Part shown: one piece after another, positions 1 through 64,000 of the stretch
Layout of the letters: every line of letters starts with the position of its first letter
How positions within the stretch are numbered: the stretch's first letter is position 1
From: Lachnospiraceae bacterium
Lineage (GTDB): Bacteria > Bacillota > Clostridia > Lachnospirales > Lachnospiraceae
DNA length: 64,000 nucleotides
Reading direction: 5' to 3'
Assembly (NCBI GenBank): GCA_015057435.1
Contig: SVEJ01000012.1
Span: forward strand, 1 to 64,000
Program-made: the position numbers and the translations under genes
Notes under the pieces: model-generated
The model's input: only the letters and a program-made list of their open reading frames with translations
The model's database searches: none
What the model was told of the DNA's origin: nothing

Positions 1-119
1 CTTTAGGGCTTAGTGGGAAAATGATGTTGCGGCTGGCGAACTATTCGGCGAGTCTTTAGACTCAGTGCCGGTAACAAGCCCTTATAGGGCTAGAGCAAAC
101 CACCGGCTAAGCCGGTGGT
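1..119 (+). mobile_element. probable right end of an IS200/IS605-type element with omegaRNA-like hairpins
   Basis: Three consecutive hairpins are visible: AGTC-TTTA-GACT (51-62), AGCCC-TTATA-GGGCT (77-91) and a perfect 10-bp palindrome ACCACCGGCT/AGCCGGTGGT (99-119). Compact hairpins ending in a subterminal GC-rich palindrome are typical of IS200/IS605 ends and of the omegaRNA scaffold that overlaps the 3' end of tnpB; in that layout the guide is the flanking DNA, here starting about base 120. No tnpB or iscB ORF lies downstream, so any coding part is left of the window. The sequence is more GC-rich than its surroundings. It could instead be a HEARO-like RNA or a solitary remnant. Recognition is from structure and general look, not a database match. 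Confidence 0.5.
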
Positions 120-149
120 AATGATTTAGTATACTGATTCTGTTGTTTT

Positions 150-350
150 TTATTCTAATTCATCTTCAATAATATTTGCCTTTTCCTCAGCATCCCACAC
201 TTGCTCATTGTGTTCATCCACAGCCTCTTTTGCATTTTCATTGGTTTCGATAACCATCTCTGCAGCTGCGTCATTATCTTCCTTATCACCACATGCTGTC
301 AAACAGCACATTGAAACTGCCAACAAACCAATCACTAAAATCTTCTTCAT
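150..350 (-). CDS. small predicted lipoprotein
   Basis: This 66-residue protein starts with a basic n-region (MKK), a hydrophobic stretch and the lipobox LTAC, so it should be lipidated on Cys and anchored outside the membrane. The mature part is short, acidic and rich in Glu, Asp, Asn and Ala, probably helical, with no recognisable domain. The start at 350 is preferred over the longer ORF because AGGAGG lies just before this ATG and the signal peptide then begins correctly. It sits 10 bases downstream of the CbiT-like gene on the same strand, so the two may be co-transcribed. Function unknown. Confidence 0.75.
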   Translation of the reverse strand: MKKILVIGLLAVSMCCLTACGDKEDNDAAAEMVIETNENAKEAVDEHNEQVWDAEEKANIIEDELE

Positions 351-360
351 AAAAAACCTC

Positions 361-1275
361 CTATACAGTCGCCTCACCACTTATCATCCAAGGAGAAGGT
401 TGGGCAACCATCACACTTCTCTTATCACTCTTAGCTACTGAAATCTGCAATGTTTCCGTTGTATCAATATTATACTTTGCAAAGATATTCTTGATACTTA
501 CAACCATATCAAGCTCTAACGTATAGATAATAAACTGCATCTTTGGATTCACCGCAAGCAAGACCTTGATTTCTTCCTCTAACCGCTTAGAAGCAACAAT
601 AAATGCCAATCTCGGCTTTGGAACTTTTTCCATATTCTCTGCTGTTACATTTGGAATAATCTCAATATTATGTACACCAAACTTACTTACATTATCCTGC
701 ATCGCGCGCATATCTCTTGCATCAGGCTCTACTGCAATGATTGTTCCTTCGCTCGCTGTAATTGCAGCTTCAATCGCAATACTCTCTCCGCTCACAATAC
801 AGATTGTATCACCCACATCACAAGACAACATATTCATAATAACCGCACGAATCTCATGACCTACATAATTCACCGAACCTCTCGAGAAATATTCATTACG
901 GATACCGTACCTTGACGCTTCTCTTGTATTCTCATTGATAATAAAAATCACAATTGGTTCTTCTATTTTTTTATCCATATATTCTTTCACTTTGCAGGTG
1001 GTGACTTCTATTTCTCCACAAGGACCCTTCCCGATCCACATATCATAATCGCCATATCCGCCTTCCCATAACTCATAAAACAAATCAGCATGGCTCTCAT
1101 CTGCAAATATCATAACACGCTTATGGGTTTCTATTGTAGGAAGAACATTTTTTTTCTTACCACATATATTGAGCATCTTAATCTTTTCAGGACTAACCTC
1201 CATCAAATCTGCAAAATGCCCCACCCACTTTAGCATTTCAGTACTATCATATAATCTCATTCCGCTTGACTCCAT
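361..1275 (-). CDS. CbiT/CobL-like (precorrin methyltransferase-like) protein, degenerate SAM motif
   Basis: The C-terminal ~200 residues resemble the CbiT half of cobalt-precorrin C5,C15-methyltransferases (CobL/CbiET): the linker with RYGIRNEYFSRG and GHEIRAVIMNML matches the junction between CbiE and CbiT, followed by a Rossmann-like stretch with AITASEGTIIAVEPD. The glycine-rich SAM loop, normally GxGxG, here reads VSGES, so classical SAM binding is doubtful. The N-terminal ~120 residues look like a diverged CbiE remnant. The start at 1275 (304 aa) follows GGGAGG at good spacing; the 32 extra residues of the long ORF have no such site. No other cobalamin genes are nearby, so a cobalamin role is not supported by context. 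It is divergent from marR. Confidence 0.55.
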   Translation of the reverse strand: MESSGMRLYDSTEMLKWVGHFADLMEVSPEKIKMLNICGKKKNVLPTIETHKRVMIFADESHADLFYELWEGGYGDYDMWIGKGPCGEIEVTTCKVKEYMDKKIEEPIVIFIINENTREASRYGIRNEYFSRGSVNYVGHEIRAVIMNMLSCDVGDTICIVSGESIAIEAAITASEGTIIAVEPDARDMRAMQDNVSKFGVHNIEIIPNVTAENMEKVPKPRLAFIVASKRLEEEIKVLLAVNPKMQFIIYTLELDMVVSIKNIFAKYNIDTTETLQISVAKSDKRSVMVAQPSPWMISGEATV

Positions 1276-1379
1276 AAACGATACCTCCCATCTAGTTACA
1301 TCTGTCTTATATTGTATCGCAAAAAGACTAATTTTACAATCTATTTTGAATCTTTGTATATACTGAAACATAATTCATA

Positions 1380-1430
1380 TTGACAAGATTCTAATCTTTT
1401 GTTATCTTATTGTTGTTGACAAGTCAACAA
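1380..1430 (+). promoter_or_regulatory. marR promoter and palindromic operator
   Basis: A TTGACA box (1380-1385), 17-nt spacer and TATCTT (1403-1408) form a plausible sigma-A promoter. Just downstream, over the expected transcription start, lies the perfect palindrome TTGTTGAC-AA-GTCAACAA (1413-1430), the TTGAC/GTCAA type bound by MarR-family dimers. The position suggests autorepression by road-block. Confidence 0.65.
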
Positions 1431-1459
1431 CTATCATTTTACGTTTCAGAGGAAATTTT

Positions 1460-1897
1460 ATGATTACACGTTTCGAATTATTTTCAACAACAATTACGCA
1501 AATATACAAGAATTTACAAAAAGTAAAAATGCAGGAAATGGCAGATCTAGAATTACGTGGTACACACGTTATGTGTCTATTCCAGTTAAATCGACATCCC
1601 GAAGGATTAACCGTAACACAACTAAGTACACTGTGTGGTGAAGACAAGGCTGCAACATCTCGTACAATGTCTGATTTGATAAAGAAAGAACTTGTTACCA
1701 ACGATCAGGAAAAGAAATATCGTGCTCCAATGCTTCTTACTGCAAAAGGTAAAATCGTTGCCGATAAAATCGATATTCAGGCTGTTCAAGCAGTAGAAGC
1801 TGTCGGACAAGGCTTAACTGACGAAGAACGCGAAACATTCTATAAAGCACTGACTATTATTGCAGAAAATCTTAAGAATTATTCAAATGAACCTTAA
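1460..1897 (+). CDS. MarR-family transcriptional regulator
   Basis: The 145-residue size and layout fit MarR winged-helix dimers: an N-terminal dimerisation helix, then helix-turn-helix around residues 50-80 (LTVTQLSTLCGEDKAATSRT) and a beta-wing containing DQEKKYRAPMLLTAKG. The start is supported by GAGG nine bases before the ATG. It is transcribed away from the CbiT-like gene and has a perfect 18-bp palindrome in its own leader, so it probably autoregulates and may control the divergent gene. No ligand can be inferred. Transcription should end at the very strong hairpin at 1925-1986. Confidence 0.88.
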   Translation: MITRFELFSTTITQIYKNLQKVKMQEMADLELRGTHVMCLFQLNRHPEGLTVTQLSTLCGEDKAATSRTMSDLIKKELVTNDQEKKYRAPMLLTAKGKIVADKIDIQAVQAVEAVGQGLTDEERETFYKALTIIAENLKNYSNEP

Positions 1898-1924
1898 TAG
1901 AATGTGCCTATCATTCGTCTTGAT

Positions 1925-1986
1925 AATAAAAAGCGTCGCTTACAAATCAATTCTATCGCATTAATTTGTAAGCGACGCTTTTTATT
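1925..1986. terminator. bidirectional terminator with 23-bp perfect stem
   Basis: Bases 1925-1947 and 1964-1986 are perfectly complementary over 23 bp (core AAAAAGCGTCGCTTACAAAT) with a 16-nt loop and A/T runs on both sides, so it can terminate marR (+) and the DUF3006 gene (-), whose stop codon lies in the hairpin. Confidence 0.9.
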
Positions 1987-2155
1987 ATATTGTCTTATAT
2001 TCTAACCATTCATAAATTAATCTGCTACCTTCCGCAATACCATCCGGCAGCAAAGCTCGCGCCACTAATTTTGCATCTTCGTCCGGAGACTCAATCTGTC
2101 GTAAGTGTGCATAATCTCCATCAATCTTTTCAACTATGTATAAAATCGGTTCCAT
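1985..2155 (-). CDS. DUF3006-family small protein
   Basis: This 56-residue ORF is too short for the supplied track. It reads MEPILYIVEKIDGDYAHLRQ near its start and has ARALLPDGIAEG in the middle, the pattern of DUF3006 proteins (short beta-rich proteins with a 'GDYA...' strand and a 'LLPxGxxEGxxL' motif), which often neighbour ComEC-like hydrolases elsewhere; none is present here. A strong AAGGAGAG site precedes the ATG. The stop overlaps the bidirectional terminator. It probably forms an operon with the 66-residue gene 35 bases upstream. Biochemical role unknown. Confidence 0.7.
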   Translation of the reverse strand: MEPILYIVEKIDGDYAHLRQIESPDEDAKLVARALLPDGIAEGSRLIYEWLEYKTI

Positions 2156-2190
2156 AATTCTCTCCTTTCGTACACCTTGTTTATAAAATC

Positions 2191-2391
2191 TTATCTGCCA
2201 TATTTTTTCTTATAAGCTTCCACTTCTTCGTCAGAACCTACCAATTCTGCATATAATAGTCTACCGGTCTTAGGATTACGAAATCCAACTGTCATCTCGC
2301 CGGTACATATACTCTTATCGATCTCTATCAAAAAATCTGTACAATCTTCCGGTATCGGAATTGTCTTTTCCTTTTTTCTAAAAAACTTCAT
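2191..2391 (-). CDS. hypothetical protein, 66 aa
   Basis: I do not recognise this protein. It begins MKFFRKKEK, carries a basic N-terminus and a C-terminal part containing GFRNPKTGRLLYAELVG that looks like a small beta-hairpin domain, with an acidic then basic tail. The start at 2391 is chosen because AGGAG lies nine bases upstream; the extra N-terminal residues of the ORF track are low-complexity read-through. It is cytoplasmic by sequence and sits directly upstream of the DUF3006 gene on the same strand, facing away from the XRE operon. Confidence 0.6.
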   Translation of the reverse strand: MKFFRKKEKTIPIPEDCTDFLIEIDKSICTGEMTVGFRNPKTGRLLYAELVGSDEEVEAYKKKYGR

Positions 2392-2501
2392 ATTCAAACT
2401 CCTAAAACTAATACTATTTAACATAATACACCAGTAATTTTTTACTTGCAAGTATGTTGTAACCCTTGATTTTACTAGTGTTTCCCATCTCCACAACAAA
2501 A

Positions 2502-2630
2502 TGACAACTTTTTTTGTCAAAAAGTATTGACAAAGATAATTGTCAATGTTATCCTATGTGCATGACAAGGATAATTGTCAATTTGCAAATATAACTTGTC
2601 AATATAATAAAGAGTTTCCTTTCAAACTCT
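2502..2630 (+). promoter_or_regulatory. triple operator, promoter and leader hairpin of the XRE-DUF3169 operon
   Basis: Three copies of the palindrome TGACAA-N6-TTGTCA occur at 2502-2519, 2527-2546 (extended to TTGACAA/TTGTCAA) and 2563-2580, with a fourth half-site TTGTCAA at 2596-2602 abutting a perfect -10 box TATAAT (2603-2608). Two spacers share GATAA. A leader hairpin AGAGTTT/AAACTCT follows at 2611-2630. The natural inference is cooperative binding by the XRE protein encoded just downstream, possibly also acting on the divergent small genes. Confidence 0.7.
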
Positions 2631-2686
2631 TTGCGCGCAGAATAAAATATTGGTTGTCATAACAACAAGGAAAGGAAGTTGATAAC

Positions 2687-2917
2687 ATGCCATTATATAA
2701 TCGACTAAAAGAATATCGAGCTAAGATATCGGTAAACCAACAGGAACTAGGAACTATGGTGGGAGCCTCAAGACAAACAATCAGTTTGATTGAACGAGGA
2801 GACTACTCTCCTTCTGTTACATTAGCCCTTAAGATTGCAAAGGTCTTTCATGTAGCGGTCGAAGATATATTTGATTACGTAGAGGATGATGAGGATATGG
2901 GAGGTAATGAAGAATGA
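2687..2917 (+). CDS. XRE-family transcriptional regulator
   Basis: A 76-residue Cro/CI-like protein consisting almost only of an HTH_3 domain: residues 5-60 include LKEYRAKISVNQQELGTMVG and ASRQTISLIERG, the scaffold and recognition helices. The tail is acidic (DYVEDDEDMGG). AAGGAAG precedes the ATG. Its stop overlaps the start of the next gene (ATGA), so it is translationally coupled to a DUF3169 membrane protein, a common pairing in Clostridia. The three inverted repeats upstream are the likely binding sites. Signal unknown. Confidence 0.88.
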   Translation: MPLYNRLKEYRAKISVNQQELGTMVGASRQTISLIERGDYSPSVTLALKIAKVFHVAVEDIFDYVEDDEDMGGNEE

Positions 2918-3726
2918 GTAACAACAATAAAGTAAAAGTGGATAGCCCGGAATATAACAAGAAAACAAAGAAGAAATTTATTATCATTATGATTGTTTGC
3001 TTTGCAATCGGTGGGTTCGGCGGCTACTTTGGTGCAGCCGCAACTGATCTTTTCAAAGGCGAATTAGCAGATATAGGAAAATTACTTGCTGCAAAATTGC
3101 CGTATTTCCAAGCATATGTAATGCCATGGGTGATTTTCACATTTACTCTTGTATGCTTTGTGTTAGGTGAAATGTGGATTAAGAAAGCCAAGAAACAAAT
3201 TGCCAGTTGGGACGGCGAGGACGATGAACATATTGAAGTTGCAGATGCTTACCTTAACAAAGTTGCAACTAGCAGCAATGTACTTATGATTTCCATTCAA
3301 GTTTTATTCGGATTAACCACCTACCAATTATTGTCTGCGTTCGAGACAACAGATAATTTCCATATGCCCCTTGTTAGCATTGTCATTTATTTTGCAGGCA
3401 TGTTTATTTCTCTTTCTCAGCAGAACAGAACGGTAAAAATTGCTAAGGAATATGAACCAGAGAAAAAGGGTAGCGTTTATGACATGAAATTTCAGGAAGT
3501 GTGGTATGAAAGCTGTGATGAAGCAGAACGTCAGTTAATCGGCGATGCTTCTTACGAAACCTTCCGTTTTATGAACAGCGTATTTTCCACCTTCGAAACA
3601 ATCACCGTTATTGTTGGTATGTTTATTCCAATCGGTTTCTTATGTGCTTTCTTTATTGGTGTACTATGGTTAATTATGACTTGCTACTATACACATGTTT
3701 GTACAAAGCTTGGGAAGAAGAAATAA
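2914..3726 (+). CDS. DUF3169-family integral membrane protein
   Basis: The 270-residue protein has about six hydrophobic segments: around residues 23-45, 68-88, 122-140, 150-168, 228-245 and 246-265, with a soluble basic/acidic stretch (ASWDGEDDEHIE) after TM2. This arrangement and the pairing with a small XRE regulator match DUF3169, a family of unknown function in Firmicutes often linked to stress or antimicrobial response regulators. Translation is coupled to the regulator by a 4-base overlap. Family assignment rests on remembered pattern rather than a search. Confidence 0.72.
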   Translation: MSNNNKVKVDSPEYNKKTKKKFIIIMIVCFAIGGFGGYFGAAATDLFKGELADIGKLLAAKLPYFQAYVMPWVIFTFTLVCFVLGEMWIKKAKKQIASWDGEDDEHIEVADAYLNKVATSSNVLMISIQVLFGLTTYQLLSAFETTDNFHMPLVSIVIYFAGMFISLSQQNRTVKIAKEYEPEKKGSVYDMKFQEVWYESCDEAERQLIGDASYETFRFMNSVFSTFETITVIVGMFIPIGFLCAFFIGVLWLIMTCYYTHVCTKLGKKK

Positions 3727-3795
3727 GAGAAGTTGAAATTTGAAGTTTCTGTTGCTTATAATGAAAATAATGATATTGAATCAGGAGGAAAAGAA

Positions 3796-3975
3796 ATGAA
3801 AGAATATAAGGTAGTATTTTTGAACAAGGGACTTAAATTTTCAAGAGAAAAAGATATAGACGAAACAGAGAATACAATTAATGAATATGCATCACAAGGT
3901 TGGGAGTTACAACAAGTCGTATCACCTAATGATCTTGGCGGCGCTATGATAGGCATTTTTTATAAAGAGAAATAA
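3796..3975 (+). CDS. DUF4177-like small protein
   Basis: The 59-residue product begins MKEYKVVFL and contains NEYASQGWELQQVV and the end GGAMIGIFYKEK, the beta-alpha-beta pattern of DUF4177, whose hallmark is a 'LN..a..GWel' motif. The start at 3796 is preferred because a strong AGGAGG is located just before it, and the family begins there; the 21 upstream residues of the longer ORF are not typical. It follows the DUF3169 gene by about 70 bases and likely shares the operon. Function unknown. Confidence 0.7.
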   Translation: MKEYKVVFLNKGLKFSREKDIDETENTINEYASQGWELQQVVSPNDLGGAMIGIFYKEK

Positions 3976-4017
3976 TTAAATTTAAGATAATGAGATACAA
4001 CAGAAACTTTCAGCAAT

Positions 4018-4055
4018 GGAGCTTTCGCACTAAGAAATCGTGCGAAGCTCCTTTT
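4018..4055. terminator. bidirectional terminator between DUF4177 gene and pnuC
   Basis: GGAGCTTTCGCAC pairs with GTGCGAAGCTCC (one bulged T) around a 9-nt loop, followed by CTTTTCTT on the + strand and by an A/T-rich tract on the other. The end of pnuC lies inside the hairpin. Confidence 0.75.
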
Positions 4056-4734
4056 CTTGTCTCGTTCTCATTTTTTTCCAGTTATAATATCCATAAAGAT
4101 CATTTGCAAAAAACATTACAAAGCAAATCACCATCGGCAAATAGGACAACTCTTCCATGGTTGCCATGACCCAAAGAACAATCAATACTATATCGTTAGC
4201 TGCATAGCCTAATGCATAATATGGACTGCGCAAAAACGCAAGATAACATGCTACAAAGCTGGTGGTAACAGAAATGGTACTGAACAAAAGATTGGCATTT
4301 CCCAAAAAGGCAAGAATGAAATGGAATACAATTGTTACAGCAATCGCCAGTATTATCATCACTAATACTTGTCTCTTTGTCACATGGGCAATCTCTACTT
4401 CCTTGGTATCCTCATAAGGATGTTTAAGCCAAGAAATAATAGAAATCATAGCAATCGGTGCCGTCATGCACAGATAGGTAATCATTTCTCCATAATAGTG
4501 AAAATAATAGGATACAATTCCATAAAAAATGGCGAATATTACAGTCAACACCTGACCTGTTACATAACCCTTTGCTATAAAAATCAACGCCGTAACTCCA
4601 ATCAAGGAGGCCATCATATTCAGCAGACCTTCCCCGCCAGCCACTATATAAGATGCTATTACTACTGCAACAGACGTCAGCCACAACGCCCACTCAAACC
4701 TTGTCAAATCACAAAACGGATTATGAAACATCAT
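4030..4734 (-). CDS. pnuC: nicotinamide riboside transporter PnuC
   Basis: PnuC proteins are seven-helix facilitators that import nicotinamide riboside for NAD synthesis. This 234-residue protein has seven hydrophobic segments, the conserved FYGIVSYYFHYYGE region in the middle and the family's C-terminal signature NDLYGYYNWKKM. GGAGG precedes the ATG by a short distance. The gene is preceded by a terminator-like leader hairpin with nine T residues, suggesting control by attenuation or a riboswitch. Paralogues transporting thiamine (PnuT) or riboflavin (PnuX) exist; I see neither a TPP nor an FMN riboswitch core, which favours an NAD-precursor role. Confidence 0.88.
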   Translation of the reverse strand: MMFHNPFCDLTRFEWALWLTSVAVVIASYIVAGGEGLLNMMASLIGVTALIFIAKGYVTGQVLTVIFAIFYGIVSYYFHYYGEMITYLCMTAPIAMISIISWLKHPYEDTKEVEIAHVTKRQVLVMIILAIAVTIVFHFILAFLGNANLLFSTISVTTSFVACYLAFLRSPYYALGYAANDIVLIVLWVMATMEELSYLPMVICFVMFFANDLYGYYNWKKMRTRQEKELRTIS

Positions 4735-4749
4735 AATATTGCCCTCCTC

Positions 4750-4806
4750 AAAAAAAAATGCATCCGCAACACATCTTCTAAGACCTAACGATGTGCTAAC
4801 GAATGC
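4750..4806 (-). promoter_or_regulatory. attenuator-like hairpin in the pnuC leader
   Basis: Read on the minus strand, GCATTCG...CACATC pairs with GATGTG...CGGATGC to give an interrupted 13-bp hairpin, followed immediately by nine T residues and then, 1-2 bases later, the pnuC ribosome binding site. Upstream AAATGCA (about 4819-4825) can pair with TGCATTT at the base of the hairpin, offering an alternative fold, and a GGGTAGTG-containing stem-loop precedes it. A metabolite-sensing leader is inferred; I could not match it to a known riboswitch class. Confidence 0.5.
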
Positions 4807-4898
4807 CTGTGCATTTCACTACCCGGTGGCAGTTTTCAATATCGAGTGTATAGTAACACATTCTCAAACAATTAACAATAATAAACCTTCACCAAATA

Positions 4899-6191
4899 TT
4901 ATGACAGCAGTCCAATTAATATATGTTCCACATCCAAAATCGGATGCGCTGACAATACTAACTGCAATGATTCAAAGTTATTATAAGAGTGCTCTACCTC
5001 TTTGGAATAAGCATGAGCCACAAGTACCTGGTCCTCATATAAAAATTCCTTTTGTTGTTTTAGCCATAATGCAATATCTAATTCTAAAATCACCAAATAA
5101 GAAATCACTGCAAATTTCACCTTCGTAAAGGCATCATGATCATAAGCAGCACCCAGAAAATAGTTAAAGATATAATACACTAGTATATGTTCAAATTCGT
5201 ATTCTTTTTCTTGATAGTAGCGCATAAATTCCTGGTAAGAAACTGCGTAATTACGAAGAAAACTGTCTGTTTCCTCGCCCGGTTCTTCCTCTTCGACCAT
5301 TCCTGCTGCCACCAGCATACTTTTTAAATGATCTCTGCCGTGCATAACATCCATCCCCATAGATAATAGGTCTGTCCACTCTTCCTTAATTGTTTCCAAA
5401 CCTTCATACATGTTAAGAATCTGCTTCAACCATACTTCTTTTTCTGTGATACGCTTATTATAAGCAGAAGAAAACTTCATCCACTCTTTCTTTAGTTTCT
5501 CTGTATCCGATGATTCTATCTTGGCACGATACTTTTCCACAGTCTTCTGAATCCCTGCATAGTCCTTGTTATCAATCAACTCTTGAATTCTCTTACCCAG
5601 CACCAATACAATAGCGGCACGTTTTGAAAGAGGTTCCTTGCGATTCTGTAATATATCAAACATCAATTGTCTTGATACAAACAACACATCAAATAACGGT
5701 TTGTCCAGTTTGTTTACATTTGATTTTTTCCAAAAAGCAAGTGATTTTACAGGTTCAATGTGTTTTAGACCATATTCCTCATCCGTTCCTTCATTGCAGA
5801 CAAAAGTCATTTTTTCTTTCTTTGCAAGCATAATCCGACTTGCCTCAGGACATGACATTGTAAGACTTACTTCTTTCAAATTTTCAAACTCTTCAATGTG
5901 TCTCGGAAAATTGGTACATGTTTCACATAGACTTTCTTCTCCCATTTCAATAAAAATATCGCAAAGATTCTCCTCATTCAGAAAAGGACATCTCGTACCG
6001 TTAAGAATAAACTGTTTATCCTTAACTTTCGTACATGATTTCAGACGTTTTCCGAAATCACCACCTTGTTTCATATATTTCTTAAGTGATGCTTCATCTA
6101 GATCTATCTCCCAATTCTCACAACACGAATCTTCACAAATTCCGCCAATACATTGAAATTCCTTATAAAACTGTGCGGTTCTGTATTCCAT
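4899..6191 (-). CDS. fliB: flagellin lysine-N-methylase FliB
   Basis: FliB methylates lysines on flagellin. The 430-residue protein has the family's N-terminal cysteine-rich signature: FQCIGGICEDSCCENW, then CPFLNEENLCDIF, SLCETCTNFPR and MSCPEA, whose ordered cysteines suggest an iron-sulfur or metal centre. The rest is helical. The start at 6191 follows GGAGT; the 17 residues added in the ORF track lack support. Flagellin is not in this window, but the chemotaxis operon at 33-42 kb agrees with motility. It is followed by the pnuC leader and is 64 bases downstream of proB. Confidence 0.88.
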   Translation of the reverse strand: MEYRTAQFYKEFQCIGGICEDSCCENWEIDLDEASLKKYMKQGGDFGKRLKSCTKVKDKQFILNGTRCPFLNEENLCDIFIEMGEESLCETCTNFPRHIEEFENLKEVSLTMSCPEASRIMLAKKEKMTFVCNEGTDEEYGLKHIEPVKSLAFWKKSNVNKLDKPLFDVLFVSRQLMFDILQNRKEPLSKRAAIVLVLGKRIQELIDNKDYAGIQKTVEKYRAKIESSDTEKLKKEWMKFSSAYNKRITEKEVWLKQILNMYEGLETIKEEWTDLLSMGMDVMHGRDHLKSMLVAAGMVEEEEPGEETDSFLRNYAVSYQEFMRYYQEKEYEFEHILVYYIFNYFLGAAYDHDAFTKVKFAVISYLVILELDIALWLKQQKEFLYEDQVLVAHAYSKEVEHSYNNFESLQLVLSAHPILDVEHILIGLLS

Positions 6192-6255
6192 ATCAGGTTC
6201 ACTCCTTAAAGTCTTTCGTACACTATTCCTTACCGGACACAATTGACTGTAAGCA

Positions 6256-7056
6256 TTATTTTTCTTTTCTTACAAAATGTGTTCCTATGTCTTTCCCTTC
6301 GAGAATACGATATATATTCTCAGGATCATTTCCATGTGCAATATACATATCAATTCCATGCGATGTCGCATATTCTGCTGCTTCTAATTTTGTAACCATT
6401 CCACCGGTACCTCGATTTGAGCCCGAACCGGAACCTAATGCTTTGATTTCATCCGTAATCTCTTCTACCTGATGTATCAGACACGCATCCGGATTGGTAT
6501 GCGGATTACTATCATAAAGACCCTCGATATCTGACAATATAATCAGCTTGTCTGCTTTACATAGTCTGGCAACAATCGCAGATAACATATCATTATCACC
6601 AAAAACTTTTTTCTCAGACTCAATTTCCGCATGACTCACAGAGTCATTCTCATTCACAACCGGAATCATGCCGCTTTGCAATAATGCAGCAAATGTATTA
6701 CGAACATTTTTACGTTGCTCATGCACAGCCAAGCCATCAGCAGTCAATAAAATCTGACCGACAATATTACCATATTCCCCAAAACACTTATCGTAGATAT
6801 GCATCAATTCACACTGTCCTACTGCTGCTGCCGCTTGCTTCATACAAATATCCTGCGGTTTCATTGGTAATCGCATTTTGTTAACGCCAACTGCAATGGC
6901 ACCAGAAGAAACCAAAACAACTTGATTTCCCTCATTATGTAATGCTGACAAAACTTGCGCCAACTTGTCTATTGTTCGAAAATCTAACGCCCCATTTTCT
7001 CTCGTCAGTGTTGATGTTCCCACTTTTACTACAATTCTTTCTTTTTCCATTATCAT
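6256..7056 (-). CDS. proB: glutamate 5-kinase ProB (short form without PUA domain)
   Basis: ProB phosphorylates glutamate in the first step of proline synthesis. The protein starts with RIVVKVGTSTLT, has VSSGAIAVGVNK, NENDSVSH and FGDNDMLSA, all amino-acid-kinase motifs of glutamate kinases, and RGTGGMVTKL near the end. At about 266 residues it lacks the C-terminal PUA domain of E. coli ProB, as in many Clostridia. The track's first codon is TTG; ATG at 7056 (or 7050) fits GGAAG better. A small hairpin ATGCTTC/GAAGCAT (7064-7085) overlaps that ribosome binding site. No proA is adjacent. Confidence 0.92.
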   Translation of the reverse strand: MIMEKERIVVKVGTSTLTRENGALDFRTIDKLAQVLSALHNEGNQVVLVSSGAIAVGVNKMRLPMKPQDICMKQAAAAVGQCELMHIYDKCFGEYGNIVGQILLTADGLAVHEQRKNVRNTFAALLQSGMIPVVNENDSVSHAEIESEKKVFGDNDMLSAIVARLCKADKLIILSDIEGLYDSNPHTNPDACLIHQVEEITDEIKALGSGSGSNRGTGGMVTKLEAAEYATSHGIDMYIAHGNDPENIYRILEGKDIGTHFVRKEK

Positions 7057-7116
7057 ATACAAAATGCTTCCAAGTTAAGAAGCATCTTACTCCTTTCCAC
7101 CTGACAACAGCTATCT

Positions 7117-8118
7117 CTACTGCTCGTTTTCTTTTTGTTTGTTATGTTTTTCCAATTCCTGATTAATAACATCCAAGAATCGCTGTCTTATCATAAATCC
7201 TGTGTTTGGACCTAAACTCTCTAAGCTTTCTTTTGTAACAAAGCCGCCTGCCATGGTAAAATGTCCACCGCCACCACCAAGACCATCCAAAGCTTTTTGT
7301 GTAATTGTGCCCGCATGGAATATATCCGTTTCGTTTCTGACAGAGAATTTGTATCCTCCATTTCTTGTTGCATACACTACAGAAAGCTCCACTACATCAA
7401 GTCCTAATATAAAATCAGAAATCATTGCAACCAATGCATCCGGACAATCAAAATCAATACTTGCAAATCCGACATTATCGAAAATCTTGATATTACGAAT
7501 TGCTTCACCATAAGCATGCAAATCTTCAATTTCCATATTGCTGTGATACAATGCTGTAATCTTATTATTATCTGCAAAGGCATGAAGATAACCAAACATT
7601 TCTATATCAAAATCTGTCACTCCTCTATTGAACGAATCCGTGTCCATCTTGATTCCATACAAAAGTGCAGTTGCTGTTCTTTTGTCGATACTCGTATTAC
7701 TCTGCTTAAAGTAATTCGCAACAATCGAAGAACATGCTCCGCAAATGCGAATATCACTATATTGATATGCACATGGTATCATTGTGGGATGATGATCAAT
7801 ACATGCGATTTCTTCACCCGGAAAATCCGTAATGTTAGAATTATATTTTTGTGCATCAATTGTTATAATATAATCTTCTTCACACATATCTTTCAGATCA
7901 TCAATGTGCACCGCTTCTATGCCAAACTCTTCTATCATACGCTTTGTACTGTTTTTTTCTATATTCCCTGCATAGCAGATAGTTGATTCAATGCCGTGCA
8001 CTTGTAAAAAAACCTGCATACCAAATGCGGATGCCAAAGCATCAGGATCCGGATAATTATGAGTTTGCAGGTAAACTGTATGATTTTTGAGTATTTCAAT
8101 CAAATGCATATAGTTCAT
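7117..8118 (-). CDS. DHH-family phosphoesterase (NrnA/RecJ-like)
   Basis: DHH phosphoesterases use two metal ions to hydrolyse small oligonucleotides or pAp/cyclic dinucleotide-derived products. The protein shows the ordered motifs HNYPDPDALAS (motif I), TIDAQ (II), CIDHHPT (III, the DHH triad) and DTDSFNRG (IV), and a C-terminal DHHA1 domain with GLGGGGGHFTMAGG. It is 333 residues from the start at 8118, which has AGGAG seven bases upstream. The lack of extra domains fits an NrnA-like oligoribonuclease/pAp phosphatase, but substrate is not proven. Divergent from spoVAA. Confidence 0.85.
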   Translation of the reverse strand: MNYMHLIEILKNHTVYLQTHNYPDPDALASAFGMQVFLQVHGIESTICYAGNIEKNSTKRMIEEFGIEAVHIDDLKDMCEEDYIITIDAQKYNSNITDFPGEEIACIDHHPTMIPCAYQYSDIRICGACSSIVANYFKQSNTSIDKRTATALLYGIKMDTDSFNRGVTDFDIEMFGYLHAFADNNKITALYHSNMEIEDLHAYGEAIRNIKIFDNVGFASIDFDCPDALVAMISDFILGLDVVELSVVYATRNGGYKFSVRNETDIFHAGTITQKALDGLGGGGGHFTMAGGFVTKESLESLGPNTGFMIRQRFLDVINQELEKHNKQKENEQ

Positions 8119-8280
8119 GATACTACTCCTTTTCTTATGTATATAACTTCCATTCAGGAAGTCAAAACGCACTTTCACAAATAAATATCATAACACATAT
8201 ATGTATATTTCACAACGTTTTCTCTAATAATAATGAGGTATTTTCAAACACTATCTTTACTAAAACAGAAAGGGCATAAT

Positions 8281-8910
8281 ATGGAACAAAGAATATATAT
8301 AAAAGCTGCACAGTGTATCGAAGTACAAGACAGCAGTATTTTGCTAGGTGATTTTTTAAACATCTACTGCTATGATTTCGAAATAAAAAAGAACTTGGAT
8401 TCTATGCTTTTTTTCACATTTAATCCAAAGAAAGAAGACCAGATTATTATATCTATTCTGAATGTGATTGCCTTTATCAACAAACATTATCCTAATATCG
8501 AAATTGAAAATATGGGAGAAGAAGATATTCTTCTCATCTATCATCCGGTTACTAAAGCAGATCATATCAAATCGATAATCTTTACATCTTTCATCTGCCT
8601 TGTCGCATTTTTTGGCGGCGGATATGCCATTATGGCTTATAACACAGATACCGGTGCCAAGGAACTATTCACATTCTTGTCTATGTTATTTCTTGGAAAT
8701 GCCACACAAGGCGTAACTTATCTTACAATCACCTATTCCATCGGATTAACACTTGGAATGATTTTATTTTTTAATCACTTAGGTAACAAAAAAATCGATT
8801 CTGACCCAACACCGTTAGAAGTACAGATGCGATTATATGAACAAGATCTTTGCACAACAATTATTAAAAATGCAAACAGGACAAATAAGACATTAGACGA
8901 TACGAATTAA
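8281..8910 (+). CDS. spoVAA: stage V sporulation protein AA
   Basis: SpoVA proteins act in the forespore inner membrane to move dipicolinic acid. The 209-residue protein begins YIKAAQCIEVQDSSILLGDF, the SpoVAA N-terminal soluble domain, then has two membrane helices near residues 100-120 and 150-170 with the conserved GNATQGVTY stretch. The start at 8281 follows AAAGGG. It is 16 bases from spoVAB. A forespore sigma-G promoter would be expected; the candidate bases before it are too weak to call. The gene order is spoVAA-AB-AC, then unrelated genes. Confidence 0.85.
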   Translation: MEQRIYIKAAQCIEVQDSSILLGDFLNIYCYDFEIKKNLDSMLFFTFNPKKEDQIIISILNVIAFINKHYPNIEIENMGEEDILLIYHPVTKADHIKSIIFTSFICLVAFFGGGYAIMAYNTDTGAKELFTFLSMLFLGNATQGVTYLTITYSIGLTLGMILFFNHLGNKKIDSDPTPLEVQMRLYEQDLCTTIIKNANRTNKTLDDTN

Positions 8911-8926
8911 GAAAGGATTTCTATAA

Positions 8927-9376
8927 ATGATACAATATCTGCTATTAATAATAAGCGGTCTATCTGCCGGATTCATAACAGCTGCTGCATATGTTGCCTT
9001 CATTGCGATGCTTGGCATTTTCCCCAAAATTGCTGCAAAGACAAATACTGCAAAGCAATGCATTCTATATGAAACATGTCTGATGAGCGGCATTTTGCTT
9101 TCTACTTTGCTTCAATTTGGTGCAGTATATTCTTCATCATCCATCTTGCAATCTGATATTTTGCCCCAACCACTAGGAATCATACTCCTCTCATGCATCG
9201 GACTATTCGGCGGCATTTATATCGGATTTTTGATTAGCGGACTTTCAGAAATGTTGAATGTCATTCCCATTTATTCAAGAAAAGCAAACATACAAAAATG
9301 GGCTCTTTTAATCATTTTCTTCATTGCGATTGGAAAAGGATTTTTTTCGCTTATTTATTTTTTTCGATTTGAATAA
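8927..9376 (+). CDS. spoVAB: stage V sporulation protein AB
   Basis: The 149-residue membrane protein has four hydrophobic segments and the SpoVAB pattern GLSAGFITAAAYVAFIAMLG followed by FPKIAA and a YE pair in the first loop. AAAGGA precedes the ATG by nine bases. It lies between spoVAA and spoVAC, which supports the identity. In the spore it belongs to the SpoVA dipicolinate channel complex. Confidence 0.85.
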   Translation: MIQYLLLIISGLSAGFITAAAYVAFIAMLGIFPKIAAKTNTAKQCILYETCLMSGILLSTLLQFGAVYSSSSILQSDILPQPLGIILLSCIGLFGGIYIGFLISGLSEMLNVIPIYSRKANIQKWALLIIFFIAIGKGFFSLIYFFRFE

Positions 9377-9453
9377 ATATTATAGTTGTATAATTTCTCA
9401 ACATAGACAAATACTATCAATAATAAACGAATTATAATAGGAGGCATATCGTT

Positions 9454-9915
9454 ATGAAACAAACAATAAGCAAAGAAGCATACAATGAATATGTTGAACA
9501 GGTTACCCCAACTTACAGCACCTGGAAGAATTGTTTTAACGCGTTTTGGATTGGCGGAAGCATCTGTTTGATAGGTGAAATCATTTTCTGGTTCTTTACG
9601 AATGAATTTGGGGTATCAGAAAATGATGCATCAGCCTGTACATCCATTTTTCTTATTCTTTTGAGCGTGCTCTTAACAGGTTTCAACGTCTACGGACATA
9701 TTGCCAGATTAGGAGGTGCAGGTGCATTAGTTCCCATTACCGGTTTTGCAAATTCCGTCGCTTCTCCGGCTATAGAATATCAAAAAGAAGGGCAAATTTT
9801 CGGTATTGGTGTAAAGATTTTTACAATCGCCGGACCTGTTATTCTGTACGGCATCTTCACGAGCTGGATATTAGGTATCATCTATTACATTGGCATGGGA
9901 TTTCATTGGTGGTAA
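9454..9915 (+). CDS. spoVAC: stage V sporulation protein AC
   Basis: SpoVAC is the mechanosensitive-type membrane component of the SpoVA channel for dipicolinate in spores. The 153-residue protein has the conserved PTYSTWKNCFNAFWIGG, then VPITGFANSV and EGQIFGIGVKIFTIAGPV, the family's strongest signatures, and four membrane segments. AGGAGG lies nine bases before the ATG. The usual partners spoVAD and spoVAE do not follow; the next gene is a c-di-GMP enzyme with its own promoter. Confidence 0.92.
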   Translation: MKQTISKEAYNEYVEQVTPTYSTWKNCFNAFWIGGSICLIGEIIFWFFTNEFGVSENDASACTSIFLILLSVLLTGFNVYGHIARLGGAGALVPITGFANSVASPAIEYQKEGQIFGIGVKIFTIAGPVILYGIFTSWILGIIYYIGMGFHWW

Positions 9916-9942
9916 TTTTATCATTTTTGTATGTTTTTATCA

Positions 9943-9971
9943 TTGCCAAATGTTTACATTTCCAATATAAT
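9943..9971 (+). promoter_or_regulatory. sigma-A-type promoter of the GGDEF/EAL gene
   Basis: TTGCCA (9943-9948), 17-nt spacer, TATAAT (9966-9971). It lies between spoVAC and the next gene, implying that the c-di-GMP gene is transcribed in vegetative cells independently of the sporulation genes. Confidence 0.6.
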
Positions 9972-10009
9972 CTATGGTATAACGTTCATTTCACGAAAGG
10001 ATATTATGC

Positions 10010-11665
10010 ATGGAACAGACATCTCTAACAGTGCAACAATTTTGCCAGACAATTGATATGATTTATTCCTGCTCGGATGATTATCCATATGTATATGATT
10101 TCAACAATGATTTCTACTACATATCGCCTAATGCACCGAAGCGTCTTTCTATGCCAAGACATTGTTTTCGAAATGTTATAGACACCTTTCGTTCTTTTGT
10201 TCATCCTGAAGATTTCGAAGCGCTCCAAAAAGATTTGGAAGCTGTTATATCCGGAAAAAAACAATCGCATAATATGCAATACCGCATGCTTAATACAGAT
10301 AGCGAACCGGTTTGGATCAACTGCCGTGGACATGTCGTATCATACGACAACGAGACACACTATATGGTTGGCTGCATTAACGAAATCGGAACACGGCAAA
10401 AAGCTGACAATATCAGCGGTTTATTAGGAGAATCCAGTCTACAAAGCTATCTTGAAGAATTTTCTCCATTTTTTCCGAGTGGTTATCTGTTGCGGTTAGG
10501 CATTGATGATTTCAAAGGTATCAATGAACGTCTTGGAGTAAAATACGGCGATCATGTATTGAAAAAAACGGCAGAGTGTATTTCTTCTTGTATTCAACCC
10601 GGACAACAATTATATCGCTTACACGCGGATGAATTCATGGTTTTGGATTTTCTTGGAGATGGTTTGGAACACGCAATCAATCTATACAAAAACATCAGAA
10701 CCGCAATCGACCAATTTGTCGAAGCGAATCAGTATGAAGCTGTATTCACCATATCCGGTGGCATATTAGACAGTAACAGCTTAGAAGATTTTTCATTTTC
10801 CGACATTATGAAATTATCAGAATACTCGTTAAATGAAGCAAAGCGCCGTGGTAAGAATCAATGTTATCTCTATGTAAAACAAGATTATCAGACACAGCTA
10901 AAGCGCAGACAATTAAAAGAATTACTTCGTCATGCTGTATGTAATAATTTTGATGGATTCGAAGCTTACTTTCAGCCACTCTACTCATTGGAAACCAACA
11001 CCTTATACGGTGCAGAAACTTTGATGCGATTCCACACGAAAGAATTCGGAACAGTATCTCCGAACGAATTCATTCCTTTATTGGAAGAAACCGGACTTAT
11101 CATTCCACTTGGACGTTGGATTTTGCAACAGGCTCTTTTTGCTTGCAACCACATACGACAGCATATTCCTAATTTCCAAATCAGTGTTAATGTATCAAGT
11201 ATCCAGATTATGAAAAGCAATATCATTCACGAAATTCTTAACTCTGCAGATGAATATGGTATCCCACCATCTCACATTGTAATCGAGTTAACAGAGAGCG
11301 GAAAATTAGAAAACAGTACACACTTTACAAAAGTATGGAGCAAATTAAAATCCACAGGTATCCGACTTGCATTAGACGATTTTGGAACCGGCTACTCCAA
11401 CTTCCAGTATTTGAATGATTTGCAACCGGACATCATCAAGATTGATCGTTCATTTACAGCAAAAGCAATGGAAAGTACTTACGAATATAATTTGTTGCAA
11501 TTAATGAGTGAATTAGTACATAATCTCGATTTAAAAATATGTATTGAAGGAATCGAAACGCAGGAAGAAAAAGAGCGCATGCTCACGCTGAATCCTGATT
11601 ACAGCCAAGGATTTTACTTCGGAAAGCCTTGTCCTTTACTCGATTTCATCGAACAATTTGTATAA
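10010..11665 (+). CDS. PAS-GGDEF-EAL cyclic di-GMP protein with degenerate GGDEF
   Basis: Domains in order: PAS fold (about residues 25-130, RMLNTDSEPVWINCRGHV), GGDEF (about 145-285), EAL (about 300-550). The GGDEF signature is LHADEF, so cyclase activity is unlikely and the domain may only sense GTP. The EAL domain keeps the residues needed for hydrolysis: E-x-L-x-R (ETLMR), NVSSIQ, ELTES, LDDFGTGYSN, IKIDRSF, EGIET and QGFYFGKP. The likely net activity is c-di-GMP phosphodiesterase, linked to the motility genes elsewhere in the window. AAAGG is nine bases before the start. No membrane segment, so it is cytoplasmic. Confidence 0.88.
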   Translation: MEQTSLTVQQFCQTIDMIYSCSDDYPYVYDFNNDFYYISPNAPKRLSMPRHCFRNVIDTFRSFVHPEDFEALQKDLEAVISGKKQSHNMQYRMLNTDSEPVWINCRGHVVSYDNETHYMVGCINEIGTRQKADNISGLLGESSLQSYLEEFSPFFPSGYLLRLGIDDFKGINERLGVKYGDHVLKKTAECISSCIQPGQQLYRLHADEFMVLDFLGDGLEHAINLYKNIRTAIDQFVEANQYEAVFTISGGILDSNSLEDFSFSDIMKLSEYSLNEAKRRGKNQCYLYVKQDYQTQLKRRQLKELLRHAVCNNFDGFEAYFQPLYSLETNTLYGAETLMRFHTKEFGTVSPNEFIPLLEETGLIIPLGRWILQQALFACNHIRQHIPNFQISVNVSSIQIMKSNIIHEILNSADEYGIPPSHIVIELTESGKLENSTHFTKVWSKLKSTGIRLALDDFGTGYSNFQYLNDLQPDIIKIDRSFTAKAMESTYEYNLLQLMSELVHNLDLKICIEGIETQEEKERMLTLNPDYSQGFYFGKPCPLLDFIEQFV

Positions 11666-11700
11666 AAATACCCGTGAATTTGATTTCACGGGTATTTTTA
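11663..11700. terminator. bidirectional terminator between GGDEF/EAL gene and aroB
   Basis: A 16-bp perfect stem TAAAAATACCCGTGAA / TTCACGGGTATTTTTA with a 6-nt loop, A/T runs on both sides; it separates convergent genes. Confidence 0.9.
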
Positions 11701-11721
11701 TATTTTTCAATTTTCTATTCA

Positions 11722-12834
11722 TTACATATCCATTATAATTTGTCTTGCCAACGCTTCTTCGACCGGAGTTGCATATACACCCGGTGCAAATTCTACCACG
11801 TCACCAATTCCCTTTTGTATCACAAAGCGTAATTTCCCATCACGCACTTTCTTATCCGTGTACAATTTCTTCACTAACTCTTCCTTATCAATATATTCTG
11901 GAATTCCAATCGGTAACCCGGCCTTTTCCAACAAAGAAACAAGTGCATTCAATTCTTCTTCCGTCATATAACCTAACAAAACCGAAAGTTTTGCCTGTGC
12001 AACCAAACCAATTGCAACAGCTTCACCGTGCGACAAGTCATAATTACTTACTGTTTCGATTGCACGGCCAACAGTATGACCAAGATTTAGCACTTCCCTC
12101 AATCCGCTTTCTCGTTCATCTTTCATAACCACTTGATATTTTATCTTACAATTTTCCTGTGCAATATGCTCACATGCATTTTGGTCGAGTGCAAAGATGT
12201 TTTCCATATTCTGTTCAAGAAATGCAAACAAATCACGACTCGCCAATGCAGCATGCTTAATCGTCTCCGCCATACCACTTACAATCTGCCTGTGAGGTAA
12301 TGTTTTCCATGTTGCAATATCCAAATAAACCTTCTTTGGCTGATTGAAAATACCAATTAAATTCGTTGCCAAAGGTGTGTCAACTGCAGTCTTTCCTCCA
12401 ACCGATGCGTCTGCCGCTGCCAACAGTGTTGTAGCATAATTAATAAATGGTACACCTCGTCCATATGTACCAGCAACAAAACCTGCAAGATCTGTTACAA
12501 CACCGCCTCCTACAGCGATTATACAACAATCTCGTCTATATCCTTTTTCCAACATCGCATCTTCAATTTGTTCCTTAACTCTTCTTGTTTTACTCTTCTC
12601 GCCTGCAGGAAAAACAAACAAATCAACCTGATATCCGGCATCTTGCAAAAGAGAGCATATTGTTTTCCCGTACAGATCAACAACATTACTATCTGTAATA
12701 AGAGCAAACTTTTTGATATTACCTACTAACCCTTGCTTAATATCATGAACAAGATTGGACATCAACTCAAAACCAACCTCAATATCATAGCTATCATCCA
12801 CCACTTTTTTTAACTCTACATTAAAAATACTCAT
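11722..12834 (-). CDS. aroB: 3-dehydroquinate synthase
   Basis: AroB converts DAHP to 3-dehydroquinate, the second step of the shikimate pathway. The 370-residue protein has the NAD and metal binding hallmarks: AVGGGVVTDLAGFVAGTYGRG, TTLLAAADASVGGKTAVD, GMAETIKHAAL, LNLGHTVGRAIE and LSHGEAVAIG, the metal ligands being Glu and two His. The start at 12834 follows AGGGAG with nine-base spacing, shortening the ORF by seven residues. No other aro gene adjoins. Confidence 0.94.
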   Translation of the reverse strand: MSIFNVELKKVVDDSYDIEVGFELMSNLVHDIKQGLVGNIKKFALITDSNVVDLYGKTICSLLQDAGYQVDLFVFPAGEKSKTRRVKEQIEDAMLEKGYRRDCCIIAVGGGVVTDLAGFVAGTYGRGVPFINYATTLLAAADASVGGKTAVDTPLATNLIGIFNQPKKVYLDIATWKTLPHRQIVSGMAETIKHAALASRDLFAFLEQNMENIFALDQNACEHIAQENCKIKYQVVMKDERESGLREVLNLGHTVGRAIETVSNYDLSHGEAVAIGLVAQAKLSVLLGYMTEEELNALVSLLEKAGLPIGIPEYIDKEELVKKLYTDKKVRDGKLRFVIQKGIGDVVEFAPGVYATPVEEALARQIIMDM

Positions 12835-12922
12835 TTGTATAATCTCCCTTTCCAACTAAAAGCACTCACAAAAATGTTTATACCACCTAAGAATTGCGAA
12901 TGCAATCCCTTTGTTTCATTTT

Positions 12923-13645
12923 TTAAAAAGTAAAGCATTTTTGTCTCATTTTTAATAAGATTTTCTTTTCCATTCTGCTCACCTGTACTTGTGACACTCC
13001 TATCACATTCGCAATCTCCGTTTGGGTACGATTCTCATAATAACGCATTTGTATAATCTTCTTCTCTATAGGTTCTAAAGTATCCAATAATTCTTCTACC
13101 AACATATGATTCATTATAGTTTCTTTTTCATCCTCTTCTTGCGCAAGCTTATCTATCAAATAAATTGTATTTCCGTCATTTTCATAAATTGTCTTATGTA
13201 TCGATTCCACTTCAACACAAGCCTCTAATGATGCAACAATTTCTTCTACATCGATATTCAATCTTTTGGATAATTCTTCTAATTTCGGTTCTATCCCCGT
13301 TTGATTCAACACTTCCTCTCTTAATCTTCTTACTTTATAAGCTGTCTCTTTCAGTGTGCGACTAATTTTCACCATACCATCATCTCGTAAAAAACGCTTA
13401 ATTTCTCCGCTTATCATCGGTACAGCATATGTAGAAAATTTCACATCGTAAGACAAATCAAATTTATCAATACACTTCATCAAACCAATACAACCAATTT
13501 GGTAAAGGTCTTCAACATCATACCCTCTTCCCATAAATCTTCTGGCAACTGCCCATACAAGACCGAGATTATTGGTAATCAGTTGTTCTTTTGCGTCCTG
13601 GTCACCTTCTTTTGCATACTTTAAAAGTTCTAAAGTATTATCCAT
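12923..13645 (-). CDS. sigF: RNA polymerase sigma-F factor (forespore)
   Basis: SigF is the first compartment-specific sigma factor, active in the forespore. The 240-residue protein shows region 2 (GLVWAVARRF, DVEDLYQIGCIGLMKCIDKF), region 3 and region 4 (QTEIANVIGVSQVQVSRMEK). Third gene of the spoIIA operon, 11 bases after spoIIAB, with GGAGG unusually close (four bases) to the ATG. Its activity is held by SpoIIAB and released by SpoIIAA. Confidence 0.95.
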   Translation of the reverse strand: MDNTLELLKYAKEGDQDAKEQLITNNLGLVWAVARRFMGRGYDVEDLYQIGCIGLMKCIDKFDLSYDVKFSTYAVPMISGEIKRFLRDDGMVKISRTLKETAYKVRRLREEVLNQTGIEPKLEELSKRLNIDVEEIVASLEACVEVESIHKTIYENDGNTIYLIDKLAQEEDEKETIMNHMLVEELLDTLEPIEKKIIQMRYYENRTQTEIANVIGVSQVQVSRMEKKILLKMRQKCFTF

Positions 13646-13656
13646 GACGCCTCCTA

Positions 13657-14103
13657 TTATTCTATTTCACTTGATTTATCCTCAATTACTCCTATTCTCT
13701 TTTTCATAACAACCGTCGTTCCTTCTCCCGGTTGCGAATCTACTGACAGCTCATCCATAAATGCTTCCATAAATGCAAATCCCATACCCGACCGATCCAT
13801 TTCCGGTTTTGTCGTATAAAGTGGCTCCATAGCAAGCGATATATTCTCTATTCCAATTCCAAAATCCTTTACTGTAATCGTCACTGTTCTATCGAGCAGA
13901 CGCGTTTCAATTCGAATTCTCCCTCCCTTGCTCTCATAACCATGAATAACACAATTTGTTACTGCTTCTGATACGGCTGTTTTGATATCCGCTATTTCTT
14001 CTAAAGTAGGATCCAGGCGCGTAACAAATGCCGCAACCGTCACTCGCGCAAAACTTTCATTCCTTGAATCCCCGTCAAACTCCAAAACCATATACTCATC
14101 CAT
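13657..14103 (-). CDS. spoIIAB: anti-sigma F factor, serine kinase
   Basis: SpoIIAB binds sigma-F and phosphorylates SpoIIAA. The 148-residue GHKL protein has the N box EAVTNCVIHGY, G1 box DFGIGI and G2 region RSGMGFAFMEAFMD, all expected for ATP binding. AAGGAG stands 11 bases before the ATG. It lies 60 bases after spoIIAA; a short palindrome occupies part of that gap. Confidence 0.95.
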   Translation of the reverse strand: MDEYMVLEFDGDSRNESFARVTVAAFVTRLDPTLEEIADIKTAVSEAVTNCVIHGYESKGGRIRIETRLLDRTVTITVKDFGIGIENISLAMEPLYTTKPEMDRSGMGFAFMEAFMDELSVDSQPGEGTTVVMKKRIGVIEDKSSEIE

Positions 14104-14138
14104 AGATTTCTGTACTCCTTTCTTTCCTCACATTAACA

Positions 14139-14152
14139 TTAACCAAGGTTAA
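14139..14152. repeat. palindrome TTAACC-AA-GGTTAA after spoIIAA
   Basis: Perfect 14-bp palindrome in the spoIIAA-spoIIAB gap, 12 bases beyond the spoIIAA stop. Closely similar palindromes stand just after the stops of the TPR gene (14619-14632) and queF (17530-17543). The flanking AAATTTC...CTATTC is shared with the copy at 14619. Role unknown. Confidence 0.5.
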
Positions 14153-14163
14153 ATTTCTACTAT

Positions 14164-14532
14164 TCACACAGACACCTTTTCATTCACTTCTTCTATTTCC
14201 TCAAATGCTTCCTCTACGTTTTTCACAAGTATCGCAACTCTGTACAACCCTGATATTTCCAATACCCTGGCAACTCGTTGATTTACGCAAGCAATATATA
14301 TATTACCGTTCAAGTATCTCACTTCTTTGTACTTCCCCATCACCAAGCCAATTCCGGAACTATCCATAAAGCTAGTATTTCCGTAGTCAAACACTACGTT
14401 TCTTATTCTTTTCGAATCGAAAAAACAATCTGTCTGATTGCGAATCATCTGAACTACATGATGGTCTAATTCTCTCGGCAGATGTATAACCATGGTTTCT
14501 CCATTTAATTCATAACACATTTTTTCTTTCAT
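14164..14532 (-). CDS. spoIIAA: anti-sigma F factor antagonist (STAS domain)
   Basis: SpoIIAA, when dephosphorylated, binds SpoIIAB and frees sigma-F. The 122-residue STAS protein has the phosphorylation motif NTSFMDSSGIGLVMG with the acceptor serine in DSSG. It is the first gene of the operon spoIIAA-spoIIAB-sigF. Its C-terminal tail (EVNEKVSV) is slightly longer than usual. A sigma-H type promoter would be expected upstream, but the TPR gene's terminator occupies the space and I cannot point to clear boxes. Confidence 0.94.
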   Translation of the reverse strand: MKEKMCYELNGETMVIHLPRELDHHVVQMIRNQTDCFFDSKRIRNVVFDYGNTSFMDSSGIGLVMGKYKEVRYLNGNIYIACVNQRVARVLEISGLYRVAILVKNVEEAFEEIEEVNEKVSV

Positions 14533-14562
14533 AATTTTACACCTCTCTTTATATTTTAAAAC

Positions 14563-14606
14563 AAAAAAAGAAGAAGCCTTTCTATTCGAAAGTCATCTTC
14601 TCTTTT
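14563..14606 (-). terminator. terminator of the TPR membrane-protein gene
   Basis: On the minus strand an AGAAGATGACTTTC...GAAAGGCTTCTTCT hairpin is followed by a seven-base T run. It isolates the spoIIA operon from the TPR gene transcribed toward it. Confidence 0.65.
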
Positions 14607-14618
14607 GTAATTCACTAT

Positions 14619-14632
14619 TTAACTAGGGTTAA
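14619..14632. repeat. palindrome-like TTAACTAGGGTTAA after the TPR gene
   Basis: Second copy of the TTAACY-NN-RGTTAA motif, six bases beyond the TPR gene's stop codon, with flanks matching the copy at 14139. Confidence 0.45.
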
Positions 14633-14638
14633 ATTTCA

Positions 14639-15952
14639 CTATTCCGAAAGATACTCATTCACTTCTTCTATATGGTCACTTTCAGGATAATTATCTCTTA
14701 TATTAATGTATGCCGTCTTCGCTTTTTCCTCATCTTGATTGCCTATATAAGCTCTTCCAAGATAATAATAAGCAAGTTCTCCTTGTTGAATCTGAAGCGC
14801 TGCGTTACACATATCAATTGCATCCGTATAACGTCTTTCATTAATAGCTCGTCCCGCTTCACTACACAGATTTTCGTATACTGTATTCGGAATCGACTTT
14901 TTGATCACTCCAAATGCTGTATCAGCATCTTCTTCCTGTTCTTGTTGCTTTTCTTCTTCTTTTTGAGCCACAGCAACCTGCTTTTCAAGACCTTCAATCT
15001 TTTTTTCCAGATCGGAAAGCTCTACATTTTTCTTAGAAATCTCTTCACTATGCGCTAATTGCAGTTCCCGGTTCTCTTTGTTAGCAGAATTCAGTTTTGT
15101 CGGAAGAATCAAAAGCCAAAATGCCAATATTCCAAGAACTAATCCTACAGATACATAAAGTAAATTAAACTTATTATGATTAATTTCCTTATAAGAATCC
15201 TTTGCTTTATCAGCATCATCGCCATTATCAATATGAGACTCAACAAAGGACTCAAGATCTGATTTGAACTGATCTTCATCAACAAATGCTGAATCGATAT
15301 CAATATGACTGCTCGATTCCTTCATATGGATAATATCTTTCGGGGAGACTCCCATCTCTTTTAAGTACTTTACAGCCAATGTATTGTTCTTATCAATACG
15401 CAGCACTCTTTTCAAAGCCTTTTTCGCTTTATCATAATTACCGTTATCTATGTAAAGTAAGGCTAATAGCAAATATCCTTTTACAAAATGCGGATATGCT
15501 CCCAAAATTCGTTTTAATTGAATGAATGCAAGGTCTTTCGTACCGCTTTTCGCATACATCAACGATTGATTGAACTGCTTTGCAAGCTGATTGGCCTCAT
15601 CAAGCTTACCTTTTTCCGCTTGCACCTCTTGAATATAACGTACTGCAACGTTATGTTCCGGCAAATAATTGCTGCTTATTACCCATTGAGTAAGTCCTTG
15701 CACAATCTCTCCCATTTCATAATGTATCAATCCCAATAGATTTCTTGCATTAATATTCTGTTTGTTATACTTTAACGCTAATTGTAACGCATCTATTGCA
15801 CCGGTAAGATCTCTGACACGCGCTTTATCTAATCCTACATTATAATAAAAAATAGATGTATTGTAAGCTTTTGCCAAGAGCTCATAGTTCATACCACAAG
15901 CACTGCAGTGTCCATGCTCTAATACAGGTGCTCCACAATTCAAACACTCCAT
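14639..15952 (-). CDS. zinc-ribbon/TPR membrane protein with coiled coil
   Basis: The protein begins with a zinc-ribbon (ECLNCGAPVLEHGHCSACGM, two CxxC knuckles), followed by several TPR repeats (about residues 20-210, for example ALKYNKQNINARNLLGLIHY), one membrane helix near residue 265-290 (LLYVSVGLVLGILAFWLLIL), a coiled coil (about 295-345) and another TPR pair to the end. This predicts a cytoplasmic N-terminus and an extracytoplasmic coiled-coil/TPR tail, probably a scaffold. The start at 15952 is ATG; the ORF track uses an upstream GTG. It follows folC and a 49-codon ORF, and precedes spoIIAA. Specific function unknown. Confidence 0.78.
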   Translation of the reverse strand: MECLNCGAPVLEHGHCSACGMNYELLAKAYNTSIFYYNVGLDKARVRDLTGAIDALQLALKYNKQNINARNLLGLIHYEMGEIVQGLTQWVISSNYLPEHNVAVRYIQEVQAEKGKLDEANQLAKQFNQSLMYAKSGTKDLAFIQLKRILGAYPHFVKGYLLLALLYIDNGNYDKAKKALKRVLRIDKNNTLAVKYLKEMGVSPKDIIHMKESSSHIDIDSAFVDEDQFKSDLESFVESHIDNGDDADKAKDSYKEINHNKFNLLYVSVGLVLGILAFWLLILPTKLNSANKENRELQLAHSEEISKKNVELSDLEKKIEGLEKQVAVAQKEEEKQQEQEEDADTAFGVIKKSIPNTVYENLCSEAGRAINERRYTDAIDMCNAALQIQQGELAYYYLGRAYIGNQDEEKAKTAYINIRDNYPESDHIEEVNEYLSE

Positions 15953-15964
15953 ATCTTCCACCGC

Positions 15965-16114
15965 CTACTCGTTTTGATTACCATGAATCTGTAACATCAT
16001 CTCTGCCAACACATCTGTAATATCTTTTACATCATTCTTATATATTGCATCCTCAGCCTGTGACATTTCTAGACAAGGCTGGAACTTTCTAATCTCTTCA
16101 TCAAAATTAATCAT
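15965..16114 (-). CDS. small hypothetical protein, 49 aa
   Basis: This ORF is below the track's length limit. It reads MINFDEEIRKFQPCLEMSQA and continues as an acidic amphipathic helix to IHGNQNE. AGGAGT precedes the ATG at good spacing, its start is directly after (overlapping the region of) the folC stop, and it ends 13 bases before the TPR gene, so it fits tightly into the folC-TPR operon. I do not recognise a family; the helix could be a small adaptor or regulatory peptide. Confidence 0.65.
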   Translation of the reverse strand: MINFDEEIRKFQPCLEMSQAEDAIYKNDVKDITDVLAEMMLQIHGNQNE

Positions 16115-16116
16115 AT

Positions 16117-17457
16117 CTATACTCCTAAACTGAGCAAGTTACCCGCAAGATATAATGAGCCTACACAAAACAAAACCGAATCACAAACATGGCTTTTTCC
16201 ATACAAAAAGCCTTCTCTTATATCCTCAAAACCGGTAATCTCGCCACCAGAAAAACGTCTAAATGCTTCTTCAACCGCCGTCACTTCCGCAGAACGGCTA
16301 CCTTCATAGCGCACAATAATCACTTCACGAAATTCAATTTCACAAAGTCTCTTTATCATACCCTCGTAATCCTTGTCCGCCGAAACGGCAAACAATAAAA
16401 TCTTCTGTTCGGTCGGGAACAGCACCTCCACTGTACGACAAAATGCATCTATTGCCTCAATATTGTGAGCACCATCTACGTAAATATGTTCACCTATGCA
16501 TTCCATCCTACCACGCCAGGTCATATTCAACAAACCTGCCTGAATTATATCTATATCTGTATCTGTCAAACTGTAATTCTCACGTGCATCTACACACTGT
16601 GATAAATTACAGAATATGTTCTTATCTTTTAAAAGTAGTTCATACGCTTTAACAGCTAATACTGCATTCTCAATCTGATAAAGCGCTGTCTTGTTAATTT
16701 TCAAATTACAATACTTATAATAACCACTCTGAAACGAAAAATCAATGGTTTTTTCTGTAATATTCAATAAATTATACTGTTTTTTTTCGACAAAATGTAG
16801 ATTTGCCCCTTTTTCACATGAAATTTCGGAAACAATTGCCGTTGCAGCGTCTTTTCTATCAAAAAAAACCAAAGGGACGCCGGGCTTAATAATGCCTGCC
16901 TTTTCTCTTGCAATTTCCTCAATCGTTGTGCCTAAAAACTGTGTATGATCCAAACCTACCGAAGTTATAATGGTCAGAATCGGTTGTACAACATTCGTTG
17001 CATCCATTCTTCCACCCATACCCGTTTCAAAAATTGCAACATCGACCTGTTGCTTTTTAAAATAAATTGTTCCCATCAAAAAAACGAATTCAAAAAAAGA
17101 GGGATGTGCGATTCCTTCTTCTTTCGCGAGTTGAACATAAGACATTGTTTCCTCAAACACTTCAACAAACATATCATCTGATATCATCTCGTCACCAATT
17201 CGAAATCGCTCGTTAATTTTCATCAAATGCGGAGAGGTAAAAACTCCTACCTTCCTATCTGCCTGTTTCAAAATAGACGCCAAAAAAGAGCAGGTAGAAC
17301 CTTTCCCATTGGTACCTGCCACATGCACAACCGGATAATCTCTTTCCGGATGTTCCATAATATCTAATATACGATTCAAGTTATCCGTCCCCAGTTTCGC
17401 AGCAAACAAAGGGATGGATAACACATAATCTACACAATCCTGATATTTCATTGTCAT
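16117..17457 (-). CDS. folC: bifunctional folylpolyglutamate/dihydrofolate synthase
   Basis: FolC adds glutamate to dihydropteroate and to reduced folates with ATP. The 446-residue Mur-ligase-like protein has the P-loop HVAGTNGKGSTCSFLASIL, the substrate loop TSPHLMKINERF, FETGMGGRMDATN, SVGLDHTQFLG and the C-terminal VDGAHNIEAIDAF. GAGG is nine bases before the first ATG. It is last in line after queF but 88 bases away, so it may have its own promoter; downstream it overlaps the small ORF's ribosome binding site. Confidence 0.93.
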   Translation of the reverse strand: MTMKYQDCVDYVLSIPLFAAKLGTDNLNRILDIMEHPERDYPVVHVAGTNGKGSTCSFLASILKQADRKVGVFTSPHLMKINERFRIGDEMISDDMFVEVFEETMSYVQLAKEEGIAHPSFFEFVFLMGTIYFKKQQVDVAIFETGMGGRMDATNVVQPILTIITSVGLDHTQFLGTTIEEIAREKAGIIKPGVPLVFFDRKDAATAIVSEISCEKGANLHFVEKKQYNLLNITEKTIDFSFQSGYYKYCNLKINKTALYQIENAVLAVKAYELLLKDKNIFCNLSQCVDARENYSLTDTDIDIIQAGLLNMTWRGRMECIGEHIYVDGAHNIEAIDAFCRTVEVLFPTEQKILLFAVSADKDYEGMIKRLCEIEFREVIIVRYEGSRSAEVTAVEEAFRRFSGGEITGFEDIREGFLYGKSHVCDSVLFCVGSLYLAGNLLSLGV

Positions 17458-17529
17458 CTAGTTTGACCTCATTTAATTAAAGCATTTTACTTATTTTCCG
17501 AGAAAACAAAATCATGGTTACGAATCATT

Positions 17530-17543
17530 TTAACCACAGTTAA
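17530..17543. repeat. palindrome-like TTAACCACAGTTAA after queF
   Basis: Third copy of the motif, two bases beyond the queF stop codon. A weaker relative, AACTATAGTT (21142-21151), sits directly after the HTH-TPR gene. Confidence 0.4.
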
Positions 17544-17545
17544 TC

Positions 17546-18043
17546 TTAACGATTATCCACCTTTTCCGGATACAAATCGTGATTTGTCAGACGATTCCAT
17601 GCAACCTCTTCCCATTTTGTTCCCGGTTTTCCATAGTTGCAATACGGATCAATAGAAATACCTCCACGTGGAGTAAACTTGCCCCATACTTCAATATACT
17701 TTGGATCCATCAGCTCAATTAAGTCTTTCATGATTATATTGACACAATCTTCATGAAAGTCTCCATGATTACGAAAACTGAATAAATAGAGCTTCAACGA
17801 CTTTGACTCAACCATCTTCTCTCCCGGTACATAAGAAATATAAATTGTAGCAAAATCCGGCTGTCCTGTTATCGGACAAAGAGACGTAAACTCCGGACAA
17901 TTAAACTTTACAAAATAATCGTTATCCGGATGCTTATTCAAAAACGTTTCTAAAATCTGTGGTGCATAATCCTGTGGATACTTCGTACCCTGGTTACCTA
18001 ATAATGTTACTCCATCTAACTCTTGCTTTTCTCTTCCTGACAT
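17546..18043 (-). CDS. queF: NADPH-dependent 7-cyano-7-deazaguanine reductase
   Basis: QueF reduces preQ0 to preQ1 in queuosine synthesis. The 165-residue unimodular form is present: catalytic cysteine in [14 protein letters not shown] and the substrate motif [20 protein letters not shown]. The start at 18043 is chosen by GAGGAGT and the family's N-terminus; the 49 extra residues in the track are upstream promoter DNA. It stands alone (queC, queD, queE are not adjacent). No preQ1 riboswitch core is evident in the short leader. Confidence 0.95.
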
Positions 18044-18110
18044 AACGTTGACTCCTCTTTTATCTAATTTATTCCCAATAACATAATAACGACACATCAC
18101 ACATGAACAC

Positions 18111-18139
18111 AGTATAGTATTCCAAAAGAAATTTTGCAA
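18111..18139 (-). promoter_or_regulatory. queF promoter
   Basis: On the minus strand TTGCAA (18139-18134), 17-nt spacer, TATACT (18116-18111); start point would be about 60 bases before the queF ATG. Confidence 0.6.
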
Positions 18140-18223
18140 GAGCATTGCATCATAAAGGCTGTAATTTGAATTATTACGATTCAATGACATTCTCGAGTTA
18201 TAATTCTTCAGGCAAGCACCCTA

Positions 18224-19027
18224 TCACTGACAAAACTCCATAATTCTATCCAAGAAATCCTTCGCTTCCTCATTGGCGGCATGGCCAAACTCTTCATACA
18301 TATGTATTTCGCTTCCGGAAATTTGGGTTGATATTTCTATTGACGCCTCTCCTGTGACAATCTGATCCTTCTTTCCTCCTATAACAAGAGTCGGGCAAGT
18401 GATTTGTACTAATTCATCAAATGCATCATGTTCAATACAAGCTTGTGCCATAATTAGAAAACGTTTAAAGCTTTTGGGTTTACCCACGTTTCCCATCAAA
18501 GAAAACATCCACCTGCTTTTTTTCAAATAATGCTCTGAATAGTATTTCTCAGCTGTATCTATCATAAGAGATTTATAATCACCACATTTAGCCATATCCA
18601 TCCAAGTAGAAATCACCTTTTGTACAGTATCATTTTGTCTTGCCAGAGTAACTGTTAAGATTAATTTCTCTATCAAATCAGGGAAATCAATCGCTAAATA
18701 TTGTGCTATCATTCCACCTTGAGAAACCCCAATAACCGAAGTGCGTTCCACCCCTAATTTTTGTAATGCAACTGCCACATCCTTTGCCATATCGCTTGTT
18801 GTGAAACCTTGTGGCATTACATTTCTTCGACTCATTACATACACCCTGTAATCCTTAGCAAGCTTTTTGTACATCAATGCGAAAGGAACTGCCATTCCCT
18901 TGGCAGTTTTTAATCCATCACTTAAACCCGGAATCATCAAGAGATTCTTTTTTCCGTTACCAAAAACAATATAATCTATATCCGTATTGTCAATTGCTAT
19001 CGTTCCATTTTTTGCACTATAAAACAT
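18224..19027 (-). CDS. alpha/beta hydrolase
   Basis: A 267-residue alpha/beta-hydrolase fold enzyme: oxyanion region LLMIPGLSDG, nucleophile elbow GVSQGGMIAQ (Ser), acid in GGKKDQIV and the catalytic His in EFGHAANE. No signal peptide, so cytoplasmic. Its first codons overlap the end of the DUF3021 gene by 11 bases and it ends the LytTR operon, so it is probably the effector gene or quorum-type product modifier of that unit; substrate unknown. Confidence 0.82.
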   Translation of the reverse strand: MFYSAKNGTIAIDNTDIDYIVFGNGKKNLLMIPGLSDGLKTAKGMAVPFALMYKKLAKDYRVYVMSRRNVMPQGFTTSDMAKDVAVALQKLGVERTSVIGVSQGGMIAQYLAIDFPDLIEKLILTVTLARQNDTVQKVISTWMDMAKCGDYKSLMIDTAEKYYSEHYLKKSRWMFSLMGNVGKPKSFKRFLIMAQACIEHDAFDELVQITCPTLVIGGKKDQIVTGEASIEISTQISGSEIHMYEEFGHAANEEAKDFLDRIMEFCQ

Positions 19028-19478
19028 CTACTTCCTCCTTTATCTTTTGCTGTTTAAATGCATTTAATTCCTCATTCATTTCCCTTGTACTAACCACACG
19101 TTTCACACTATAAGCCCAATAAGCACAAACATAACAAAAAAGCATAAACGCAAAATAGACTCCTGTTATAACTAAATTGCGGTCAAACCATTTCCCCCAA
19201 AAACTTACACCGGTATAGATAAGTGCACCACAAATCATTTTAATTACAACAGCTAAATCAACTTGTTCTGCCTCATCAAAATTCCCCAATAAAAACACCT
19301 GTATATATCCCATAATATAGGTTGTCGCCATCATTTCAATTAAAACCACAATATCCACTTGGCTACTTCCTTGCAGCAACTGATAAACAAAGTAGAAAAA
19401 AATGATTGTATAAAAATATATTGCCGCCTTGAATTCTATTCCCAATTCTTTTGCCAAAATTTTTTCAAACTTTCTCAT
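19017..19478 (-). CDS. DUF3021 membrane protein
   Basis: The 153-residue protein has four membrane segments in the DUF3021 pattern (AAIYFYTIIFFYFVYQLL, a second at 45-65, then two after residue 80) and ends in a charged coiled tail. DUF3021 proteins are the inhibitory membrane partners of stand-alone LytTR regulators. Its start overlaps the regulator stop by one base, and it overlaps the hydrolase gene downstream, so all three are translationally coupled. Confidence 0.85.
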   Translation of the reverse strand: MRKFEKILAKELGIEFKAAIYFYTIIFFYFVYQLLQGSSQVDIVVLIEMMATTYIMGYIQVFLLGNFDEAEQVDLAVVIKMICGALIYTGVSFWGKWFDRNLVITGVYFAFMLFCYVCAYWAYSVKRVVSTREMNEELNAFKQQKIKEEVDVL

Positions 19479-19918
19479 TACTGTTCTCCTTTCAAAATAC
19501 TTCTAAGTGTCTTCACATATCGCCTCGATATAATCACGTGTTCACCATTATCCATCGTGACATCCACCCGATTTCCGGAGATACTTTTCAAGTAGGATAT
19601 ATGATAAATGTTAATCACCATGGATTTACTACATCGAAAGAATCCTTCTTCAGCATACATATTCTCCGCCGTAGCAAGAGTTAAGCTAGTCTTTCCAATT
19701 TCACCTTTTGTGTACACATACACTGCATTATCCACACTCTCCAAATACAGCACATCACTTGGTGTAATCAATATTTTCTTTTCTTCATTCACCGCAAGAA
19801 TTTTGCCATTCTTCTGCTCTATTCTTCTTATCAAGCTATCTATTTCTTCGTTTCTTTCAATGTAACGAACAATGACTTCCTCTTGCCCCTCGCTTATCTG
19901 TTGTAATGTAAGTTTCAT
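19478..19918 (-). CDS. LytTR-family DNA-binding regulator
   Basis: The 146-residue protein lacks a receiver domain and consists of an N-terminal ~45 residues and a C-terminal LytTR domain (about 45-146) with DVLYLESVDNAVYVYT, FFRCSKSMVINIYHI and VIISRRYVKTLRSIL. Such proteins paired with DUF3021 (as LytTR regulatory systems) usually activate their own operon and are restrained by the membrane partner. A CAACT-N4-AGTTG palindrome lies just upstream of a promoter (20023-20050), consistent with autoactivation. Confidence 0.9.
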   Translation of the reverse strand: MKLTLQQISEGQEEVIVRYIERNEEIDSLIRRIEQKNGKILAVNEEKKILITPSDVLYLESVDNAVYVYTKGEIGKTSLTLATAENMYAEEGFFRCSKSMVINIYHISYLKSISGNRVDVTMDNGEHVIISRRYVKTLRSILKGEQ

Positions 19919-20022
19919 ATATTTTTTATCCTTCTTTCATTGTACTATGTATCGATGATTACCGTATCTTTGTTGTACCTCTTATTTCAAAATACGCTTG
20001 CTTTTATATTCCCTATATGCCT

Positions 20023-20069
20023 ATCTTATCGAAATCTCCAAAAAATGCAATGGTTCAACTCGTAAGTTG
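20023..20069 (-). promoter_or_regulatory. LytTR operon promoter with upstream palindrome
   Basis: Minus strand: TTGCAT (20050-20045), 16-nt spacer, TAAGAT (20028-20023). Six bases upstream of the -35 is CAACT-CGTA-AGTTG (20056-20069), placed where a LytTR activator would bind. Confidence 0.55.
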
Positions 20070-20130
20070 CACTTTTAAAAAGGTAAGCGGTAGAACATAA
20101 AATATCATTAACTTAATATATTAAATTAAA

Positions 20131-20156
20131 AAGACTTTAGATTGCTCTAAAGTCTT
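20131..20156 (-). terminator. terminator of the toxin-antitoxin/ABC-2 remnant unit
   Basis: AAGACTTTAG pairs with CTAAAGTCTT over 10 bp with a 6-nt loop, followed on the minus strand by five T residues. The remnant ORF's stop codon lies in the stem. Confidence 0.8.
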
Positions 20157-20293
20157 CTCATCCACAGCAACTGCAACACACATCTGCATGCAATTTCATC
20201 ATAAGACAATTGTCCCAGATATATCTGAACTGGCGCGAAATAAATACTAGCAAATGGTGTGAAATTTATAATAGTTTTCATCCAATCAGGCAT
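20147..20293 (-). pseudogene. C-terminal remnant of an ABC-2-type permease
   Basis: The 48-codon reading frame, absent from the track, gives PDWMKTIINFTPFASIYFAP and then VQIYLGQLSYDEI, a pattern I recognise from the C-terminal part of ABC-2 family permeases (COG3694/COG4587 type), which are about 260 residues long. About 200 N-terminal residues and the last helix are missing; the frame runs into the terminator hairpin. AAGGAG sits only three bases before the ATG, so it might still be translated. It lies 27 bases after the antitoxin gene. Probably a deletion scar. Confidence 0.55.
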
Positions 20294-20320
20294 ATGCTCC
20301 TTCTACCAATAAATCCTTTT

Positions 20321-20653
20321 TCATCTTTCTGACGGTTCCATCTTTACGAAAGGAAAATTCACCATAAGATTCGCATCCATTTCCATCATATTTAAGATAC
20401 GACTAGCTGCCCCTGATGGGTGATTCAATCCTGCTTCCCATGCTTCTACAGTCTTAACCGAAATCCCCATATAACCTGCGAAAAGTCTTTGAGATAGACC
20501 CATTTTATTACGAATTGCTTTAATTTCTCCCGCACTATAGCTCTTAACCGGAACAACCTCGACCACATGTCTTTTTAACTTTTTGTCTTTGCTTTGTGCA
20601 TCTTCAATAGCTTCACTGAGACCCCTCATAATACTTTCATATACTTTACTCAT
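20321..20653 (-). CDS. HigA-like antitoxin / HTH regulator
   Basis: The 110-residue protein has an N-terminal helical segment (MRGLSEAIEDAQSKDKK) and a C-terminal HTH domain (about 40-95: IKAIRNKMGLSQRLFAGYMG, then SVKTVEAWEAGLNHPSGAA), typical of antitoxins of HigBA/RelE-type modules where the toxin gene is upstream. It should bind the palindrome inside the operon promoter. The cognate toxin carries an internal deletion. It begins 14 bases after the toxin stop with AGGAGG before the ATG. Confidence 0.82.
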   Translation of the reverse strand: MSKVYESIMRGLSEAIEDAQSKDKKLKRHVVEVVPVKSYSAGEIKAIRNKMGLSQRLFAGYMGISVKTVEAWEAGLNHPSGAASRILNMMEMDANLMVNFPFVKMEPSER

Positions 20654-20667
20654 ATTAAAACCTCCTA

Positions 20668-20868
20668 TTACAAGTTTTTTTCCAAGAATTCAATCGCTTT
20701 TTTGATATCTTTACACTCTCGCCTTGTCAAATTTGTCTTTTCACTTTTAGAGTAAGCTGTAATTAAGTATATGGTTTCATACACAACAAAATCAACATAA
20801 CAAACTCTTATACCACTTCTTTTCCATGCATCTTCAAATTCAGAGGTTTGAATAAACGTTCTCTCCAT
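20668..20868 (-). pseudogene. RelE/HigB-type toxin with internal in-frame deletion
   Basis: The 66-residue ORF starts MERTFIQTSEFEDAW, like the N-terminus of ~110-residue RelE/ParE-family HigB toxins, and then jumps directly to SGIRVCYVDFVVYETIYLIT and a normal C-terminus ending KKAIEFLEKNL. About 45 residues that normally lie between (including the GTGGLRK and GRGKSGG segments) are absent. The frame, start and GAGGTGG ribosome binding site are intact, so a short protein may be made, but the toxin is probably inactive. It might still bind the antitoxin. Confidence 0.7.
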
Positions 20869-20890
20869 TCAACCACCTCTATCTAATCAA

Positions 20891-20920
20891 ATTTTACCCT
20901 ATCAAATAGGGTATTGTCAA
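20891..20920 (-). promoter_or_regulatory. toxin-antitoxin promoter with embedded operator
   Basis: Minus strand TTGACA (20920-20915), 18-nt spacer, TAAAAT (20896-20891). The spacer contains the perfect palindrome TACCCTAT-TTG-ATAGGGTA (20913-20895), the expected site for antitoxin autorepression. Confidence 0.75.
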
Positions 20921-21102
20921 CTAAAAGTATCACACAAAAACAATTTTTCTCCATATACTTCCTCCTTGGTATAAAATAGAAAATAATAAAATAATGGGAA
21001 TTCGTATACGATAGTATACTTACAGAAAGATAAGTAAATATTACCCTTTGATGTGGCACTTATTATATGCTAGTCTGTCGTAAAAATCAATTACTTTTGG
21101 AG

Positions 21103-21140
21103 TAACAAAAAAAGGATTCTGCAATTCACAGAATCCTTTT
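21103..21140 (-). terminator. terminator of the HTH-TPR regulator gene
   Basis: Stem AAAAGGATTCTG / CAGAATCCTTTT (12 bp) with 7-nt loop and a seven-base T run on the minus strand. The 190 bases from 20921 to here hold nothing else that I can see. Confidence 0.85.
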
Positions 21141-21154
21141 AAACTATAGTTAAA

Positions 21155-22192
21155 CTAGTTTATATGCATCATTTTTTTCCAACGTTCATCCTCTTTCAGA
21201 AAACCAAATGTTTCTTCATCATGAAATGTACGAAGCAAATCTTTTTGCATTTCCTTTACAACCTCCCGTTCCATCTTCTTAAATGTCATATGTTCATAAA
21301 GTTCTGATTCACTAAAATCACCAATCTGTTCCACACTATCAAGCATGGTTTTCACAACTTCAATCACTTTATCTGCATCCTGTTCTAATACTGCAAGTTC
21401 TAATTGGCAAGAAACCTCATAGTAATTACCCATTTCAAAAAGCTTTGCCAGCTCTTGCTGCTTTGTAACATACTTGTGCGCTTTGGCTAAATTATTACTT
21501 TCCATTGCCAAAGCACATAGACTATTAAAAACCATACTAATCATCTGATAGCCAGAAAACAACAATTCTTCGTAGGCTTTATATGCTTCATCCAATCGAC
21601 CTGTTTTGCTATAGATAAACGCTTGTTTTCTCTTACGCTCCGGATTTTGTTCTGACAAGTACGTCAAATATTGCCCAGCTATTTCATACTCTTCTTTTCG
21701 CACATAGTAACCGTACAATGAATCCGCTGCACAATTTCGAAGCGTTTCCTCTTCGCTCTCTAGGACTTGTTCGTAACAACGAAGTATATACATATCATAC
21801 TTAGCAACATCCACTACATCCTTAAATAATCTTTGTGCATCAAGAATAACCGCCATCTGCCAAATTAAAGCTTTACAATTCGGATATTGTTCCATGATAT
21901 GCTTTGCCCATTGAAACACTTCCTCGTAAGTTTCGCTTTTCATACGTATATCTAATTCTTGTACATAATTCTTTATCTTCTCCTCGGAAAGATGTTCTTG
22001 AAAGGACAGCAACTCCTCCAGTGTGATATTCAGCAATCTCGCTATTGGTGCTAGCATTGTAATATCAGGATATGCATTCCCTTTTTCCCATTTATTCACT
22101 GCAGGAGCTGTAACTCCTAATCGATTGGCCATTTCTTCTTGTGTCATATTCTGCTCTTTTCTGTACTTTCTTATCACATCTCCAATTTGCAT
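21155..22192 (-). CDS. XRE-family regulator with TPR C-terminal domain
   Basis: The 345-residue protein has an N-terminal HTH_3 domain (residues 3-60: VIRKYRKEQNMTQEEMANRL, APAVNKWEKGNAYPDI) and a long helical TPR-like domain (about 80-320). This layout resembles Rgg/PlcR-like or other peptide-sensing regulators, but in Lachnospiraceae such proteins are numerous and mostly uncharacterised. The start at 22192 follows AGGAGG. It has its own terminator and lies alone between the toxin-antitoxin patch and addA. No target can be assigned. Confidence 0.82.
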   Translation of the reverse strand: MQIGDVIRKYRKEQNMTQEEMANRLGVTAPAVNKWEKGNAYPDITMLAPIARLLNITLEELLSFQEHLSEEKIKNYVQELDIRMKSETYEEVFQWAKHIMEQYPNCKALIWQMAVILDAQRLFKDVVDVAKYDMYILRCYEQVLESEEETLRNCAADSLYGYYVRKEEYEIAGQYLTYLSEQNPERKRKQAFIYSKTGRLDEAYKAYEELLFSGYQMISMVFNSLCALAMESNNLAKAHKYVTKQQELAKLFEMGNYYEVSCQLELAVLEQDADKVIEVVKTMLDSVEQIGDFSESELYEHMTFKKMEREVVKEMQKDLLRTFHDEETFGFLKEDERWKKMMHIN

Positions 22193-22326
22193 ATACGAGC
22201 CTCCTAATATGATTACATTCACTGACGAATGCTGTTTTTTGTATCATAACAAACACAGCTTTCCTACACAATTGAATTCACGTTAATAATATTGCAATAA
22301 ATTTAACTGTCATTCAATTTTTAAGC

Positions 22327-22358
22327 AAAAGAAACCAGATTCATCTAAATCCGGTTTC
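22327..22358 (-). terminator. terminator of the addBA operon
   Basis: GAAACCGGATTTAGATGAATCTGGTTTC folds into a 6+ bp hairpin extended by GATT/AATC pairing, followed by TTTTGCTT on the minus strand. Confidence 0.65.
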
Positions 22359-22367
22359 TCCATACGC

Positions 22368-25300
22368 TTAATCTTGTAACACCAATATTTCCTTTCCTAG
22401 CGCAAAGGAATAGATATAACTTTCCGCAACCAAAGTTCCGGTCAAACGTTCTAACGTCTCCTTGTAATATCGCATCTGTGTTTCGTATCGGTTCACAAGA
22501 ACATCTTCTTGACCTTCCTTAATCCGGTCTGTCTTATAATCCACCAAGATCAGTTTCTCGCCTTCTTTAAAATACGCATCAATAATACCTTGCACAACAA
22601 TCGGTGTATGATTATCAGATCCTTGTTGATGCTGCTCACTTGCCAAATCCTTTTGTATTAATTCCCGAGCCGCAACACCCACAACAAACTGTTTCTCTTT
22701 CAATAGATTGCCCTTCTTTGCAGCATCATGCATTCTCTTTCCGAGATTCGATGTAACAAACGTATATATTGCATCTACAGTAATAAACTGTTTTGTCTCT
22801 TCCGGAAGACGCCCACAACTCCACATATCAGATAATGCATGTTTCACTTGCTCTTTTGTCATCACTTCCGCATTCGGAAGCAATTCCATTACTTTGTGCA
22901 TCCACGTACCCTTTTGTGCTGCATCCATCATTTTTTCTCCCTCAACAAAACGAGGAAGCGGTGCCACATAATCTTCTTTCACCGATAACTCTACCAATTC
23001 ATCTGCACTTTCTGTCTCGATTTCATACATACGTTTGATTTCCGTAACAGAAAGTTTTGATTTTTGCAATGTATACGGCATATTTTTATACTGCCACAAC
23101 AAACGCTGTTTGATTATTGACTTCCGGTCAGTCGGTGCATGAGAAAATGCCAACAACTGTTGTTCACGGTCCATCTGTTTTTCTAATCCGGACTGAATAT
23201 GTTGTACTACCACATCAAAATAATTATACACTCCGACATGCAATCGAATATCCGGTTCCTTTATCGGAATATCTAATTCATATTCTCCTGACAAGATATG
23301 CTCACCTTTTTTATCAAATCTCTTTTCCACTAACTGCATAGCATCATGAAATGTCGCATTTCTAATAAGAGCCATCACTACCAAATCCAGATAATTCTTA
23401 GCTGTATGCACAACAGCATACCTTAATTGTTTCTCTTTCATCTTCGCGATATTCTCATACTTCTTAACCAACACGGTTATATCCGGAACAACCCCTGTCA
23501 TAATTAATTTTTCTTTCGCTCTGGTAAGGGCAACATACAAAATGCGAAGTTCTTCCGCAATGCTTTCCGTTACCATAAGTGATGCAAAGGCTTTTCTTGC
23601 AAACGTATCATTTCCACATCGTCTATCCGTATCCACATACTTGGCTCCAACATAATAATCCGAATGAATAATAATCGGAGACTTCGTATCCATCAGGTTA
23701 AAGTTCTTAGCCATTCCCGATACAAATACAACAGGAAATTCTAATCCCTTGCTTTTGTGTATACTCATAATGCGGACAACATTTTCATCACTCTCAGGTG
23801 CAGGATCACCTCCAAGTGCAATTGATTTTTTCTGCAACTTCTCAATAAAATGCAAAAACCGAAACAGATTATGAACGCCATTACTATCAAAGCGTCTGCA
23901 TTCTTCATAGAACAAATCAAGGTTACGAATTCTTTGTTTACCTTCCGGCAACACTTCTACATAATAGTAATAACCTGTATCATAATATATGTTAGAAACA
24001 AGATTACTAACCGTAATATATTGCTTTTGTTCTTGCAGCTTATCGATAAAATGCACAAAAGATATACATTTATCACGAAGTTGTTCATCCTTGTATTCAT
24101 CATGGTCCGAAATCGCTTTTATAACTTCATATACACATAATTGTTGTTCTGATTTCAAAAACTTTCGCTTTTCAATCGCCAGTAACGCAAGCTCTTCGTT
24201 ACTAAATCCTGCAAAATAACTTCGAAGTACCGCTACTACTTCCAGATCATTATGAGGATTGTCTATCACGCGAAGCAGACTCAAGACCAGACTAATTTCG
24301 GTCGTGTCAAAATAGCCATTTTCATTCTGGACTTTCACAGGTATTCCATAGCTCATAAGAACTTCAGAGAAAATGTGCTGATATCCGCTTGGCGCACGGA
24401 ACAAAATTACCATATCACTCAATTGCACATTGCGTAGAATTTCCTCTTCTTCACCTGTTTGCTGATTAATTGTCTTTTCAACTACTTGATATGGAGCACT
24501 TCCATCTTCTCCAAGCATGGATAAGATTTTCTTTGCCACAATTGACGCTTCAAGTTCCTTTTTGCCGATATCTTCAAGCTTCTCATCTAATGTCTCCTCT
24601 TTGACTGCAGTCATCACTTCATCAGATGCTTTCAAAAATTCAAAATCCTTGCTCTCCGCCAGCAAAAGTTCCACACTGTCATCCGGTCCGCATAAAAAAT
24701 CTCTTCCCGGTACCAGCGCCTCATCCTCTGTATATTCAATACCACCCAAATCTTCTCCCATAATCTGATAGAACATATAATTGATGGTTTCTAATACATT
24801 AGAACGGCTACGGAAATTATTCTTAAGCAGAAGCTTACGACAATCTGCTCCTTGCTCAGTACCATAAGTCCGATACTTCTCCATGAACAAATCAGGGCGG
24901 GCCATACGAAAACTATAGATACTTTGCTTGACATCGCCAACCATAAAAATGTTATAAACACCGCAATGCAACTTAGATACACACTTAAGAATCGCTTCCT
25001 GCAAAAAATTACTATCCTGATATTCATCAATTAAAATCTCTGCAAAATCTTCAGACATTTCTTTCCCAATATCACTCGGAATCGGCTCTCCATCTTCCGT
25101 ATATTCCTTACACAAAACCTGTAATGCAAAATGTTCGATATCACTAAATTCCAAAATACCACGTTTTAATTTGGCTTCCAAAAAACGATTACGAAAAGCT
25201 TCAGAAACATCCAACAATGCGCCCAATACGTGTTCTTGTTTTTCAAACTGTGCCAGCACAGAAACAAACGGCAATACAAAAGCCTCTAAAATAGCGCTAA

Positions 25301-26213
25301 TTTCCTTTTTGTAGCCATCTCTTATGTTCTTTACCTCTTCTGCAATTTCTTCGTCAAATTCGCCCTTTTTGCCCCTTCCGAGTCCTGCAAACTTACTCTT
25401 AGATGCTTCATGAAAATGTGTATACGTCTTGGCTGCGAGCAAATCATCAATCATCATAATATCCGAAAGCAAAGCTTTCTCCATATAAAGCGGACCATCT
25501 AATCCTCTTACCAACAATAACGCTTTCTCGATCTTATCTCTGATTCCTTTTACTGTCGATTTCACTTCAGTAAAATATTGTTTTACAAAGATAAGATTCA
25601 TGAAATCTTCCTCCGAAGTAACATGCAAACTTTCTTTTGCTTTATAAATCCATTCTGACGGTCTTGGATAGCTTGAGGACACATCGTATACTTTCAGGAT
25701 ATAACTCTCAATCAGCGCATCATTTTTATCTGCCGAATAACTTTCCGAAAACTTTACAAACTCCGGATTCGTAGCATAAAAGTCCTCTATCACTTCTTCC
25801 AAAACTTCACTCCGTAAAAGCCCTAACTCTCCGGCCTCTCCAACTCGAATTCCGGGATCAATTCCAAGAATGTGAAAATGCTCTTTTACCACCTGGTAAC
25901 AAAAACTATCTATAGTTAATATATTCGCCTTTTCGATATAATTCAGTTGCTTTACAAAATGTTCATTAGAAGGTTCCTTTTCCAACATCTTCTCTATCGC
26001 AGCAGCAATCTTATCACGCATCTGTGCCGCAGCAGCTTTTGTAAAAGTCACCACCAACAATCGATCTATATCTATTGGATGCGTCGTATCTGATATCATC
26101 TGAATAATACGTTCTACCAATACTGCTGTTTTTCCGGAACCGGCAGCTGCCGACACTAACAAATTGCATTGTCTCGAATCAATAATTGTTTGCTGATCCG
26201 GTGTCCATCTCAT
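22368..26213 (-). CDS. addA: ATP-dependent helicase/nuclease subunit AddA
   Basis: AddA is the UvrD-like helicase-nuclease subunit of AddAB, which processes double-strand breaks for recombination. The 1281-residue length is typical. Motifs: Walker A VSAAAGSGKTAVLVERI, LVVTFTKAAAAQMRDKI, EILIDEYQDSN (Walker B), SIHKSKGLEFPVVFVSG, YVALTRAKEKL, and the C-terminal RecB-type nuclease with LILVDYKTDRI. Start overlaps the addB stop by four bases (ATGA), so translation is coupled. Confidence 0.97.
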   Translation of the reverse strand: MRWTPDQQTIIDSRQCNLLVSAAAGSGKTAVLVERIIQMISDTTHPIDIDRLLVVTFTKAAAAQMRDKIAAAIEKMLEKEPSNEHFVKQLNYIEKANILTIDSFCYQVVKEHFHILGIDPGIRVGEAGELGLLRSEVLEEVIEDFYATNPEFVKFSESYSADKNDALIESYILKVYDVSSSYPRPSEWIYKAKESLHVTSEEDFMNLIFVKQYFTEVKSTVKGIRDKIEKALLLVRGLDGPLYMEKALLSDIMMIDDLLAAKTYTHFHEASKSKFAGLGRGKKGEFDEEIAEEVKNIRDGYKKEISAILEAFVLPFVSVLAQFEKQEHVLGALLDVSEAFRNRFLEAKLKRGILEFSDIEHFALQVLCKEYTEDGEPIPSDIGKEMSEDFAEILIDEYQDSNFLQEAILKCVSKLHCGVYNIFMVGDVKQSIYSFRMARPDLFMEKYRTYGTEQGADCRKLLLKNNFRSRSNVLETINYMFYQIMGEDLGGIEYTEDEALVPGRDFLCGPDDSVELLLAESKDFEFLKASDEVMTAVKEETLDEKLEDIGKKELEASIVAKKILSMLGEDGSAPYQVVEKTINQQTGEEEEILRNVQLSDMVILFRAPSGYQHIFSEVLMSYGIPVKVQNENGYFDTTEISLVLSLLRVIDNPHNDLEVVAVLRSYFAGFSNEELALLAIEKRKFLKSEQQLCVYEVIKAISDHDEYKDEQLRDKCISFVHFIDKLQEQKQYITVSNLVSNIYYDTGYYYYVEVLPEGKQRIRNLDLFYEECRRFDSNGVHNLFRFLHFIEKLQKKSIALGGDPAPESDENVVRIMSIHKSKGLEFPVVFVSGMAKNFNLMDTKSPIIIHSDYYVGAKYVDTDRRCGNDTFARKAFASLMVTESIAEELRILYVALTRAKEKLIMTGVVPDITVLVKKYENIAKMKEKQLRYAVVHTAKNYLDLVVMALIRNATFHDAMQLVEKRFDKKGEHILSGEYELDIPIKEPDIRLHVGVYNYFDVVVQHIQSGLEKQMDREQQLLAFSHAPTDRKSIIKQRLLWQYKNMPYTLQKSKLSVTEIKRMYEIETESADELVELSVKEDYVAPLPRFVEGEKMMDAAQKGTWMHKVMELLPNAEVMTKEQVKHALSDMWSCGRLPEETKQFITVDAIYTFVTSNLGKRMHDAAKKGNLLKEKQFVVGVAARELIQKDLASEQHQQGSDNHTPIVVQGIIDAYFKEGEKLILVDYKTDRIKEGQEDVLVNRYETQMRYYKETLERLTGTLVAESYIYSFALGKEILVLQD

Positions 26214-29200
26214 GCATCTTCACCCCCTTCTTTCGATTCCACATCAGATTTTCTTGAAAAAATCAACGCTTTCGCTTCTTCCTTCTCAAGTCCGGAGCTA
26301 ATCCGATAGGCATTACCCCCAACTCCTGGTTCAAAGCGACATATACTCTTGTAATCACAGAAATTACATGGCGAATTATGTTCTCCTTTTTCCGGATTCA
26401 TCGCAATATCACCGGATATCATCGTTTCTCCGATTTCTACCATCTTCTCTCTGACAAAATCGGATAATTGCAACAATTCATCTGTTGAAACCAAAGAAGC
26501 ATTACGCGCTCCCAAACTTCCATCAGCCTTGTAATTCACCGGTGTCACTTTACCTGTTCTTTTATCCATCAGTTCAAGACACTTGTCATCTGCATTCACA
26601 AGCCCAGTCAGACGATTTTGTTTTTGACGTTCCTCCTCTATCTTCTCATCCTCAGATCCATCAACAATCGGATCATGCAGACGATAATAATACATTCCCG
26701 TCGGAACAATTCTCTTATCCGGATACTTCCGTGCCAACAGTTCTAGCATTACACTCATATAAACTGTGAGCTGCAATTGTTTTCCTTCATATATCTTCAC
26801 ATAATCAAGATCTTTTGCACCTGATTTATAATCGATTACCTTTACATAGATCGTGTCTTCATCTTCCTTGATATCTACACGATCTACCACTCCATTCAGT
26901 TCCATCCGTATACCATCAGACAACGCCATATTGATATAATTCAACTTACTCTCCGGTGTAAAACGTTCTTCAAAATAAGCCGGTTTCATCTCTCCCTGTT
27001 TCAAATGCCAAGACAGATTATGAATACTTCTTTTCGCAATCCGCACCATCACATCTAATTGATGACGATTTCTCGCGCTACTTGTAAAGATTGTTTCATT
27101 CTCCTGTTCAGCAGCTTCTCTTGTCAGTTGCTCTGCCACATGATCTAACATATCGTTAGATGCTTCAGTCAATGATATTTCTCCGTTTTTTACTTTTTGG
27201 AAAAAGACTTCCATTACCGCATGCAAAATGGTCCCGATATTATTGGACTCAACTGTATACTCTTCTCTTTTTGATATTTTTAATCCATATTGTAAAAAGA
27301 ACTTATAAGCACATCCTGTATAGGTTTCTAAACGTGATACACTATGAATCATCTGCTCTCCGTACAATTTTTTTGCAATAGCTCTATCTAATACGCCTGC
27401 CTCATTGTTGTAAAAAAATCCATGTAAGAGTTTTGCTACTGCATCTTCACATTCGTCTTTCATAATCGAATATACAGACGCATCTGTCAGTTCCTCCTCA
27501 GACAATTGTTTAGCAAGTTCTGCTAAAAGCTCATCATCTGATACCGGCAAAGCGGATTGCAACATTTTTTCCGAATCAATCTTTCTGATACTAGGAAATA
27601 AAGACTGTACACGATTAACAAAATACGCAGGTCTTAATTCTGTTCCTTTCTCGTCTGTCTGACGATAACTAATCACTAACCTTTTTGACGCCTGCGCCAT
27701 CTGCAAATACAGATAAAACTGCTTGATAAAAACATCGTCTTTACTATCCGGTGCAAGCATAATTTGCATATCCTTAAGCTGTCTTCTGTCTTTATCTGCA
27801 AGAACACCTTTTCCCGATGTATACTTAGGAAAAATACCTTCATTCGAACCTGCAAAAAAGACAACCTTGACTTCATGCAAACGGGTTCGTTCCATATCAC
27901 CAACCACAACTTGATCAAGGGTAGACGGAATCACACCAAGCTTTACTTGAGATATTCCCGTTCTTAATATGTCAATGAGTATATCTCTTTCAATCTCTTC
28001 CTCTCCTAAGATGTCCATTGTCTTATCCAAAACAGCAATAAACTTATCATATGCCTGTATATAGGCTTTTGCCTCTCGTAACCTTCCGCTTGTTTCCAGA
28101 TAACGGCTTCTGTCGTACAATCGGTTTGCAACTTCATTAGTTGACATAAAACTATATAGTGCCATCAAATACTCTTTTGTTTTTGATGTTGTTTTCAAAA
28201 AACATTCTGCTAACTGCCCGATACGATTGATAAATTGTTGTCTTGTTTCGTTAATCTCCTTAAGGCCTTTCACACCACCCCGAAACGGCTTACTCCACCA
28301 TGAATATCCTCTGACACCGTACTTCAACGCATAGTTTTCCAAATCGCAGATTCGATTCATATCGATATCAAAAAAACCGCTTTTCAGCAAAGAAAACACA
28401 CTGTCATAAGAAAAATCCTGCGTAAATACTTCTAACAGCATGGTAACAAATTCCGCTAACGGATTGTGTGCAAGTTCTTCCGTACAATCAAGAAAATAAG
28501 GAATCTTAAGCATTTCAAATGTTGTTCTCCAAACATCACTTTGTTGTCTCAAATCACCGGTAATAATAGCAAAATCCTTATATTGATATCCTTCTTCCAT
28601 CACACAATCTTGAATCACCTTTGCAATATACAATGCCTCCTGTTTGCAGTCCTTGTTACTTACAATACAGAGAGCTTCGCAATCTTTTGTGTACGGATTA
28701 GCAGGAAATCGGAAAATCTGTCTCTCAAGATGTTGCAAGCAATCTAAACCTTGCAAACGATGATTGATTTCTAATGAAACATGCGGCAACACCGGTACGC
28801 CGTTATCGCTTGCCAGTTGACATAATCTATCCACTGATTGCTTTGAAAGTGCAAACAACCCCTGTTCACTGTATCCGTTATCACCAAATATATCCCCATC
28901 CATAGTAAATGAAAAATAGAGATTCTTACACACCTTCATTAACTCACCAATCACTTCATACTGTATTGGTGTAAAACCTGTAAATCCATCAAAGTAAATC
29001 TCAACTCCCTGCAAAGCTTTCGACTCATGAAGAACTTCTTTTAAGACCGACAATAATTGTTCTGCCACCATATAAGAATCCGCCATTGCCTCATTAAATC
29101 CGGTTAAAATAATCTTCAAATCCGTAAGCTTATGGTATAGACTTTTGTCAGGATTCAAGGCTGCTATTGCCTGATCAAGTACTTCTTCGCTAACCTGATA

Positions 29201-29593
29201 CTGATAAAATTCCGAAAGAGCAGATTTTATCTCATCTACAAATCCCAGCTTCCCAAGCATATTCTTATAGTAAGTCAATTCATGGGCATGTTCCTTTAAT
29301 ACTTTCATCAAAAGCATACTCTTACCATAATCATCAAGCACATCTGCCGTATGCACATTAAGCTCATCAAGTACTTTGAATGCAAGTCTGGTAAAACTAA
29401 GGATGGAAATATCCATCGTTCCACCGCGAGGATGCTTCGTCACCATATCTTGTTCTGCCGCCATATTAGATTGTTCCGGCAATACGAACAAAATTGGTGC
29501 ATGCCCTTCCACTTGCGAATCTTTAATCATCTTATCATATATATATATCGTTTTCCCGGTACCACCGGCACCTAATATAAATTGTATTGCCAT
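26210..29593 (-). CDS. addB: ATP-dependent helicase/nuclease subunit AddB
   Basis: AddB is the Chi-recognising, nuclease-bearing partner of AddA. The 1127-residue protein starts AIQFILGAGGTGKTIYIYDK (Walker A) and ends with the iron-sulfur nuclease domain: first cysteine in ETYTGCAYKFF, nuclease motif KVIDYKSGAKD, and the final cysteines in CNFCDYKSICRF. The start at 29593 follows AGAGGG; the track's six extra residues lack support. First gene of the operon addB-addA. Confidence 0.96.
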   Translation of the reverse strand: MAIQFILGAGGTGKTIYIYDKMIKDSQVEGHAPILFVLPEQSNMAAEQDMVTKHPRGGTMDISILSFTRLAFKVLDELNVHTADVLDDYGKSMLLMKVLKEHAHELTYYKNMLGKLGFVDEIKSALSEFYQYQVSEEVLDQAIAALNPDKSLYHKLTDLKIILTGFNEAMADSYMVAEQLLSVLKEVLHESKALQGVEIYFDGFTGFTPIQYEVIGELMKVCKNLYFSFTMDGDIFGDNGYSEQGLFALSKQSVDRLCQLASDNGVPVLPHVSLEINHRLQGLDCLQHLERQIFRFPANPYTKDCEALCIVSNKDCKQEALYIAKVIQDCVMEEGYQYKDFAIITGDLRQQSDVWRTTFEMLKIPYFLDCTEELAHNPLAEFVTMLLEVFTQDFSYDSVFSLLKSGFFDIDMNRICDLENYALKYGVRGYSWWSKPFRGGVKGLKEINETRQQFINRIGQLAECFLKTTSKTKEYLMALYSFMSTNEVANRLYDRSRYLETSGRLREAKAYIQAYDKFIAVLDKTMDILGEEEIERDILIDILRTGISQVKLGVIPSTLDQVVVGDMERTRLHEVKVVFFAGSNEGIFPKYTSGKGVLADKDRRQLKDMQIMLAPDSKDDVFIKQFYLYLQMAQASKRLVISYRQTDEKGTELRPAYFVNRVQSLFPSIRKIDSEKMLQSALPVSDDELLAELAKQLSEEELTDASVYSIMKDECEDAVAKLLHGFFYNNEAGVLDRAIAKKLYGEQMIHSVSRLETYTGCAYKFFLQYGLKISKREEYTVESNNIGTILHAVMEVFFQKVKNGEISLTEASNDMLDHVAEQLTREAAEQENETIFTSSARNRHQLDVMVRIAKRSIHNLSWHLKQGEMKPAYFEERFTPESKLNYINMALSDGIRMELNGVVDRVDIKEDEDTIYVKVIDYKSGAKDLDYVKIYEGKQLQLTVYMSVMLELLARKYPDKRIVPTGMYYYRLHDPIVDGSEDEKIEEERQKQNRLTGLVNADDKCLELMDKRTGKVTPVNYKADGSLGARNASLVSTDELLQLSDFVREKMVEIGETMISGDIAMNPEKGEHNSPCNFCDYKSICRFEPGVGGNAYRISSGLEKEEAKALIFSRKSDVESKEGGEDA

Positions 29594-29617
29594 ATCAACC
29601 CTCTTTTCCAAACAATT

Positions 29618-29641
29618 CGCGTTATATCCATATAACCCGCG
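29618..29641. repeat. inverted repeat upstream of addB
   Basis: CGCGTTATAT-CC-ATATAACCCGCG, an imperfect palindrome 25 bases before the addB start within its leader or promoter region. It could be an operator or RNA hairpin. The rest of the 228-base divergent gap shows a possible CATAAT -10 for addB but nothing firm. Confidence 0.4.
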
Positions 29642-29821
29642 GCAAAATCACCTATTCATTAACACCTATTATGCCATACTTTTTTACAATTGACATCCAC
29701 ATTTTTACGATATCATTAATCCTATCACACGAACCTGACACCTCATGTCAATTTCTAAAAAAAAGTTCTAAAATATTATTTTTGACATATCCTTATACTA
29801 ACAATCATTAGGAGGAATTTT

Positions 29822-30259
29822 ATGGGCGCACAGACAAAAATCGTTGTAATCAAAGCTAAAGAAATGATCTATACCGGCATTTTTCTTGTTCTTGGTATTT
29901 TATTAATTGTTCTACTCATGAATATGTTTGGACACGAAAATAATAAAAAAGAAAAAACCACGGGCAAATACAATCCCGGCGTATATTCCTCAACCATCAC
30001 ACTTGGAGATAATACATTAAATGTTTCGGTAAGCGTTGACGAGAATACAATCAGCGGTGTAGACATCGAAAATCTGGACGAAGCTGTTACCACCATGTAT
30101 CCTCTTTTAGAACCTGCATTAAATGAAATAAACGATCAGATTTCACTTGTAGATAATGTAGATGACATTACATATTCAAAAGATAACCAATATACCTACA
30201 TCGTTTTAAATCAAGCAATCAAAAATGCCTTAGAGCAAGCCAAAACCAAAGACCAATAA
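29822..30259 (+). CDS. membrane-anchored FMN-binding-like domain protein
   Basis: The 145-residue protein has one N-terminal membrane helix (about 15-38, IYTGIFLVLGILLIVLLMNM) and an extracytoplasmic domain with GKYNPGVYSSTI, SVSVDENTISGVDI and the C-terminal NQYTYIVLNQAIKNALEQA, the strand-helix order of FMN_bind domains. The SGAT flavinylation motif of RnfG/NqrC-type proteins is absent (the corresponding place reads DITYSKDN), so covalent FMN is unlikely. AGGAGG precedes the ATG. It stands alone, divergent from addB. Function unknown. Confidence 0.65.
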   Translation: MGAQTKIVVIKAKEMIYTGIFLVLGILLIVLLMNMFGHENNKKEKTTGKYNPGVYSSTITLGDNTLNVSVSVDENTISGVDIENLDEAVTTMYPLLEPALNEINDQISLVDNVDDITYSKDNQYTYIVLNQAIKNALEQAKTKDQ

Positions 30260-30276
30260 ACTGCTTTCTGCATCGT

Positions 30277-30339
30277 AAAAAAGCAGCAATGCATAAACAC
30301 TTATGTTAAATACGCGTTTATGACATCGCTGCCTTTTTT
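30277..30339. terminator. terminator after FMN-binding-like gene
   Basis: AAAAAAGCAGC pairs with GCTGC(C)TTTTTT, with an inner ATAAAC/GTTTAT stem; T run on + and A run for the opposite strand, so it can act in both directions. Confidence 0.75.
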
Positions 30340-30366
30340 CTGTTCTATCAAGCAATAACCGAAAAA

Positions 30367-31038
30367 CTAATTTCTCTTTGCCTCAACATTTCCTTTTTCC
30401 TTGTAAATAGAATGTGGCGGAACAACCCCTCGCACCATACTAACAGGATACACATTCGAATTCTGACAAATAACTGATCCGGGATTCAACACTGAATTAC
30501 AGCCAATTTCTACATGGTCTCCTAACATCGCACCGAATTTTTTCAATCCTGTATCAATATCAAAATCATCACCTTTCACATGTACAAGCGTCTTGTCAGC
30601 TTTCACATTAGATGTAATAGATCCTGCCCCCATATGAGAATAAAAACCTAATATCGAATCTCCAACGTAATTGTAATGCGGAACTTGAACATGATTGAAC
30701 AAAATCACATTTTTTAGTTCTGTGGAATTGCCTACCACACAATCATCACCTACTAAAGCATTACCACGAATAAATGCTCCAGGACGAACTTCTGTACGCT
30801 CACCTATAATACACGGACCGGCAATATAATTATTCGGATAAATCTTTGCAGACTTGGCAATCCACACATTTTCTTCCACTTCCTCATAAATATCCGTTGG
30901 TAATGTTTTTCCTAATTCTTTAATAAAATCTCCAATTTTCGGAAGCGCTTCCCAAGGATAAGTAAGATTCTCCAATAATGGTTTTGCAAAAGTCTCCTCT
31001 AACGTATATAGCTCACTAATTGTAACCTGTTGCTTCAT
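30367..31038 (-). CDS. left-handed beta-helix (hexapeptide repeat) transferase-like protein, GlmU C-terminal type
   Basis: The 223-residue protein has repeated hexapeptides (VWIAKSAKIYPNNYIAGPCI, IGERTEVRPG, AFIRGNALVGDDCVVG), then GFYSHMGAGSITSNVKADK, which resembles the GlmU acetyltransferase domain. It lacks the N-terminal uridylyltransferase domain, so it is not complete GlmU; similar stand-alone proteins are annotated in Clostridia as UDP-GlcNAc pyrophosphorylase-related. GGAG is five bases before the ATG. Substrate unproven. Confidence 0.72.
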   Translation of the reverse strand: MKQQVTISELYTLEETFAKPLLENLTYPWEALPKIGDFIKELGKTLPTDIYEEVEENVWIAKSAKIYPNNYIAGPCIIGERTEVRPGAFIRGNALVGDDCVVGNSTELKNVILFNHVQVPHYNYVGDSILGFYSHMGAGSITSNVKADKTLVHVKGDDFDIDTGLKKFGAMLGDHVEIGCNSVLNPGSVICQNSNVYPVSMVRGVVPPHSIYKEKGNVEAKRN

Positions 31039-31095
31039 TGTATCTCCTCCATTTTACATATATTAAAATCTCATTTACCTACTCAATCTAAGTAG

Positions 31096-33195
31096 TTATT
31101 CTGCCTCTTTATCAGTATCTTTCTTGCCGGCACTTTTTTTAGAACCGGATTTCTTAGCAGGTTCTTTTTTGTAAAACTGTGCCGCATAATCAAAGTATGT
31201 TCTTAGCTGATATTGATTATTAAGTTCTTTCACCGCAACAGTACGCTTTGTAATATAGTCCTCAAGCTTTTTCATATATTCCTGTTCAGTAATTGAACCT
31301 TCCGCCACATAAGATAATCCTTTCTCCCAACTTGCAGTAAGTTCCGGATTCAGTAATGATTTGATAGAAAATGCCACCACATCATGTATCATTTCTCCCA
31401 TAAGTGTTGGTGTAATAATCTGTGTTTTTTTATTCAAATCCAAGTACTTATTTCCCACAAGCTTTTTAATAATCTCTGCCCTTGTTGCAGAAGTTCCGAT
31501 TCCGCTTCCTTTGATCTGTGCACGAAGTTCCTCATCCTCAATTAATTGTCCTGCATTTTCCATGGCAAGAATCAATGTACCGGAATTATAACGTTTTGGA
31601 GGTGATGTTTCACCTTCTTTTATCTCAAAACTATCAAGCGGCAACTTCACGCCTTTTTTCAGGTTCATTGCTGCTTCCACCATTTCTTTTGAATACTTCT
31701 CTTCCTCATCTTTTTGCTTTCCAAATGATGTCATCGTAATCGGAAGATATCCTTCATCTACAAGCACTTTAAAATTAGCAAAAAGTTTTTCTCCGTTACG
31801 ATCAATCGTTAACGCAAGCTTCTGGTAAACTGCCGGCGGATAGAAGATACTAAGGAATCTCCTCACAATAATCTCATAAACCTTCTTAGCCGTATCATGC
31901 AGGCTTCCAAATGCATTCAATCCCTGTCCGGTCGGAATAATTGCATAGTGGTCTGTTATCTGTTTATCATTCACATATCTTGTTTTTGCAATTCCTTTAT
32001 AACTGCCACTTTCTAATATATGCTCTGCATATGATTTCATTGAAGGAATATTCTTAAGTCCCGAAATATTTTTGTATATTTCTTTACTAACCGCTGTGGA
32101 CAACACCCTCGCATCCGTTCTCGGATAGGTAACCATTTTCTTTTCATAAAGCTCTTGTGCAATCTGCAACGTCTGGTCCGGACTAATCTTAAACAGTCTT
32201 GCACAATCATTTTGCAACTCTGCAAGATTGTAAAGTAACGGAGCATTCTTATTCTCCTTCTTCTTTTCCACCTTTTCAACCAAACCAAGCGGCTTTTCAC
32301 TTTCAGCTCCACTACGCAATTCTTGTATCAAGACATTGGCATCTTTTTCTTCTTTGAAACCATTCTCCTTATAAAGTAATGGTGAATTGAAATACTTAGT
32401 GCCTTCCACTGCTTTCCATTCTGCTTCAAATGTTCCATCAGCCAGTGACACATTAGAAATCACGCGATAAAACGGTGTTTTGACAAACTGTCTGATCTCA
32501 CGTTCCCTTTTTACAATCATCCCAAGAACACATGTCATTACACGTCCAACCGACACAACACATTTGTCCTTACCAAGATAATTCTTAATGGCATAACTAT
32601 ACTTCAAAGTCAAAAGTCTTGAAAAATTAATTCCCATAAGATAATCTTCTTTTGCACGTAGATATGCCGATGCAGAAAGGTTATCATATGCATGTAAATC
32701 TTTTGCTTCTTTGATTCCGCGAAGAATCTCTTCTTCCGTCTGAGAATCAATCCATACACGTTTTTTCTCCTTTGTCTCAGGAACCTGTGCCAATTGATCT
32801 ACCAAACGATAAATATATTCTCCCTCACGTCCCGAGTCTGTACAGACATAAATGCAGCCCACATCTTCTCGGTTCAAAAGTCCCTTTACAATATTAAATT
32901 GTTTTGACACTCCGTCAATCACTTGGTATTTGAATGTTTCCGGTAAAAACGGCAATGGTTCCAATGTCCATTTTTTTAATGCTTCATCATATTCCTCCGG
33001 ATAACTCATCGTGACTAAGTGTCCGACACACCATGTTACAACAGAATCTGCAGACTCAATATAACCGTCCTTACTACCACCGCTAATCTTCAACGCCTTT
33101 GCAAATTCTCTTGCCACACTTGGTTTCTCTGCTATGTATAAATTTTTCAAATTCGTACCTGTCTTTCCTAATAAATCAATCTTTTCTTGTAACAT
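31096..33195 (-). CDS. topB: DNA topoisomerase III (type IA)
   Basis: TopB relaxes and decatenates DNA by single-strand passage. The protein opens with NLYIAEKPSVAREFAKAL, has the TOPRIM region (CTDSGREGEYIYRLV), the active tyrosine in KMVTYPRTDARVL and the GIGTSATRAEII motif. It is ~699 residues with a Lys-rich tail (KKSGSKKSAGKKD) and no zinc fingers. Start is uncertain: the track uses GTG (33201); ATG is at 33195; a TTG nearer IAEKPS with AGGT upstream would match the family N-terminus better. Confidence 0.93.
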   Translation of the reverse strand: MLQEKIDLLGKTGTNLKNLYIAEKPSVAREFAKALKISGGSKDGYIESADSVVTWCVGHLVTMSYPEEYDEALKKWTLEPLPFLPETFKYQVIDGVSKQFNIVKGLLNREDVGCIYVCTDSGREGEYIYRLVDQLAQVPETKEKKRVWIDSQTEEEILRGIKEAKDLHAYDNLSASAYLRAKEDYLMGINFSRLLTLKYSYAIKNYLGKDKCVVSVGRVMTCVLGMIVKREREIRQFVKTPFYRVISNVSLADGTFEAEWKAVEGTKYFNSPLLYKENGFKEEKDANVLIQELRSGAESEKPLGLVEKVEKKKENKNAPLLYNLAELQNDCARLFKISPDQTLQIAQELYEKKMVTYPRTDARVLSTAVSKEIYKNISGLKNIPSMKSYAEHILESGSYKGIAKTRYVNDKQITDHYAIIPTGQGLNAFGSLHDTAKKVYEIIVRRFLSIFYPPAVYQKLALTIDRNGEKLFANFKVLVDEGYLPITMTSFGKQKDEEEKYSKEMVEAAMNLKKGVKLPLDSFEIKEGETSPPKRYNSGTLILAMENAGQLIEDEELRAQIKGSGIGTSATRAEIIKKLVGNKYLDLNKKTQIITPTLMGEMIHDVVAFSIKSLLNPELTASWEKGLSYVAEGSITEQEYMKKLEDYITKRTVAVKELNNQYQLRTYFDYAAQFYKKEPAKKSGSKKSAGKKDTDKEAE

Positions 33196-33280
33196 TTCCA
33201 CTTATGCACACTGTTTCTATTTTACCTTGAAAGCATAGTTTTGTAAACCACATGTCTGTCAACCCCAAAAACGAAAACAT

Positions 33281-33330
33281 AAAAAAGAAATGCCGCAAAA
33301 TGCTTTTTGCATCTTTGCAACATTTCTTTT
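33281..33330. terminator. terminator of the chemotaxis operon
   Basis: AAAAGAAATG pairs with CATTTCTTTT, with an inner GCAAA/TTTGC-type stem; T runs on both strands. It separates the chemoreceptor gene from topB. Confidence 0.75.
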
Positions 33331-33362
33331 GTAAGCAATCGTTTCTTCAAATCATAAGACAA

Positions 33363-34724
33363 TTAGTATTTTCCAAAATCTCCGTCTAACGAGATAATAG
33401 ACTCATTATCTTGTTTCACAGGTGCGTTATACTTAGAAAAGCTACCTGTAGACAAAGAAACCTCTACATTATTCTTTCTGTCGTCTTTCAACTGATACTT
33501 CGATAGCATTAATATTAATGCATCTGCCTGATTTGACAACTCTTCACTACTTGCAGCACATTCTTCACTACTTGCCGAGTTATTCTGAACAACAATTGAA
33601 ACCTGATTGAGCGCCTGATTAATCTCTGTAACCGCACTTGCCTGATTATTCGTTGCGATTGCAATATCACCAATTAATTCTGCTGTCTTTTCAACGTCAG
33701 CAACGATATCTTCTAATGACTTCGCTGTCTCTTTCGCAAGTTCAGCACCGGTATTGATTCTCTGAATCGAACCGGTTATCATATCATTCGTTTCGTTCGC
33801 AGCCTGCGCACTCTTCTCTGCAAGATTTCTAACTTCTTCCGCAACAACAGCAAAACCTTTACCGTGCACACCTGCTCTTGCAGCCTCCACTGTTGCATTT
33901 AAAGCGAGAATATTGGTTTGAAAAGCGATATCATCAATTGTCTTAATAACTTTCGAAATCTCAACAGAAGATTTATTAATCTCTTTCATTGCTGAAACCA
34001 TTTCTTGCATCTTTTCATTGCCGGTTTCTGCTTCTTTTGCAACATTATGTGCCAATTGATCTACCTCACCTGTTTTTGTTGCATTAATACCTGTCTTTTC
34101 AGCTATATCACTCATAGATGCCGTAATCTGTTCAATTGCACTAGCCTGCTCTGTTGATCCTTGTGCTAGTGCCTGACTTGCACTTGCAACCTGTCCGGCA
34201 CCTGCTGTTACCTGTATTGTGGATTCTTTCATAGTAGCAAGTAATATATTATAGTCATCTACAATTTCTTTCAATGCAAAGCCAAGCACATCCTTATCTG
34301 AACGAGGTGTTACATCTAATTGTAAATTTCCTTGTGATATTTCATGTGCAATCCGTGTCTGGTCTTTTATATTATCTGCCATCAAGCGAAAAGCTTCTAC
34401 CAAATCATAAATCTCATCTTTACAATTATGATCCTTAACAGTCACATCAATATCTCCGTCTGCCAACTTATGTGCGACATTCGTTAACTCTTGAAGCGGT
34501 GTAGCAATACCTCTTACAAGCATCACCGTTCCTAAGACTGCAGCAAGAATAAACACTAACATTACAAGCCCAACTGTTCTTGCAACCGAATCAACAGCTT
34601 CTTCCATCCCTGTTTCTGATGCTCTCATAACTGCGCTACCACACAACACACCCATCGCCACATTCAAAAGTGTAAGCAGTGCATAACTCACAATAATTCT
34701 GGTCTTAATCGTAACATTCTTCAT
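33363..34724 (-). CDS. methyl-accepting chemotaxis protein with minimal extracellular part
   Basis: The 453-residue protein has TM1 (about 7-28), a loop of only about 20 residues (RASETGMEEAVDSVARTVG), TM2 (about 48-70), a HAMP domain, and a signalling domain whose hairpin tip reads IDDIAFQTNILALNATVEAA. With almost no extracellular domain it likely senses membrane state or internal signals, or works with partner proteins. The start at 34724 has AGGA eight bases upstream and lies four bases after the cheW stop; the 22 upstream residues in the track overlap cheW. Last gene of the operon. Confidence 0.92.
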   Translation of the reverse strand: MKNVTIKTRIIVSYALLTLLNVAMGVLCGSAVMRASETGMEEAVDSVARTVGLVMLVFILAAVLGTVMLVRGIATPLQELTNVAHKLADGDIDVTVKDHNCKDEIYDLVEAFRLMADNIKDQTRIAHEISQGNLQLDVTPRSDKDVLGFALKEIVDDYNILLATMKESTIQVTAGAGQVASASQALAQGSTEQASAIEQITASMSDIAEKTGINATKTGEVDQLAHNVAKEAETGNEKMQEMVSAMKEINKSSVEISKVIKTIDDIAFQTNILALNATVEAARAGVHGKGFAVVAEEVRNLAEKSAQAANETNDMITGSIQRINTGAELAKETAKSLEDIVADVEKTAELIGDIAIATNNQASAVTEINQALNQVSIVVQNNSASSEECAASSEELSNQADALILMLSKYQLKDDRKNNVEVSLSTGSFSKYNAPVKQDNESIISLDGDFGKY

Positions 34725-34728
34725 ACAA

Positions 34729-35283
34729 TCATTCCTCACTTTCCTGTGCAATCTCATTTGCTCCGTTATCTGCCTGATTTGCCATCTCATCCAAGAAATT
34801 CAATTCTTCATCCTGAATTAATTTTTCCGGATCCAAGAGCATCTTAACGGAATCGCCAACTTTTCCCAAACCATACACATACTGGTTTTTCGCATTCTTA
34901 GAAGTCAATGTAGGCGGCGGAACAATCTTAGAATCTTCTATCTCTACTACCTCTGCAATTGTTTCTACAATCAATCCCACTAAAACGTCATTTACACGAA
35001 TGATAATAATACATGTCCTGTCATTATATTCAAACGGTTCTTGCTTGAACCTCACTCTGACATCAATAACCGGGATAATCTTCCCTCTCAGATTAATCAG
35101 ACCTTTTATATAATCTTCCACTTCCGGAATTGCTGTAATTCGCTGAATTCCCACAATCTCAACTACATACTTTAATGCAATACCATAATATTCGCCCAGA
35201 TTTTTAAACGTCATATATTTACCTTTTTCTGTATCCAACGTTTCTTCTTGCATAATATCTTCTTGCATGATTACATCTTCCAC
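34729..35283 (-). CDS. cheW: chemotaxis coupling protein CheW
   Basis: CheW links receptors to CheA. The 184-residue protein has the SH3-like CheW fold with YGIALKYVVEIVGI, EVEDYIKGLINLRGKIIPVIDVR and VYGLGKVGDSVKMLLDPEKL. It has an acidic C-terminal extension (ADNGANEIAQESEE). The track's first codon is GTG, with GGGGG seven bases upstream; an ATG five codons later is the alternative. Lies 12 bases after cheA. Confidence 0.93.
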   Translation of the reverse strand: MEDVIMQEDIMQEETLDTEKGKYMTFKNLGEYYGIALKYVVEIVGIQRITAIPEVEDYIKGLINLRGKIIPVIDVRVRFKQEPFEYNDRTCIIIIRVNDVLVGLIVETIAEVVEIEDSKIVPPPTLTSKNAKNQYVYGLGKVGDSVKMLLDPEKLIQDEELNFLDEMANQADNGANEIAQESEE

Positions 35284-35295
35284 AAAATCGCCCCC

Positions 35296-37449
35296 TTAAC
35301 TCTTTAAACCTGCAACATCTAAAATGAGTGCAATGCTTCCGTCACCTAATTGTGTACATCCCGACAACCCTTCAACCTTCGGAATATAGCTTGGTATCGG
35401 CTTCACTACAATCTCTTGTTGTCCTATCAGCTTTTCAACAAATACCGCTATTCTTTGTCCTTCATGTTCTAAGATGACAACAACATGTTTCTCATCATCC
35501 GAAACATCAAGGTGATATTTGTTTTCTAATCGAACAACCGGGTAATACTCATCTCGTACCACTGCATATTCTTCACCGCTCGGTTCTTTGACTATCTTGC
35601 AATCTTTGCGCTTGATAAACTCTTGAATATTACTTGTCTCAATCACAAACATGCTCGTTCCGAGTTTCACAACAATTCCTTCTATAATTGCAAGTGTAAG
35701 CGGAATCTTAAGCGTCATCGTCGATCCGGCGCCCTTTTTACTATCAATTTCTAATCTTCCGCCTATATTTTGAATATTCTTGACTACCACATCCATTCCA
35801 ACGCCGCGTCCTGAATATTCAGTAACACTTTCTTTCGTAGAAAAACCCGGATATGTAATATATTGATATAATTCTTTATCTGTAAAATCTGATCGATGTT
35901 TGCCATCCGGTATCAATTCATTTTTCTTTGCTTTCTTATAGATTGCATCGCTGTCTAAGCCCTTACCATCATCTCTTACAACAATGAACACCTTACCGGA
36001 TTCGTTAAATGCCTCTAACGTAATCTTTCCCTTTGCCGGTTTTCCTGCTGCCACACGGTCTTGCGGCATTTCAATTCCATGATCAACAGAATTTCGAATC
36101 AGATGCATAAGTGGGTCAGAAATGTTTTCAATAATCTTTTTATCTACTTCTGTCTCCTCACCTATAATTTCTAACTCAATTTCTTTTCCAAGCTTTCTCG
36201 AAACATCAAAAACAATACGATTCATTTTTTGAAATGTATTCGTCAACGGCATCAGGCGCATCGACATAATAACATCCTGCAATTCTGACGAAAACTTCAT
36301 CATCTGTCTTGCCGCTTTTTGGAAATTGGACAATTCTAATCCCGGTACTTGTAAATCCGGATTTTGCAATACGCCCGATTGCGCAATCACAAGTTCTCCG
36401 ACCAAATCCATAAGTGCATCCATCTTTGCAATATTCACACTTATATAACTTTGTTTTTGTTGCTTTTCTTTCTTTTGATGCTTTGCAAGTGTCTGTTTGC
36501 GCCCCGGCGTCTTTTCCTTAACAACATAGTCACCGGCTTCCACTGCATCTTCTTGTTTTTGTGTTGTTTCCTGTTCTTTTTCTAATCTTGCTTTTGTCTG
36601 TATTTCCTCTACACTAGACTCCAAATCAATACGAATCGGTTCATCTTCTTTTTTTGCGTCAAACCCTTTTGCAAACGTCATCGCATCACATTCATCTATA
36701 TCGATTTGTAAAATATCCGGACAGTTATCTACTAACTTATGTACTTCCTCTTTAGAAGATTGCGTTTGCAATAACATGGCAAATCCGTCTTCTAATATTA
36801 TCTCTGCAGATTTTTCATCTCCTAAGATATCTTCCGGTGTGTAAAGCAAATCTTCCGCAACATCTTTTAAAGCATACACCGTATTGTATGCTCGGATATT
36901 ACACATCAATGTATCCTCACGATAACGAATCAGAATCTTAAAGAACTTACTATTCGCAGTTGCCATTGGCGCAATATAAAACTGACTCGGTTCTATATAT
37001 ACATTTTCTTGCGGCAAAGCCTCACCGGAACTTTCAATATGATTCTTCATATTCGACAAAAAATCATCCATCACCTGCATAAGTGATGAATTATCGCCAT
37101 CCGGATCATTCCCATCTTCAATCTTATCAAATTCCTCTGTAATAAATCCCGATACATCTAATACAATAGAAACCAATTCCTTATGATCAAGATGATCCGG
37201 TTGAGATTCACGGATATAATAGAATATATCTTCGAGTTTGTGGGAAACATGCGTGATATTATCATACATCATAATTCCCGATGATCCTTTGATTGTATGC
37301 ATGACACGGAAAATGCTATTGACATCATCCTCATCAAACCTGTCAGCATTTTGTTTTTCCAAAACAATCCCGTCTAGATTTTCCAGTAACTGTCTGTTTT
37401 CAAACAGATACATATCTAACATGCTGTCTGTACTAAATTCCTCTGCCAA
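35296..37449 (-). CDS. cheA: chemotaxis histidine kinase CheA
   Basis: Domains of this 717-residue kinase: P1 HPt with the phospho-histidine in MHTIKGSSGIM, a P2-like CheY-binding region (about 160-270), a charged linker, P3 dimerisation with MDLVGELVIAQS, P4 kinase (HLIRNSVDHGIE, VRDDGKGLD, GRGVGMDVV) and P5 CheW-like domain at the C-terminus. The start codon is TTG, preceded by GGAGG with eight-base spacing. It receives receptor signals through CheW and phosphorylates CheY and CheB. Confidence 0.95.
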   Translation of the reverse strand: MAEEFSTDSMLDMYLFENRQLLENLDGIVLEKQNADRFDEDDVNSIFRVMHTIKGSSGIMMYDNITHVSHKLEDIFYYIRESQPDHLDHKELVSIVLDVSGFITEEFDKIEDGNDPDGDNSSLMQVMDDFLSNMKNHIESSGEALPQENVYIEPSQFYIAPMATANSKFFKILIRYREDTLMCNIRAYNTVYALKDVAEDLLYTPEDILGDEKSAEIILEDGFAMLLQTQSSKEEVHKLVDNCPDILQIDIDECDAMTFAKGFDAKKEDEPIRIDLESSVEEIQTKARLEKEQETTQKQEDAVEAGDYVVKEKTPGRKQTLAKHQKKEKQQKQSYISVNIAKMDALMDLVGELVIAQSGVLQNPDLQVPGLELSNFQKAARQMMKFSSELQDVIMSMRLMPLTNTFQKMNRIVFDVSRKLGKEIELEIIGEETEVDKKIIENISDPLMHLIRNSVDHGIEMPQDRVAAGKPAKGKITLEAFNESGKVFIVVRDDGKGLDSDAIYKKAKKNELIPDGKHRSDFTDKELYQYITYPGFSTKESVTEYSGRGVGMDVVVKNIQNIGGRLEIDSKKGAGSTMTLKIPLTLAIIEGIVVKLGTSMFVIETSNIQEFIKRKDCKIVKEPSGEEYAVVRDEYYPVVRLENKYHLDVSDDEKHVVVILEHEGQRIAVFVEKLIGQQEIVVKPIPSYIPKVEGLSGCTQLGDGSIALILDVAGLKS

Positions 37450-37488
37450 CCAAATCCCCTCCTTTCAAAACGAAAGTTGCTGTTCACA

Positions 37489-37881
37489 CTATACAAGTGA
37501 CAACTTTTGCATAACACCTTTGAGCTTTTCAATATCAACCGGTTTTGCACAATACACAGTACATCCCATTTCAAATGCTTTCTTCACATTTCTTTCTTCA
37601 TTCAAGGCTGTCATCATAATAATCTTAACACGTTCTGCTATCGGAATACCTTTTTCTTCTTCAATATCCCGAATTGCCTTTAATGCCTGGTAGCCATCCA
37701 TGACCGGCATCATCACATCAAGACATACCAAATCATATGGTTCTTCATCCTCATACGCCATCATAAATGCATCTACAACCTCCATACCATCAACTGTGGC
37801 ATCACATTCACCAAATTGGCTTAGATAGTTCGTAATAAACTTGCGACTTGCAAAATCGTCCTCGGCTACTAATGCTTTCAT
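37489..37881 (-). CDS. cheY: CheY-like response regulator
   Basis: A single receiver domain of 130 residues with the acidic pair AEDD, phospho-acceptor in VCLDVMMPVMDGYQ, the Thr in MMTALNE and Lys in AKPVD. As a stand-alone receiver directly before cheA it is the probable CheY controlling the flagellar motor. GAGGAGG precedes the ATG. Confidence 0.9.
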   Translation of the reverse strand: MKALVAEDDFASRKFITNYLSQFGECDATVDGMEVVDAFMMAYEDEEPYDLVCLDVMMPVMDGYQALKAIRDIEEEKGIPIAERVKIIMMTALNEERNVKKAFEMGCTVYCAKPVDIEKLKGVMQKLSLV

Positions 37882-37898
37882 AGTTGTATACCTCCTCT

Positions 37899-38930
37899 TT
37901 ATATTTCATCTTCTAATATGCGATACACGCGATCTGCAATATGATCAATATGTTCCTGATAGACAACAGCACCGTTTAAAAAGGCTTCTTTCGGCATTCC
38001 GTAGACAACGCAGCTTTCTTGATTCTGACCAATCGTCTTAGCCCCTGCTTGTCGCATCTGCAACAATCCCGCTGCACCGTCTCTTCCCATTCCTGTTAAA
38101 ATCACGCCAACTGCATCCTTACCTGCCTGCTCTGCCACAGACGAAAACAACACATCAACAGATGGACAATGTCCGCTCACACGCTCTCCGTATTGGCAGG
38201 AAACTTCATAATGTCCTGCAACTTTTTTTAGCCGCATCTGTTTATCCCCGGGTGCAATTAGAACCTGACCCGGTAAAACCCTGTCTCCGTCTTCAGCTTC
38301 CTTAACAACAACTTTACATTGTTGATTCAATCTATTTGCATACATATTCGTAAATCCCGGCGGCATATGTTGAACAACAACCACACCCGGAATATCTGCC
38401 TCAAACTTTGAAATGACATCAAAAATTGCTTCTGTTCCTCCTGTGGATGCTCCGATTGCAATTACTTTATCAGCATTTCTATTCTTCAACAGACCAACTC
38501 GATGATATTCCATCTTCGGTTTCTTCAATCCGTCTACTTTTACAGTCGATGCAATCTTCACCTTCGTTGCCAATTCATTGCATATAAAACTTTCAACTTG
38601 TACCCTACTTTTGCCGGATGGTTTTGCAACAAAATCCACCGCTCCGGCCTGAATGGCATCAAACACCTTATCACTTAAAGATGATATAACAACCGTCGGA
38701 ATCGGAACCTGTGGCATCAGTTTTTGCAAAAATTCTAACCCACCCATTCTTGGCATTTCCAAATCCAACGTCATAACATCAGGTTTTTCTTTGATAATCT
38801 CATCTCTTGCTTCATACGGATTGCTTGCAACAGCAATCACTTCTATCATCGGATCCTTATTCAGATTATCTGCCAGCAAACGTTGGAACAAAATGGAATC
38901 CTCCACCACCAACACTTTTATCTTTCTCAT
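37899..38930 (-). CDS. cheB: chemotaxis protein-glutamate methylesterase CheB
   Basis: CheB removes methyl groups from receptors and deamidates them. The 343-residue protein has an N-terminal receiver (VLVVEDSILFQRLL, DVMTLDLEMPRMGGLE) and a C-terminal methylesterase domain with catalytic Ser, His and Asp in AIGASTGGTEAI, VVQHMPPGFT and ILTGMGRDGAAG. The start at 38930 follows AGGAG; it overlaps nothing, with the cheR stop 17 bases upstream of it. Confidence 0.95.
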   Translation of the reverse strand: MRKIKVLVVEDSILFQRLLADNLNKDPMIEVIAVASNPYEARDEIIKEKPDVMTLDLEMPRMGGLEFLQKLMPQVPIPTVVISSLSDKVFDAIQAGAVDFVAKPSGKSRVQVESFICNELATKVKIASTVKVDGLKKPKMEYHRVGLLKNRNADKVIAIGASTGGTEAIFDVISKFEADIPGVVVVQHMPPGFTNMYANRLNQQCKVVVKEAEDGDRVLPGQVLIAPGDKQMRLKKVAGHYEVSCQYGERVSGHCPSVDVLFSSVAEQAGKDAVGVILTGMGRDGAAGLLQMRQAGAKTIGQNQESCVVYGMPKEAFLNGAVVYQEHIDHIADRVYRILEDEI

Positions 38931-38947
38931 TCTATATCTCCTGTAAT

Positions 38948-39751
38948 TCATTTCTTACGATACACTGACGGCATTACATATTCTAACCCGTAAGCTTCTC
39001 GATCAACCGACTCTGTCGTCCCAACAAAGAGATAACCGCCGGATTCCATACAATGTACGATTCTATTAAGCAACTGATGCTTTGTGTTATCTTCAAAATA
39101 AATCATTACATTTCTCAAAAAAACAACATGCAACGGTTTCCGAAACGGCAACGGATTCATCAAATTGAACTGCCGGAACAATACCTGGTTCTTCAACTGT
39201 TCTTTTGCTTCATAATAATGATTGTCTATCTTTTGGAAATAAAGTCTTTTCCATTGACCTGGCAGAACGTCTAATTGTTCTTCCGAATACACGCCACGAT
39301 TTGCAAACTCCAAAACTTTTTTAGAAACATCTGTTGCCAGAATCTGTGTGTCCCACATATCATGTTCAAATCCAAAATAGTCCATATTAATCATCGCAAG
39401 TGTATATGCCTCTTCTCCTGTAGAAGCTGCTGCTGACCAGATTCGCAAATCCTTCGTCAAAGCTTCCTTTTTCTTAAGGTATGGCAAAACCTCATTACGA
39501 TACAACTCAAAATGAATCGGTTCTCTCCAAAAGTATGTATGATGCGTTGTCAAAATGCTAAGCATCTCTTCCATAGCTTTTCCGGAAACATCCCGAAGCA
39601 CATGCTGCATATATTCTGTAAAATTTGAAAAACCTTTTCTTGCCAGTTGCGGCTCCAAACGACCTTCAATCAACGTTCTTTTATGACTCAAATCCACACC
39701 AATCTTTTCTTTTACAAATTGTTGTACCTGAATAAACTCTCCATCTGTCAT
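38948..39751 (-). CDS. cheR: chemotaxis protein methyltransferase CheR
   Basis: CheR methylates receptor glutamates with SAM. The 267-residue protein has the N-terminal helical domain (KIGVDLSHKRTLIEGRL), TYFWREPIHFE, the SAM motif WSAAASTGEEAYTLAM and FLRNVMIYFED. Placed between the receiver-HD-GYP gene and cheB, with 4-base and 17-base gaps. Confidence 0.95.
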   Translation of the reverse strand: MTDGEFIQVQQFVKEKIGVDLSHKRTLIEGRLEPQLARKGFSNFTEYMQHVLRDVSGKAMEEMLSILTTHHTYFWREPIHFELYRNEVLPYLKKKEALTKDLRIWSAAASTGEEAYTLAMINMDYFGFEHDMWDTQILATDVSKKVLEFANRGVYSEEQLDVLPGQWKRLYFQKIDNHYYEAKEQLKNQVLFRQFNLMNPLPFRKPLHVVFLRNVMIYFEDNTKHQLLNRIVHCMESGGYLFVGTTESVDREAYGLEYVMPSVYRKK

Positions 39752-39755
39752 AAAA

Positions 39756-40829
39756 TCATTTTCCTTTTTTCATACGTTTTTCTATTTTCCAAAAAACCTC
39801 TATAATATCCGGATCAAAATAACCTTCATAAACGGTATCCATCCGCTTCTTAGCCTCTTCTAATGAATACTCCGGCTTGTAGCATTTTTCGCTTCTCAAT
39901 GTATCATAAACATCTACAATTGCTACAATTCTTGCTTCTAACGGAATCTCTTCCCCTGACAAACCATACGGATATCCTGTTCCATCATATCGCTCGTGAT
40001 GATACATCACTACATTACGTGCCATTGACATAAATGCATCTTCTTTCATATCACGAAAAACTTCATCAAAGATTTTCCTTCCATATTCCGGATGCATCTG
40101 CATTTCTTTCTTTTCCTCTTCCGTCAATATTCCGGGCTTATCCAATATATATGGCGGCACAGCAATCTTTCCTATATCATGTATCATAGAAGCAACTTCA
40201 ATCAATTCAATAAAACGATCGGATATTCGGTTCTCATATTTGTGTGTAAATGCTAGTGCCTGCGCCAACAACTTGCAGTTATATGAGATATTATCCAAAT
40301 GATTCTCTGTCTGAATTATCATGTTACCTTCTGTCACTTTCGCAAGTGCAACCAATGCTGTTTTTTTGGCATTCTCAATCACCTGCATTTGCTTTTTGAC
40401 CATTACATTAAGCTGATAATTATTCTGCTCTAACTGCTCTTGCATCAGTCTGAATTTCATATGGGTCTGAATACGAATCTGAACTTCCTCTTTTACATAT
40501 GGTTTTGTAATATAATCAACCGCTCCAAGTCTCAAACCTTTCACTTTTTCCTGATCCGAAATTACAGCTGACACAAATATAAAAGGAATATCCCTTGTTC
40601 TCGGCTCGTTCTTTACCAATTCACAAAATTCATACCCATCCATATCCGGCATGGCAACATCCGATATAATCAAATCCGGCAATTCTATATTCATTTGTTC
40701 TAATGCTTCTTTTGCTCCCTCGCACATAACCGGCTGATATCCGATTCCCTCTATGATCTTACTGAGCAATACGCGCATCAACTTTTCATCGTCTACTATT
40801 AAAACGGTAGGATGTTTTTCTGTATCCAT
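39756..40829 (-). CDS. response regulator with HD-GYP c-di-GMP phosphodiesterase domain
   Basis: The 357-residue protein joins a receiver (TVLIVDDEKLMR, DLIISDVAMPDMDGYE) through a coiled linker to an HD-GYP domain: metal ligands in ASMIHDIGKIAVP, MHPEYGRKIFDE, MYHHERYDGTGYPYG and VAIVDVYDTL. The intact HD and GYP motifs indicate c-di-GMP hydrolysis controlled by phosphorylation. The start at 40829 follows GGGGGAG. Being between a PAS histidine kinase and cheR, its likely phospho-donor is that kinase (21 bases upstream) or CheA. Confidence 0.92.
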   Translation of the reverse strand: MDTEKHPTVLIVDDEKLMRVLLSKIIEGIGYQPVMCEGAKEALEQMNIELPDLIISDVAMPDMDGYEFCELVKNEPRTRDIPFIFVSAVISDQEKVKGLRLGAVDYITKPYVKEEVQIRIQTHMKFRLMQEQLEQNNYQLNVMVKKQMQVIENAKKTALVALAKVTEGNMIIQTENHLDNISYNCKLLAQALAFTHKYENRISDRFIELIEVASMIHDIGKIAVPPYILDKPGILTEEEKKEMQMHPEYGRKIFDEVFRDMKEDAFMSMARNVVMYHHERYDGTGYPYGLSGEEIPLEARIVAIVDVYDTLRSEKCYKPEYSLEEAKKRMDTVYEGYFDPDIIEVFWKIEKRMKKGK

Positions 40830-40850
40830 TACAACTCCCCCTCGCATTCT

Positions 40851-42299
40851 CTACAATTCCACGTACAAAGAATCTTCTATCATCTCTTTTAATGCATCAT
40901 ACATCGCAACCGACTTCTCGTAATTTTCCTTGCGCACTGCCATTTCCATTCTAAGTGCTTGTTTCCTCCATGCATCGTCTCCATCTGCTAACAACTGTTT
41001 CACTGTCGCCGCAAACTGCTCCGCTTTCATCCAATTGCCGATTTCAATACAAATGATAAGCTTTTCCATATTAGATTTTAACTGCGCAATATTCTCTTCT
41101 GTCCCAAGTCGATGCGTATGTTCCTCAATCTGTCGTTCAAGCTCCAGTTCCCGAAAGACATGGGTTGTGTCAGTTACAGCTTCATCAACCGAAGTTTCTG
41201 CCTGTTCCATTGTTTGCAAAACCAGCGAAAAAGAGAACGTACTACCTTTTCCCTTTTCACTTTCAAGATTGATACTACTTCCCATCATCTGTAACAAATC
41301 CTTTGTTATTGACAAACCTAAGCCTGTTCCGCCGTATTTTCTGGTAATACTCGCATCGGCTTGAACAAAGCTTTCAAACACTTTGTCACGTTCTTCTGCG
41401 GAAATACCAATTCCGGAATCAACCACAACAAAAAACAGTTCTATCTTCCGTCCCAACTGATAGACTTTCACTACCTTAACTTTTACAAATCCATTGTCAG
41501 TAAACTTGATTGCATTGGAAACAAGGTTATTCAAAATCTGTTGTAAATGCATACCGTCACCATACAATCTGTCCGGGATATCCTCATCAATTGTTGTAGT
41601 GAAATTAATCCCCTTTTCATTCGCGCGCATCTGATTCGTTTCATAAACTTGCATAATACAATCAGACAATGAAAACTCTGTCTCTTCGAGTTCAAATCTT
41701 CCGGATTGCAGCTTATTAAAATCCAATATGTTATTAATAATCTTTTCCATATTCATGCTACAACGATTCATTATCTTATAGATGTCATAATGCTTGTCCG
41801 TATTGCCTTCTAAAGCTTCAAGCTGAACCAAATGTCCCTTAATACCATTCAGCGGTGTACGAAGTTCATGTGTTACATTGGCAACAAAGCTATTGCGTAC
41901 ATCTCTTAATTCTTTTGTTTCATTCTCTACTTTGGACAACTCATGCCTGACTTCCTCTAACACTTTCACATTCTCTGCAATGCAAAATGCATAGCCGATA
42001 TCTTCCCATACACCAAATCTCACATTAGCAGGAAAACAAACACGGTTGCTGCGATACAGATTCATTTCATAATTCTTACCAAATGAACGCATTGCCAAAT
42101 CATAAAACGAAAGTTCCTGTTCCTGATATGACGGAATTATCGTTTCCATATGTGGGTATGAATCATCCGAAATCCCCAATTCATCTATCGCTGTAGAATT
42201 CGCATAGCAAATAGAACCGTCAGAATCAAAAACCAATATAATTCTACCGGTCGTATCAAAAAAATGAACTAAATTATCATCCAATATACACTGTCCCAT
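40851..42299 (-). CDS. PAS sensor histidine kinase with C-terminal helical extension
   Basis: The 482-residue cytoplasmic kinase has a PAS domain (about 10-115), coiled linker, HisKA with phospho-His in ANVTHELRTPLNGIKGH, HATPase_c (QQILNNLVSNAIKFTDNG, VVDSGIGIS, GGTGLGLSITKDLL), and a final ~110-residue helical region (LELERQIEEHTHRLG...) in the place where hybrid kinases often carry a receiver or HPt, but with no acidic phosphorylation pocket. It may be a diverged HPt-like or partner-binding module. First gene of the chemotaxis operon, AGGAG nine bases before the ATG, promoter at 42322-42350. Confidence 0.9.
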   Translation of the reverse strand: MGQCILDDNLVHFFDTTGRIILVFDSDGSICYANSTAIDELGISDDSYPHMETIIPSYQEQELSFYDLAMRSFGKNYEMNLYRSNRVCFPANVRFGVWEDIGYAFCIAENVKVLEEVRHELSKVENETKELRDVRNSFVANVTHELRTPLNGIKGHLVQLEALEGNTDKHYDIYKIMNRCSMNMEKIINNILDFNKLQSGRFELEETEFSLSDCIMQVYETNQMRANEKGINFTTTIDEDIPDRLYGDGMHLQQILNNLVSNAIKFTDNGFVKVKVVKVYQLGRKIELFFVVVDSGIGISAEERDKVFESFVQADASITRKYGGTGLGLSITKDLLQMMGSSINLESEKGKGSTFSFSLVLQTMEQAETSVDEAVTDTTHVFRELELERQIEEHTHRLGTEENIAQLKSNMEKLIICIEIGNWMKAEQFAATVKQLLADGDDAWRKQALRMEMAVRKENYEKSVAMYDALKEMIEDSLYVEL

Positions 42300-42321
42300 A
42301 ACCCCACACTCCTATGACTAT

Positions 42322-42350
42322 ATTTTACAATATTTGACTTTCCTTTGCAA
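42322..42350 (-). promoter_or_regulatory. promoter of the chemotaxis operon
   Basis: Minus strand TTGCAA (42350-42345), 17-nt spacer, TAAAAT (42327-42322), only ~20 bases before the first gene's start. Upstream lie a GTCGT-AAA-ACGAC hairpin (42374-42386) and a near-perfect Shine-Dalgarno AAGGAGGTGG (42364-42355) with no long ORF, which may belong to a longer transcript. Confidence 0.5.
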
Positions 42351-42438
42351 TAAACCACCTCCTTTTTCGCTTTGTCGTAAAACGACGATTCTCCTTTGTA
42401 TGTTTTTACTTTGCAAAGCCTTATTTCACCTGACTTTT

Positions 42439-42467
42439 TTGCACTTTTTTCCATAGAAATATATAAG
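42439..42467 (+). promoter_or_regulatory. promoter of the ParB-like/BMP operon
   Basis: TTGCAC (42439-42444), 17-nt spacer, TATAAG (42462-42467), about 80 bases upstream of the ATG. Confidence 0.5.
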
Positions 42468-42545
42468 ATAATATGCTATCATGAAACACATCTTAAGGAA
42501 TTTTTCACTATTTAAAATTAGACGTTTTGAAAGGATTGAATACAT

Positions 42546-44486
42546 ATGGCATATGAAGATTATTTGAAAGCTCAAAAAAACGCACAAAAAGCATTCAAGA
42601 GTGCTACTTCAAAAGGACAATATCCTTATCTACCGGTGTTAGACGAAATCTTATCTCATGCGCAGGTAGAATGTGAAGTTAACCTTGGTGTTATGAATAT
42701 TCCACTATATCAGGTAGTGGGAACAAGTACTTTTGGACGCACACAAGCATTCGCCTCTAATTTTATGCCTCTTTTAGACTGGGGAACAGAATTTGCAGCA
42801 AAATGGTCTCACCTTGTAGACGCACAATTAGAGGAGGGCATCCACCATGCAATCAAAGTCTATGAGTATATGAACCGCTATTACGTTGTAGAAGGTAATA
42901 AGCGTGTTTCTGTCTTGAAATATTTTGATTCTCCGACAATTTTGGCAGAAGTAATTCGCAAAGTCCCAAAACGTACGAATGATTTAGAAAACAAAATCTA
43001 TTATGAATATATGGACTTTTACAAATTAACCAAGATTAATTATCTCAACTTCTCAAAGTTGGGAAATTATCCAAAATTGCAATCTGCAGTCGGAAAACAG
43101 CCGGATGAAACTTGGACAGAAGATGAGTTAATGGATTTTTCTTCTTTCCACATATCATTTAACAAAGCATTTTATGATAAGGGTGGACTCTCCCTTGCAC
43201 CTTTAACCAACGATGATGCCATGCTCTTCTTCCTCTCGCTCTATCCATATGCAGAGGCAAAAGAAATGCTAGGTTCAGAAATAAAAGAAAATCTAGACAA
43301 AGTATGGTCTGAAATCGAATTATTAGGAGCTGAAGATTCCGTAGAATTGTTAATGGATCCTACTGAGGAAAAACAGATTGTTACTTCTGTTCTTAACAAG
43401 ATGAAGATTAATCGTCGTAAAAAAGTCGCCTTTTTATATGACAAAGAACCATCGGTATCAGATTGGATTTACGGACATGAACTAGGCAGAATTCACCTTG
43501 ACGAAGTAATGGGAGAATTCATTGAAACCAAAGCTTTCATTACGAATGACACAGATGAACACGCTGAAGATATGTTGAACCAGATATGTGCAGACGGATA
43601 CGATATCGTATTCACTGTGTCTCCGCAGTTTATCAAAGCATCACTAAAAATTGCCGGCAACTATCCTGATGTTAAGATATTAAACTGTGCACTTAACTCA
43701 CCTCACAATTCTGTACGAACATACTATACAAGAATGTACGAGGCAAAATTTTTAACAGGTATGATAGCAGGTGCTCTTTGTGCAAACGACAAGATCGGTT
43801 ACATTGCTGATTACCCAATCTACGGCGTATCTGCCAATATTAATGCATTTGCGCTTGGTGCAAAAATGGTCAATCCGCGAGCAACAGTTTACCTTACATG
43901 GTCAACGAAAAAAGATTTTGATATAGACGCTTATTTCAAAGAAAATGGTATAACTTACATATCAACACAAGATATGATAACACCGCAGACAAGCGAACGA
44001 GAATTCGGTCTGTATGTAGAAACCAATGCAGAAAAGAAAAACTTGGCAATGTCAATTTACCATTGGGGTGCATTTTACGAAGAATTAATCAATACGATTG
44101 CACGTGGTTCTTGGAAAGTGGAAGAATCGGACGAAAACAAAGCACTTAATTATTGGTGGGGATTATCTGCGGGTGTTATTGATGTGATATGCTCAAGTAG
44201 TTTGCCGGCGGAAACAGCTAAGCTCATACAGCTTATGAAGCAATCCATCTCATCCGGCATTTTCCACCCATTTTCCGGTCCTATTACTGATCAAGATGGG
44301 ACTTTGCGCTGCGCGGAACAAGATTTTATAAAACCGGAAGAAATTATGACCATGAACTGGCTAGTCGACAACGTGATTGGAAGCATCCCAAGCATTGACG
44401 AATTAACAGACAACGCAAAGCCTGTTGTTCTGCTTCGTGGTTTAGACAGCACAACCGCTGATGAAGGAGGCTCGTCTATACTATGA
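42546..44486 (+). CDS. ParB-like N-terminal domain fused to a BMP-family (purine nucleoside-binding) domain
   Basis: The 646-residue protein has two parts. Residues ~60-130 carry a ParB/sulfiredoxin-like core, EYMNRYYVVEGNKRVSVLKY, and the following ~150 residues are helical. Residues ~290-600 are a periplasmic-binding fold of the BMP/Med family: KKVAFLYDKE, LTGMIAGALCANDKIGYIAD and NINAFALGAKMVNPRATVY. BMP proteins normally are secreted lipoproteins for nucleoside ABC importers; here there is no signal peptide or lipobox, so the protein should stay in the cytoplasm, perhaps as a nucleoside sensor. The stop overlaps the next gene's ATG (ATGA), coupling it to a metallophosphoesterase. RBS AAAGGA precedes the start. 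Confidence 0.8.
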   Translation: MAYEDYLKAQKNAQKAFKSATSKGQYPYLPVLDEILSHAQVECEVNLGVMNIPLYQVVGTSTFGRTQAFASNFMPLLDWGTEFAAKWSHLVDAQLEEGIHHAIKVYEYMNRYYVVEGNKRVSVLKYFDSPTILAEVIRKVPKRTNDLENKIYYEYMDFYKLTKINYLNFSKLGNYPKLQSAVGKQPDETWTEDELMDFSSFHISFNKAFYDKGGLSLAPLTNDDAMLFFLSLYPYAEAKEMLGSEIKENLDKVWSEIELLGAEDSVELLMDPTEEKQIVTSVLNKMKINRRKKVAFLYDKEPSVSDWIYGHELGRIHLDEVMGEFIETKAFITNDTDEHAEDMLNQICADGYDIVFTVSPQFIKASLKIAGNYPDVKILNCALNSPHNSVRTYYTRMYEAKFLTGMIAGALCANDKIGYIADYPIYGVSANINAFALGAKMVNPRATVYLTWSTKKDFDIDAYFKENGITYISTQDMITPQTSEREFGLYVETNAEKKNLAMSIYHWGAFYEELINTIARGSWKVEESDENKALNYWWGLSAGVIDVICSSSLPAETAKLIQLMKQSISSGIFHPFSGPITDQDGTLRCAEQDFIKPEEIMTMNWLVDNVIGSIPSIDELTDNAKPVVLLRGLDSTTADEGGSSIL

Positions 44487-45082
44487 AGATACTTGTACTA
44501 TCAGATGAAGAGTCAAAATACTACTGGGATTATTTTGAGAAAAGCAAATTAGAAGATCTTGATCTTATTATTTCGTGCGGTGATTTAAAACCTGAATACC
44601 TGTCATTTTTGGCAACGTTTGCAAAAGTGCCTATTCTCTATGTACACGGCAATCACGATGGCAAATATAAAAAGACACCACCGGATGGATGCATCTGCAT
44701 TGAAGATACAATTTATGTATATAACGGCATCCGTATTATGGGACTTGGTGGTTCCATGCATTATAACGGAAGCGGTTTTCAGTATACGGAATCCGATATG
44801 AGATTTCGCGTTTTCAAAATGCTTGGAAAAATTCTATGGCATAGAGGAATTGATATTCTTGTCACACATTCACCGGCTTATCAATTCAATGATGCCGAAG
44901 ATATTCCACATATGGGATTTAAGGTATTCCGCACAATTTTAGACAAACTGAAACCAAAATACTTTTTGCATGGGCATGTACATTTAAGTTATAAATGGAA
45001 CCAGCAAAGAGAATGCAAATACAACGAACATACCACCGTAATTAACGGATATGAGCGGTATATATTTGAATATGAGGAATAA
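44483..45082 (+). CDS. calcineurin-like metallophosphoesterase
   Basis: The 199-residue enzyme has the two-metal phosphoesterase motifs: ILVLSDEE (D; the usual second-position His is replaced), IISCGDLKPEYL, YVHGNHDGKYK, LVTHSPAYQ and FLHGHVHLSY. Substrate is unknown (nucleotides, phosphodiesters or phosphoproteins are possible). It is translationally coupled to the ParB-like/BMP protein, so it may act on the nucleoside-related ligand that protein binds. Followed by a strong terminator. Confidence 0.85.
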   Translation: MKILVLSDEESKYYWDYFEKSKLEDLDLIISCGDLKPEYLSFLATFAKVPILYVHGNHDGKYKKTPPDGCICIEDTIYVYNGIRIMGLGGSMHYNGSGFQYTESDMRFRVFKMLGKILWHRGIDILVTHSPAYQFNDAEDIPHMGFKVFRTILDKLKPKYFLHGHVHLSYKWNQQRECKYNEHTTVINGYERYIFEYEE

Positions 45083-45086
45083 AAAC

Positions 45087-45124
45087 AAGAGGTCACGCAT
45101 ATGAAACGTGACCTCTTATTTTTT
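45087..45124. terminator. bidirectional terminator between phosphoesterase and alkD-like gene
   Basis: AAGAGGTCACG / CGTGACCTCTT (11 bp), 9-nt loop, then ATTTTTTATT on the + strand; convergent genes on both sides. Confidence 0.9.
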
Positions 45125-45125
45125 A

Positions 45126-45881
45126 TTATCTTTTCATCGTTTTTAATAAGTTCTTTACTTCATCCGTCGGAATCCTTGATTCCACAATCTTTTGAATTCC
45201 CTTGTTGTAGGTTCGATTATCTAAACTACTGATTTTTATGTATTCATAGGTATGATACGGATAACAGCAAAATGCTTCTGCAATAAGCCATGAAGCTGCC
45301 ATGGACGCATAGTAATCCGTGGTATCCACTTTATCTACCTGTGCTAATACTCGTTCCACATACAACCCGGCTTCCTCGGATACATTCTTCACATCTGCCG
45401 CATCCACCGTCCGAAGTCTCGGTATCTTCTTCCCATTCTTATCACATTTCAACAGATGCTGCATCATAATAATCAAAGCAACACGAACCTCGAATTCTTT
45501 ATGTGACTGCAGATAAGGCTCTATAAATTTCCAAGCACGTTCCCGATCCTTTTGAAAAATCTCCATTCCCATAAACACACTGTCGCAAACAGACCAGTTA
45601 TCCACTAACGGAATAAATGCCTCAATATATGGTAACATTTCATCCATATCCTTTGAGACATAACTTAGTACCATTCCCCGAAGCATTCTCTCCTCAAAAT
45701 AGAAATCTTCGTCTTCTATAGCTTCTTTCCAGTTTGACTTTGCGATTATTTTTGCTAATTGACGAAGCTGCGGTAACCGGATTCCCAACATATGTTTCAC
45801 ACCCGGTATTAATGCTGAAGAAAATTTCTGATAGTCATGCTCCGACATCGCTTCTAGTTTTTTTCGTATATCACTGTGCAA
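45126..45881 (-). CDS. DNA alkylation repair protein (AlkD-like HEAT-repeat glycosylase)
   Basis: AlkD-type glycosylases excise positively charged alkylated purines. The ~251-residue all-helical protein has YQKFSSALIPGVKHMLGIRLPQ, the FEERMLRGMV stretch, and DNWSVCDSVF with the conserved Asp-Trp-Asp pattern. The likely start is TTG at 45881, placed eight bases after GGGAG; the 20 upstream residues in the track are untypical. Identity to AlkD itself, as opposed to AlkC-like or inactive relatives, is not proven. Confidence 0.85.
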   Translation of the reverse strand: MHSDIRKKLEAMSEHDYQKFSSALIPGVKHMLGIRLPQLRQLAKIIAKSNWKEAIEDEDFYFEERMLRGMVLSYVSKDMDEMLPYIEAFIPLVDNWSVCDSVFMGMEIFQKDRERAWKFIEPYLQSHKEFEVRVALIIMMQHLLKCDKNGKKIPRLRTVDAADVKNVSEEAGLYVERVLAQVDKVDTTDYYASMAASWLIAEAFCCYPYHTYEYIKISSLDNRTYNKGIQKIVESRIPTDEVKNLLKTMKR

Positions 45882-45961
45882 GTAAACCGCTCCCTTCCAC
45901 TCGATAATCAACACTTTATAATGAAGAAAGGTGAAGTACAATACTTCACCCTTTCATCATT

Positions 45962-46456
45962 TTATTTTACAGTTACAGTAGATGCCCAATTTGCAAATTG
46001 AGGCTGATAATTTTGATACTCCGCTGTTTCACATCCGAACAGTACCAGCCAATAATCTGTTTCTGTCTCATAAAAAGCGGCATAAAATGATGTCGGCACC
46101 CCATTGGAAGTACCTGTAAATTCACAATAAGAGTGGTTCAAACCATCACGTACAAAAGCATTATCTGCACCTTCATAACTTTTCAATGCCAGAATCGCAT
46201 AACGATTTAACGAAGTAATATTAATGTTCGCATCTTTTATCTTTTGTTTTGAATCTTTTCCTGCTACAACAACAGCCTTTTTGTCCTTATAAACATATCC
46301 TCTTGGATCTGTCATTTTCTCAAAGTGGCTATTCAGCGTAATACTAAAATCACTCTCTGTAAACGTCATCTCTGTTGCCGGACCACAAGCTGTGCAAAAG
46401 CACATTAACATACAAGTACATACCATTACTGCAATTTTCTTAATATATCCTCTCAT
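45962..46456 (-). CDS. predicted lipoprotein
   Basis: The 164-residue protein has a signal peptide with lipobox CTAC (Cys about residue 24) and a mature beta-rich domain of ~140 residues with FTESDFSITLNSHFEKMTDP near its start and YWLVLFGCETAEYQNYQPQF toward the end. I do not recognise a named family. AGGAGT precedes the ATG. It follows the BspA-like LRR gene by 19 bases, so they form an operon. Confidence 0.75.
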   Translation of the reverse strand: MRGYIKKIAVMVCTCMLMCFCTACGPATEMTFTESDFSITLNSHFEKMTDPRGYVYKDKKAVVVAGKDSKQKIKDANINITSLNRYAILALKSYEGADNAFVRDGLNHSYCEFTGTSNGVPTSFYAAFYETETDYWLVLFGCETAEYQNYQPQFANWASTVTVK

Positions 46457-46475
46457 CTTATACTCCTCATTTCCT

Positions 46476-47753
46476 TTATCCTTGTTCTAAATCCTGTACT
46501 AATTCATCGTATCCATAAATTGTAATTTCTTCCCCGCCAATCTGTGTAACTTTGTATTCTTCATTTTCCATATGTAACTTTAGTTGTTTACACGGTGGAA
46601 TATCAAAAAAACCAAGGTCTACTGATTCAGCCGGTGTAATATCATAAAATTTCCCTTTGTATTTTATACGGTAACCTTTCACCTCTTTTCCAAGATATAA
46701 CGCATATACCACAACTTGTGAATCTGACATCTGTCGAGGTTGGACTAAAATCACGTTGTGTTCCTCGCCTGCCTTTTTTCTTCTTTCTATTTCTTTTGCT
46801 ATGTCACTCACAAAATGAGTCTGTGCTATGTGCGTGTCTGTTCCATAACACACTAACTTCAATTCCTGTAACATGCGAAATATAAATTTCACGTTATTGA
46901 GCATATCTTTTGGCATACACTTTCGTATCAACATAGAATATTCATTAATCACCCGAATCCGAAATGCTTCATTCAACTGAACACCAAGAGCATCATCAAA
47001 TTCCGGAACAAATCCCAATACAAACGATTGTACACTATGATATAGCGGACTCTCCTTCGGTATAACGCTTGCTATATCACCATTATAATTCTCGACATGC
47101 AATTCATCTGCATCATAGATTTGTAAATCTTTTAGCAACCGACATCCGGCAAATGAGTTGTCCATGTGGATATCAATTCTTTTATCTGCTCCATTATTAA
47201 ACAAACGAACCCGTTCAAGCGTTGCACATTCTTTAAACATTTCTCTCATATCCGTATCATTTTTCAAATAAATACTAGATAAATCTATTGCTGTAAGATT
47301 GGTGTTGGCAAACATCCCAACCATATTGGTACATCTTGATAAATTAATTGCACGCAAATCAATGTTTTCTAAAGCTGAGAATTCAAATGCAGACTCTGCT
47401 GTCTGTATATACACAGGTGCTTGAAATCCTTTCAACTCAACATGCTTGACACACGTTTTATACAACATATAATCGATATCAATCAAACTCGTAGAATGAT
47501 TCACAATCGTAATCGAATCCCATTCATCATACCCTTCTCTCAAAAGATACGGAACAGCCATAACACCTTGTGGCAACTCAATTACATTCTCTTTTCCAAT
47601 ATATCGAAGTACATCTGTCTGACGATCTTTGATATCTGCAAACGTGATGCAAAACTTCCTTGGATCATAGCTAAATTCACCAAGCATTCCCTTATAAAAT
47701 GCCACTTCCTCAAACAAGTTATTATCTAAACTGTTTTCAATAATTATCTCCAT
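46476..47753 (-). CDS. BspA-like leucine-rich repeat protein
   Basis: The 425-residue protein contains LRRs of the BspA/DUF285 type in the central part (ENIDLRAINLSRCTNMVGMF, then DMREMFKECATLERVRLF), where each repeat carries an 'MxxMF..C' pattern. Flanks are a ~100-residue N-terminal domain and a ~170-residue C-terminal domain without clear match. No signal peptide or membrane helix is visible, which is unusual for BspA-like proteins, normally on the surface, so this copy seems cytoplasmic. Start at 47753 follows GGAGG. Operon with the lipoprotein downstream. Confidence 0.68.
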   Translation of the reverse strand: MEIIIENSLDNNLFEEVAFYKGMLGEFSYDPRKFCITFADIKDRQTDVLRYIGKENVIELPQGVMAVPYLLREGYDEWDSITIVNHSTSLIDIDYMLYKTCVKHVELKGFQAPVYIQTAESAFEFSALENIDLRAINLSRCTNMVGMFANTNLTAIDLSSIYLKNDTDMREMFKECATLERVRLFNNGADKRIDIHMDNSFAGCRLLKDLQIYDADELHVENYNGDIASVIPKESPLYHSVQSFVLGFVPEFDDALGVQLNEAFRIRVINEYSMLIRKCMPKDMLNNVKFIFRMLQELKLVCYGTDTHIAQTHFVSDIAKEIERRKKAGEEHNVILVQPRQMSDSQVVVYALYLGKEVKGYRIKYKGKFYDITPAESVDLGFFDIPPCKQLKLHMENEEYKVTQIGGEEITIYGYDELVQDLEQG

Positions 47754-47868
47754 ATATAACCCTCCAATACACTGTAACCCGTTAACGAAATCAAAGACTT
47801 CTTCTCCGTTTTGCAACAGATATTTTAATTATATTATGCACCTTGAAGAACATCAAGTAAAAATACAA

Positions 47869-47903
47869 GAAACCTGATGTCAAATAATCTGACATCAGGT
47901 TTC
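47869..47903. terminator. terminator of glnN
   Basis: Perfect 14-bp stem GAAACCTGATGTCA / TGACATCAGGTTTC with 7-nt loop; downstream on the minus strand TTGTATTTTT. Confidence 0.8.
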
Positions 47904-47939
47904 TATAATAATTATCAATTATAAAGTGTTGTTCAAAAT

Positions 47940-50051
47940 TTACGCATAGAACAGCATATCTTCATACTGTGGGAATGGCCAATACTTCTTATCCACCAAA
48001 TCTTCAAGCTTATCTGCCGGCATTCGAACCGCCTCCATAGCCGGAACGACATCTGCATGGAAACACTTGGCTGCAGCTTCCATATCCTGCATTGCTCTGG
48101 CTTTATCATCGATTGCATCTAACACTTCAACTGCATCAACCAGATTCTTAAGCTCTGTTGTAATATTCGTAAGAATTGTCTCTTGCACAGACACATCCAT
48201 GCCCATAGCTTTGACTGCATTCGCGCCTTGTGCCAAATCTCCCGCATATTTCATAACTGCAGGAATAATCTGCTTTCTTGCCATATCAAGCATTGTCTTC
48301 GTTTCAATGTTAATCTGCTTTGCGTAATTTTCATAATAAATTTCCGCACGAGATTCCATCTCCACCTTATTGAGAATACCATACTTCTCAAACAACGCAA
48401 TATTCTCCGGATTCTTATAAGCTTCTACAGCATCTACCATAGATTTAATATTCGGCAGTCCTCTTCTTGCAGCTTCTTTTACCCATTCTTCTGAATAACC
48501 ATTACCATTGAACACAATTCTCTTATGTTTTCCGATTAATTCCTTAATCTTATCATGTACTGCCATTTCAAAATCGTCTGCCTGTTCTAATTCGTCCGCA
48601 ATCTGGCAAAGTGCATCTGCAACAATTGTGTTAATAACTGTATTCGGTGTTCCGGTTGACTGCGTCGAACCGACCATACGAAACTCAAATTTGTTACCTG
48701 TAAAAGCAAATGGAGATGTACGATTACGATCTGTTGCATCCTGTCTAAATGATGGTAATGTAGCAACACCTGACTCAAAACGCTTACCTTTAATTGAGCT
48801 TGTCGCCTCACCCGTAGTATCTAACTGTTCTAGCACATCATCTAACTGCTCTCCAAGATAAACCGAAATAATTGCAGGTGGTGCCTCATCTGCACCTAAT
48901 CTGTGGTCATTACCTGTTGCAGCAGCAGAAAGTCTAAGTAAATCCGCATGCTCATCCACAGCTTTCAAAATCGCTGTCAAAAATAACAAGAACTGAATGT
49001 TGTCATGTGGTGTCTTTCCCGGCTCTAGGAGATTTTGTCCTTCATCTGTACATAAAGACCAATTGTTATGCTTACCGGAACCATTTACTCCTGCAAATGG
49101 TTTCTCATGCAACAAACACGCAAGATCATGGCGTTCTGCAACTTTTTTCATCGTCTCCATAATCAGCTGATTGTGATCTGTACCAACATTCGTCGTACCA
49201 TAAACCGGCGCAAGTTCATGCTGACAAGGTGCAACCTCATTATGCTGTGTCTTAGCAGAAATACCAAGTTTCCACAACTCCACATTCAAATCATGCATAT
49301 AAGATAAAACTCTTGTCTTTACAGAACCAAAATAATGGTCATCTAATTCCTGGCCCTTTGGTGGCATTGCACCAAATAATGTTCTTCCTGTAAAAATCAA
49401 ATCTTTACGTTTTTCATAATCCTTTTTATCAATCAGGAAGTATTCCTGTTCTGCTCCCACATATGTAGTAACCTTCGTTGCTGTTGTATTGCCAAACAGA
49501 CGAAGAATTCGAAGTGTTTGCTTATTAATTGCTTCCATCGAACGAAGCAATGGTGTTTTCTTATCTAATGCTTCACCTGTATATGAAGAAAACGCTGTCG
49601 GAATACAAAGAATGGTACTTCCGTCCGGAGATTCCTTTAAAAATGCCGGTGAAGTACAATCCCATGCTGTATAACCACGCGCCTCATTCGTAGCACGAAG
49701 CCCCCCTGACGGGAATGAGGATGCATCGGGTTCTCCTTTAATTAATTCCTTTCCGGAAAATTCCAACATCACCTTACCATCACCGGTAGGATTAATAAAT
49801 GCATCATGTTTTTCTGCTGTAATACCTGTCATAGGTTGGAACCAATGTGTATAATGTGTTGCTCCATTCTCTACCGCCCAATCCTTCATTGCATTAGCAA
49901 CCGTATCTGCAATCGCAGGATTCAATTCTTTGCCGAGCTCTATTGTCTTTTGTAATTCCTTATAAACCGCCTTTGGTAAGCGTGCGCGCATCACATTGTC
50001 ATTAAAGACATTGGCGCCAAAAATTTCTGCAACATCAACTTTGTTATTCAT
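47940..50051 (-). CDS. glnN: glutamine synthetase type III
   Basis: GSIII makes glutamine from glutamate and ammonia with ATP. The ~703-residue length, far above the ~450 of GSI, and the motifs [53 protein letters not shown] and [13 protein letters not shown] identify type III, common in Bacteroidetes and Clostridia. Two ATGs stand in tandem after AAGGAG; the second (50051) has the better spacing. Its ~290-base leader region has a terminator-like hairpin, suggesting regulation by nitrogen at the RNA level. Confidence 0.96.
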
Positions 50052-50143
50052 CATCAATCTCCTTGTGCAACTGCCTCATATGATTACAGTTACAATTATT
50101 TTCTTACTTTATTCATCATTCACCTAGCTTATACTACCAGATT

Positions 50144-50174
50144 AAAAAAAGCAAGCGATTTTTTCTCTCGCGCT
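50144..50174 (-). promoter_or_regulatory. terminator-like hairpin in the region upstream of glnN
   Basis: Minus strand AGCGCGA...TCGCTTGCT with a short A-rich loop, followed by seven T residues, about 95 bases before the glnN start. It could terminate early transcripts (attenuation). I see no glutamine-riboswitch core. Remaining bases 50175-50299 are AT-rich with no clear feature beyond an ATTATTAAG-type short repeat. Confidence 0.35.
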
Positions 50175-50299
50175 ATAAAATTCAGCACTTTTCCTTAATA
50201 TTATTAAGTCATTTTCTATTTTTTGTACAATTTCCTAATGGTTTATATTGTTTTTCTTAAGATTGGGCTACTTTTTTCAAGAAATCTTTTCCATAATTT

Positions 50300-50336
50300 A
50301 ATAAGAGGTGGATTCATCAAGAATCCACCTCTTATT
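50300..50336. terminator. terminator of the flotillin gene
   Basis: Perfect 16-bp stem AATAAGAGGTGGATTC / GAATCCACCTCTTATT with a 5-nt loop, immediately after the flotillin stop codon on the minus strand. Confidence 0.88.
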
Positions 50337-50346
50337 ATAATCGCTC

Positions 50347-51906
50347 TTATTCTTCGATCGTATCATTCGCCGTAGCATCCTGCTCAGCCTGAACAACCGG
50401 GGTTACAACCTTCACCACAGTTGTATCCTTTTTATCATCTTTGTCTGTAATACCTGCAAGTTTCGTACCTGCAAAACTTGATAATAATACGGACGGATTA
50501 ATACCAAGACTATCGCCGACACCATCCATAATCTGTTTTAAAGAAGTCGTGACATCCTCTGTCAATTTTGCAGCATTACCGGAACCATACATCGTGATGG
50601 AATCAACATTGGCAAGTGGCGTAGCAACAGCCTGTGCCACCAATGGATACATCTGACAAAGCATTTCAATAATCGCTGCCTCACCATACTTCTGCATCGC
50701 TTCTGCCTTCTTATCAATACCGGCAGCCTCCGCTTCTGCCTTTGCCTGAATTGCTGCAGCTTCTGCTTCACCCTTCGCACGAATACCGGCAGCCTCTGCT
50801 TCCGCCTTTGCTCTAATTGCTTCTGCTTCCTGTTCCATTGCATACTTGACAGCTTCTGCCTTAATCTTTTGCGCTTCTGCTTCTTGTGCCTGCTCGTACT
50901 TTTGCGCTTCTGCTTCTTTTTGACGCTTATAAAGTTCAACATCCGCCATCTGTTGCTGCTTATATTTCTCTGCATCCGCCTGCTTACGAATATTCGCATT
51001 CAACGTCTGTTCCTGCACTTCCGCTTCTCTCATCTTAAGTTCAACTTCACGTTCCTGACGAGCGATATTGGCATTGGTTGCAGTAACCTCAATCGACTTA
51101 CGCTGTTCCTCTTCCTGAATCTTATACGCAGCATCTGCCTGAGCACGTTTTGTATCCTCTACCGTCTTAAGTTCAGCTTTCTTGATTGCCAATTCATTCT
51201 GCTTAATTGCAATCTCTGTCTCTGACATAACAGATGCATCATTTGCTTCCTTCTTTGCCTGTGCCTGTGCAATGGCAACGTCACGGTCTGCATTTGCTTT
51301 TGCAATAGAAGCATTCTTTTGAATCGCTGCCATATTATCCTGACCTAATGCCGGAATCAAATCATTCTGATCAATTACATGCTGAATATTACAAGAAATA
51401 ATCTCGATACCAAGACTATTCATGTCCTTCTGTGCCTTTTCCTGAACCTGATCACCAAATATCTTACGATCATTACAAAGTTCCTTCAAAGTAACGGTAC
51501 CAATAATCTCACGCATGTTACCCTGCAAAGAATCTACCAACGCTGTAATAATTCGATCTTCTTTCATATTAAGGAAGTTCGTCATAGCACGTTGTAAACC
51601 TTCCGGATCCGTCATCACGCGAACCTTCGCAACGGCATCAATATTAACACCGATAAAATCCAAAGTCGGAACAAAATCATCTGTTTTAATATCAATCGAA
51701 ATCTGCTTTAATAAAAGTTCATCCTTTCGCTCAAAAAATGGAAGTTTGAATCCCGCACGTCCGATTAATACCTTTGGTTCCTTTCTGATACCCGAAATAA
51801 CAAATGCTACATCAGGTGGTGCTTTCACATAACTTGCAAACATTATGATAATGGCAAGAATAACGATTAGAATAACCCACCAAAAATTAAGAATCAAACC
51901 TAACAT
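50347..51906 (-). CDS. flotillin-like SPFH-domain protein
   Basis: Flotillins organise ordered membrane microdomains. The 519-residue protein has an N-terminal membrane segment (LNFWWVILIVILAIIIMF), the SPFH/PHB domain (about 30-200), and a long coiled coil with Ala-Glu repeats (about 200-420; AEAEAAGIRAKGEAEAA) typical of FloT/YuaG, then a Gly/hydrophobic C-terminal segment. No NfeD partner is adjacent. Start at 51906 follows AGGAG; the 50 upstream residues in the track are not coding. Confidence 0.93.
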   Translation of the reverse strand: MLGLILNFWWVILIVILAIIIMFASYVKAPPDVAFVISGIRKEPKVLIGRAGFKLPFFERKDELLLKQISIDIKTDDFVPTLDFIGVNIDAVAKVRVMTDPEGLQRAMTNFLNMKEDRIITALVDSLQGNMREIIGTVTLKELCNDRKIFGDQVQEKAQKDMNSLGIEIISCNIQHVIDQNDLIPALGQDNMAAIQKNASIAKANADRDVAIAQAQAKKEANDASVMSETEIAIKQNELAIKKAELKTVEDTKRAQADAAYKIQEEEQRKSIEVTATNANIARQEREVELKMREAEVQEQTLNANIRKQADAEKYKQQQMADVELYKRQKEAEAQKYEQAQEAEAQKIKAEAVKYAMEQEAEAIRAKAEAEAAGIRAKGEAEAAAIQAKAEAEAAGIDKKAEAMQKYGEAAIIEMLCQMYPLVAQAVATPLANVDSITMYGSGNAAKLTEDVTTSLKQIMDGVGDSLGINPSVLLSSFAGTKLAGITDKDDKKDTTVVKVVTPVVQAEQDATANDTIEE

Positions 51907-52014
51907 AATATCCTCTCCTTTTCTCTTTTGAATTCGTTTCGGAATTATCCGACACGCATTTCTATTATAAACTCTTACAATAGAAGTTGCAATTTCAAAT
52001 AGTAAACAATTATA

Positions 52015-52047
52015 AAAAGAGAATTGGTTGCATTCCAATCCTCTTTC
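52015..52047 (-). terminator. terminator of the class V aminotransferase gene
   Basis: AAAGAGGATTGG / CCAATTCTCTTT (one mismatch) with 7-nt loop and TTTTTATAAT on the minus strand. Confidence 0.75.
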
Positions 52048-52065
52048 TAAAATCATGCAGCATTT

Positions 52066-53178
52066 TTACAAATAGACAATATCCTGTTTCAAATCGACTG
52101 CTAAGTCATGTAAAACCGCATTTAATGCTGTACATACTTCCTTCATATTCTTGTCTGTACAGTTGTAACCCATATGTCCGATACGAATCACTTCACCGGC
52201 CAACACATCAAAGGAGCCTGCGAGAAGAATATTGTAATCTTTTCTCATCTTATCTAATATTTGTTCCGCCGTAGCTCCCTTTGGTACCTGAAACACTGTG
52301 ACTGTATCAGAATATCCATTCCTCGCATACAAAGATATTCCCGCGCGTTTCAAAGCACTTCTGGTCTTTTGTGCAACTGTGTGATGTCTTTCCAAAAACT
52401 TATCATCCGCTTTTATATTTTCCAATGCCTGTCGCAACCCATATATATCACTTATTGGCATGGAATATGGAAACCACTTTTTCTCATAATAGCTGTCGAA
52501 CACAGTAAGGTTAGCATAGAATGATGCTATCTTGCTTTGCCTATTTTTCATGACACATTTTGCATCATCACTAATTGTTACCAATGTCAAACCAATCGGT
52601 GCCGAGATTGCTTTTTGTGAACCGCCGCAAAGGACATCTATCCCCCACTCATCTACTCGTACCTCATTACCAAACATTCCTGATACCGAATCAACCACAG
52701 TTAATATTCCATATCTTTTGAGTAATGGACAGATTTTATCAATCGGATTTAACATACCGCTTGGTGTGTCACAATGCACAACAGTTGCATATTTGAATCC
52801 TGAATTCTCCTTTAGATACGCTTGCAGCTGTTCTACATCTATCTCCTTCATATAGTCCGTCGTATATAATACCGCTTCCCCTCCATACATCGTCACAAAA
52901 TCCGCAAAACCTTTTCCAAACACACCATTATCTAGCACAAGTACTCTATCCCCTTGTTCTGTCAGGGATGCAACTGCTGCCTCTAAGCCAAGAATCCCTT
53001 CTCCGCTTAATATCAGACTTTCATTTTTTGTATGCAATAATTCACTATACAAATCACATGTCTCTTTGTAATATTCTACAAAATCCAAATCAAAATCAGG
53101 ATTTCCGGTTTCTAAGCTTCTCGCAATTCTAACATTTTCAGCAACCATCGTTGGTCCCGGTGTCATCATCATATACAT
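52066..53178 (-). CDS. class V aminotransferase (serine/alanine-glyoxylate type)
   Basis: The ~370-residue PLP enzyme begins MMMTPGPTMVAENVR, has SGEGILGLEAAVASL, VVDSVSGMFGNE and the PLP lysine in GGSQKAISAPIGL, a pattern of fold-type I class V enzymes such as alanine-glyoxylate, serine-pyruvate or 2-aminoethylphosphonate aminotransferases. Exact substrate cannot be told. Start at 53178 follows GGAG eight bases before. It is divergent from a MocR-type regulator, which often controls PLP-related genes. Confidence 0.85.
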   Translation of the reverse strand: MYMMMTPGPTMVAENVRIARSLETGNPDFDLDFVEYYKETCDLYSELLHTKNESLILSGEGILGLEAAVASLTEQGDRVLVLDNGVFGKGFADFVTMYGGEAVLYTTDYMKEIDVEQLQAYLKENSGFKYATVVHCDTPSGMLNPIDKICPLLKRYGILTVVDSVSGMFGNEVRVDEWGIDVLCGGSQKAISAPIGLTLVTISDDAKCVMKNRQSKIASFYANLTVFDSYYEKKWFPYSMPISDIYGLRQALENIKADDKFLERHHTVAQKTRSALKRAGISLYARNGYSDTVTVFQVPKGATAEQILDKMRKDYNILLAGSFDVLAGEVIRIGHMGYNCTDKNMKEVCTALNAVLHDLAVDLKQDIVYL

Positions 53179-53204
53179 ATTATCATCTCCATTCAAATTT
53201 TATA

Positions 53205-53233
53205 TTGGCATTTTAATCCGATTCTGATACTAT
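53205..53233 (+). promoter_or_regulatory. promoter of the MocR-pdxK unit
   Basis: TTGGCA (53205-53210), 17-nt spacer, TACTAT (53228-53233). It lies in the 90-base divergent gap shared with the aminotransferase gene. Confidence 0.55.
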
Positions 53234-53269
53234 GTATATATTCAAAAAAGGAGTTTTTTATATAACCAG

Positions 53270-54325
53270 ATGAAAGAAAAAAAATATTTCAATATATACA
53301 AAAGTATTAAAAAACAGATTCTATGCGGAGACTATAAACCCGGAACAAAACTACCGTCCAAGCGTCTTGCTGCGGATAAATTGGGGTGCAGTGTTATTAC
53401 AATAGAAGCCGCATACGATATGTTAGCAGATGAAGGTTACATTACCTCGAAAGAACGAAGCGGATATTATGTTAACCATATAGATATATCCGAATTATAC
53501 CCGAACAATTCCAATCAAGACGAATTGAATTATCTGCAAATACCTACAGTTGATTATACGATTCATGATTTTGAATATTCACTGTGGTTTAAGACCATTA
53601 GAAAGGTTATTGCTGAAAAAGGACAGGAACTATTTATCAAATCACCAAACATGGGATGTGCTATCCTTCGTAATGCAATATCTGATTATCTATATCATTA
53701 CAGAAACATGATTGCACAGCCTGCGCAGATTATTATCGGTTCCGGAGCAGAACAGCTATATGAGATTGTGGTAAAGACATTAGGCGCTTCTCTTACATAC
53801 GGAATTGAAGATCCTTCCTATCCACTTATTGAAGCGGTTTATCAAAATGCAGGAGTTAACATAAAAAAGCTAAAGATGGAACATGACGGTATTGCATCTT
53901 TTGCACTTTATGACGAATCAATCAATGTATTGCACGTTACGCCTTTTAAAAGCTACCCAACAGACATCACCATATCTGTCAAAAAGCGTTATGAATATCT
54001 TCAATGGGCATCCGACGGAAAGTATATTGTAGAAGATGATTTTAACAGCGAATTTTTCAAACCGGGACAACCAACGGAAACACTTTACTCCTTAGATAAC
54101 AACAATTCCGTTATCTATATTAATACCTTTTCCAAAAGTCTTTCACCCTCCATGCGAATCGGTTATATGATTCTTCCAGAACCGTTACTATCCATATATG
54201 AAGAACGACTTGGGATATTTTCCTGCTCTGTTCCTGTACTTGACCAATATATTCTGGCCGACTATATTTCCAGTGGTAATTTCGAGCGTCATCTTAACCG
54301 CATGCGCAGAAAGAAGCTATACTAA
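53270..54325 (+). pseudogene. MocR/PdxR-type GntR-aminotransferase regulator, C-terminally truncated
   Basis: The 351-residue ORF has an N-terminal GntR winged helix (IKKQILCGDYKPGTKLPSKR, LGCSVITIEAAYDMLADEGY) and a fold-type I aminotransferase-like domain with the PLP lysine in NTFSKSLSPSMRIGYM. MocR proteins are usually ~450-490 residues and continue about 95 residues past the RHLNRMRR helix; here a stop follows RRKKLY directly and only 74 bases remain before pdxK, so the C-terminal subdomain has been deleted. It may be inactive or a shortened regulator. The nearest Shine-Dalgarno (GGAG) is 16 bases upstream, unusually far. Such regulators (PdxR) sense PLP and control vitamin B6 genes. Confidence 0.72.
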
Positions 54326-54399
54326 CCCTTGCTTTTTTCGCACATTTGTACTATCTTAATAAAGAATTTACGTATATGAAATCTTAAAGGAATGAATTT

Positions 54400-55233
54400 A
54401 TGAAAAAACAACAATCAATTGCAATTGTGAATGATATATCGGGCTTTGGCCGTTGCTCCATCACGGTAGCACTTCCTATTCTGTGTGCCATGAAAATACA
54501 ATGCGGCATTGTGCCAACTGCTATACTTTCGAATCATACCGGTTATCCGGATTACACATTGTTGGATTTTACTGCACATATGGATTCCTACCTTGAAAAG
54601 TGGAAATCCCTGCAGTTTTCTTTTGACGGACTCTATACCGGCTACCTCGGATCAAAGGATCAGCTTCGCGTAATTCGACACATGCTAAAGAGCTTTGATT
54701 TCGAAAAAATTATCGTAGATCCGGTAATGGGCGATGATGGTGTCTTATATCCATCCTACACACAGGAAATGTGCAACTCCCTAAAACAGTTAGTTACACA
54801 TTCTACACTAACTACACCAAATGTGACAGAGCTTTGTTTTCTAACAGACACACCATACAAAGAGAATCTGACAGAAGATGAAATATTCGAAATGTGTAAG
54901 ATGCTCAGAAAAAATGGTGCCAAGAAAATCGTTGTAACTGGCATTGTAAAGGATAATCTAATCGGTAATGCAATCTACGAAGATGATTCGTTCGATGTAT
55001 TATACGACGAACGAATTCTACCGTTACGTCCCGGAACCGGAGATGTATTTTCCGCAATTCTTGCAGGTGAAAGTCTGTTAGACATGCCACTTAAAGAATC
55101 AGTAAAGACCGCTGCTCATTTTATCAAAACATGTCTGATTACTTCTTCAGAAATGGAAGTTCCGATTAATGATGGTGTATGTTTTGAAGAACACCTTAAT
55201 ATGTTGATACCAAAAAAAGGATGTACAAAATAA
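54400..55233 (+). CDS. pyridoxamine/pyridoxal kinase
   Basis: The 277-residue ribokinase-fold enzyme phosphorylates B6 vitamers. It begins AIVNDISGFGRCSITVALPI, has GIVPTAILSNHTGYPD, IIVDPVMGDDGVLYPS, TTPNVTELCFL and the anion-hole motif LRPGTGDVFSAILAG. These identify the PdxY/PdxK-like 'pyridoxamine kinase' group of Clostridia. It lies 74 bases after the MocR-type gene; AAAGGAA precedes the ATG. Its last codons lie in the terminator hairpin. Confidence 0.92.
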   Translation: MKKQQSIAIVNDISGFGRCSITVALPILCAMKIQCGIVPTAILSNHTGYPDYTLLDFTAHMDSYLEKWKSLQFSFDGLYTGYLGSKDQLRVIRHMLKSFDFEKIIVDPVMGDDGVLYPSYTQEMCNSLKQLVTHSTLTTPNVTELCFLTDTPYKENLTEDEIFEMCKMLRKNGAKKIVVTGIVKDNLIGNAIYEDDSFDVLYDERILPLRPGTGDVFSAILAGESLLDMPLKESVKTAAHFIKTCLITSSEMEVPINDGVCFEEHLNMLIPKKGCTK

Positions 55234-55248
55234 TTGTACATCCTTTTT
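55214..55248. terminator. bidirectional terminator overlapping the pdxK end
   Basis: 15-bp perfect stem AAAAAGGATGTACAA / TTGTACATCCTTTTT around AATAA; it includes the last codons of the kinase gene and also serves the convergent membrane-protein gene. Confidence 0.9.
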
Positions 55249-56368
55249 ATTCTTCTCCTCTGATCTTATCTCTCATCGCAATATAATGGGATACATATTG
55301 CTTCGAAATCAATCTTGCCTTGAACAGATTCTCTAGTGTTATCACATATTCTCTCCTTGAAACTTCTGCGTAACACATCTCTTTCAAAGCGAGTTCTACT
55401 TCATCTTTATATTCATTGATACTGATGACTTTATCCTTGAACATAATATTCGCAGCATAGATTCGTTTGAAAAATCCATTCACCATATCTGACTCTGTAA
55501 TCTTATCCTTTGGCATAAAATTAAGCAACAAAAGGTCCTTCACCTGATATGCTGAACGATTCGAGATGCAGATATCCGGATAAATTGTGTATAGATTCTT
55601 AATCTTCAATGGATCATTTTTAATCTTGGCATCATGATAATCCGGCAGATACTCTGAAAAGACTTGCGTCACAAGATTATCCTTTTCAAAAGCAACATAT
55701 TCTCTCGCTCTGTCTGCTTTCACATTGGCTTTATATCCGAGATTATGAATCATCTCACGCGGGATCACAATCTTTCTTGGCTCTTTTTCCAAAAGTAACA
55801 AATATACTTTGTTATGCGCTCTCCATATAAATGCCGGACACTGCTTAATATGATATTTCTCACTTTGATCAATAATAATCGGACGATGATCCTTTTTTAC
55901 GTGGTACTTTTTCTTAACCTTTTTCATCATCTTTTGATTATACTTTGCATAACGGTTAAGATCTTGCAAATCATCTGTTTTAACAGTCGACTTGTTTTCA
56001 TCTTTTGGGTCGGCAATGCTTTCACTCACATTACTTCCCTTAGGTGTATTGGCTTCCTTCTTTTTAGATGATGTCGGCTCTTGTCCATAAATCAGACCAT
56101 TCTTCTTAACCGAAACCGAATATACGGTTTCCTTGTCTCCATCCTTTGACACTTCTGCCACAAAGTCATCATCAACAAGCGTAAATGTCTGAGAAATCAT
56201 AATTGCAACAATTGCAGCAAGCATACCGAATATGAATAGATTAAACATACTCGTAAAACCGGCCACAGCAATCAATACCACTGCCAAAACCGAAAAAAAG
56301 ATTACACTACCTATACATTTTCTTGTTTCATTATCTCCATATATTAATGCGTTCCAAATTCTTTTCAT
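55247..56368 (-). CDS. unknown two-helix membrane protein, 373 aa
   Basis: I do not recognise a family. Two adjacent hydrophobic segments lie near residues 20-60 (IGSVIFFSVLAVVLIAVAGF, then LFIFGMLAAIVAIMI), followed by a basic/acidic low-complexity linker (about 100-160, Lys/Ser/Asp-rich) and a C-terminal ~220-residue soluble domain with VYLLLLEKEPRKIVIPREMI. With the helices at the N-terminus, the large domain is probably cytoplasmic. Start at 56368 has AAGGTG six bases upstream. Convergent with pdxK. Confidence 0.7.
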   Translation of the reverse strand: MKRIWNALIYGDNETRKCIGSVIFFSVLAVVLIAVAGFTSMFNLFIFGMLAAIVAIMISQTFTLVDDDFVAEVSKDGDKETVYSVSVKKNGLIYGQEPTSSKKKEANTPKGSNVSESIADPKDENKSTVKTDDLQDLNRYAKYNQKMMKKVKKKYHVKKDHRPIIIDQSEKYHIKQCPAFIWRAHNKVYLLLLEKEPRKIVIPREMIHNLGYKANVKADRAREYVAFEKDNLVTQVFSEYLPDYHDAKIKNDPLKIKNLYTIYPDICISNRSAYQVKDLLLLNFMPKDKITESDMVNGFFKRIYAANIMFKDKVISINEYKDEVELALKEMCYAEVSRREYVITLENLFKARLISKQYVSHYIAMRDKIRGEE

Positions 56369-56454
56369 CCGGGACACCTTCCCTTTCGAGTTCCGTCTCT
56401 TCAATCTATAATTTTATTTTATCATTTTCTTCTTTTTTTTACAATAAATGCAAT

Positions 56455-56479
56455 AAAAAAGACGCCATTTGGCGTCTTT
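56455..56479. terminator. terminator of the PNPOx-like gene
   Basis: AAAGACGCCA-AA-TGGCGTCTTT stem (10 bp) with a T run on the minus strand. Confidence 0.85.
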
Positions 56480-56524
56480 CCACAAAAACTCATATAAATT
56501 TAAGATTTGTATTCAAATTCATTT

Positions 56525-56953
56525 CTATTTATCTGTGCATAACATTATCGGTTGCTTTGGAGCAAAATTGGTTTCCATTGTCCATGTCACAGCCTCACAA
56601 TTTTTCATTCTGAATATCTGTAACAAATGATCGATTCCATTTTCCTTCCATGCCTGCAAGAACTTTCTAGATGGATGATTGAATATCTCTTCCTTCAATT
56701 CATCATCAAATACCTGCTCTAAGACACCGGTCACACGAATCTGGGTACCTTCACCGAAGAAACACATTTCCACCTTTGGATTTTTCTGTATCTGTGCATA
56801 TACATCCTTTGTGGATGCTGTATGAAAAATGATTCCATTTTCATCTGCACGGAATAGAAACATTCCACGTACTCTTGGCTGGTCACCGTCCATAGTTGCT
56901 AAATGAAATCCTGGGTTTGCATTCATTAATGCATACATCTCTTTTTCTGACAT
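56525..56953 (-). CDS. pyridoxamine 5'-phosphate oxidase-like flavoprotein
   Basis: The 142-residue split-barrel protein has GFHLATMDGDQPRVRGM, FHTASTKDVYAQIQKNPKVE and GEGTQIRVTGVLEQV, a general PNPOx-like FMN-binding fold. Small members of this group act as flavin reductases or of unknown function; a role in B6 metabolism is not shown although B6-linked genes are close. Start at 56953 follows AGGAGT; the 13 residues upstream in the track overlap the promoter. Own terminator. Confidence 0.85.
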   Translation of the reverse strand: MSEKEMYALMNANPGFHLATMDGDQPRVRGMFLFRADENGIIFHTASTKDVYAQIQKNPKVEMCFFGEGTQIRVTGVLEQVFDDELKEEIFNHPSRKFLQAWKENGIDHLLQIFRMKNCEAVTWTMETNFAPKQPIMLCTDK

Positions 56954-57044
56954 AAAAAACACTCCTTTGCATAAATTTTCATCATTATACAAGGAGTGTT
57001 CATGTCATTCTTTTAAAATAATGTCATTTTCTTTCAAAATAATG

Positions 57045-57887
57045 CTAATTGGCATATTTGTCCCTATACTCAGAAGGAGAAATACCCACATGCTTTTGAA
57101 AACAAGAAGAAAAATGTGCACTACTTCCAAATCCACATCGCATAGCAATATCCGTCATAGGATTATCCTTTCGCTTTAACATAAGCTTCGCCATCTTAAT
57201 TCGAACTTCAATCAAGTATTCAATCGGTGTAATTCCAATCTCATTTTTGAAACGTCTGTTAAAAGATGTCTTCGACATGTATCCAAGATTTGCCAGCTTA
57301 TCCACAGTAATGTTATCCATATAGTGCTGTTCTATGTAATGCTGTGCTCTCGCCACGGAATAATCTGAAGAAACCGCTCGCATATCCAAAGTCTCTCCAA
57401 AGATGCTTCGAATCATCCAATGTGTGATAATCTCTGTCTGTGCATCCAACGTGATGTCTGAATTCATCATAGCTTTGCTGTATTCAAACACAAAGGTATT
57501 CAAGGCTTTCAGAATGTCTGAGCAAAACTCAAATTGCTTATCCTTAAATGTAGGTATTTTCAACTCATACATCTGAAAACGAGTTTCAAAGTACTCTTTT
57601 TCAATCAGTATGGAATAGCAATGCATACTTTTATTTTTCTCATGCAACACATTCGGTGATGTAATTGCTGCCCAATAATGTCTTGGTTTATCAGCATTCA
57701 TATCGAAGTTAATGACAATCTCATAGGCTGGATGTTTGTGCCTGAACGCCTGCTTTTCCTTATCTACAAAAATAGGAATAAAGATTCCAAAACCATCTCT
57801 CACATAGCAATCATATTCTGACGTATTAAATTGTGTGCTGTCACCAGCTAGTTTTGTTATTAACGAATTAACATTCACCTGATGCAT
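57045..57887 (-). CDS. AraC-family transcriptional regulator
   Basis: The 280-residue protein has an N-terminal cupin-like sensing domain (AFRHKHPAYEIVINFDM) and a C-terminal double HTH (about 180-280: VDKLANLGYMSKTSFNRRFK, TPIEYLIEVRIKMAKLMLK, then FGSSAHFSSCFQKHVGISPS). GGGAGG precedes the ATG at 57887; the longer track ORF overlaps the small HTH gene upstream. It could control the PNPOx-like gene, which lies directly after it. Confidence 0.9.
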   Translation of the reverse strand: MHQVNVNSLITKLAGDSTQFNTSEYDCYVRDGFGIFIPIFVDKEKQAFRHKHPAYEIVINFDMNADKPRHYWAAITSPNVLHEKNKSMHCYSILIEKEYFETRFQMYELKIPTFKDKQFEFCSDILKALNTFVFEYSKAMMNSDITLDAQTEIITHWMIRSIFGETLDMRAVSSDYSVARAQHYIEQHYMDNITVDKLANLGYMSKTSFNRRFKNEIGITPIEYLIEVRIKMAKLMLKRKDNPMTDIAMRCGFGSSAHFSSCFQKHVGISPSEYRDKYAN

Positions 57888-57913
57888 AACTTTTGCCTCC
57901 CAGATTAACACTA

Positions 57914-58120
57914 CTAATCTTCTTTGTACTCCAACAAATCTTCCGGCTGACATTCTAACACTTTACATATTGCATCCAAGGTTTCAAAACGGATACCCTT
58001 CATCTTGCCTGTCTTCAAATTCGAAAGATTCACATTACTCATCTCCACCTTTTCTGCAAGTTCATTTAATGAAATCTTGCGGTCTGCCATCATTCTATCA
58101 AGTCTCACTATAATAGCCAT
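57914..58120 (-). CDS. small YozG-type XRE regulator
   Basis: A 68-residue single HTH domain: IVRLDRMMADRKISLNELAE, KVEMSNVNLSNLKTGK, ending with VLECQPEDLLEY. This Cro-like subfamily (YozG) is nearly always next to a DUF2975 membrane protein, here directly upstream on the same strand with a 12-base gap. GGGAGG precedes the ATG. Confidence 0.9.
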   Translation of the reverse strand: MAIIVRLDRMMADRKISLNELAEKVEMSNVNLSNLKTGKMKGIRFETLDAICKVLECQPEDLLEYKED

Positions 58121-58132
58121 ACTATAACCTCC

Positions 58133-58600
58133 CTATGCGATGGAATCCACATCTTCCTGCAATTCATGTCCATAATAAAATATTTCCGAAATGATAATGA
58201 GTAATACTCCCAACAAGGAAACAAATACATTGCTCATATCAGGAAAAAAGTACCCTTCATTATTCTTCAAAAATTCAACAATAAATGATACAACATCAAG
58301 CAAATACGCACTTAACATCACCCAAATACCTAACACTCGCAGCTTTACAATAATACGTTTTGAAAAAGGCTTGCCGTGTTTCATAATTTCAAATATGATA
58401 AGACTTATTATAACAAACGTTATAGACATTACTAAACCCTGAACGGAACCATTTAACATATTTGCAAATTCTCCATTACATGAAAAATACATAGACAGTT
58501 CTGCTATTGCAAACACTCCCATCACAACTGCAATAATAATACAATAAATTGCATCTCCTGTTAATCTTTTCTTTAATCTTTCTACCTTATTGTCTTTCAT
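58133..58600 (-). CDS. DUF2975 membrane protein
   Basis: The 155-residue protein has four membrane helices (about 17-38, 50-70, 88-110 and 125-145) and the family's GKPFSKRIIVKLRVLGIWVM motif between helices two and three. DUF2975 proteins are partners of YozG-type regulators and have no established biochemical role. The start at 58600 has GGAG upstream. Confidence 0.85.
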   Translation of the reverse strand: MKDNKVERLKKRLTGDAIYCIIIAVVMGVFAIAELSMYFSCNGEFANMLNGSVQGLVMSITFVIISLIIFEIMKHGKPFSKRIIVKLRVLGIWVMLSAYLLDVVSFIVEFLKNNEGYFFPDMSNVFVSLLGVLLIIISEIFYYGHELQEDVDSIA

Positions 58601-58647
58601 AGCTCCATCTCCTTTAAACTCTTGCTTTAAATTTTTAAAAAGACAAC

Positions 58648-58676
58648 TTAAAAGCCCACACAACACTGCATGGGCT
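58648..58676 (-). terminator. terminator of the TetR-hydrolase operon
   Basis: AGCCCATGCA ... TGTGTGGGCT stem with GTGT loop region, followed by TTTTAAG on the minus strand; T run is short. Confidence 0.5.
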
Positions 58677-58708
58677 AGGTCTCAGTAAGCGGCTTGGTTC
58701 TCTTACTT

Positions 58709-59764
58709 CTATAGATACTTTCCGAAAAAGTCTAGATGAAGCTTTGAAAGTCTCTCATACATCTCCATTGCATCCATTTTTCCTACTACCATTTTTAATG
58801 GAATGAAAAACTTAGCATCTGTGAATCCTATATGTTTCATACTTTCAAAAATCTCAATCTCCACCGGTGCTTCTGTTCCAAATAACGGTCTGGTTTCCAC
58901 ATTATAGTTTTCCTTACAGCATATCTGCAAAAATGGTTTCTTCATCACCATTCCATTATATTCGCCAAACAAACCGCCATCAATATTGATACCACAAGCA
59001 AACTCCTCTTCATGATGACAGAGATAATATGCCGTAGCTCCGCCCATAGAATGCCCAGTTGCACCAATTCCTTTTGAAAAATCAATCCATTCCGCATATC
59101 GAGATTTTAATTCAGTAATGACACACATAGTGTCCTTCGCCCATTCAGTCACGCGCCCCATAATATATCTACAATGTTTCTTTTGAAATGCATCAAATTT
59201 CTCAAACAATTCCTCTGGTGTCCCTTTTGCTTTCAACACTTTTCCTTGTGCAATCAATGTCTTAATAACACTATCATACATCATCTTATTAATCTTTTTA
59301 TCATACATATCGTAGGTTCCATCTTCATACTCATTAGCAACCGCCTCATGTGCATGACCAACAGAAACAACAATATAACCATTGGATGCTAATTCACAAC
59401 ATAAAAAGGTATTAGCTTCCACATAAGCATTATAACCATGATTGTATACAACAAGCGGAAACTTTTGGTTTTCTACATGAGCGACTCCTTCATAATAATC
59501 GCCCTTTAACAAATCTGAATCTATCTTTTTAGCATTGAAGTGAAATGCCTTTGACAAGCCCTGAAGTTTTCTTTCTGTAAAAATGTCGGCTTTTTCCAAA
59601 CCACTCACATTGGATTTGTCTGTTGGATAATACATACGCACTGCAATCTTTCGAGGACCTGTTCCCGGTCCTAACACTTCCTGTCTTTCTTCATCAATAA
59701 CAGTGAAACATTCTGTTCCTACTGCATATTCACCGGTAATATAATTTGGTAATGTGATACTCAT
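58709..59764 (-). CDS. alpha/beta hydrolase, PAF-acetylhydrolase-like
   Basis: The 351-residue enzyme has GPRKIAVRMYYPTD near the N-terminus, FPLVVYNHGYNAYVE (oxyanion region), the nucleophile GATGHSMGGATAYYL, acid in NIDGGLF region and catalytic His in MKHIGFTD, an order seen in platelet-activating-factor acetylhydrolase-like and related lipases. No signal peptide. It follows tetR by 14 bases, so it is the regulator's co-transcribed target; the natural ester or lipid substrate is unknown. Confidence 0.82.
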   Translation of the reverse strand: MSITLPNYITGEYAVGTECFTVIDEERQEVLGPGTGPRKIAVRMYYPTDKSNVSGLEKADIFTERKLQGLSKAFHFNAKKIDSDLLKGDYYEGVAHVENQKFPLVVYNHGYNAYVEANTFLCCELASNGYIVVSVGHAHEAVANEYEDGTYDMYDKKINKMMYDSVIKTLIAQGKVLKAKGTPEELFEKFDAFQKKHCRYIMGRVTEWAKDTMCVITELKSRYAEWIDFSKGIGATGHSMGGATAYYLCHHEEEFACGINIDGGLFGEYNGMVMKKPFLQICCKENYNVETRPLFGTEAPVEIEIFESMKHIGFTDAKFFIPLKMVVGKMDAMEMYERLSKLHLDFFGKYL

Positions 59765-59778
59765 ACTTTTTCCTCCCT

Positions 59779-60444
59779 TTATTTCTCTATTCCCAAAAGA
59801 TAATTTATCGTCTTTGCAAGCACTTTAAATTGTATTCTTGGTTGATAAGCTGGCGTAAATGGACTCTTGTTATAACAGTTATAGACGATGCAACAGGATT
59901 GAATTCCGGTGTAAGCAGATGAAATGAAGCTTAATAATTCTATTTCATTTACTTTTGCATGTAGTTCGCCACTATCTAGTTTCTTTTTATAGAACTCGGA
60001 CATGCGTCGCATCAGATATTCTTTATTTCCCATGCCTTGTGCCTTTGTAAGAATCTTATCTACTCGCTCTGGTGCATTCATGGCAAGAATGGACATTTCA
60101 AAATCTATTTTCTGAATTCCCATAAGCTCTGCTTCCATGTGCTCTGCTAACATATCGCAAATACGATATGTAACCTCTGCAGCCGGCAACTCATCCGCTT
60201 GTCCAAGGATCTCGTCTACCTGCTCTTTGATAGTAACCTTCTTTCTCATGTCTGCTAACATATCTCCGAATATCTCATCGATATCACGATAAAACCGATA
60301 AATTCCACCTTGACTAAGACCAGTGCGATTGATAATGTCCTGCATTGTCACCGTGCTGACTGTTTTCTCTAGGCACAGCTCATATGCTGCATCCGTAATC
60401 ATCTTCTTTTTGTTAATAATATATTCCTCTGTTACTTTTGGCAT
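59779..60444 (-). CDS. TetR-family transcriptional repressor
   Basis: The 221-residue protein has the TetR N-terminal HTH (MQDIINRTGLSQGGIYRFY) and a helical ligand-binding C-terminal domain (about 70-220). AAGGAT precedes the ATG. Two copies of a 22-bp palindrome in its promoter (60507-60528 and 60557-60578) are the expected binding sites. It is co-transcribed with the hydrolase downstream. Confidence 0.9.
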   Translation of the reverse strand: MPKVTEEYIINKKKMITDAAYELCLEKTVSTVTMQDIINRTGLSQGGIYRFYRDIDEIFGDMLADMRKKVTIKEQVDEILGQADELPAAEVTYRICDMLAEHMEAELMGIQKIDFEMSILAMNAPERVDKILTKAQGMGNKEYLMRRMSEFYKKKLDSGELHAKVNEIELLSFISSAYTGIQSCCIVYNCYNKSPFTPAYQPRIQFKVLAKTINYLLGIEK

Positions 60445-60506
60445 AGCGTATCCTTTCTAATTCGCATGATAAATCGTATTATGGATCATATTTCTTAATC
60501 TGCTCC

Positions 60507-60578
60507 AAAATGAATGTAGTTTCATTTTAATCACATAACGACAGTTTGTCAATAACAAAATGAATGTTGTTTCATTTT
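60507..60578 (-). promoter_or_regulatory. tetR promoter with two 22-bp operators
   Basis: AAAATGAA-TGTAGT-TTCATTTT (60507-60528) and AAAATGAA-TGTTGT-TTCATTTT (60557-60578) are nearly identical palindromes 50 bp apart. Minus-strand promoter boxes are TTGACA (60552-60547) and TAAAAT (60529-60524), so one operator covers the -10 and the other lies upstream of the -35: autorepression. Confidence 0.8.
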
Positions 60579-60632
60579 TACACCCATTAACCATTTACTC
60601 GTCGTAATGTGAATTTCAAAATTCTAGTCTTT

Positions 60633-62159
60633 CTACAACCCTATCACCTTCGTCGCAATTTTCTCTCGAAAACGTACATCATGCTCCACAAATAATATAG
60701 TTGGCTGATATTCCAATATGAGTTTTTCAATCTGCATCCTTGAAAACACATCAATGTAGTTAAGAGGTTCATCCCATATGTAAAGGTGTGCCGGTGTCAT
60801 CAGACTAGCAGCCAATAACACTTTCTTCTTCTGTCCTTCTGAATATTCTTCCAGATTCTTCGCAAACTGTACTCGGTCAAAGTCTAACTGACGAAGGATC
60901 GCACAAAATAAACTTTGATCCAAATTGTACTCCTTACAAAATGTTGTAATATCACCTTTTAGGCCAGTTGCATCCTGCCCCACATAAGAAATAACAAGTC
61001 CTGATGCAACTTCGCACACTCCCTCTTCTGAAACAATCAGCGCCTCTTCACTCATATCTGCTTTTTGCAAAATCATTTTAATGAGCGTTGATTTACCACA
61101 TCCATTTTTCCCTGACAATGCAATTCTTTCACCTCGATTAATTGCAAACGTTAATCCTTCAAAAACGGATTGCTCTGCATCCGCATATCTTAAGCTATAA
61201 TCCTTCACATCCACCACTGTACTCTTATGATGCGTTAATGGAACAATTTTCAAATCAACCGGTGTTTCTATATCCTGTAGCAGTCCTTCTTTCTCCTCTA
61301 ATTCCCGACCAATTCTTCGTTCCATCTGTTTGACTCTGCTCTGCATTTTCTTGGTTTTCGCACCGATGTAAGCCCTTGTGCTGATGCAACGATCCGGTTC
61401 TTTGATTGGGTCAAAGCCAATCTTTGTGCTCTCATTTTTATCCGCCCAATCCGCAGTACGCCTTGCTGCTTGCTTAAGCTTTCTAATCTCCTTTAGGTGC
61501 TTTTCGTTTTCCGCCATTGCAAATTGGTCTTTGCGCTGCTTATTCTCCCACCAGCTTGAGAAATTACCGCTTTGTACTTCAATACTTCCTCGATTGAGCA
61601 CCAAGCAGTGGTCGGTACAAGCATCTAACAAATCTCTGTCGTGGGACACCAGAATGAATCCCTTCTTTGACGCAAGATATTTTTTCACGACCTCTCGTGC
61701 CTCCTGGTCCAAATGATTCGTCGGTTCATCAATTAGTAAAAAATCATTTTCACCGGAAAATAATACCGCAAGCAAAATCTTTGTCCGTTCGCCCGGACTC
61801 AAGGTACAAAATGGTCTATATAAAAGCTCTGCGTTTTCTTCTAAATGTTCCAATTCACACGTCACGCGCCAAAACTCGCATCCTGCTTTCAATTCCTCAA
61901 TAAAACCTACTGCGGGCAACTGCTTCTGCTTTTCGGTTATCTGATACGGAAAATAGTCAAATACCGTTGTCGTATCTATGGTACCTTTGTAATCATACTT
62001 GCCTAGCAGCAATTTCAAAAATGTGGTTTTCCCCTTTCCATTTCTACCGATAAATCCTAACCTCCAATTGGTGTCAACGGAAAAGGATACATTTTCAAAT
62101 ATATTATCAAAACTTCCATCATAATAAAAAGTCAAATTATTCACACTGATTTGTGCCAT
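60633..62159 (-). CDS. ABC-F family ATPase, Lsa/Vga-like ribosomal protection type
   Basis: The 508-residue protein has two ABC cassettes and no membrane domain: Walker A GRNGKGKTTFLKLLL and GKNGCGKSTLIKMIL, signatures LSPGERTKILLA and YSEGQKKKVLLAA, Walker B FLLIDEPTNHLD and LYIWDEPLNYID. The opening ISVNNLTFYYDGSFDNIFEN and the inter-domain linker are like Lsa/Vga proteins that displace lincosamide, pleuromutilin or streptogramin A drugs from the ribosome. Resistance is an inference. The 340-nt leader with uORF and terminator supports drug-inducible control. Confidence 0.88.
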   Translation of the reverse strand: MAQISVNNLTFYYDGSFDNIFENVSFSVDTNWRLGFIGRNGKGKTTFLKLLLGKYDYKGTIDTTTVFDYFPYQITEKQKQLPAVGFIEELKAGCEFWRVTCELEHLEENAELLYRPFCTLSPGERTKILLAVLFSGENDFLLIDEPTNHLDQEAREVVKKYLASKKGFILVSHDRDLLDACTDHCLVLNRGSIEVQSGNFSSWWENKQRKDQFAMAENEKHLKEIRKLKQAARRTADWADKNESTKIGFDPIKEPDRCISTRAYIGAKTKKMQSRVKQMERRIGRELEEKEGLLQDIETPVDLKIVPLTHHKSTVVDVKDYSLRYADAEQSVFEGLTFAINRGERIALSGKNGCGKSTLIKMILQKADMSEEALIVSEEGVCEVASGLVISYVGQDATGLKGDITTFCKEYNLDQSLFCAILRQLDFDRVQFAKNLEEYSEGQKKKVLLAASLMTPAHLYIWDEPLNYIDVFSRMQIEKLILEYQPTILFVEHDVRFREKIATKVIGL

Positions 62160-62191
62160 ATATATTCCTCCTCATAGATTATAAACACAAT

Positions 62192-62223
62192 AAAAAAGAA
62201 ACCATTTGTTGCCAAACAGTTCC
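62192..62223 (-). terminator. intrinsic terminator in the ABC-F leader
   Basis: Minus strand GGAAC-TG-TTTG-GCAA-CAAA-TG-GTTTC: nine pairs capped by a GCAA tetraloop, then TTTTTT. It stands 32 bases before the ABC-F start, so it would block expression unless the 5' arm is sequestered by the upstream complement (62366-62398). Confidence 0.7.
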
Positions 62224-62398
62224 ATTACATACTATAACCTCATATATTTGTTAAAATGAATTTCCATAATTGCATTACAGAATTTCAATTCTATTTACAA
62301 TATTCATCTCATTTATAACATCACGAATTTCACTGTCATATCATAAATGTTTGCATACAAAAAGAGAGGTTATGAGAACATAATCCACTTTTGGCAAC
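62208..62398 (-). repeat. long-range inverted repeat forming a candidate antiterminator
   Basis: Minus-strand RNA at 62398-62366 (GTTGCCAAAAGTGG...CATAACCTC) is complementary with mismatches to 62241-62208 (GAGGTTATAG...TTTGGCAAC): 9-bp GTTGCCAAA/TTTGGCAAC at one end and 8-bp ATAACCTC/GAGGTTAT at the other. Pairing would disrupt the terminator at 62192-62223. The upstream arm can also fold locally (GGATTATG-TTCT-CATAACC followed by TCTCTTTTT). The same arm lies in a 33-codon frame (62437-62336, weak ribosome binding site). Confidence 0.6.
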
Positions 62399-62462
62399 AT
62401 GAGAAACAGTATGCATATTCCTATCCATACCATTCATAAATCTTCATGCAATCAAAAGTAAA

Positions 62463-62474
62463 TTATCTCCTCAT
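62463..62474 (-). CDS. three-codon upstream ORF (Met-Arg-Arg) in the ABC-F leader
   Basis: ATG AGG AGA TAA with a strong Shine-Dalgarno GAGGTG five bases before the ATG, about 25 bases after the predicted transcription start. Very short leader ORFs where ribosomes stall are a known way to induce ABC-F and erm genes. The peptide itself is inferred, not proven. Confidence 0.5.
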   Translation of the reverse strand: MRR

Positions 62475-62503
62475 CTTTTCACCTCTCTCCTTAAGATGTG
62501 GGT

Positions 62504-62533
62504 ATTGTAACATGCCCCAATTTATAGTGTCAA
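62504..62533 (-). promoter_or_regulatory. ABC-F gene promoter
   Basis: Minus strand TTGACA (62533-62528), 18-nt spacer, TACAAT (62509-62504). The transcript would begin near 62497, giving a leader of about 340 nt. Confidence 0.75.
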
Positions 62534-62587
62534 GAAATAACACTCTTTTCGCTAGATTATCCATACAATCATATATATAAGAGTTGC

Positions 62588-62616
62588 TTGTATATACGCT
62601 CTGCGTGTGATATAGT
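62588..62616 (+). promoter_or_regulatory. promoter of the type I toxin gene
   Basis: TTGTAT (62588-62593), 17-nt spacer, TATAGT (62611-62616), about 130 bases upstream of the toxin ATG. The leader contains a decayed translation-start copy at about 62685-62705 (GAGGTGATGCCTATGAGC followed by TGA). Confidence 0.55.
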
Positions 62617-62744
62617 TATGTTGTGTAATTGAACAGAAAGCAGGATGTGATGTTCCGATATTATATGCCCTCTAGTACATATAAGTGAGGTGATGCCTAT
62701 GAGCTGAATTTCTAAGTATGTATCGAAAGGAGGGTGATGCCCCG

Positions 62745-62828
62745 ATGAATACAATGGAAGTCTTAACTTTGTTGTTAGTAGTCTTTGCGGCTCTATCTTT
62801 TATAGATAATCATAATAAAAAGAAATAG
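62745..62828 (+). CDS. holin-like type I toxin, 27 aa
   Basis: The product MNTMEVLTLLLVVFAALSFI then DNHNKKK is a single membrane helix with a basic tail, the form of Hol_Tox / putative holin-like toxins of Firmicutes type I toxin-antitoxin systems. It is too short for the ORF track. AAGGAGGGTGATGCC precedes it; a three-codon frame ATG CCC CGA TGA overlaps the toxin start by ATGA, so translation is probably coupled. It should insert into the cytoplasmic membrane and depolarise it when overproduced. The 3' end is overlapped by an antisense RNA. Confidence 0.8.
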   Translation: MNTMEVLTLLLVVFAALSFIDNHNKKK

Positions 62829-62909
62829 CATCCCACCGCCTAAAGTTGGATGCTATCTCTTTTAGTATCATACTGAGGGCAATCGGATATTACATCCGAT
62901 GACCTTTCT
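62815..62909 (-). ncRNA. predicted antisense antitoxin RNA (~95 nt)
   Basis: From its promoter (62916-62944) this RNA would run into the toxin's 3' end and stop at the shared hairpin ATAGCATCC/GGATGCTAT followed on the minus strand by TTTCTTTTT. It has a 5' stem-loop ATCGGAT-N5-ATCCGAT (62882-62900). Convergent overlap of 3' ends is the txpA/ratA and bsrG/SR4 layout. No expression evidence. Confidence 0.65.
62825..62863. terminator. shared hairpin terminator of toxin mRNA and antisense RNA
   Basis: ATAGCATCC ... GGATGCTAT (9 bp, 14-nt loop) with CTCTTTT on + and TTCTTTTT on the minus strand; it begins within the toxin stop codon. Confidence 0.8.
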
Positions 62910-62915
62910 GAGTAA

Positions 62916-62944
62916 ATTATATACTAGAGCCACCTGTTTTGCAA
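62916..62944 (-). promoter_or_regulatory. promoter of the antisense antitoxin RNA
   Basis: Minus strand TTGCAA (62944-62939), 17-nt spacer, perfect TATAAT (62921-62916). Stronger than the toxin promoter, as expected for an antitoxin RNA. Confidence 0.7.
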
Positions 62945-62956
62945 GTGGCTCTTTTT
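62926..62956 (+). terminator. second terminator after the toxin locus
   Basis: AGAGCCAC / GTGGCTCT (8 bp) with an 11-nt loop and TTTTT on the + strand. The antisense promoter's -35 lies in its loop. Confidence 0.75.
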
Positions 62957-62987
62957 AATTGTTTGATAGCACCTTTTAATAGTATTT

Positions 62988-63052
62988 ATAACACTTTGTT
63001 CACAGAAATATCATTTTTCTTTTACTTCCCATTGCATTATAATAAGTGTTAT
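62988..63052 (+). promoter_or_regulatory. MATE gene promoter region with flanking inverted repeats
   Basis: A TATAAT box (63038-63043) lies ~48 bases before the ATG; its -35 (TTTTCT) is weak. The 9-bp repeats ATAACACTT (62988-62996) and AAGTGTTAT (63044-63052) flank the core and might be an activator or repressor pair. Confidence 0.4.
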
Positions 63053-63090
63053 TGCAGATAATACATAATCATGAAAAGGACCGACACGAA

Positions 63091-64000
63091 ATGAATAATC
63101 AAACAAACGAAGTTAAGAAAGAACACGCAAAAACAAATGAAATGGGTACAGGAAGTATCCCTAAGCTGTTCCTAAAACTAGCTATTCCTGCGGTAGTGGC
63201 ACAGCTTGTAAACCTGCTTTACAACATTGTAGACCGAATCTACATTGGACATATTCCGGAGGTTGGTGCAACTGCCCTTACCGGTGTTGGGTTGTTTGCA
63301 GCAATTCTTATGTTTATCAATGCTTTTGCCATGCTGGCAGGTGCCGGTGGCGCACCATTAGCTGCCATTGCTCTCGGCAAACAAGATAAAGACCACGCAG
63401 AGAAGATTATGGCCAATTCTTTTTCTTTGTTATTAGTATTCGCTGTGATACTAACTATTGCATTTTATATAGGAGCTCCTGCACTGCTTACTTGGTTCGG
63501 TGCAAGTGAGGCAACCTTACCATATGCTGTGGACTATGCCCGCATCTATATTCTCGGAAGTATCTTTGTGTTAATTGTCATGGGGATGAATCCATTCATT
63601 ACCACACAGGGATTTGCGAAAATCAGTATGCTGACTACCGTGATTGGTGCTGTTATCAATATCATTCTCGACCCAATCTTTATCTTTGTATTTAAAATGG
63701 GAGTAAAAGGTGCTGCTCTGGCAACAATCTTAAGCCAGGCTGTGGGAGCAATCTATGTGCTTTGGTTTTTGTGCAGTGAAAAAACCATTCTAAAGCTAAA
63801 GAAAAAGAACCTAAAGCTTGATCCGAAGATTTTTGGACCAACTTTGGCTCTTGGAATTTCTACCTTTGTAATGCTTTCTACAGAAAGTATCCTATCCATC
63901 AGTTTTACTACAAGTCTTGCCAAATTCGGTGGTGACTTGGCAGTGGGTGCTATGACCATTATTACCAGTGTAAGCATGCTAGTTACCATGCCAATGCAGG
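63091..64000 (+). CDS. MATE-family efflux transporter (partial, runs off the right edge)
   Basis: The frame is open from ATG 63091 to the window end (303 codons), so it was not in the ORF track. It begins MNNQTNEVKKEHAKTNEMGT, then the MATE pattern LFLKLAIPAVVAQLVNLLYN, VDRIYIGHIPEVGATALTG and GAGGAPLAAIALGKQD, with MGVKGAALATILSQ at the end of the first bundle: Na+ or H+ driven drug or metabolite export. Eight membrane segments are seen so far of an expected 12. AAAAGGA is 10 bases before the ATG. Substrate unknown. Confidence 0.92.
   Translation, partial: MNNQTNEVKKEHAKTNEMGTGSIPKLFLKLAIPAVVAQLVNLLYNIVDRIYIGHIPEVGATALTGVGLFAAILMFINAFAMLAGAGGAPLAAIALGKQDKDHAEKIMANSFSLLLVFAVILTIAFYIGAPALLTWFGASEATLPYAVDYARIYILGSIFVLIVMGMNPFITTQGFAKISMLTTVIGAVINIILDPIFIFVFKMGVKGAALATILSQAVGAIYVLWFLCSEKTILKLKKKNLKLDPKIFGPTLALGISTFVMLSTESILSISFTTSLAKFGGDLAVGAMTIITSVSMLVTMPMQ

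What the first reader, a model, noticed from the sequence alone, without database searches (positions are those of the whole stretch)
20668..20920. Toxin-antitoxin module with a neatly excised toxin middle
Seen: a 66-residue ORF joining the family N-terminus (MERTFIQTSEFEDAW) directly to RVCYVDFVVYETIYLIT, an apparent in-frame loss of about 45 codons, while the antitoxin, promoter (TTGACA/TAAAAT) and an internal 19-bp operator palindrome are intact. Inference: selection removed toxicity but kept the autoregulated antitoxin, or the mini-protein works as an anti-toxin decoy.
Basis: partly seen in the sequence, partly recalled or inferred. Interest (0 to 1): 0.5.

Follow-up and report, generated by a model that had tools for sequence, protein, structure and literature searches.

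The report
Antitoxin kept after toxin deletion
A bacterial poison-and-antidote gene pair has lost the core of its poison gene but kept the antidote and its self-regulating switch; related bacteria have repeatedly done the same by separate deletions, probably because the antidote alone protects against invading DNA that carries the poison.

Summary
ORF 20668-20868(-) is a HigB2-type (PF06296) toxin lacking exactly 44 internal codons. The HigA2-like antitoxin, promoter and 19-bp operator are intact, and the genome has no other toxin of this family. It is not a mini-toxin family: a sibling species keeps a 98%-identical antitoxin and the same operator at the orthologous locus, with the whole toxin gone. 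In 397 genomes of the family, 16 of 29 antitoxin loci have a deleted, truncated, frameshifted or missing toxin, with varied breakpoints; 14 of the 16 keep the operator and 15 keep the antitoxin ORF. Near-isogenic modules show full, partly deleted and fully deleted toxins. Two species sharing one deletion show 5 silent and 1 replacement change in the antitoxin, which diverges less than its flanks: constraint after toxin loss. A single toxin loss is ordinary decay; the recurrent retention of operator plus antitoxin is the interesting part. Best guess: a solo antitoxin giving immunity to HigBA2 modules carried by phages or plasmids (intact modules with a matching operator lie among phage capsid, portal and terminase genes). 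Immunity is inferred; no function was tested. New member of a known kind (orphan antitoxins).

The parts
20668..20868 (-). higB2-type toxin remnant, 66 codons: residues 1-15 fused to residues 60-110 (44-codon in-frame deletion)
   Evidence: predicted not to fold
20818..20826 (-). approximate deletion junction (around W15-K-R; the exact base may be blurred by microhomology at GGAAAAGA)
   Evidence: alignment; the microhomology is inferred, since no near-isogenic full-length copy was found
20321..20653 (-). intact higA2-like XRE antitoxin, 110 aa
   Evidence: 98% identical protein in sibling G003
20895..20913 (-). operator palindrome TACCCTAT-TTG-ATAGGGTA
   Evidence: single site in the genome; conserved in paired and solo relatives
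20915..20920 (-). -35 element TTGACA
20891..20896 (-). -10 element TAAAAT
20127..20160 (-). terminator-like hairpin downstream of the antitoxin
   Evidence: consensus match only
18190..22368 (.). variable interval between queF and addA that holds the module; closed up in sibling G016

Best explanation
This is a higBA2-family (PF06296 toxin, XRE antitoxin) toxin-antitoxin operon whose toxin has been inactivated in place by a deletion, leaving a self-repressing solo antitoxin. Shown: toxin core deleted; promoter, operator and antitoxin intact; same end state reached repeatedly by different deletions in relatives; antitoxin constrained after toxin loss in at least one lineage. Inferred: HigA binds the single operator and holds its own expression at a set level. 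Because no other site and no cognate toxin remain in the genome, its selected role is to neutralise HigB2-type toxins, and to repress the operons, of incoming phages or plasmids (anti-addiction or immunity). The 66-residue product is an inert remnant. (Solo-antitoxin end state: about 0.85; immunity role: about 0.5.)
For: Exact 44-codon deletion. Removed residues 16-59 include the predicted second helix and strand 49-54 with four of nine invariant residues, G46 G47 K50 R52. Sibling G003: same operator, toxin wholly gone. Family survey: 16 of 29 antitoxin loci toxin-dead, operator kept in 14, antitoxin ORF in 15, while 13 of 13 intact toxins sit with an intact antitoxin and operator. Order survey adds 11 toxin-dead and 8 intact of 19. 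Near-isogenic modules: G498 full, G647 242-bp deletion, G340 complete deletion; G647's antitoxin block is 96.4% and 96.6% identical to theirs. Shared-deletion pair G255/G478: 5 silent and 1 replacement changes, P=0.002; antitoxin 1.9% divergent against 6.4% in flanking genes, P=0.0006. One operator in the genome. No other toxin in the genome. The putative toxin-binding N-terminus is as conserved in solos as in paired antitoxins. Intact modules with 11-12 of 12 operator-arm matches lie in phage contigs next to portal/terminase (L138) or capsid (L140) genes.
Against: No functional data. Phage-borne antitoxins found are only 40-45% identical to this one, so cross-neutralisation is uncertain. Four antitoxin loci are themselves broken (G338, G723, G624, G611-C13:40417), so some modules do decay further. 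The solo antitoxin also shows low silent divergence (dS 0.08 against about 0.3 in flanks), which recombination could explain. Change counts are small and the binomial test ignores transition bias.
Confidence: 0.6

Rival explanations
1. Plain decay: the toxin was lost because it is costly, and the antitoxin and operator remain only because they are harmless and the loss was recent.
For: Broken antitoxins exist at four loci. G000/G003 and G647/G340 antitoxins are close (dS about 0.1), so the losses are recent.
Against: Antitoxin intact in 15 of 16 toxin-dead loci in the family survey. Constraint in the pair that shares one deletion, so acting after loss. Operator conserved equally in paired and solo loci.
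Confidence: 0.22
2. The solo antitoxin is kept as a transcription regulator of other host genes.
For: HigA-type antitoxins are repressors; M. tuberculosis HigA2 is reported to have multiple targets (PMC11205783, title and abstract start only).
Against: Only one operator-like site in the genome with fewer than 3 mismatches; 3-mismatch hits are about as many as for the reversed-pattern control. The N-terminal segment is conserved as in paired antitoxins, though this segment also aids DNA binding in V. cholerae HigA2 (PMC11006873).
Confidence: 0.1
3. The 66-residue mini-protein is functional, binding antitoxin as a decoy or co-repressor.
For: The ORF is open and its C-terminal part still matches the family consensus.
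Against: No homologue of this form found; fully absent in the sibling; not predicted to fold; remnants elsewhere share no part. In-frame joins are only some of the partial deletions read (G000, G090, G545; not G164, G647).
Confidence: 0.04
4. Assembly artefact in a draft genome.
For: Draft genome (74 contigs); reads unavailable.
Against: No second copy to mis-join. Similar deletions in near-complete low-contig genomes: G227 (2 contigs), G255 (20), G647 (2).
Confidence: 0.03

Closest known systems
V. cholerae HigBA2 (PF06296 toxin HigB-2 / XRE antitoxin HigA-2; PDB 5JA8, 5JA9, 5JAA, 8A0X)
   Same: Toxin-first operon; same toxin family; same antitoxin family; single inverted-repeat operator between -35 and -10 (PMC11006873).
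   Different: Here the toxin core is deleted. Operator sequence differs (ACCCTAnnnnnTAGGGT against TGTACGC(N)5GCGTACA).
Orphan antitoxins, e.g. in the Klebsiella pneumoniae complex (PMC7192599)
   Same: Antitoxin without a functional toxin; anti-addiction proposed there too; many share the genetic context of intact pairs.
   Different: Here the origin is read directly: in-place deletion between one conserved operator and the antitoxin, repeated across genera in one toxin family, with evidence of constraint after loss.
Anti-addiction antitoxins (discussed in PMC2654758, PMC7354431 and others found; not read in full)
   Same: Chromosomal antitoxin proposed to blunt addiction by mobile modules.
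   Different: Neutralisation of an incoming toxin was not tested here; phage modules found are 40-45% identical in antitoxin.

Membership tests
HigBA2 (PF06296) toxin-antitoxin module | Antitoxin of the HigA-2 XRE type downstream of the toxin | tested here: met
HigBA2 (PF06296) toxin-antitoxin module | Full-length PF06296 toxin with its conserved core | tested here: not met
   44 codons missing, including invariant G46 G47 K50 R52; no Pfam hit for the 66-mer
HigBA2 (PF06296) toxin-antitoxin module | Operator palindrome within the promoter | tested here: met
HigBA2 (PF06296) toxin-antitoxin module | Ribosome-dependent mRNA cleavage and its neutralisation | not testable with these tools
   needs expression assays
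Orphan (solo) antitoxin | Intact antitoxin with no functional toxin beside it or elsewhere in the genome | tested here: met
   (assembly 92.8% complete)
Orphan (solo) antitoxin | Antitoxin under purifying selection after toxin loss (not required by the usual definition, but needed for the functional reading) | tested here: inconclusive
   Met for the related pair G255/G478 (small counts); for the window's own pair G000/G003 the constraint may partly predate the loss
Anti-addiction module | Neutralises a toxin carried by a mobile element | not testable with these tools
   Only a matching operator and homologous intact modules in phage contigs were shown
Distinct mini-toxin family | Homologues of the same shortened form | tested here: not met
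   none

The most novel reading that the evidence does not exclude
In this bacterial family the usual fate of higBA2 modules is conversion to an autoregulated solo antitoxin by deletion of the toxin cistron in place, maintained by selection as a small immunity gene against phages and plasmids that carry the same module under a near-identical operator: a domestication route running continuously from addiction module to immunity gene.
Probability: 0.35. Interest if true: 0.68.

Novelty: new member of a known kind. Interest (0 to 1): 0.47.

Why it matters
Orphan antitoxins are known, but whether they are debris or working genes is unsettled. This family gives a natural series (intact, partly deleted, fully deleted, at about 96% identity) with a conserved operator and constraint after toxin loss, so the anti-addiction idea can be tested directly with a handful of plasmids in laboratory strains.

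Tried and rejected
Mini-toxin family: no matching homologues. A second full toxin in the genome that the antitoxin could serve: none. Other regulatory targets: none above control. A fold for the 66-mer: low confidence. The HigB2 structure paper (10.1093/nar/gkx138) is not held, so active-site residues were taken only as family-invariant positions. Defence annotation gave only weak helix-turn-helix matches. No paper on HigB modules in this bacterial group with this pattern was found. G017 was left out because its contig ends beside the antitoxin; G616, G575, G482, G501, G587 and G578 hits were left out as different antitoxin types.

Full report
OBSERVATION. The ORF at 20668-20868(-) encodes MERTFIQTSEFEDAWKRSGIRVCYVDFVVYETIYLITAYSKSEKTNLTRRECKDIKKAIEFLEKNL. 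Aligned to full-length homologues it joins residue 15 to residue 60 of a 110-residue toxin, so exactly 44 codons are missing in frame. The antitoxin (20321-20653) is an intact XRE protein. The promoter and the 19-bp palindrome inside it are as described. The genome holds no second copy of the toxin.

WHAT IT IS. Full-length relatives belong to PF06296 and match V. cholerae HigB-2; the antitoxin matches HigA-2. V. cholerae HigA2 binds one inverted repeat lying between the -35 and -10 elements and neutralises HigB2 through its disordered N-terminus (PMC11006873). The arrangement here is the same. In the predicted full-length fold (pLDDT 88: E4-7 H9-17 H22-38 E49-54 E63-71 E76-84 H93-109) the deletion removes the end of the first helix, the second helix and strand 49-54, with four of the nine residues invariant in 21 homologues. 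The 66-mer itself is predicted without a stable fold (pLDDT 54). Loss of activity is therefore very likely, though inferred.

THE SIBLING. G003, in the same genus, has a 98%-identical antitoxin in the same orientation downstream of the same HTH-TPR gene (with other genes in between), with the same promoter and operator, but the sequence runs from GGTGGTTGA straight into TAGGGGGTTTTAATATG: the toxin ORF is gone. The antitoxin block is 96.8% identical in DNA, the HTH-TPR gene 90%, and the addA-like gene about 69%. The module sits in a variable interval between queF and addA that is closed up in G016 and holds other cargo in G008.

RECURRENCE. In 397 genomes of the family, 29 loci encode this antitoxin type. 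Thirteen have a full-length toxin, all with operator and antitoxin intact. Sixteen do not: toxin truncated (e.g. G097 residues 1-67, G227 1-31, G297 1-51), internally deleted (G000, G090, G164, G101), frameshifted (G075), reduced to a C-terminal scrap (G435, G255, G238), fused in frame to the antitoxin (G186), or absent (G340, G338, G139, G129). The operator is retained in 14 of the 16, and in the solos lies 28-310 bp from the antitoxin start, against 361-406 bp in intact loci. The antitoxin ORF is intact in 15 of 16. An order-level survey adds 19 loci of the same type, 8 intact and 11 toxin-dead, including nonsense codons in G674 and G738. In the window's genus G015 has lost the toxin and G010 has a broken one; related toxins beside a different antitoxin are broken in G003-C147 and G005.

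INDEPENDENCE AND AGE. G498 (full toxin) and G647 (242-bp deletion, toxin start codon lost) match at 96.4% on both sides of the gap; G340, in another genus, has a 96.6%-identical antitoxin block with G647 and no toxin at all. These and the G000/G003 pair show recent losses with different endpoints. G340's junction falls in the two Shine-Dalgarno stretches, which suggests that the GGAGG repeats flanking the toxin can serve as deletion endpoints; this is inference from one clear case.

SELECTION AFTER LOSS. G255 and G478 share one deletion in orthologous surroundings that align over 3.2 kb at 94% with a single gap. Their antitoxins differ by 5 silent and 1 replacement change (P=0.002 under neutrality), and the antitoxin (1.9%) and operator region (1.0%) are less divergent than the flanking genes (6.4%; Fisher P=0.0006 for the antitoxin). 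G000/G003 show 6.5 silent and 3.5 replacement changes (P=0.0065), but there part of the time may precede the loss. Low silent divergence in the antitoxin (dS 0.08 against about 0.3) could also reflect recombination.

HOW IT PROBABLY WORKS. The genome has one operator and no cognate toxin, so the antitoxin can act only on itself or on something arriving. Intact modules whose operator arms match at 11-12 of 12 positions occur in phage contigs: L138 between portal and terminase genes, L140 beside a capsid gene. The same toxin family is common on plasmids, at lower identity. I therefore favour immunity, by neutralising the incoming toxin and repressing its operon. The phage antitoxins are only 40-45% identical to the window's, so cross-reaction must be measured.

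COMPARISON AND NOVELTY. Orphan antitoxins are abundant in Klebsiella and anti-addiction has been proposed for them (PMC7192599). This locus is a new member of that known kind. What I did not find reported is the recurrent in-place excision within one operon family with operator retention and constraint after loss.

LIMITS. Searching with the antitoxin favours loci where it survives, although broken copies were still recovered. Change counts are small. Toxin-dead and intact classes rest on sequence, not on activity.

Noticed in passing
L085:1159-1806 (G129): The HigA2-like antitoxin is fused in frame behind a KilA-N domain (PF04383, E=1.9e-9), with no toxin or operator upstream: an antitoxin recruited into a two-domain protein.
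   Followed up: partly
L094:61-459 (G186): The first 40 residues of the toxin run in frame into the whole antitoxin, a possible toxin-stub/antitoxin fusion.
   Followed up: partly
L138:1526-6314 and L140:1-5492: Intact HigBA2 modules inserted, on the opposite strand, inside phage head and packaging gene clusters.
   Followed up: partly
window 18190-22368: Hot spot between queF and addA: empty in G016, a two-component and ABC transporter set in G008, about 4 kb more on each side of the module in G003.
   Followed up: partly
L103/L235 antitoxin (G255/G478) and window 20292-20668 vs L041: Solo antitoxin blocks are less divergent than their neighbours, in G255/G478 even at silent sites; recombination or unusual constraint, unexplained.
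   Followed up: no
L075 and L076 (G003-C147, G005-C41): A second HigB-like toxin subfamily beside a different XRE antitoxin is also frameshifted or truncated next to an intact antitoxin.
   Followed up: no
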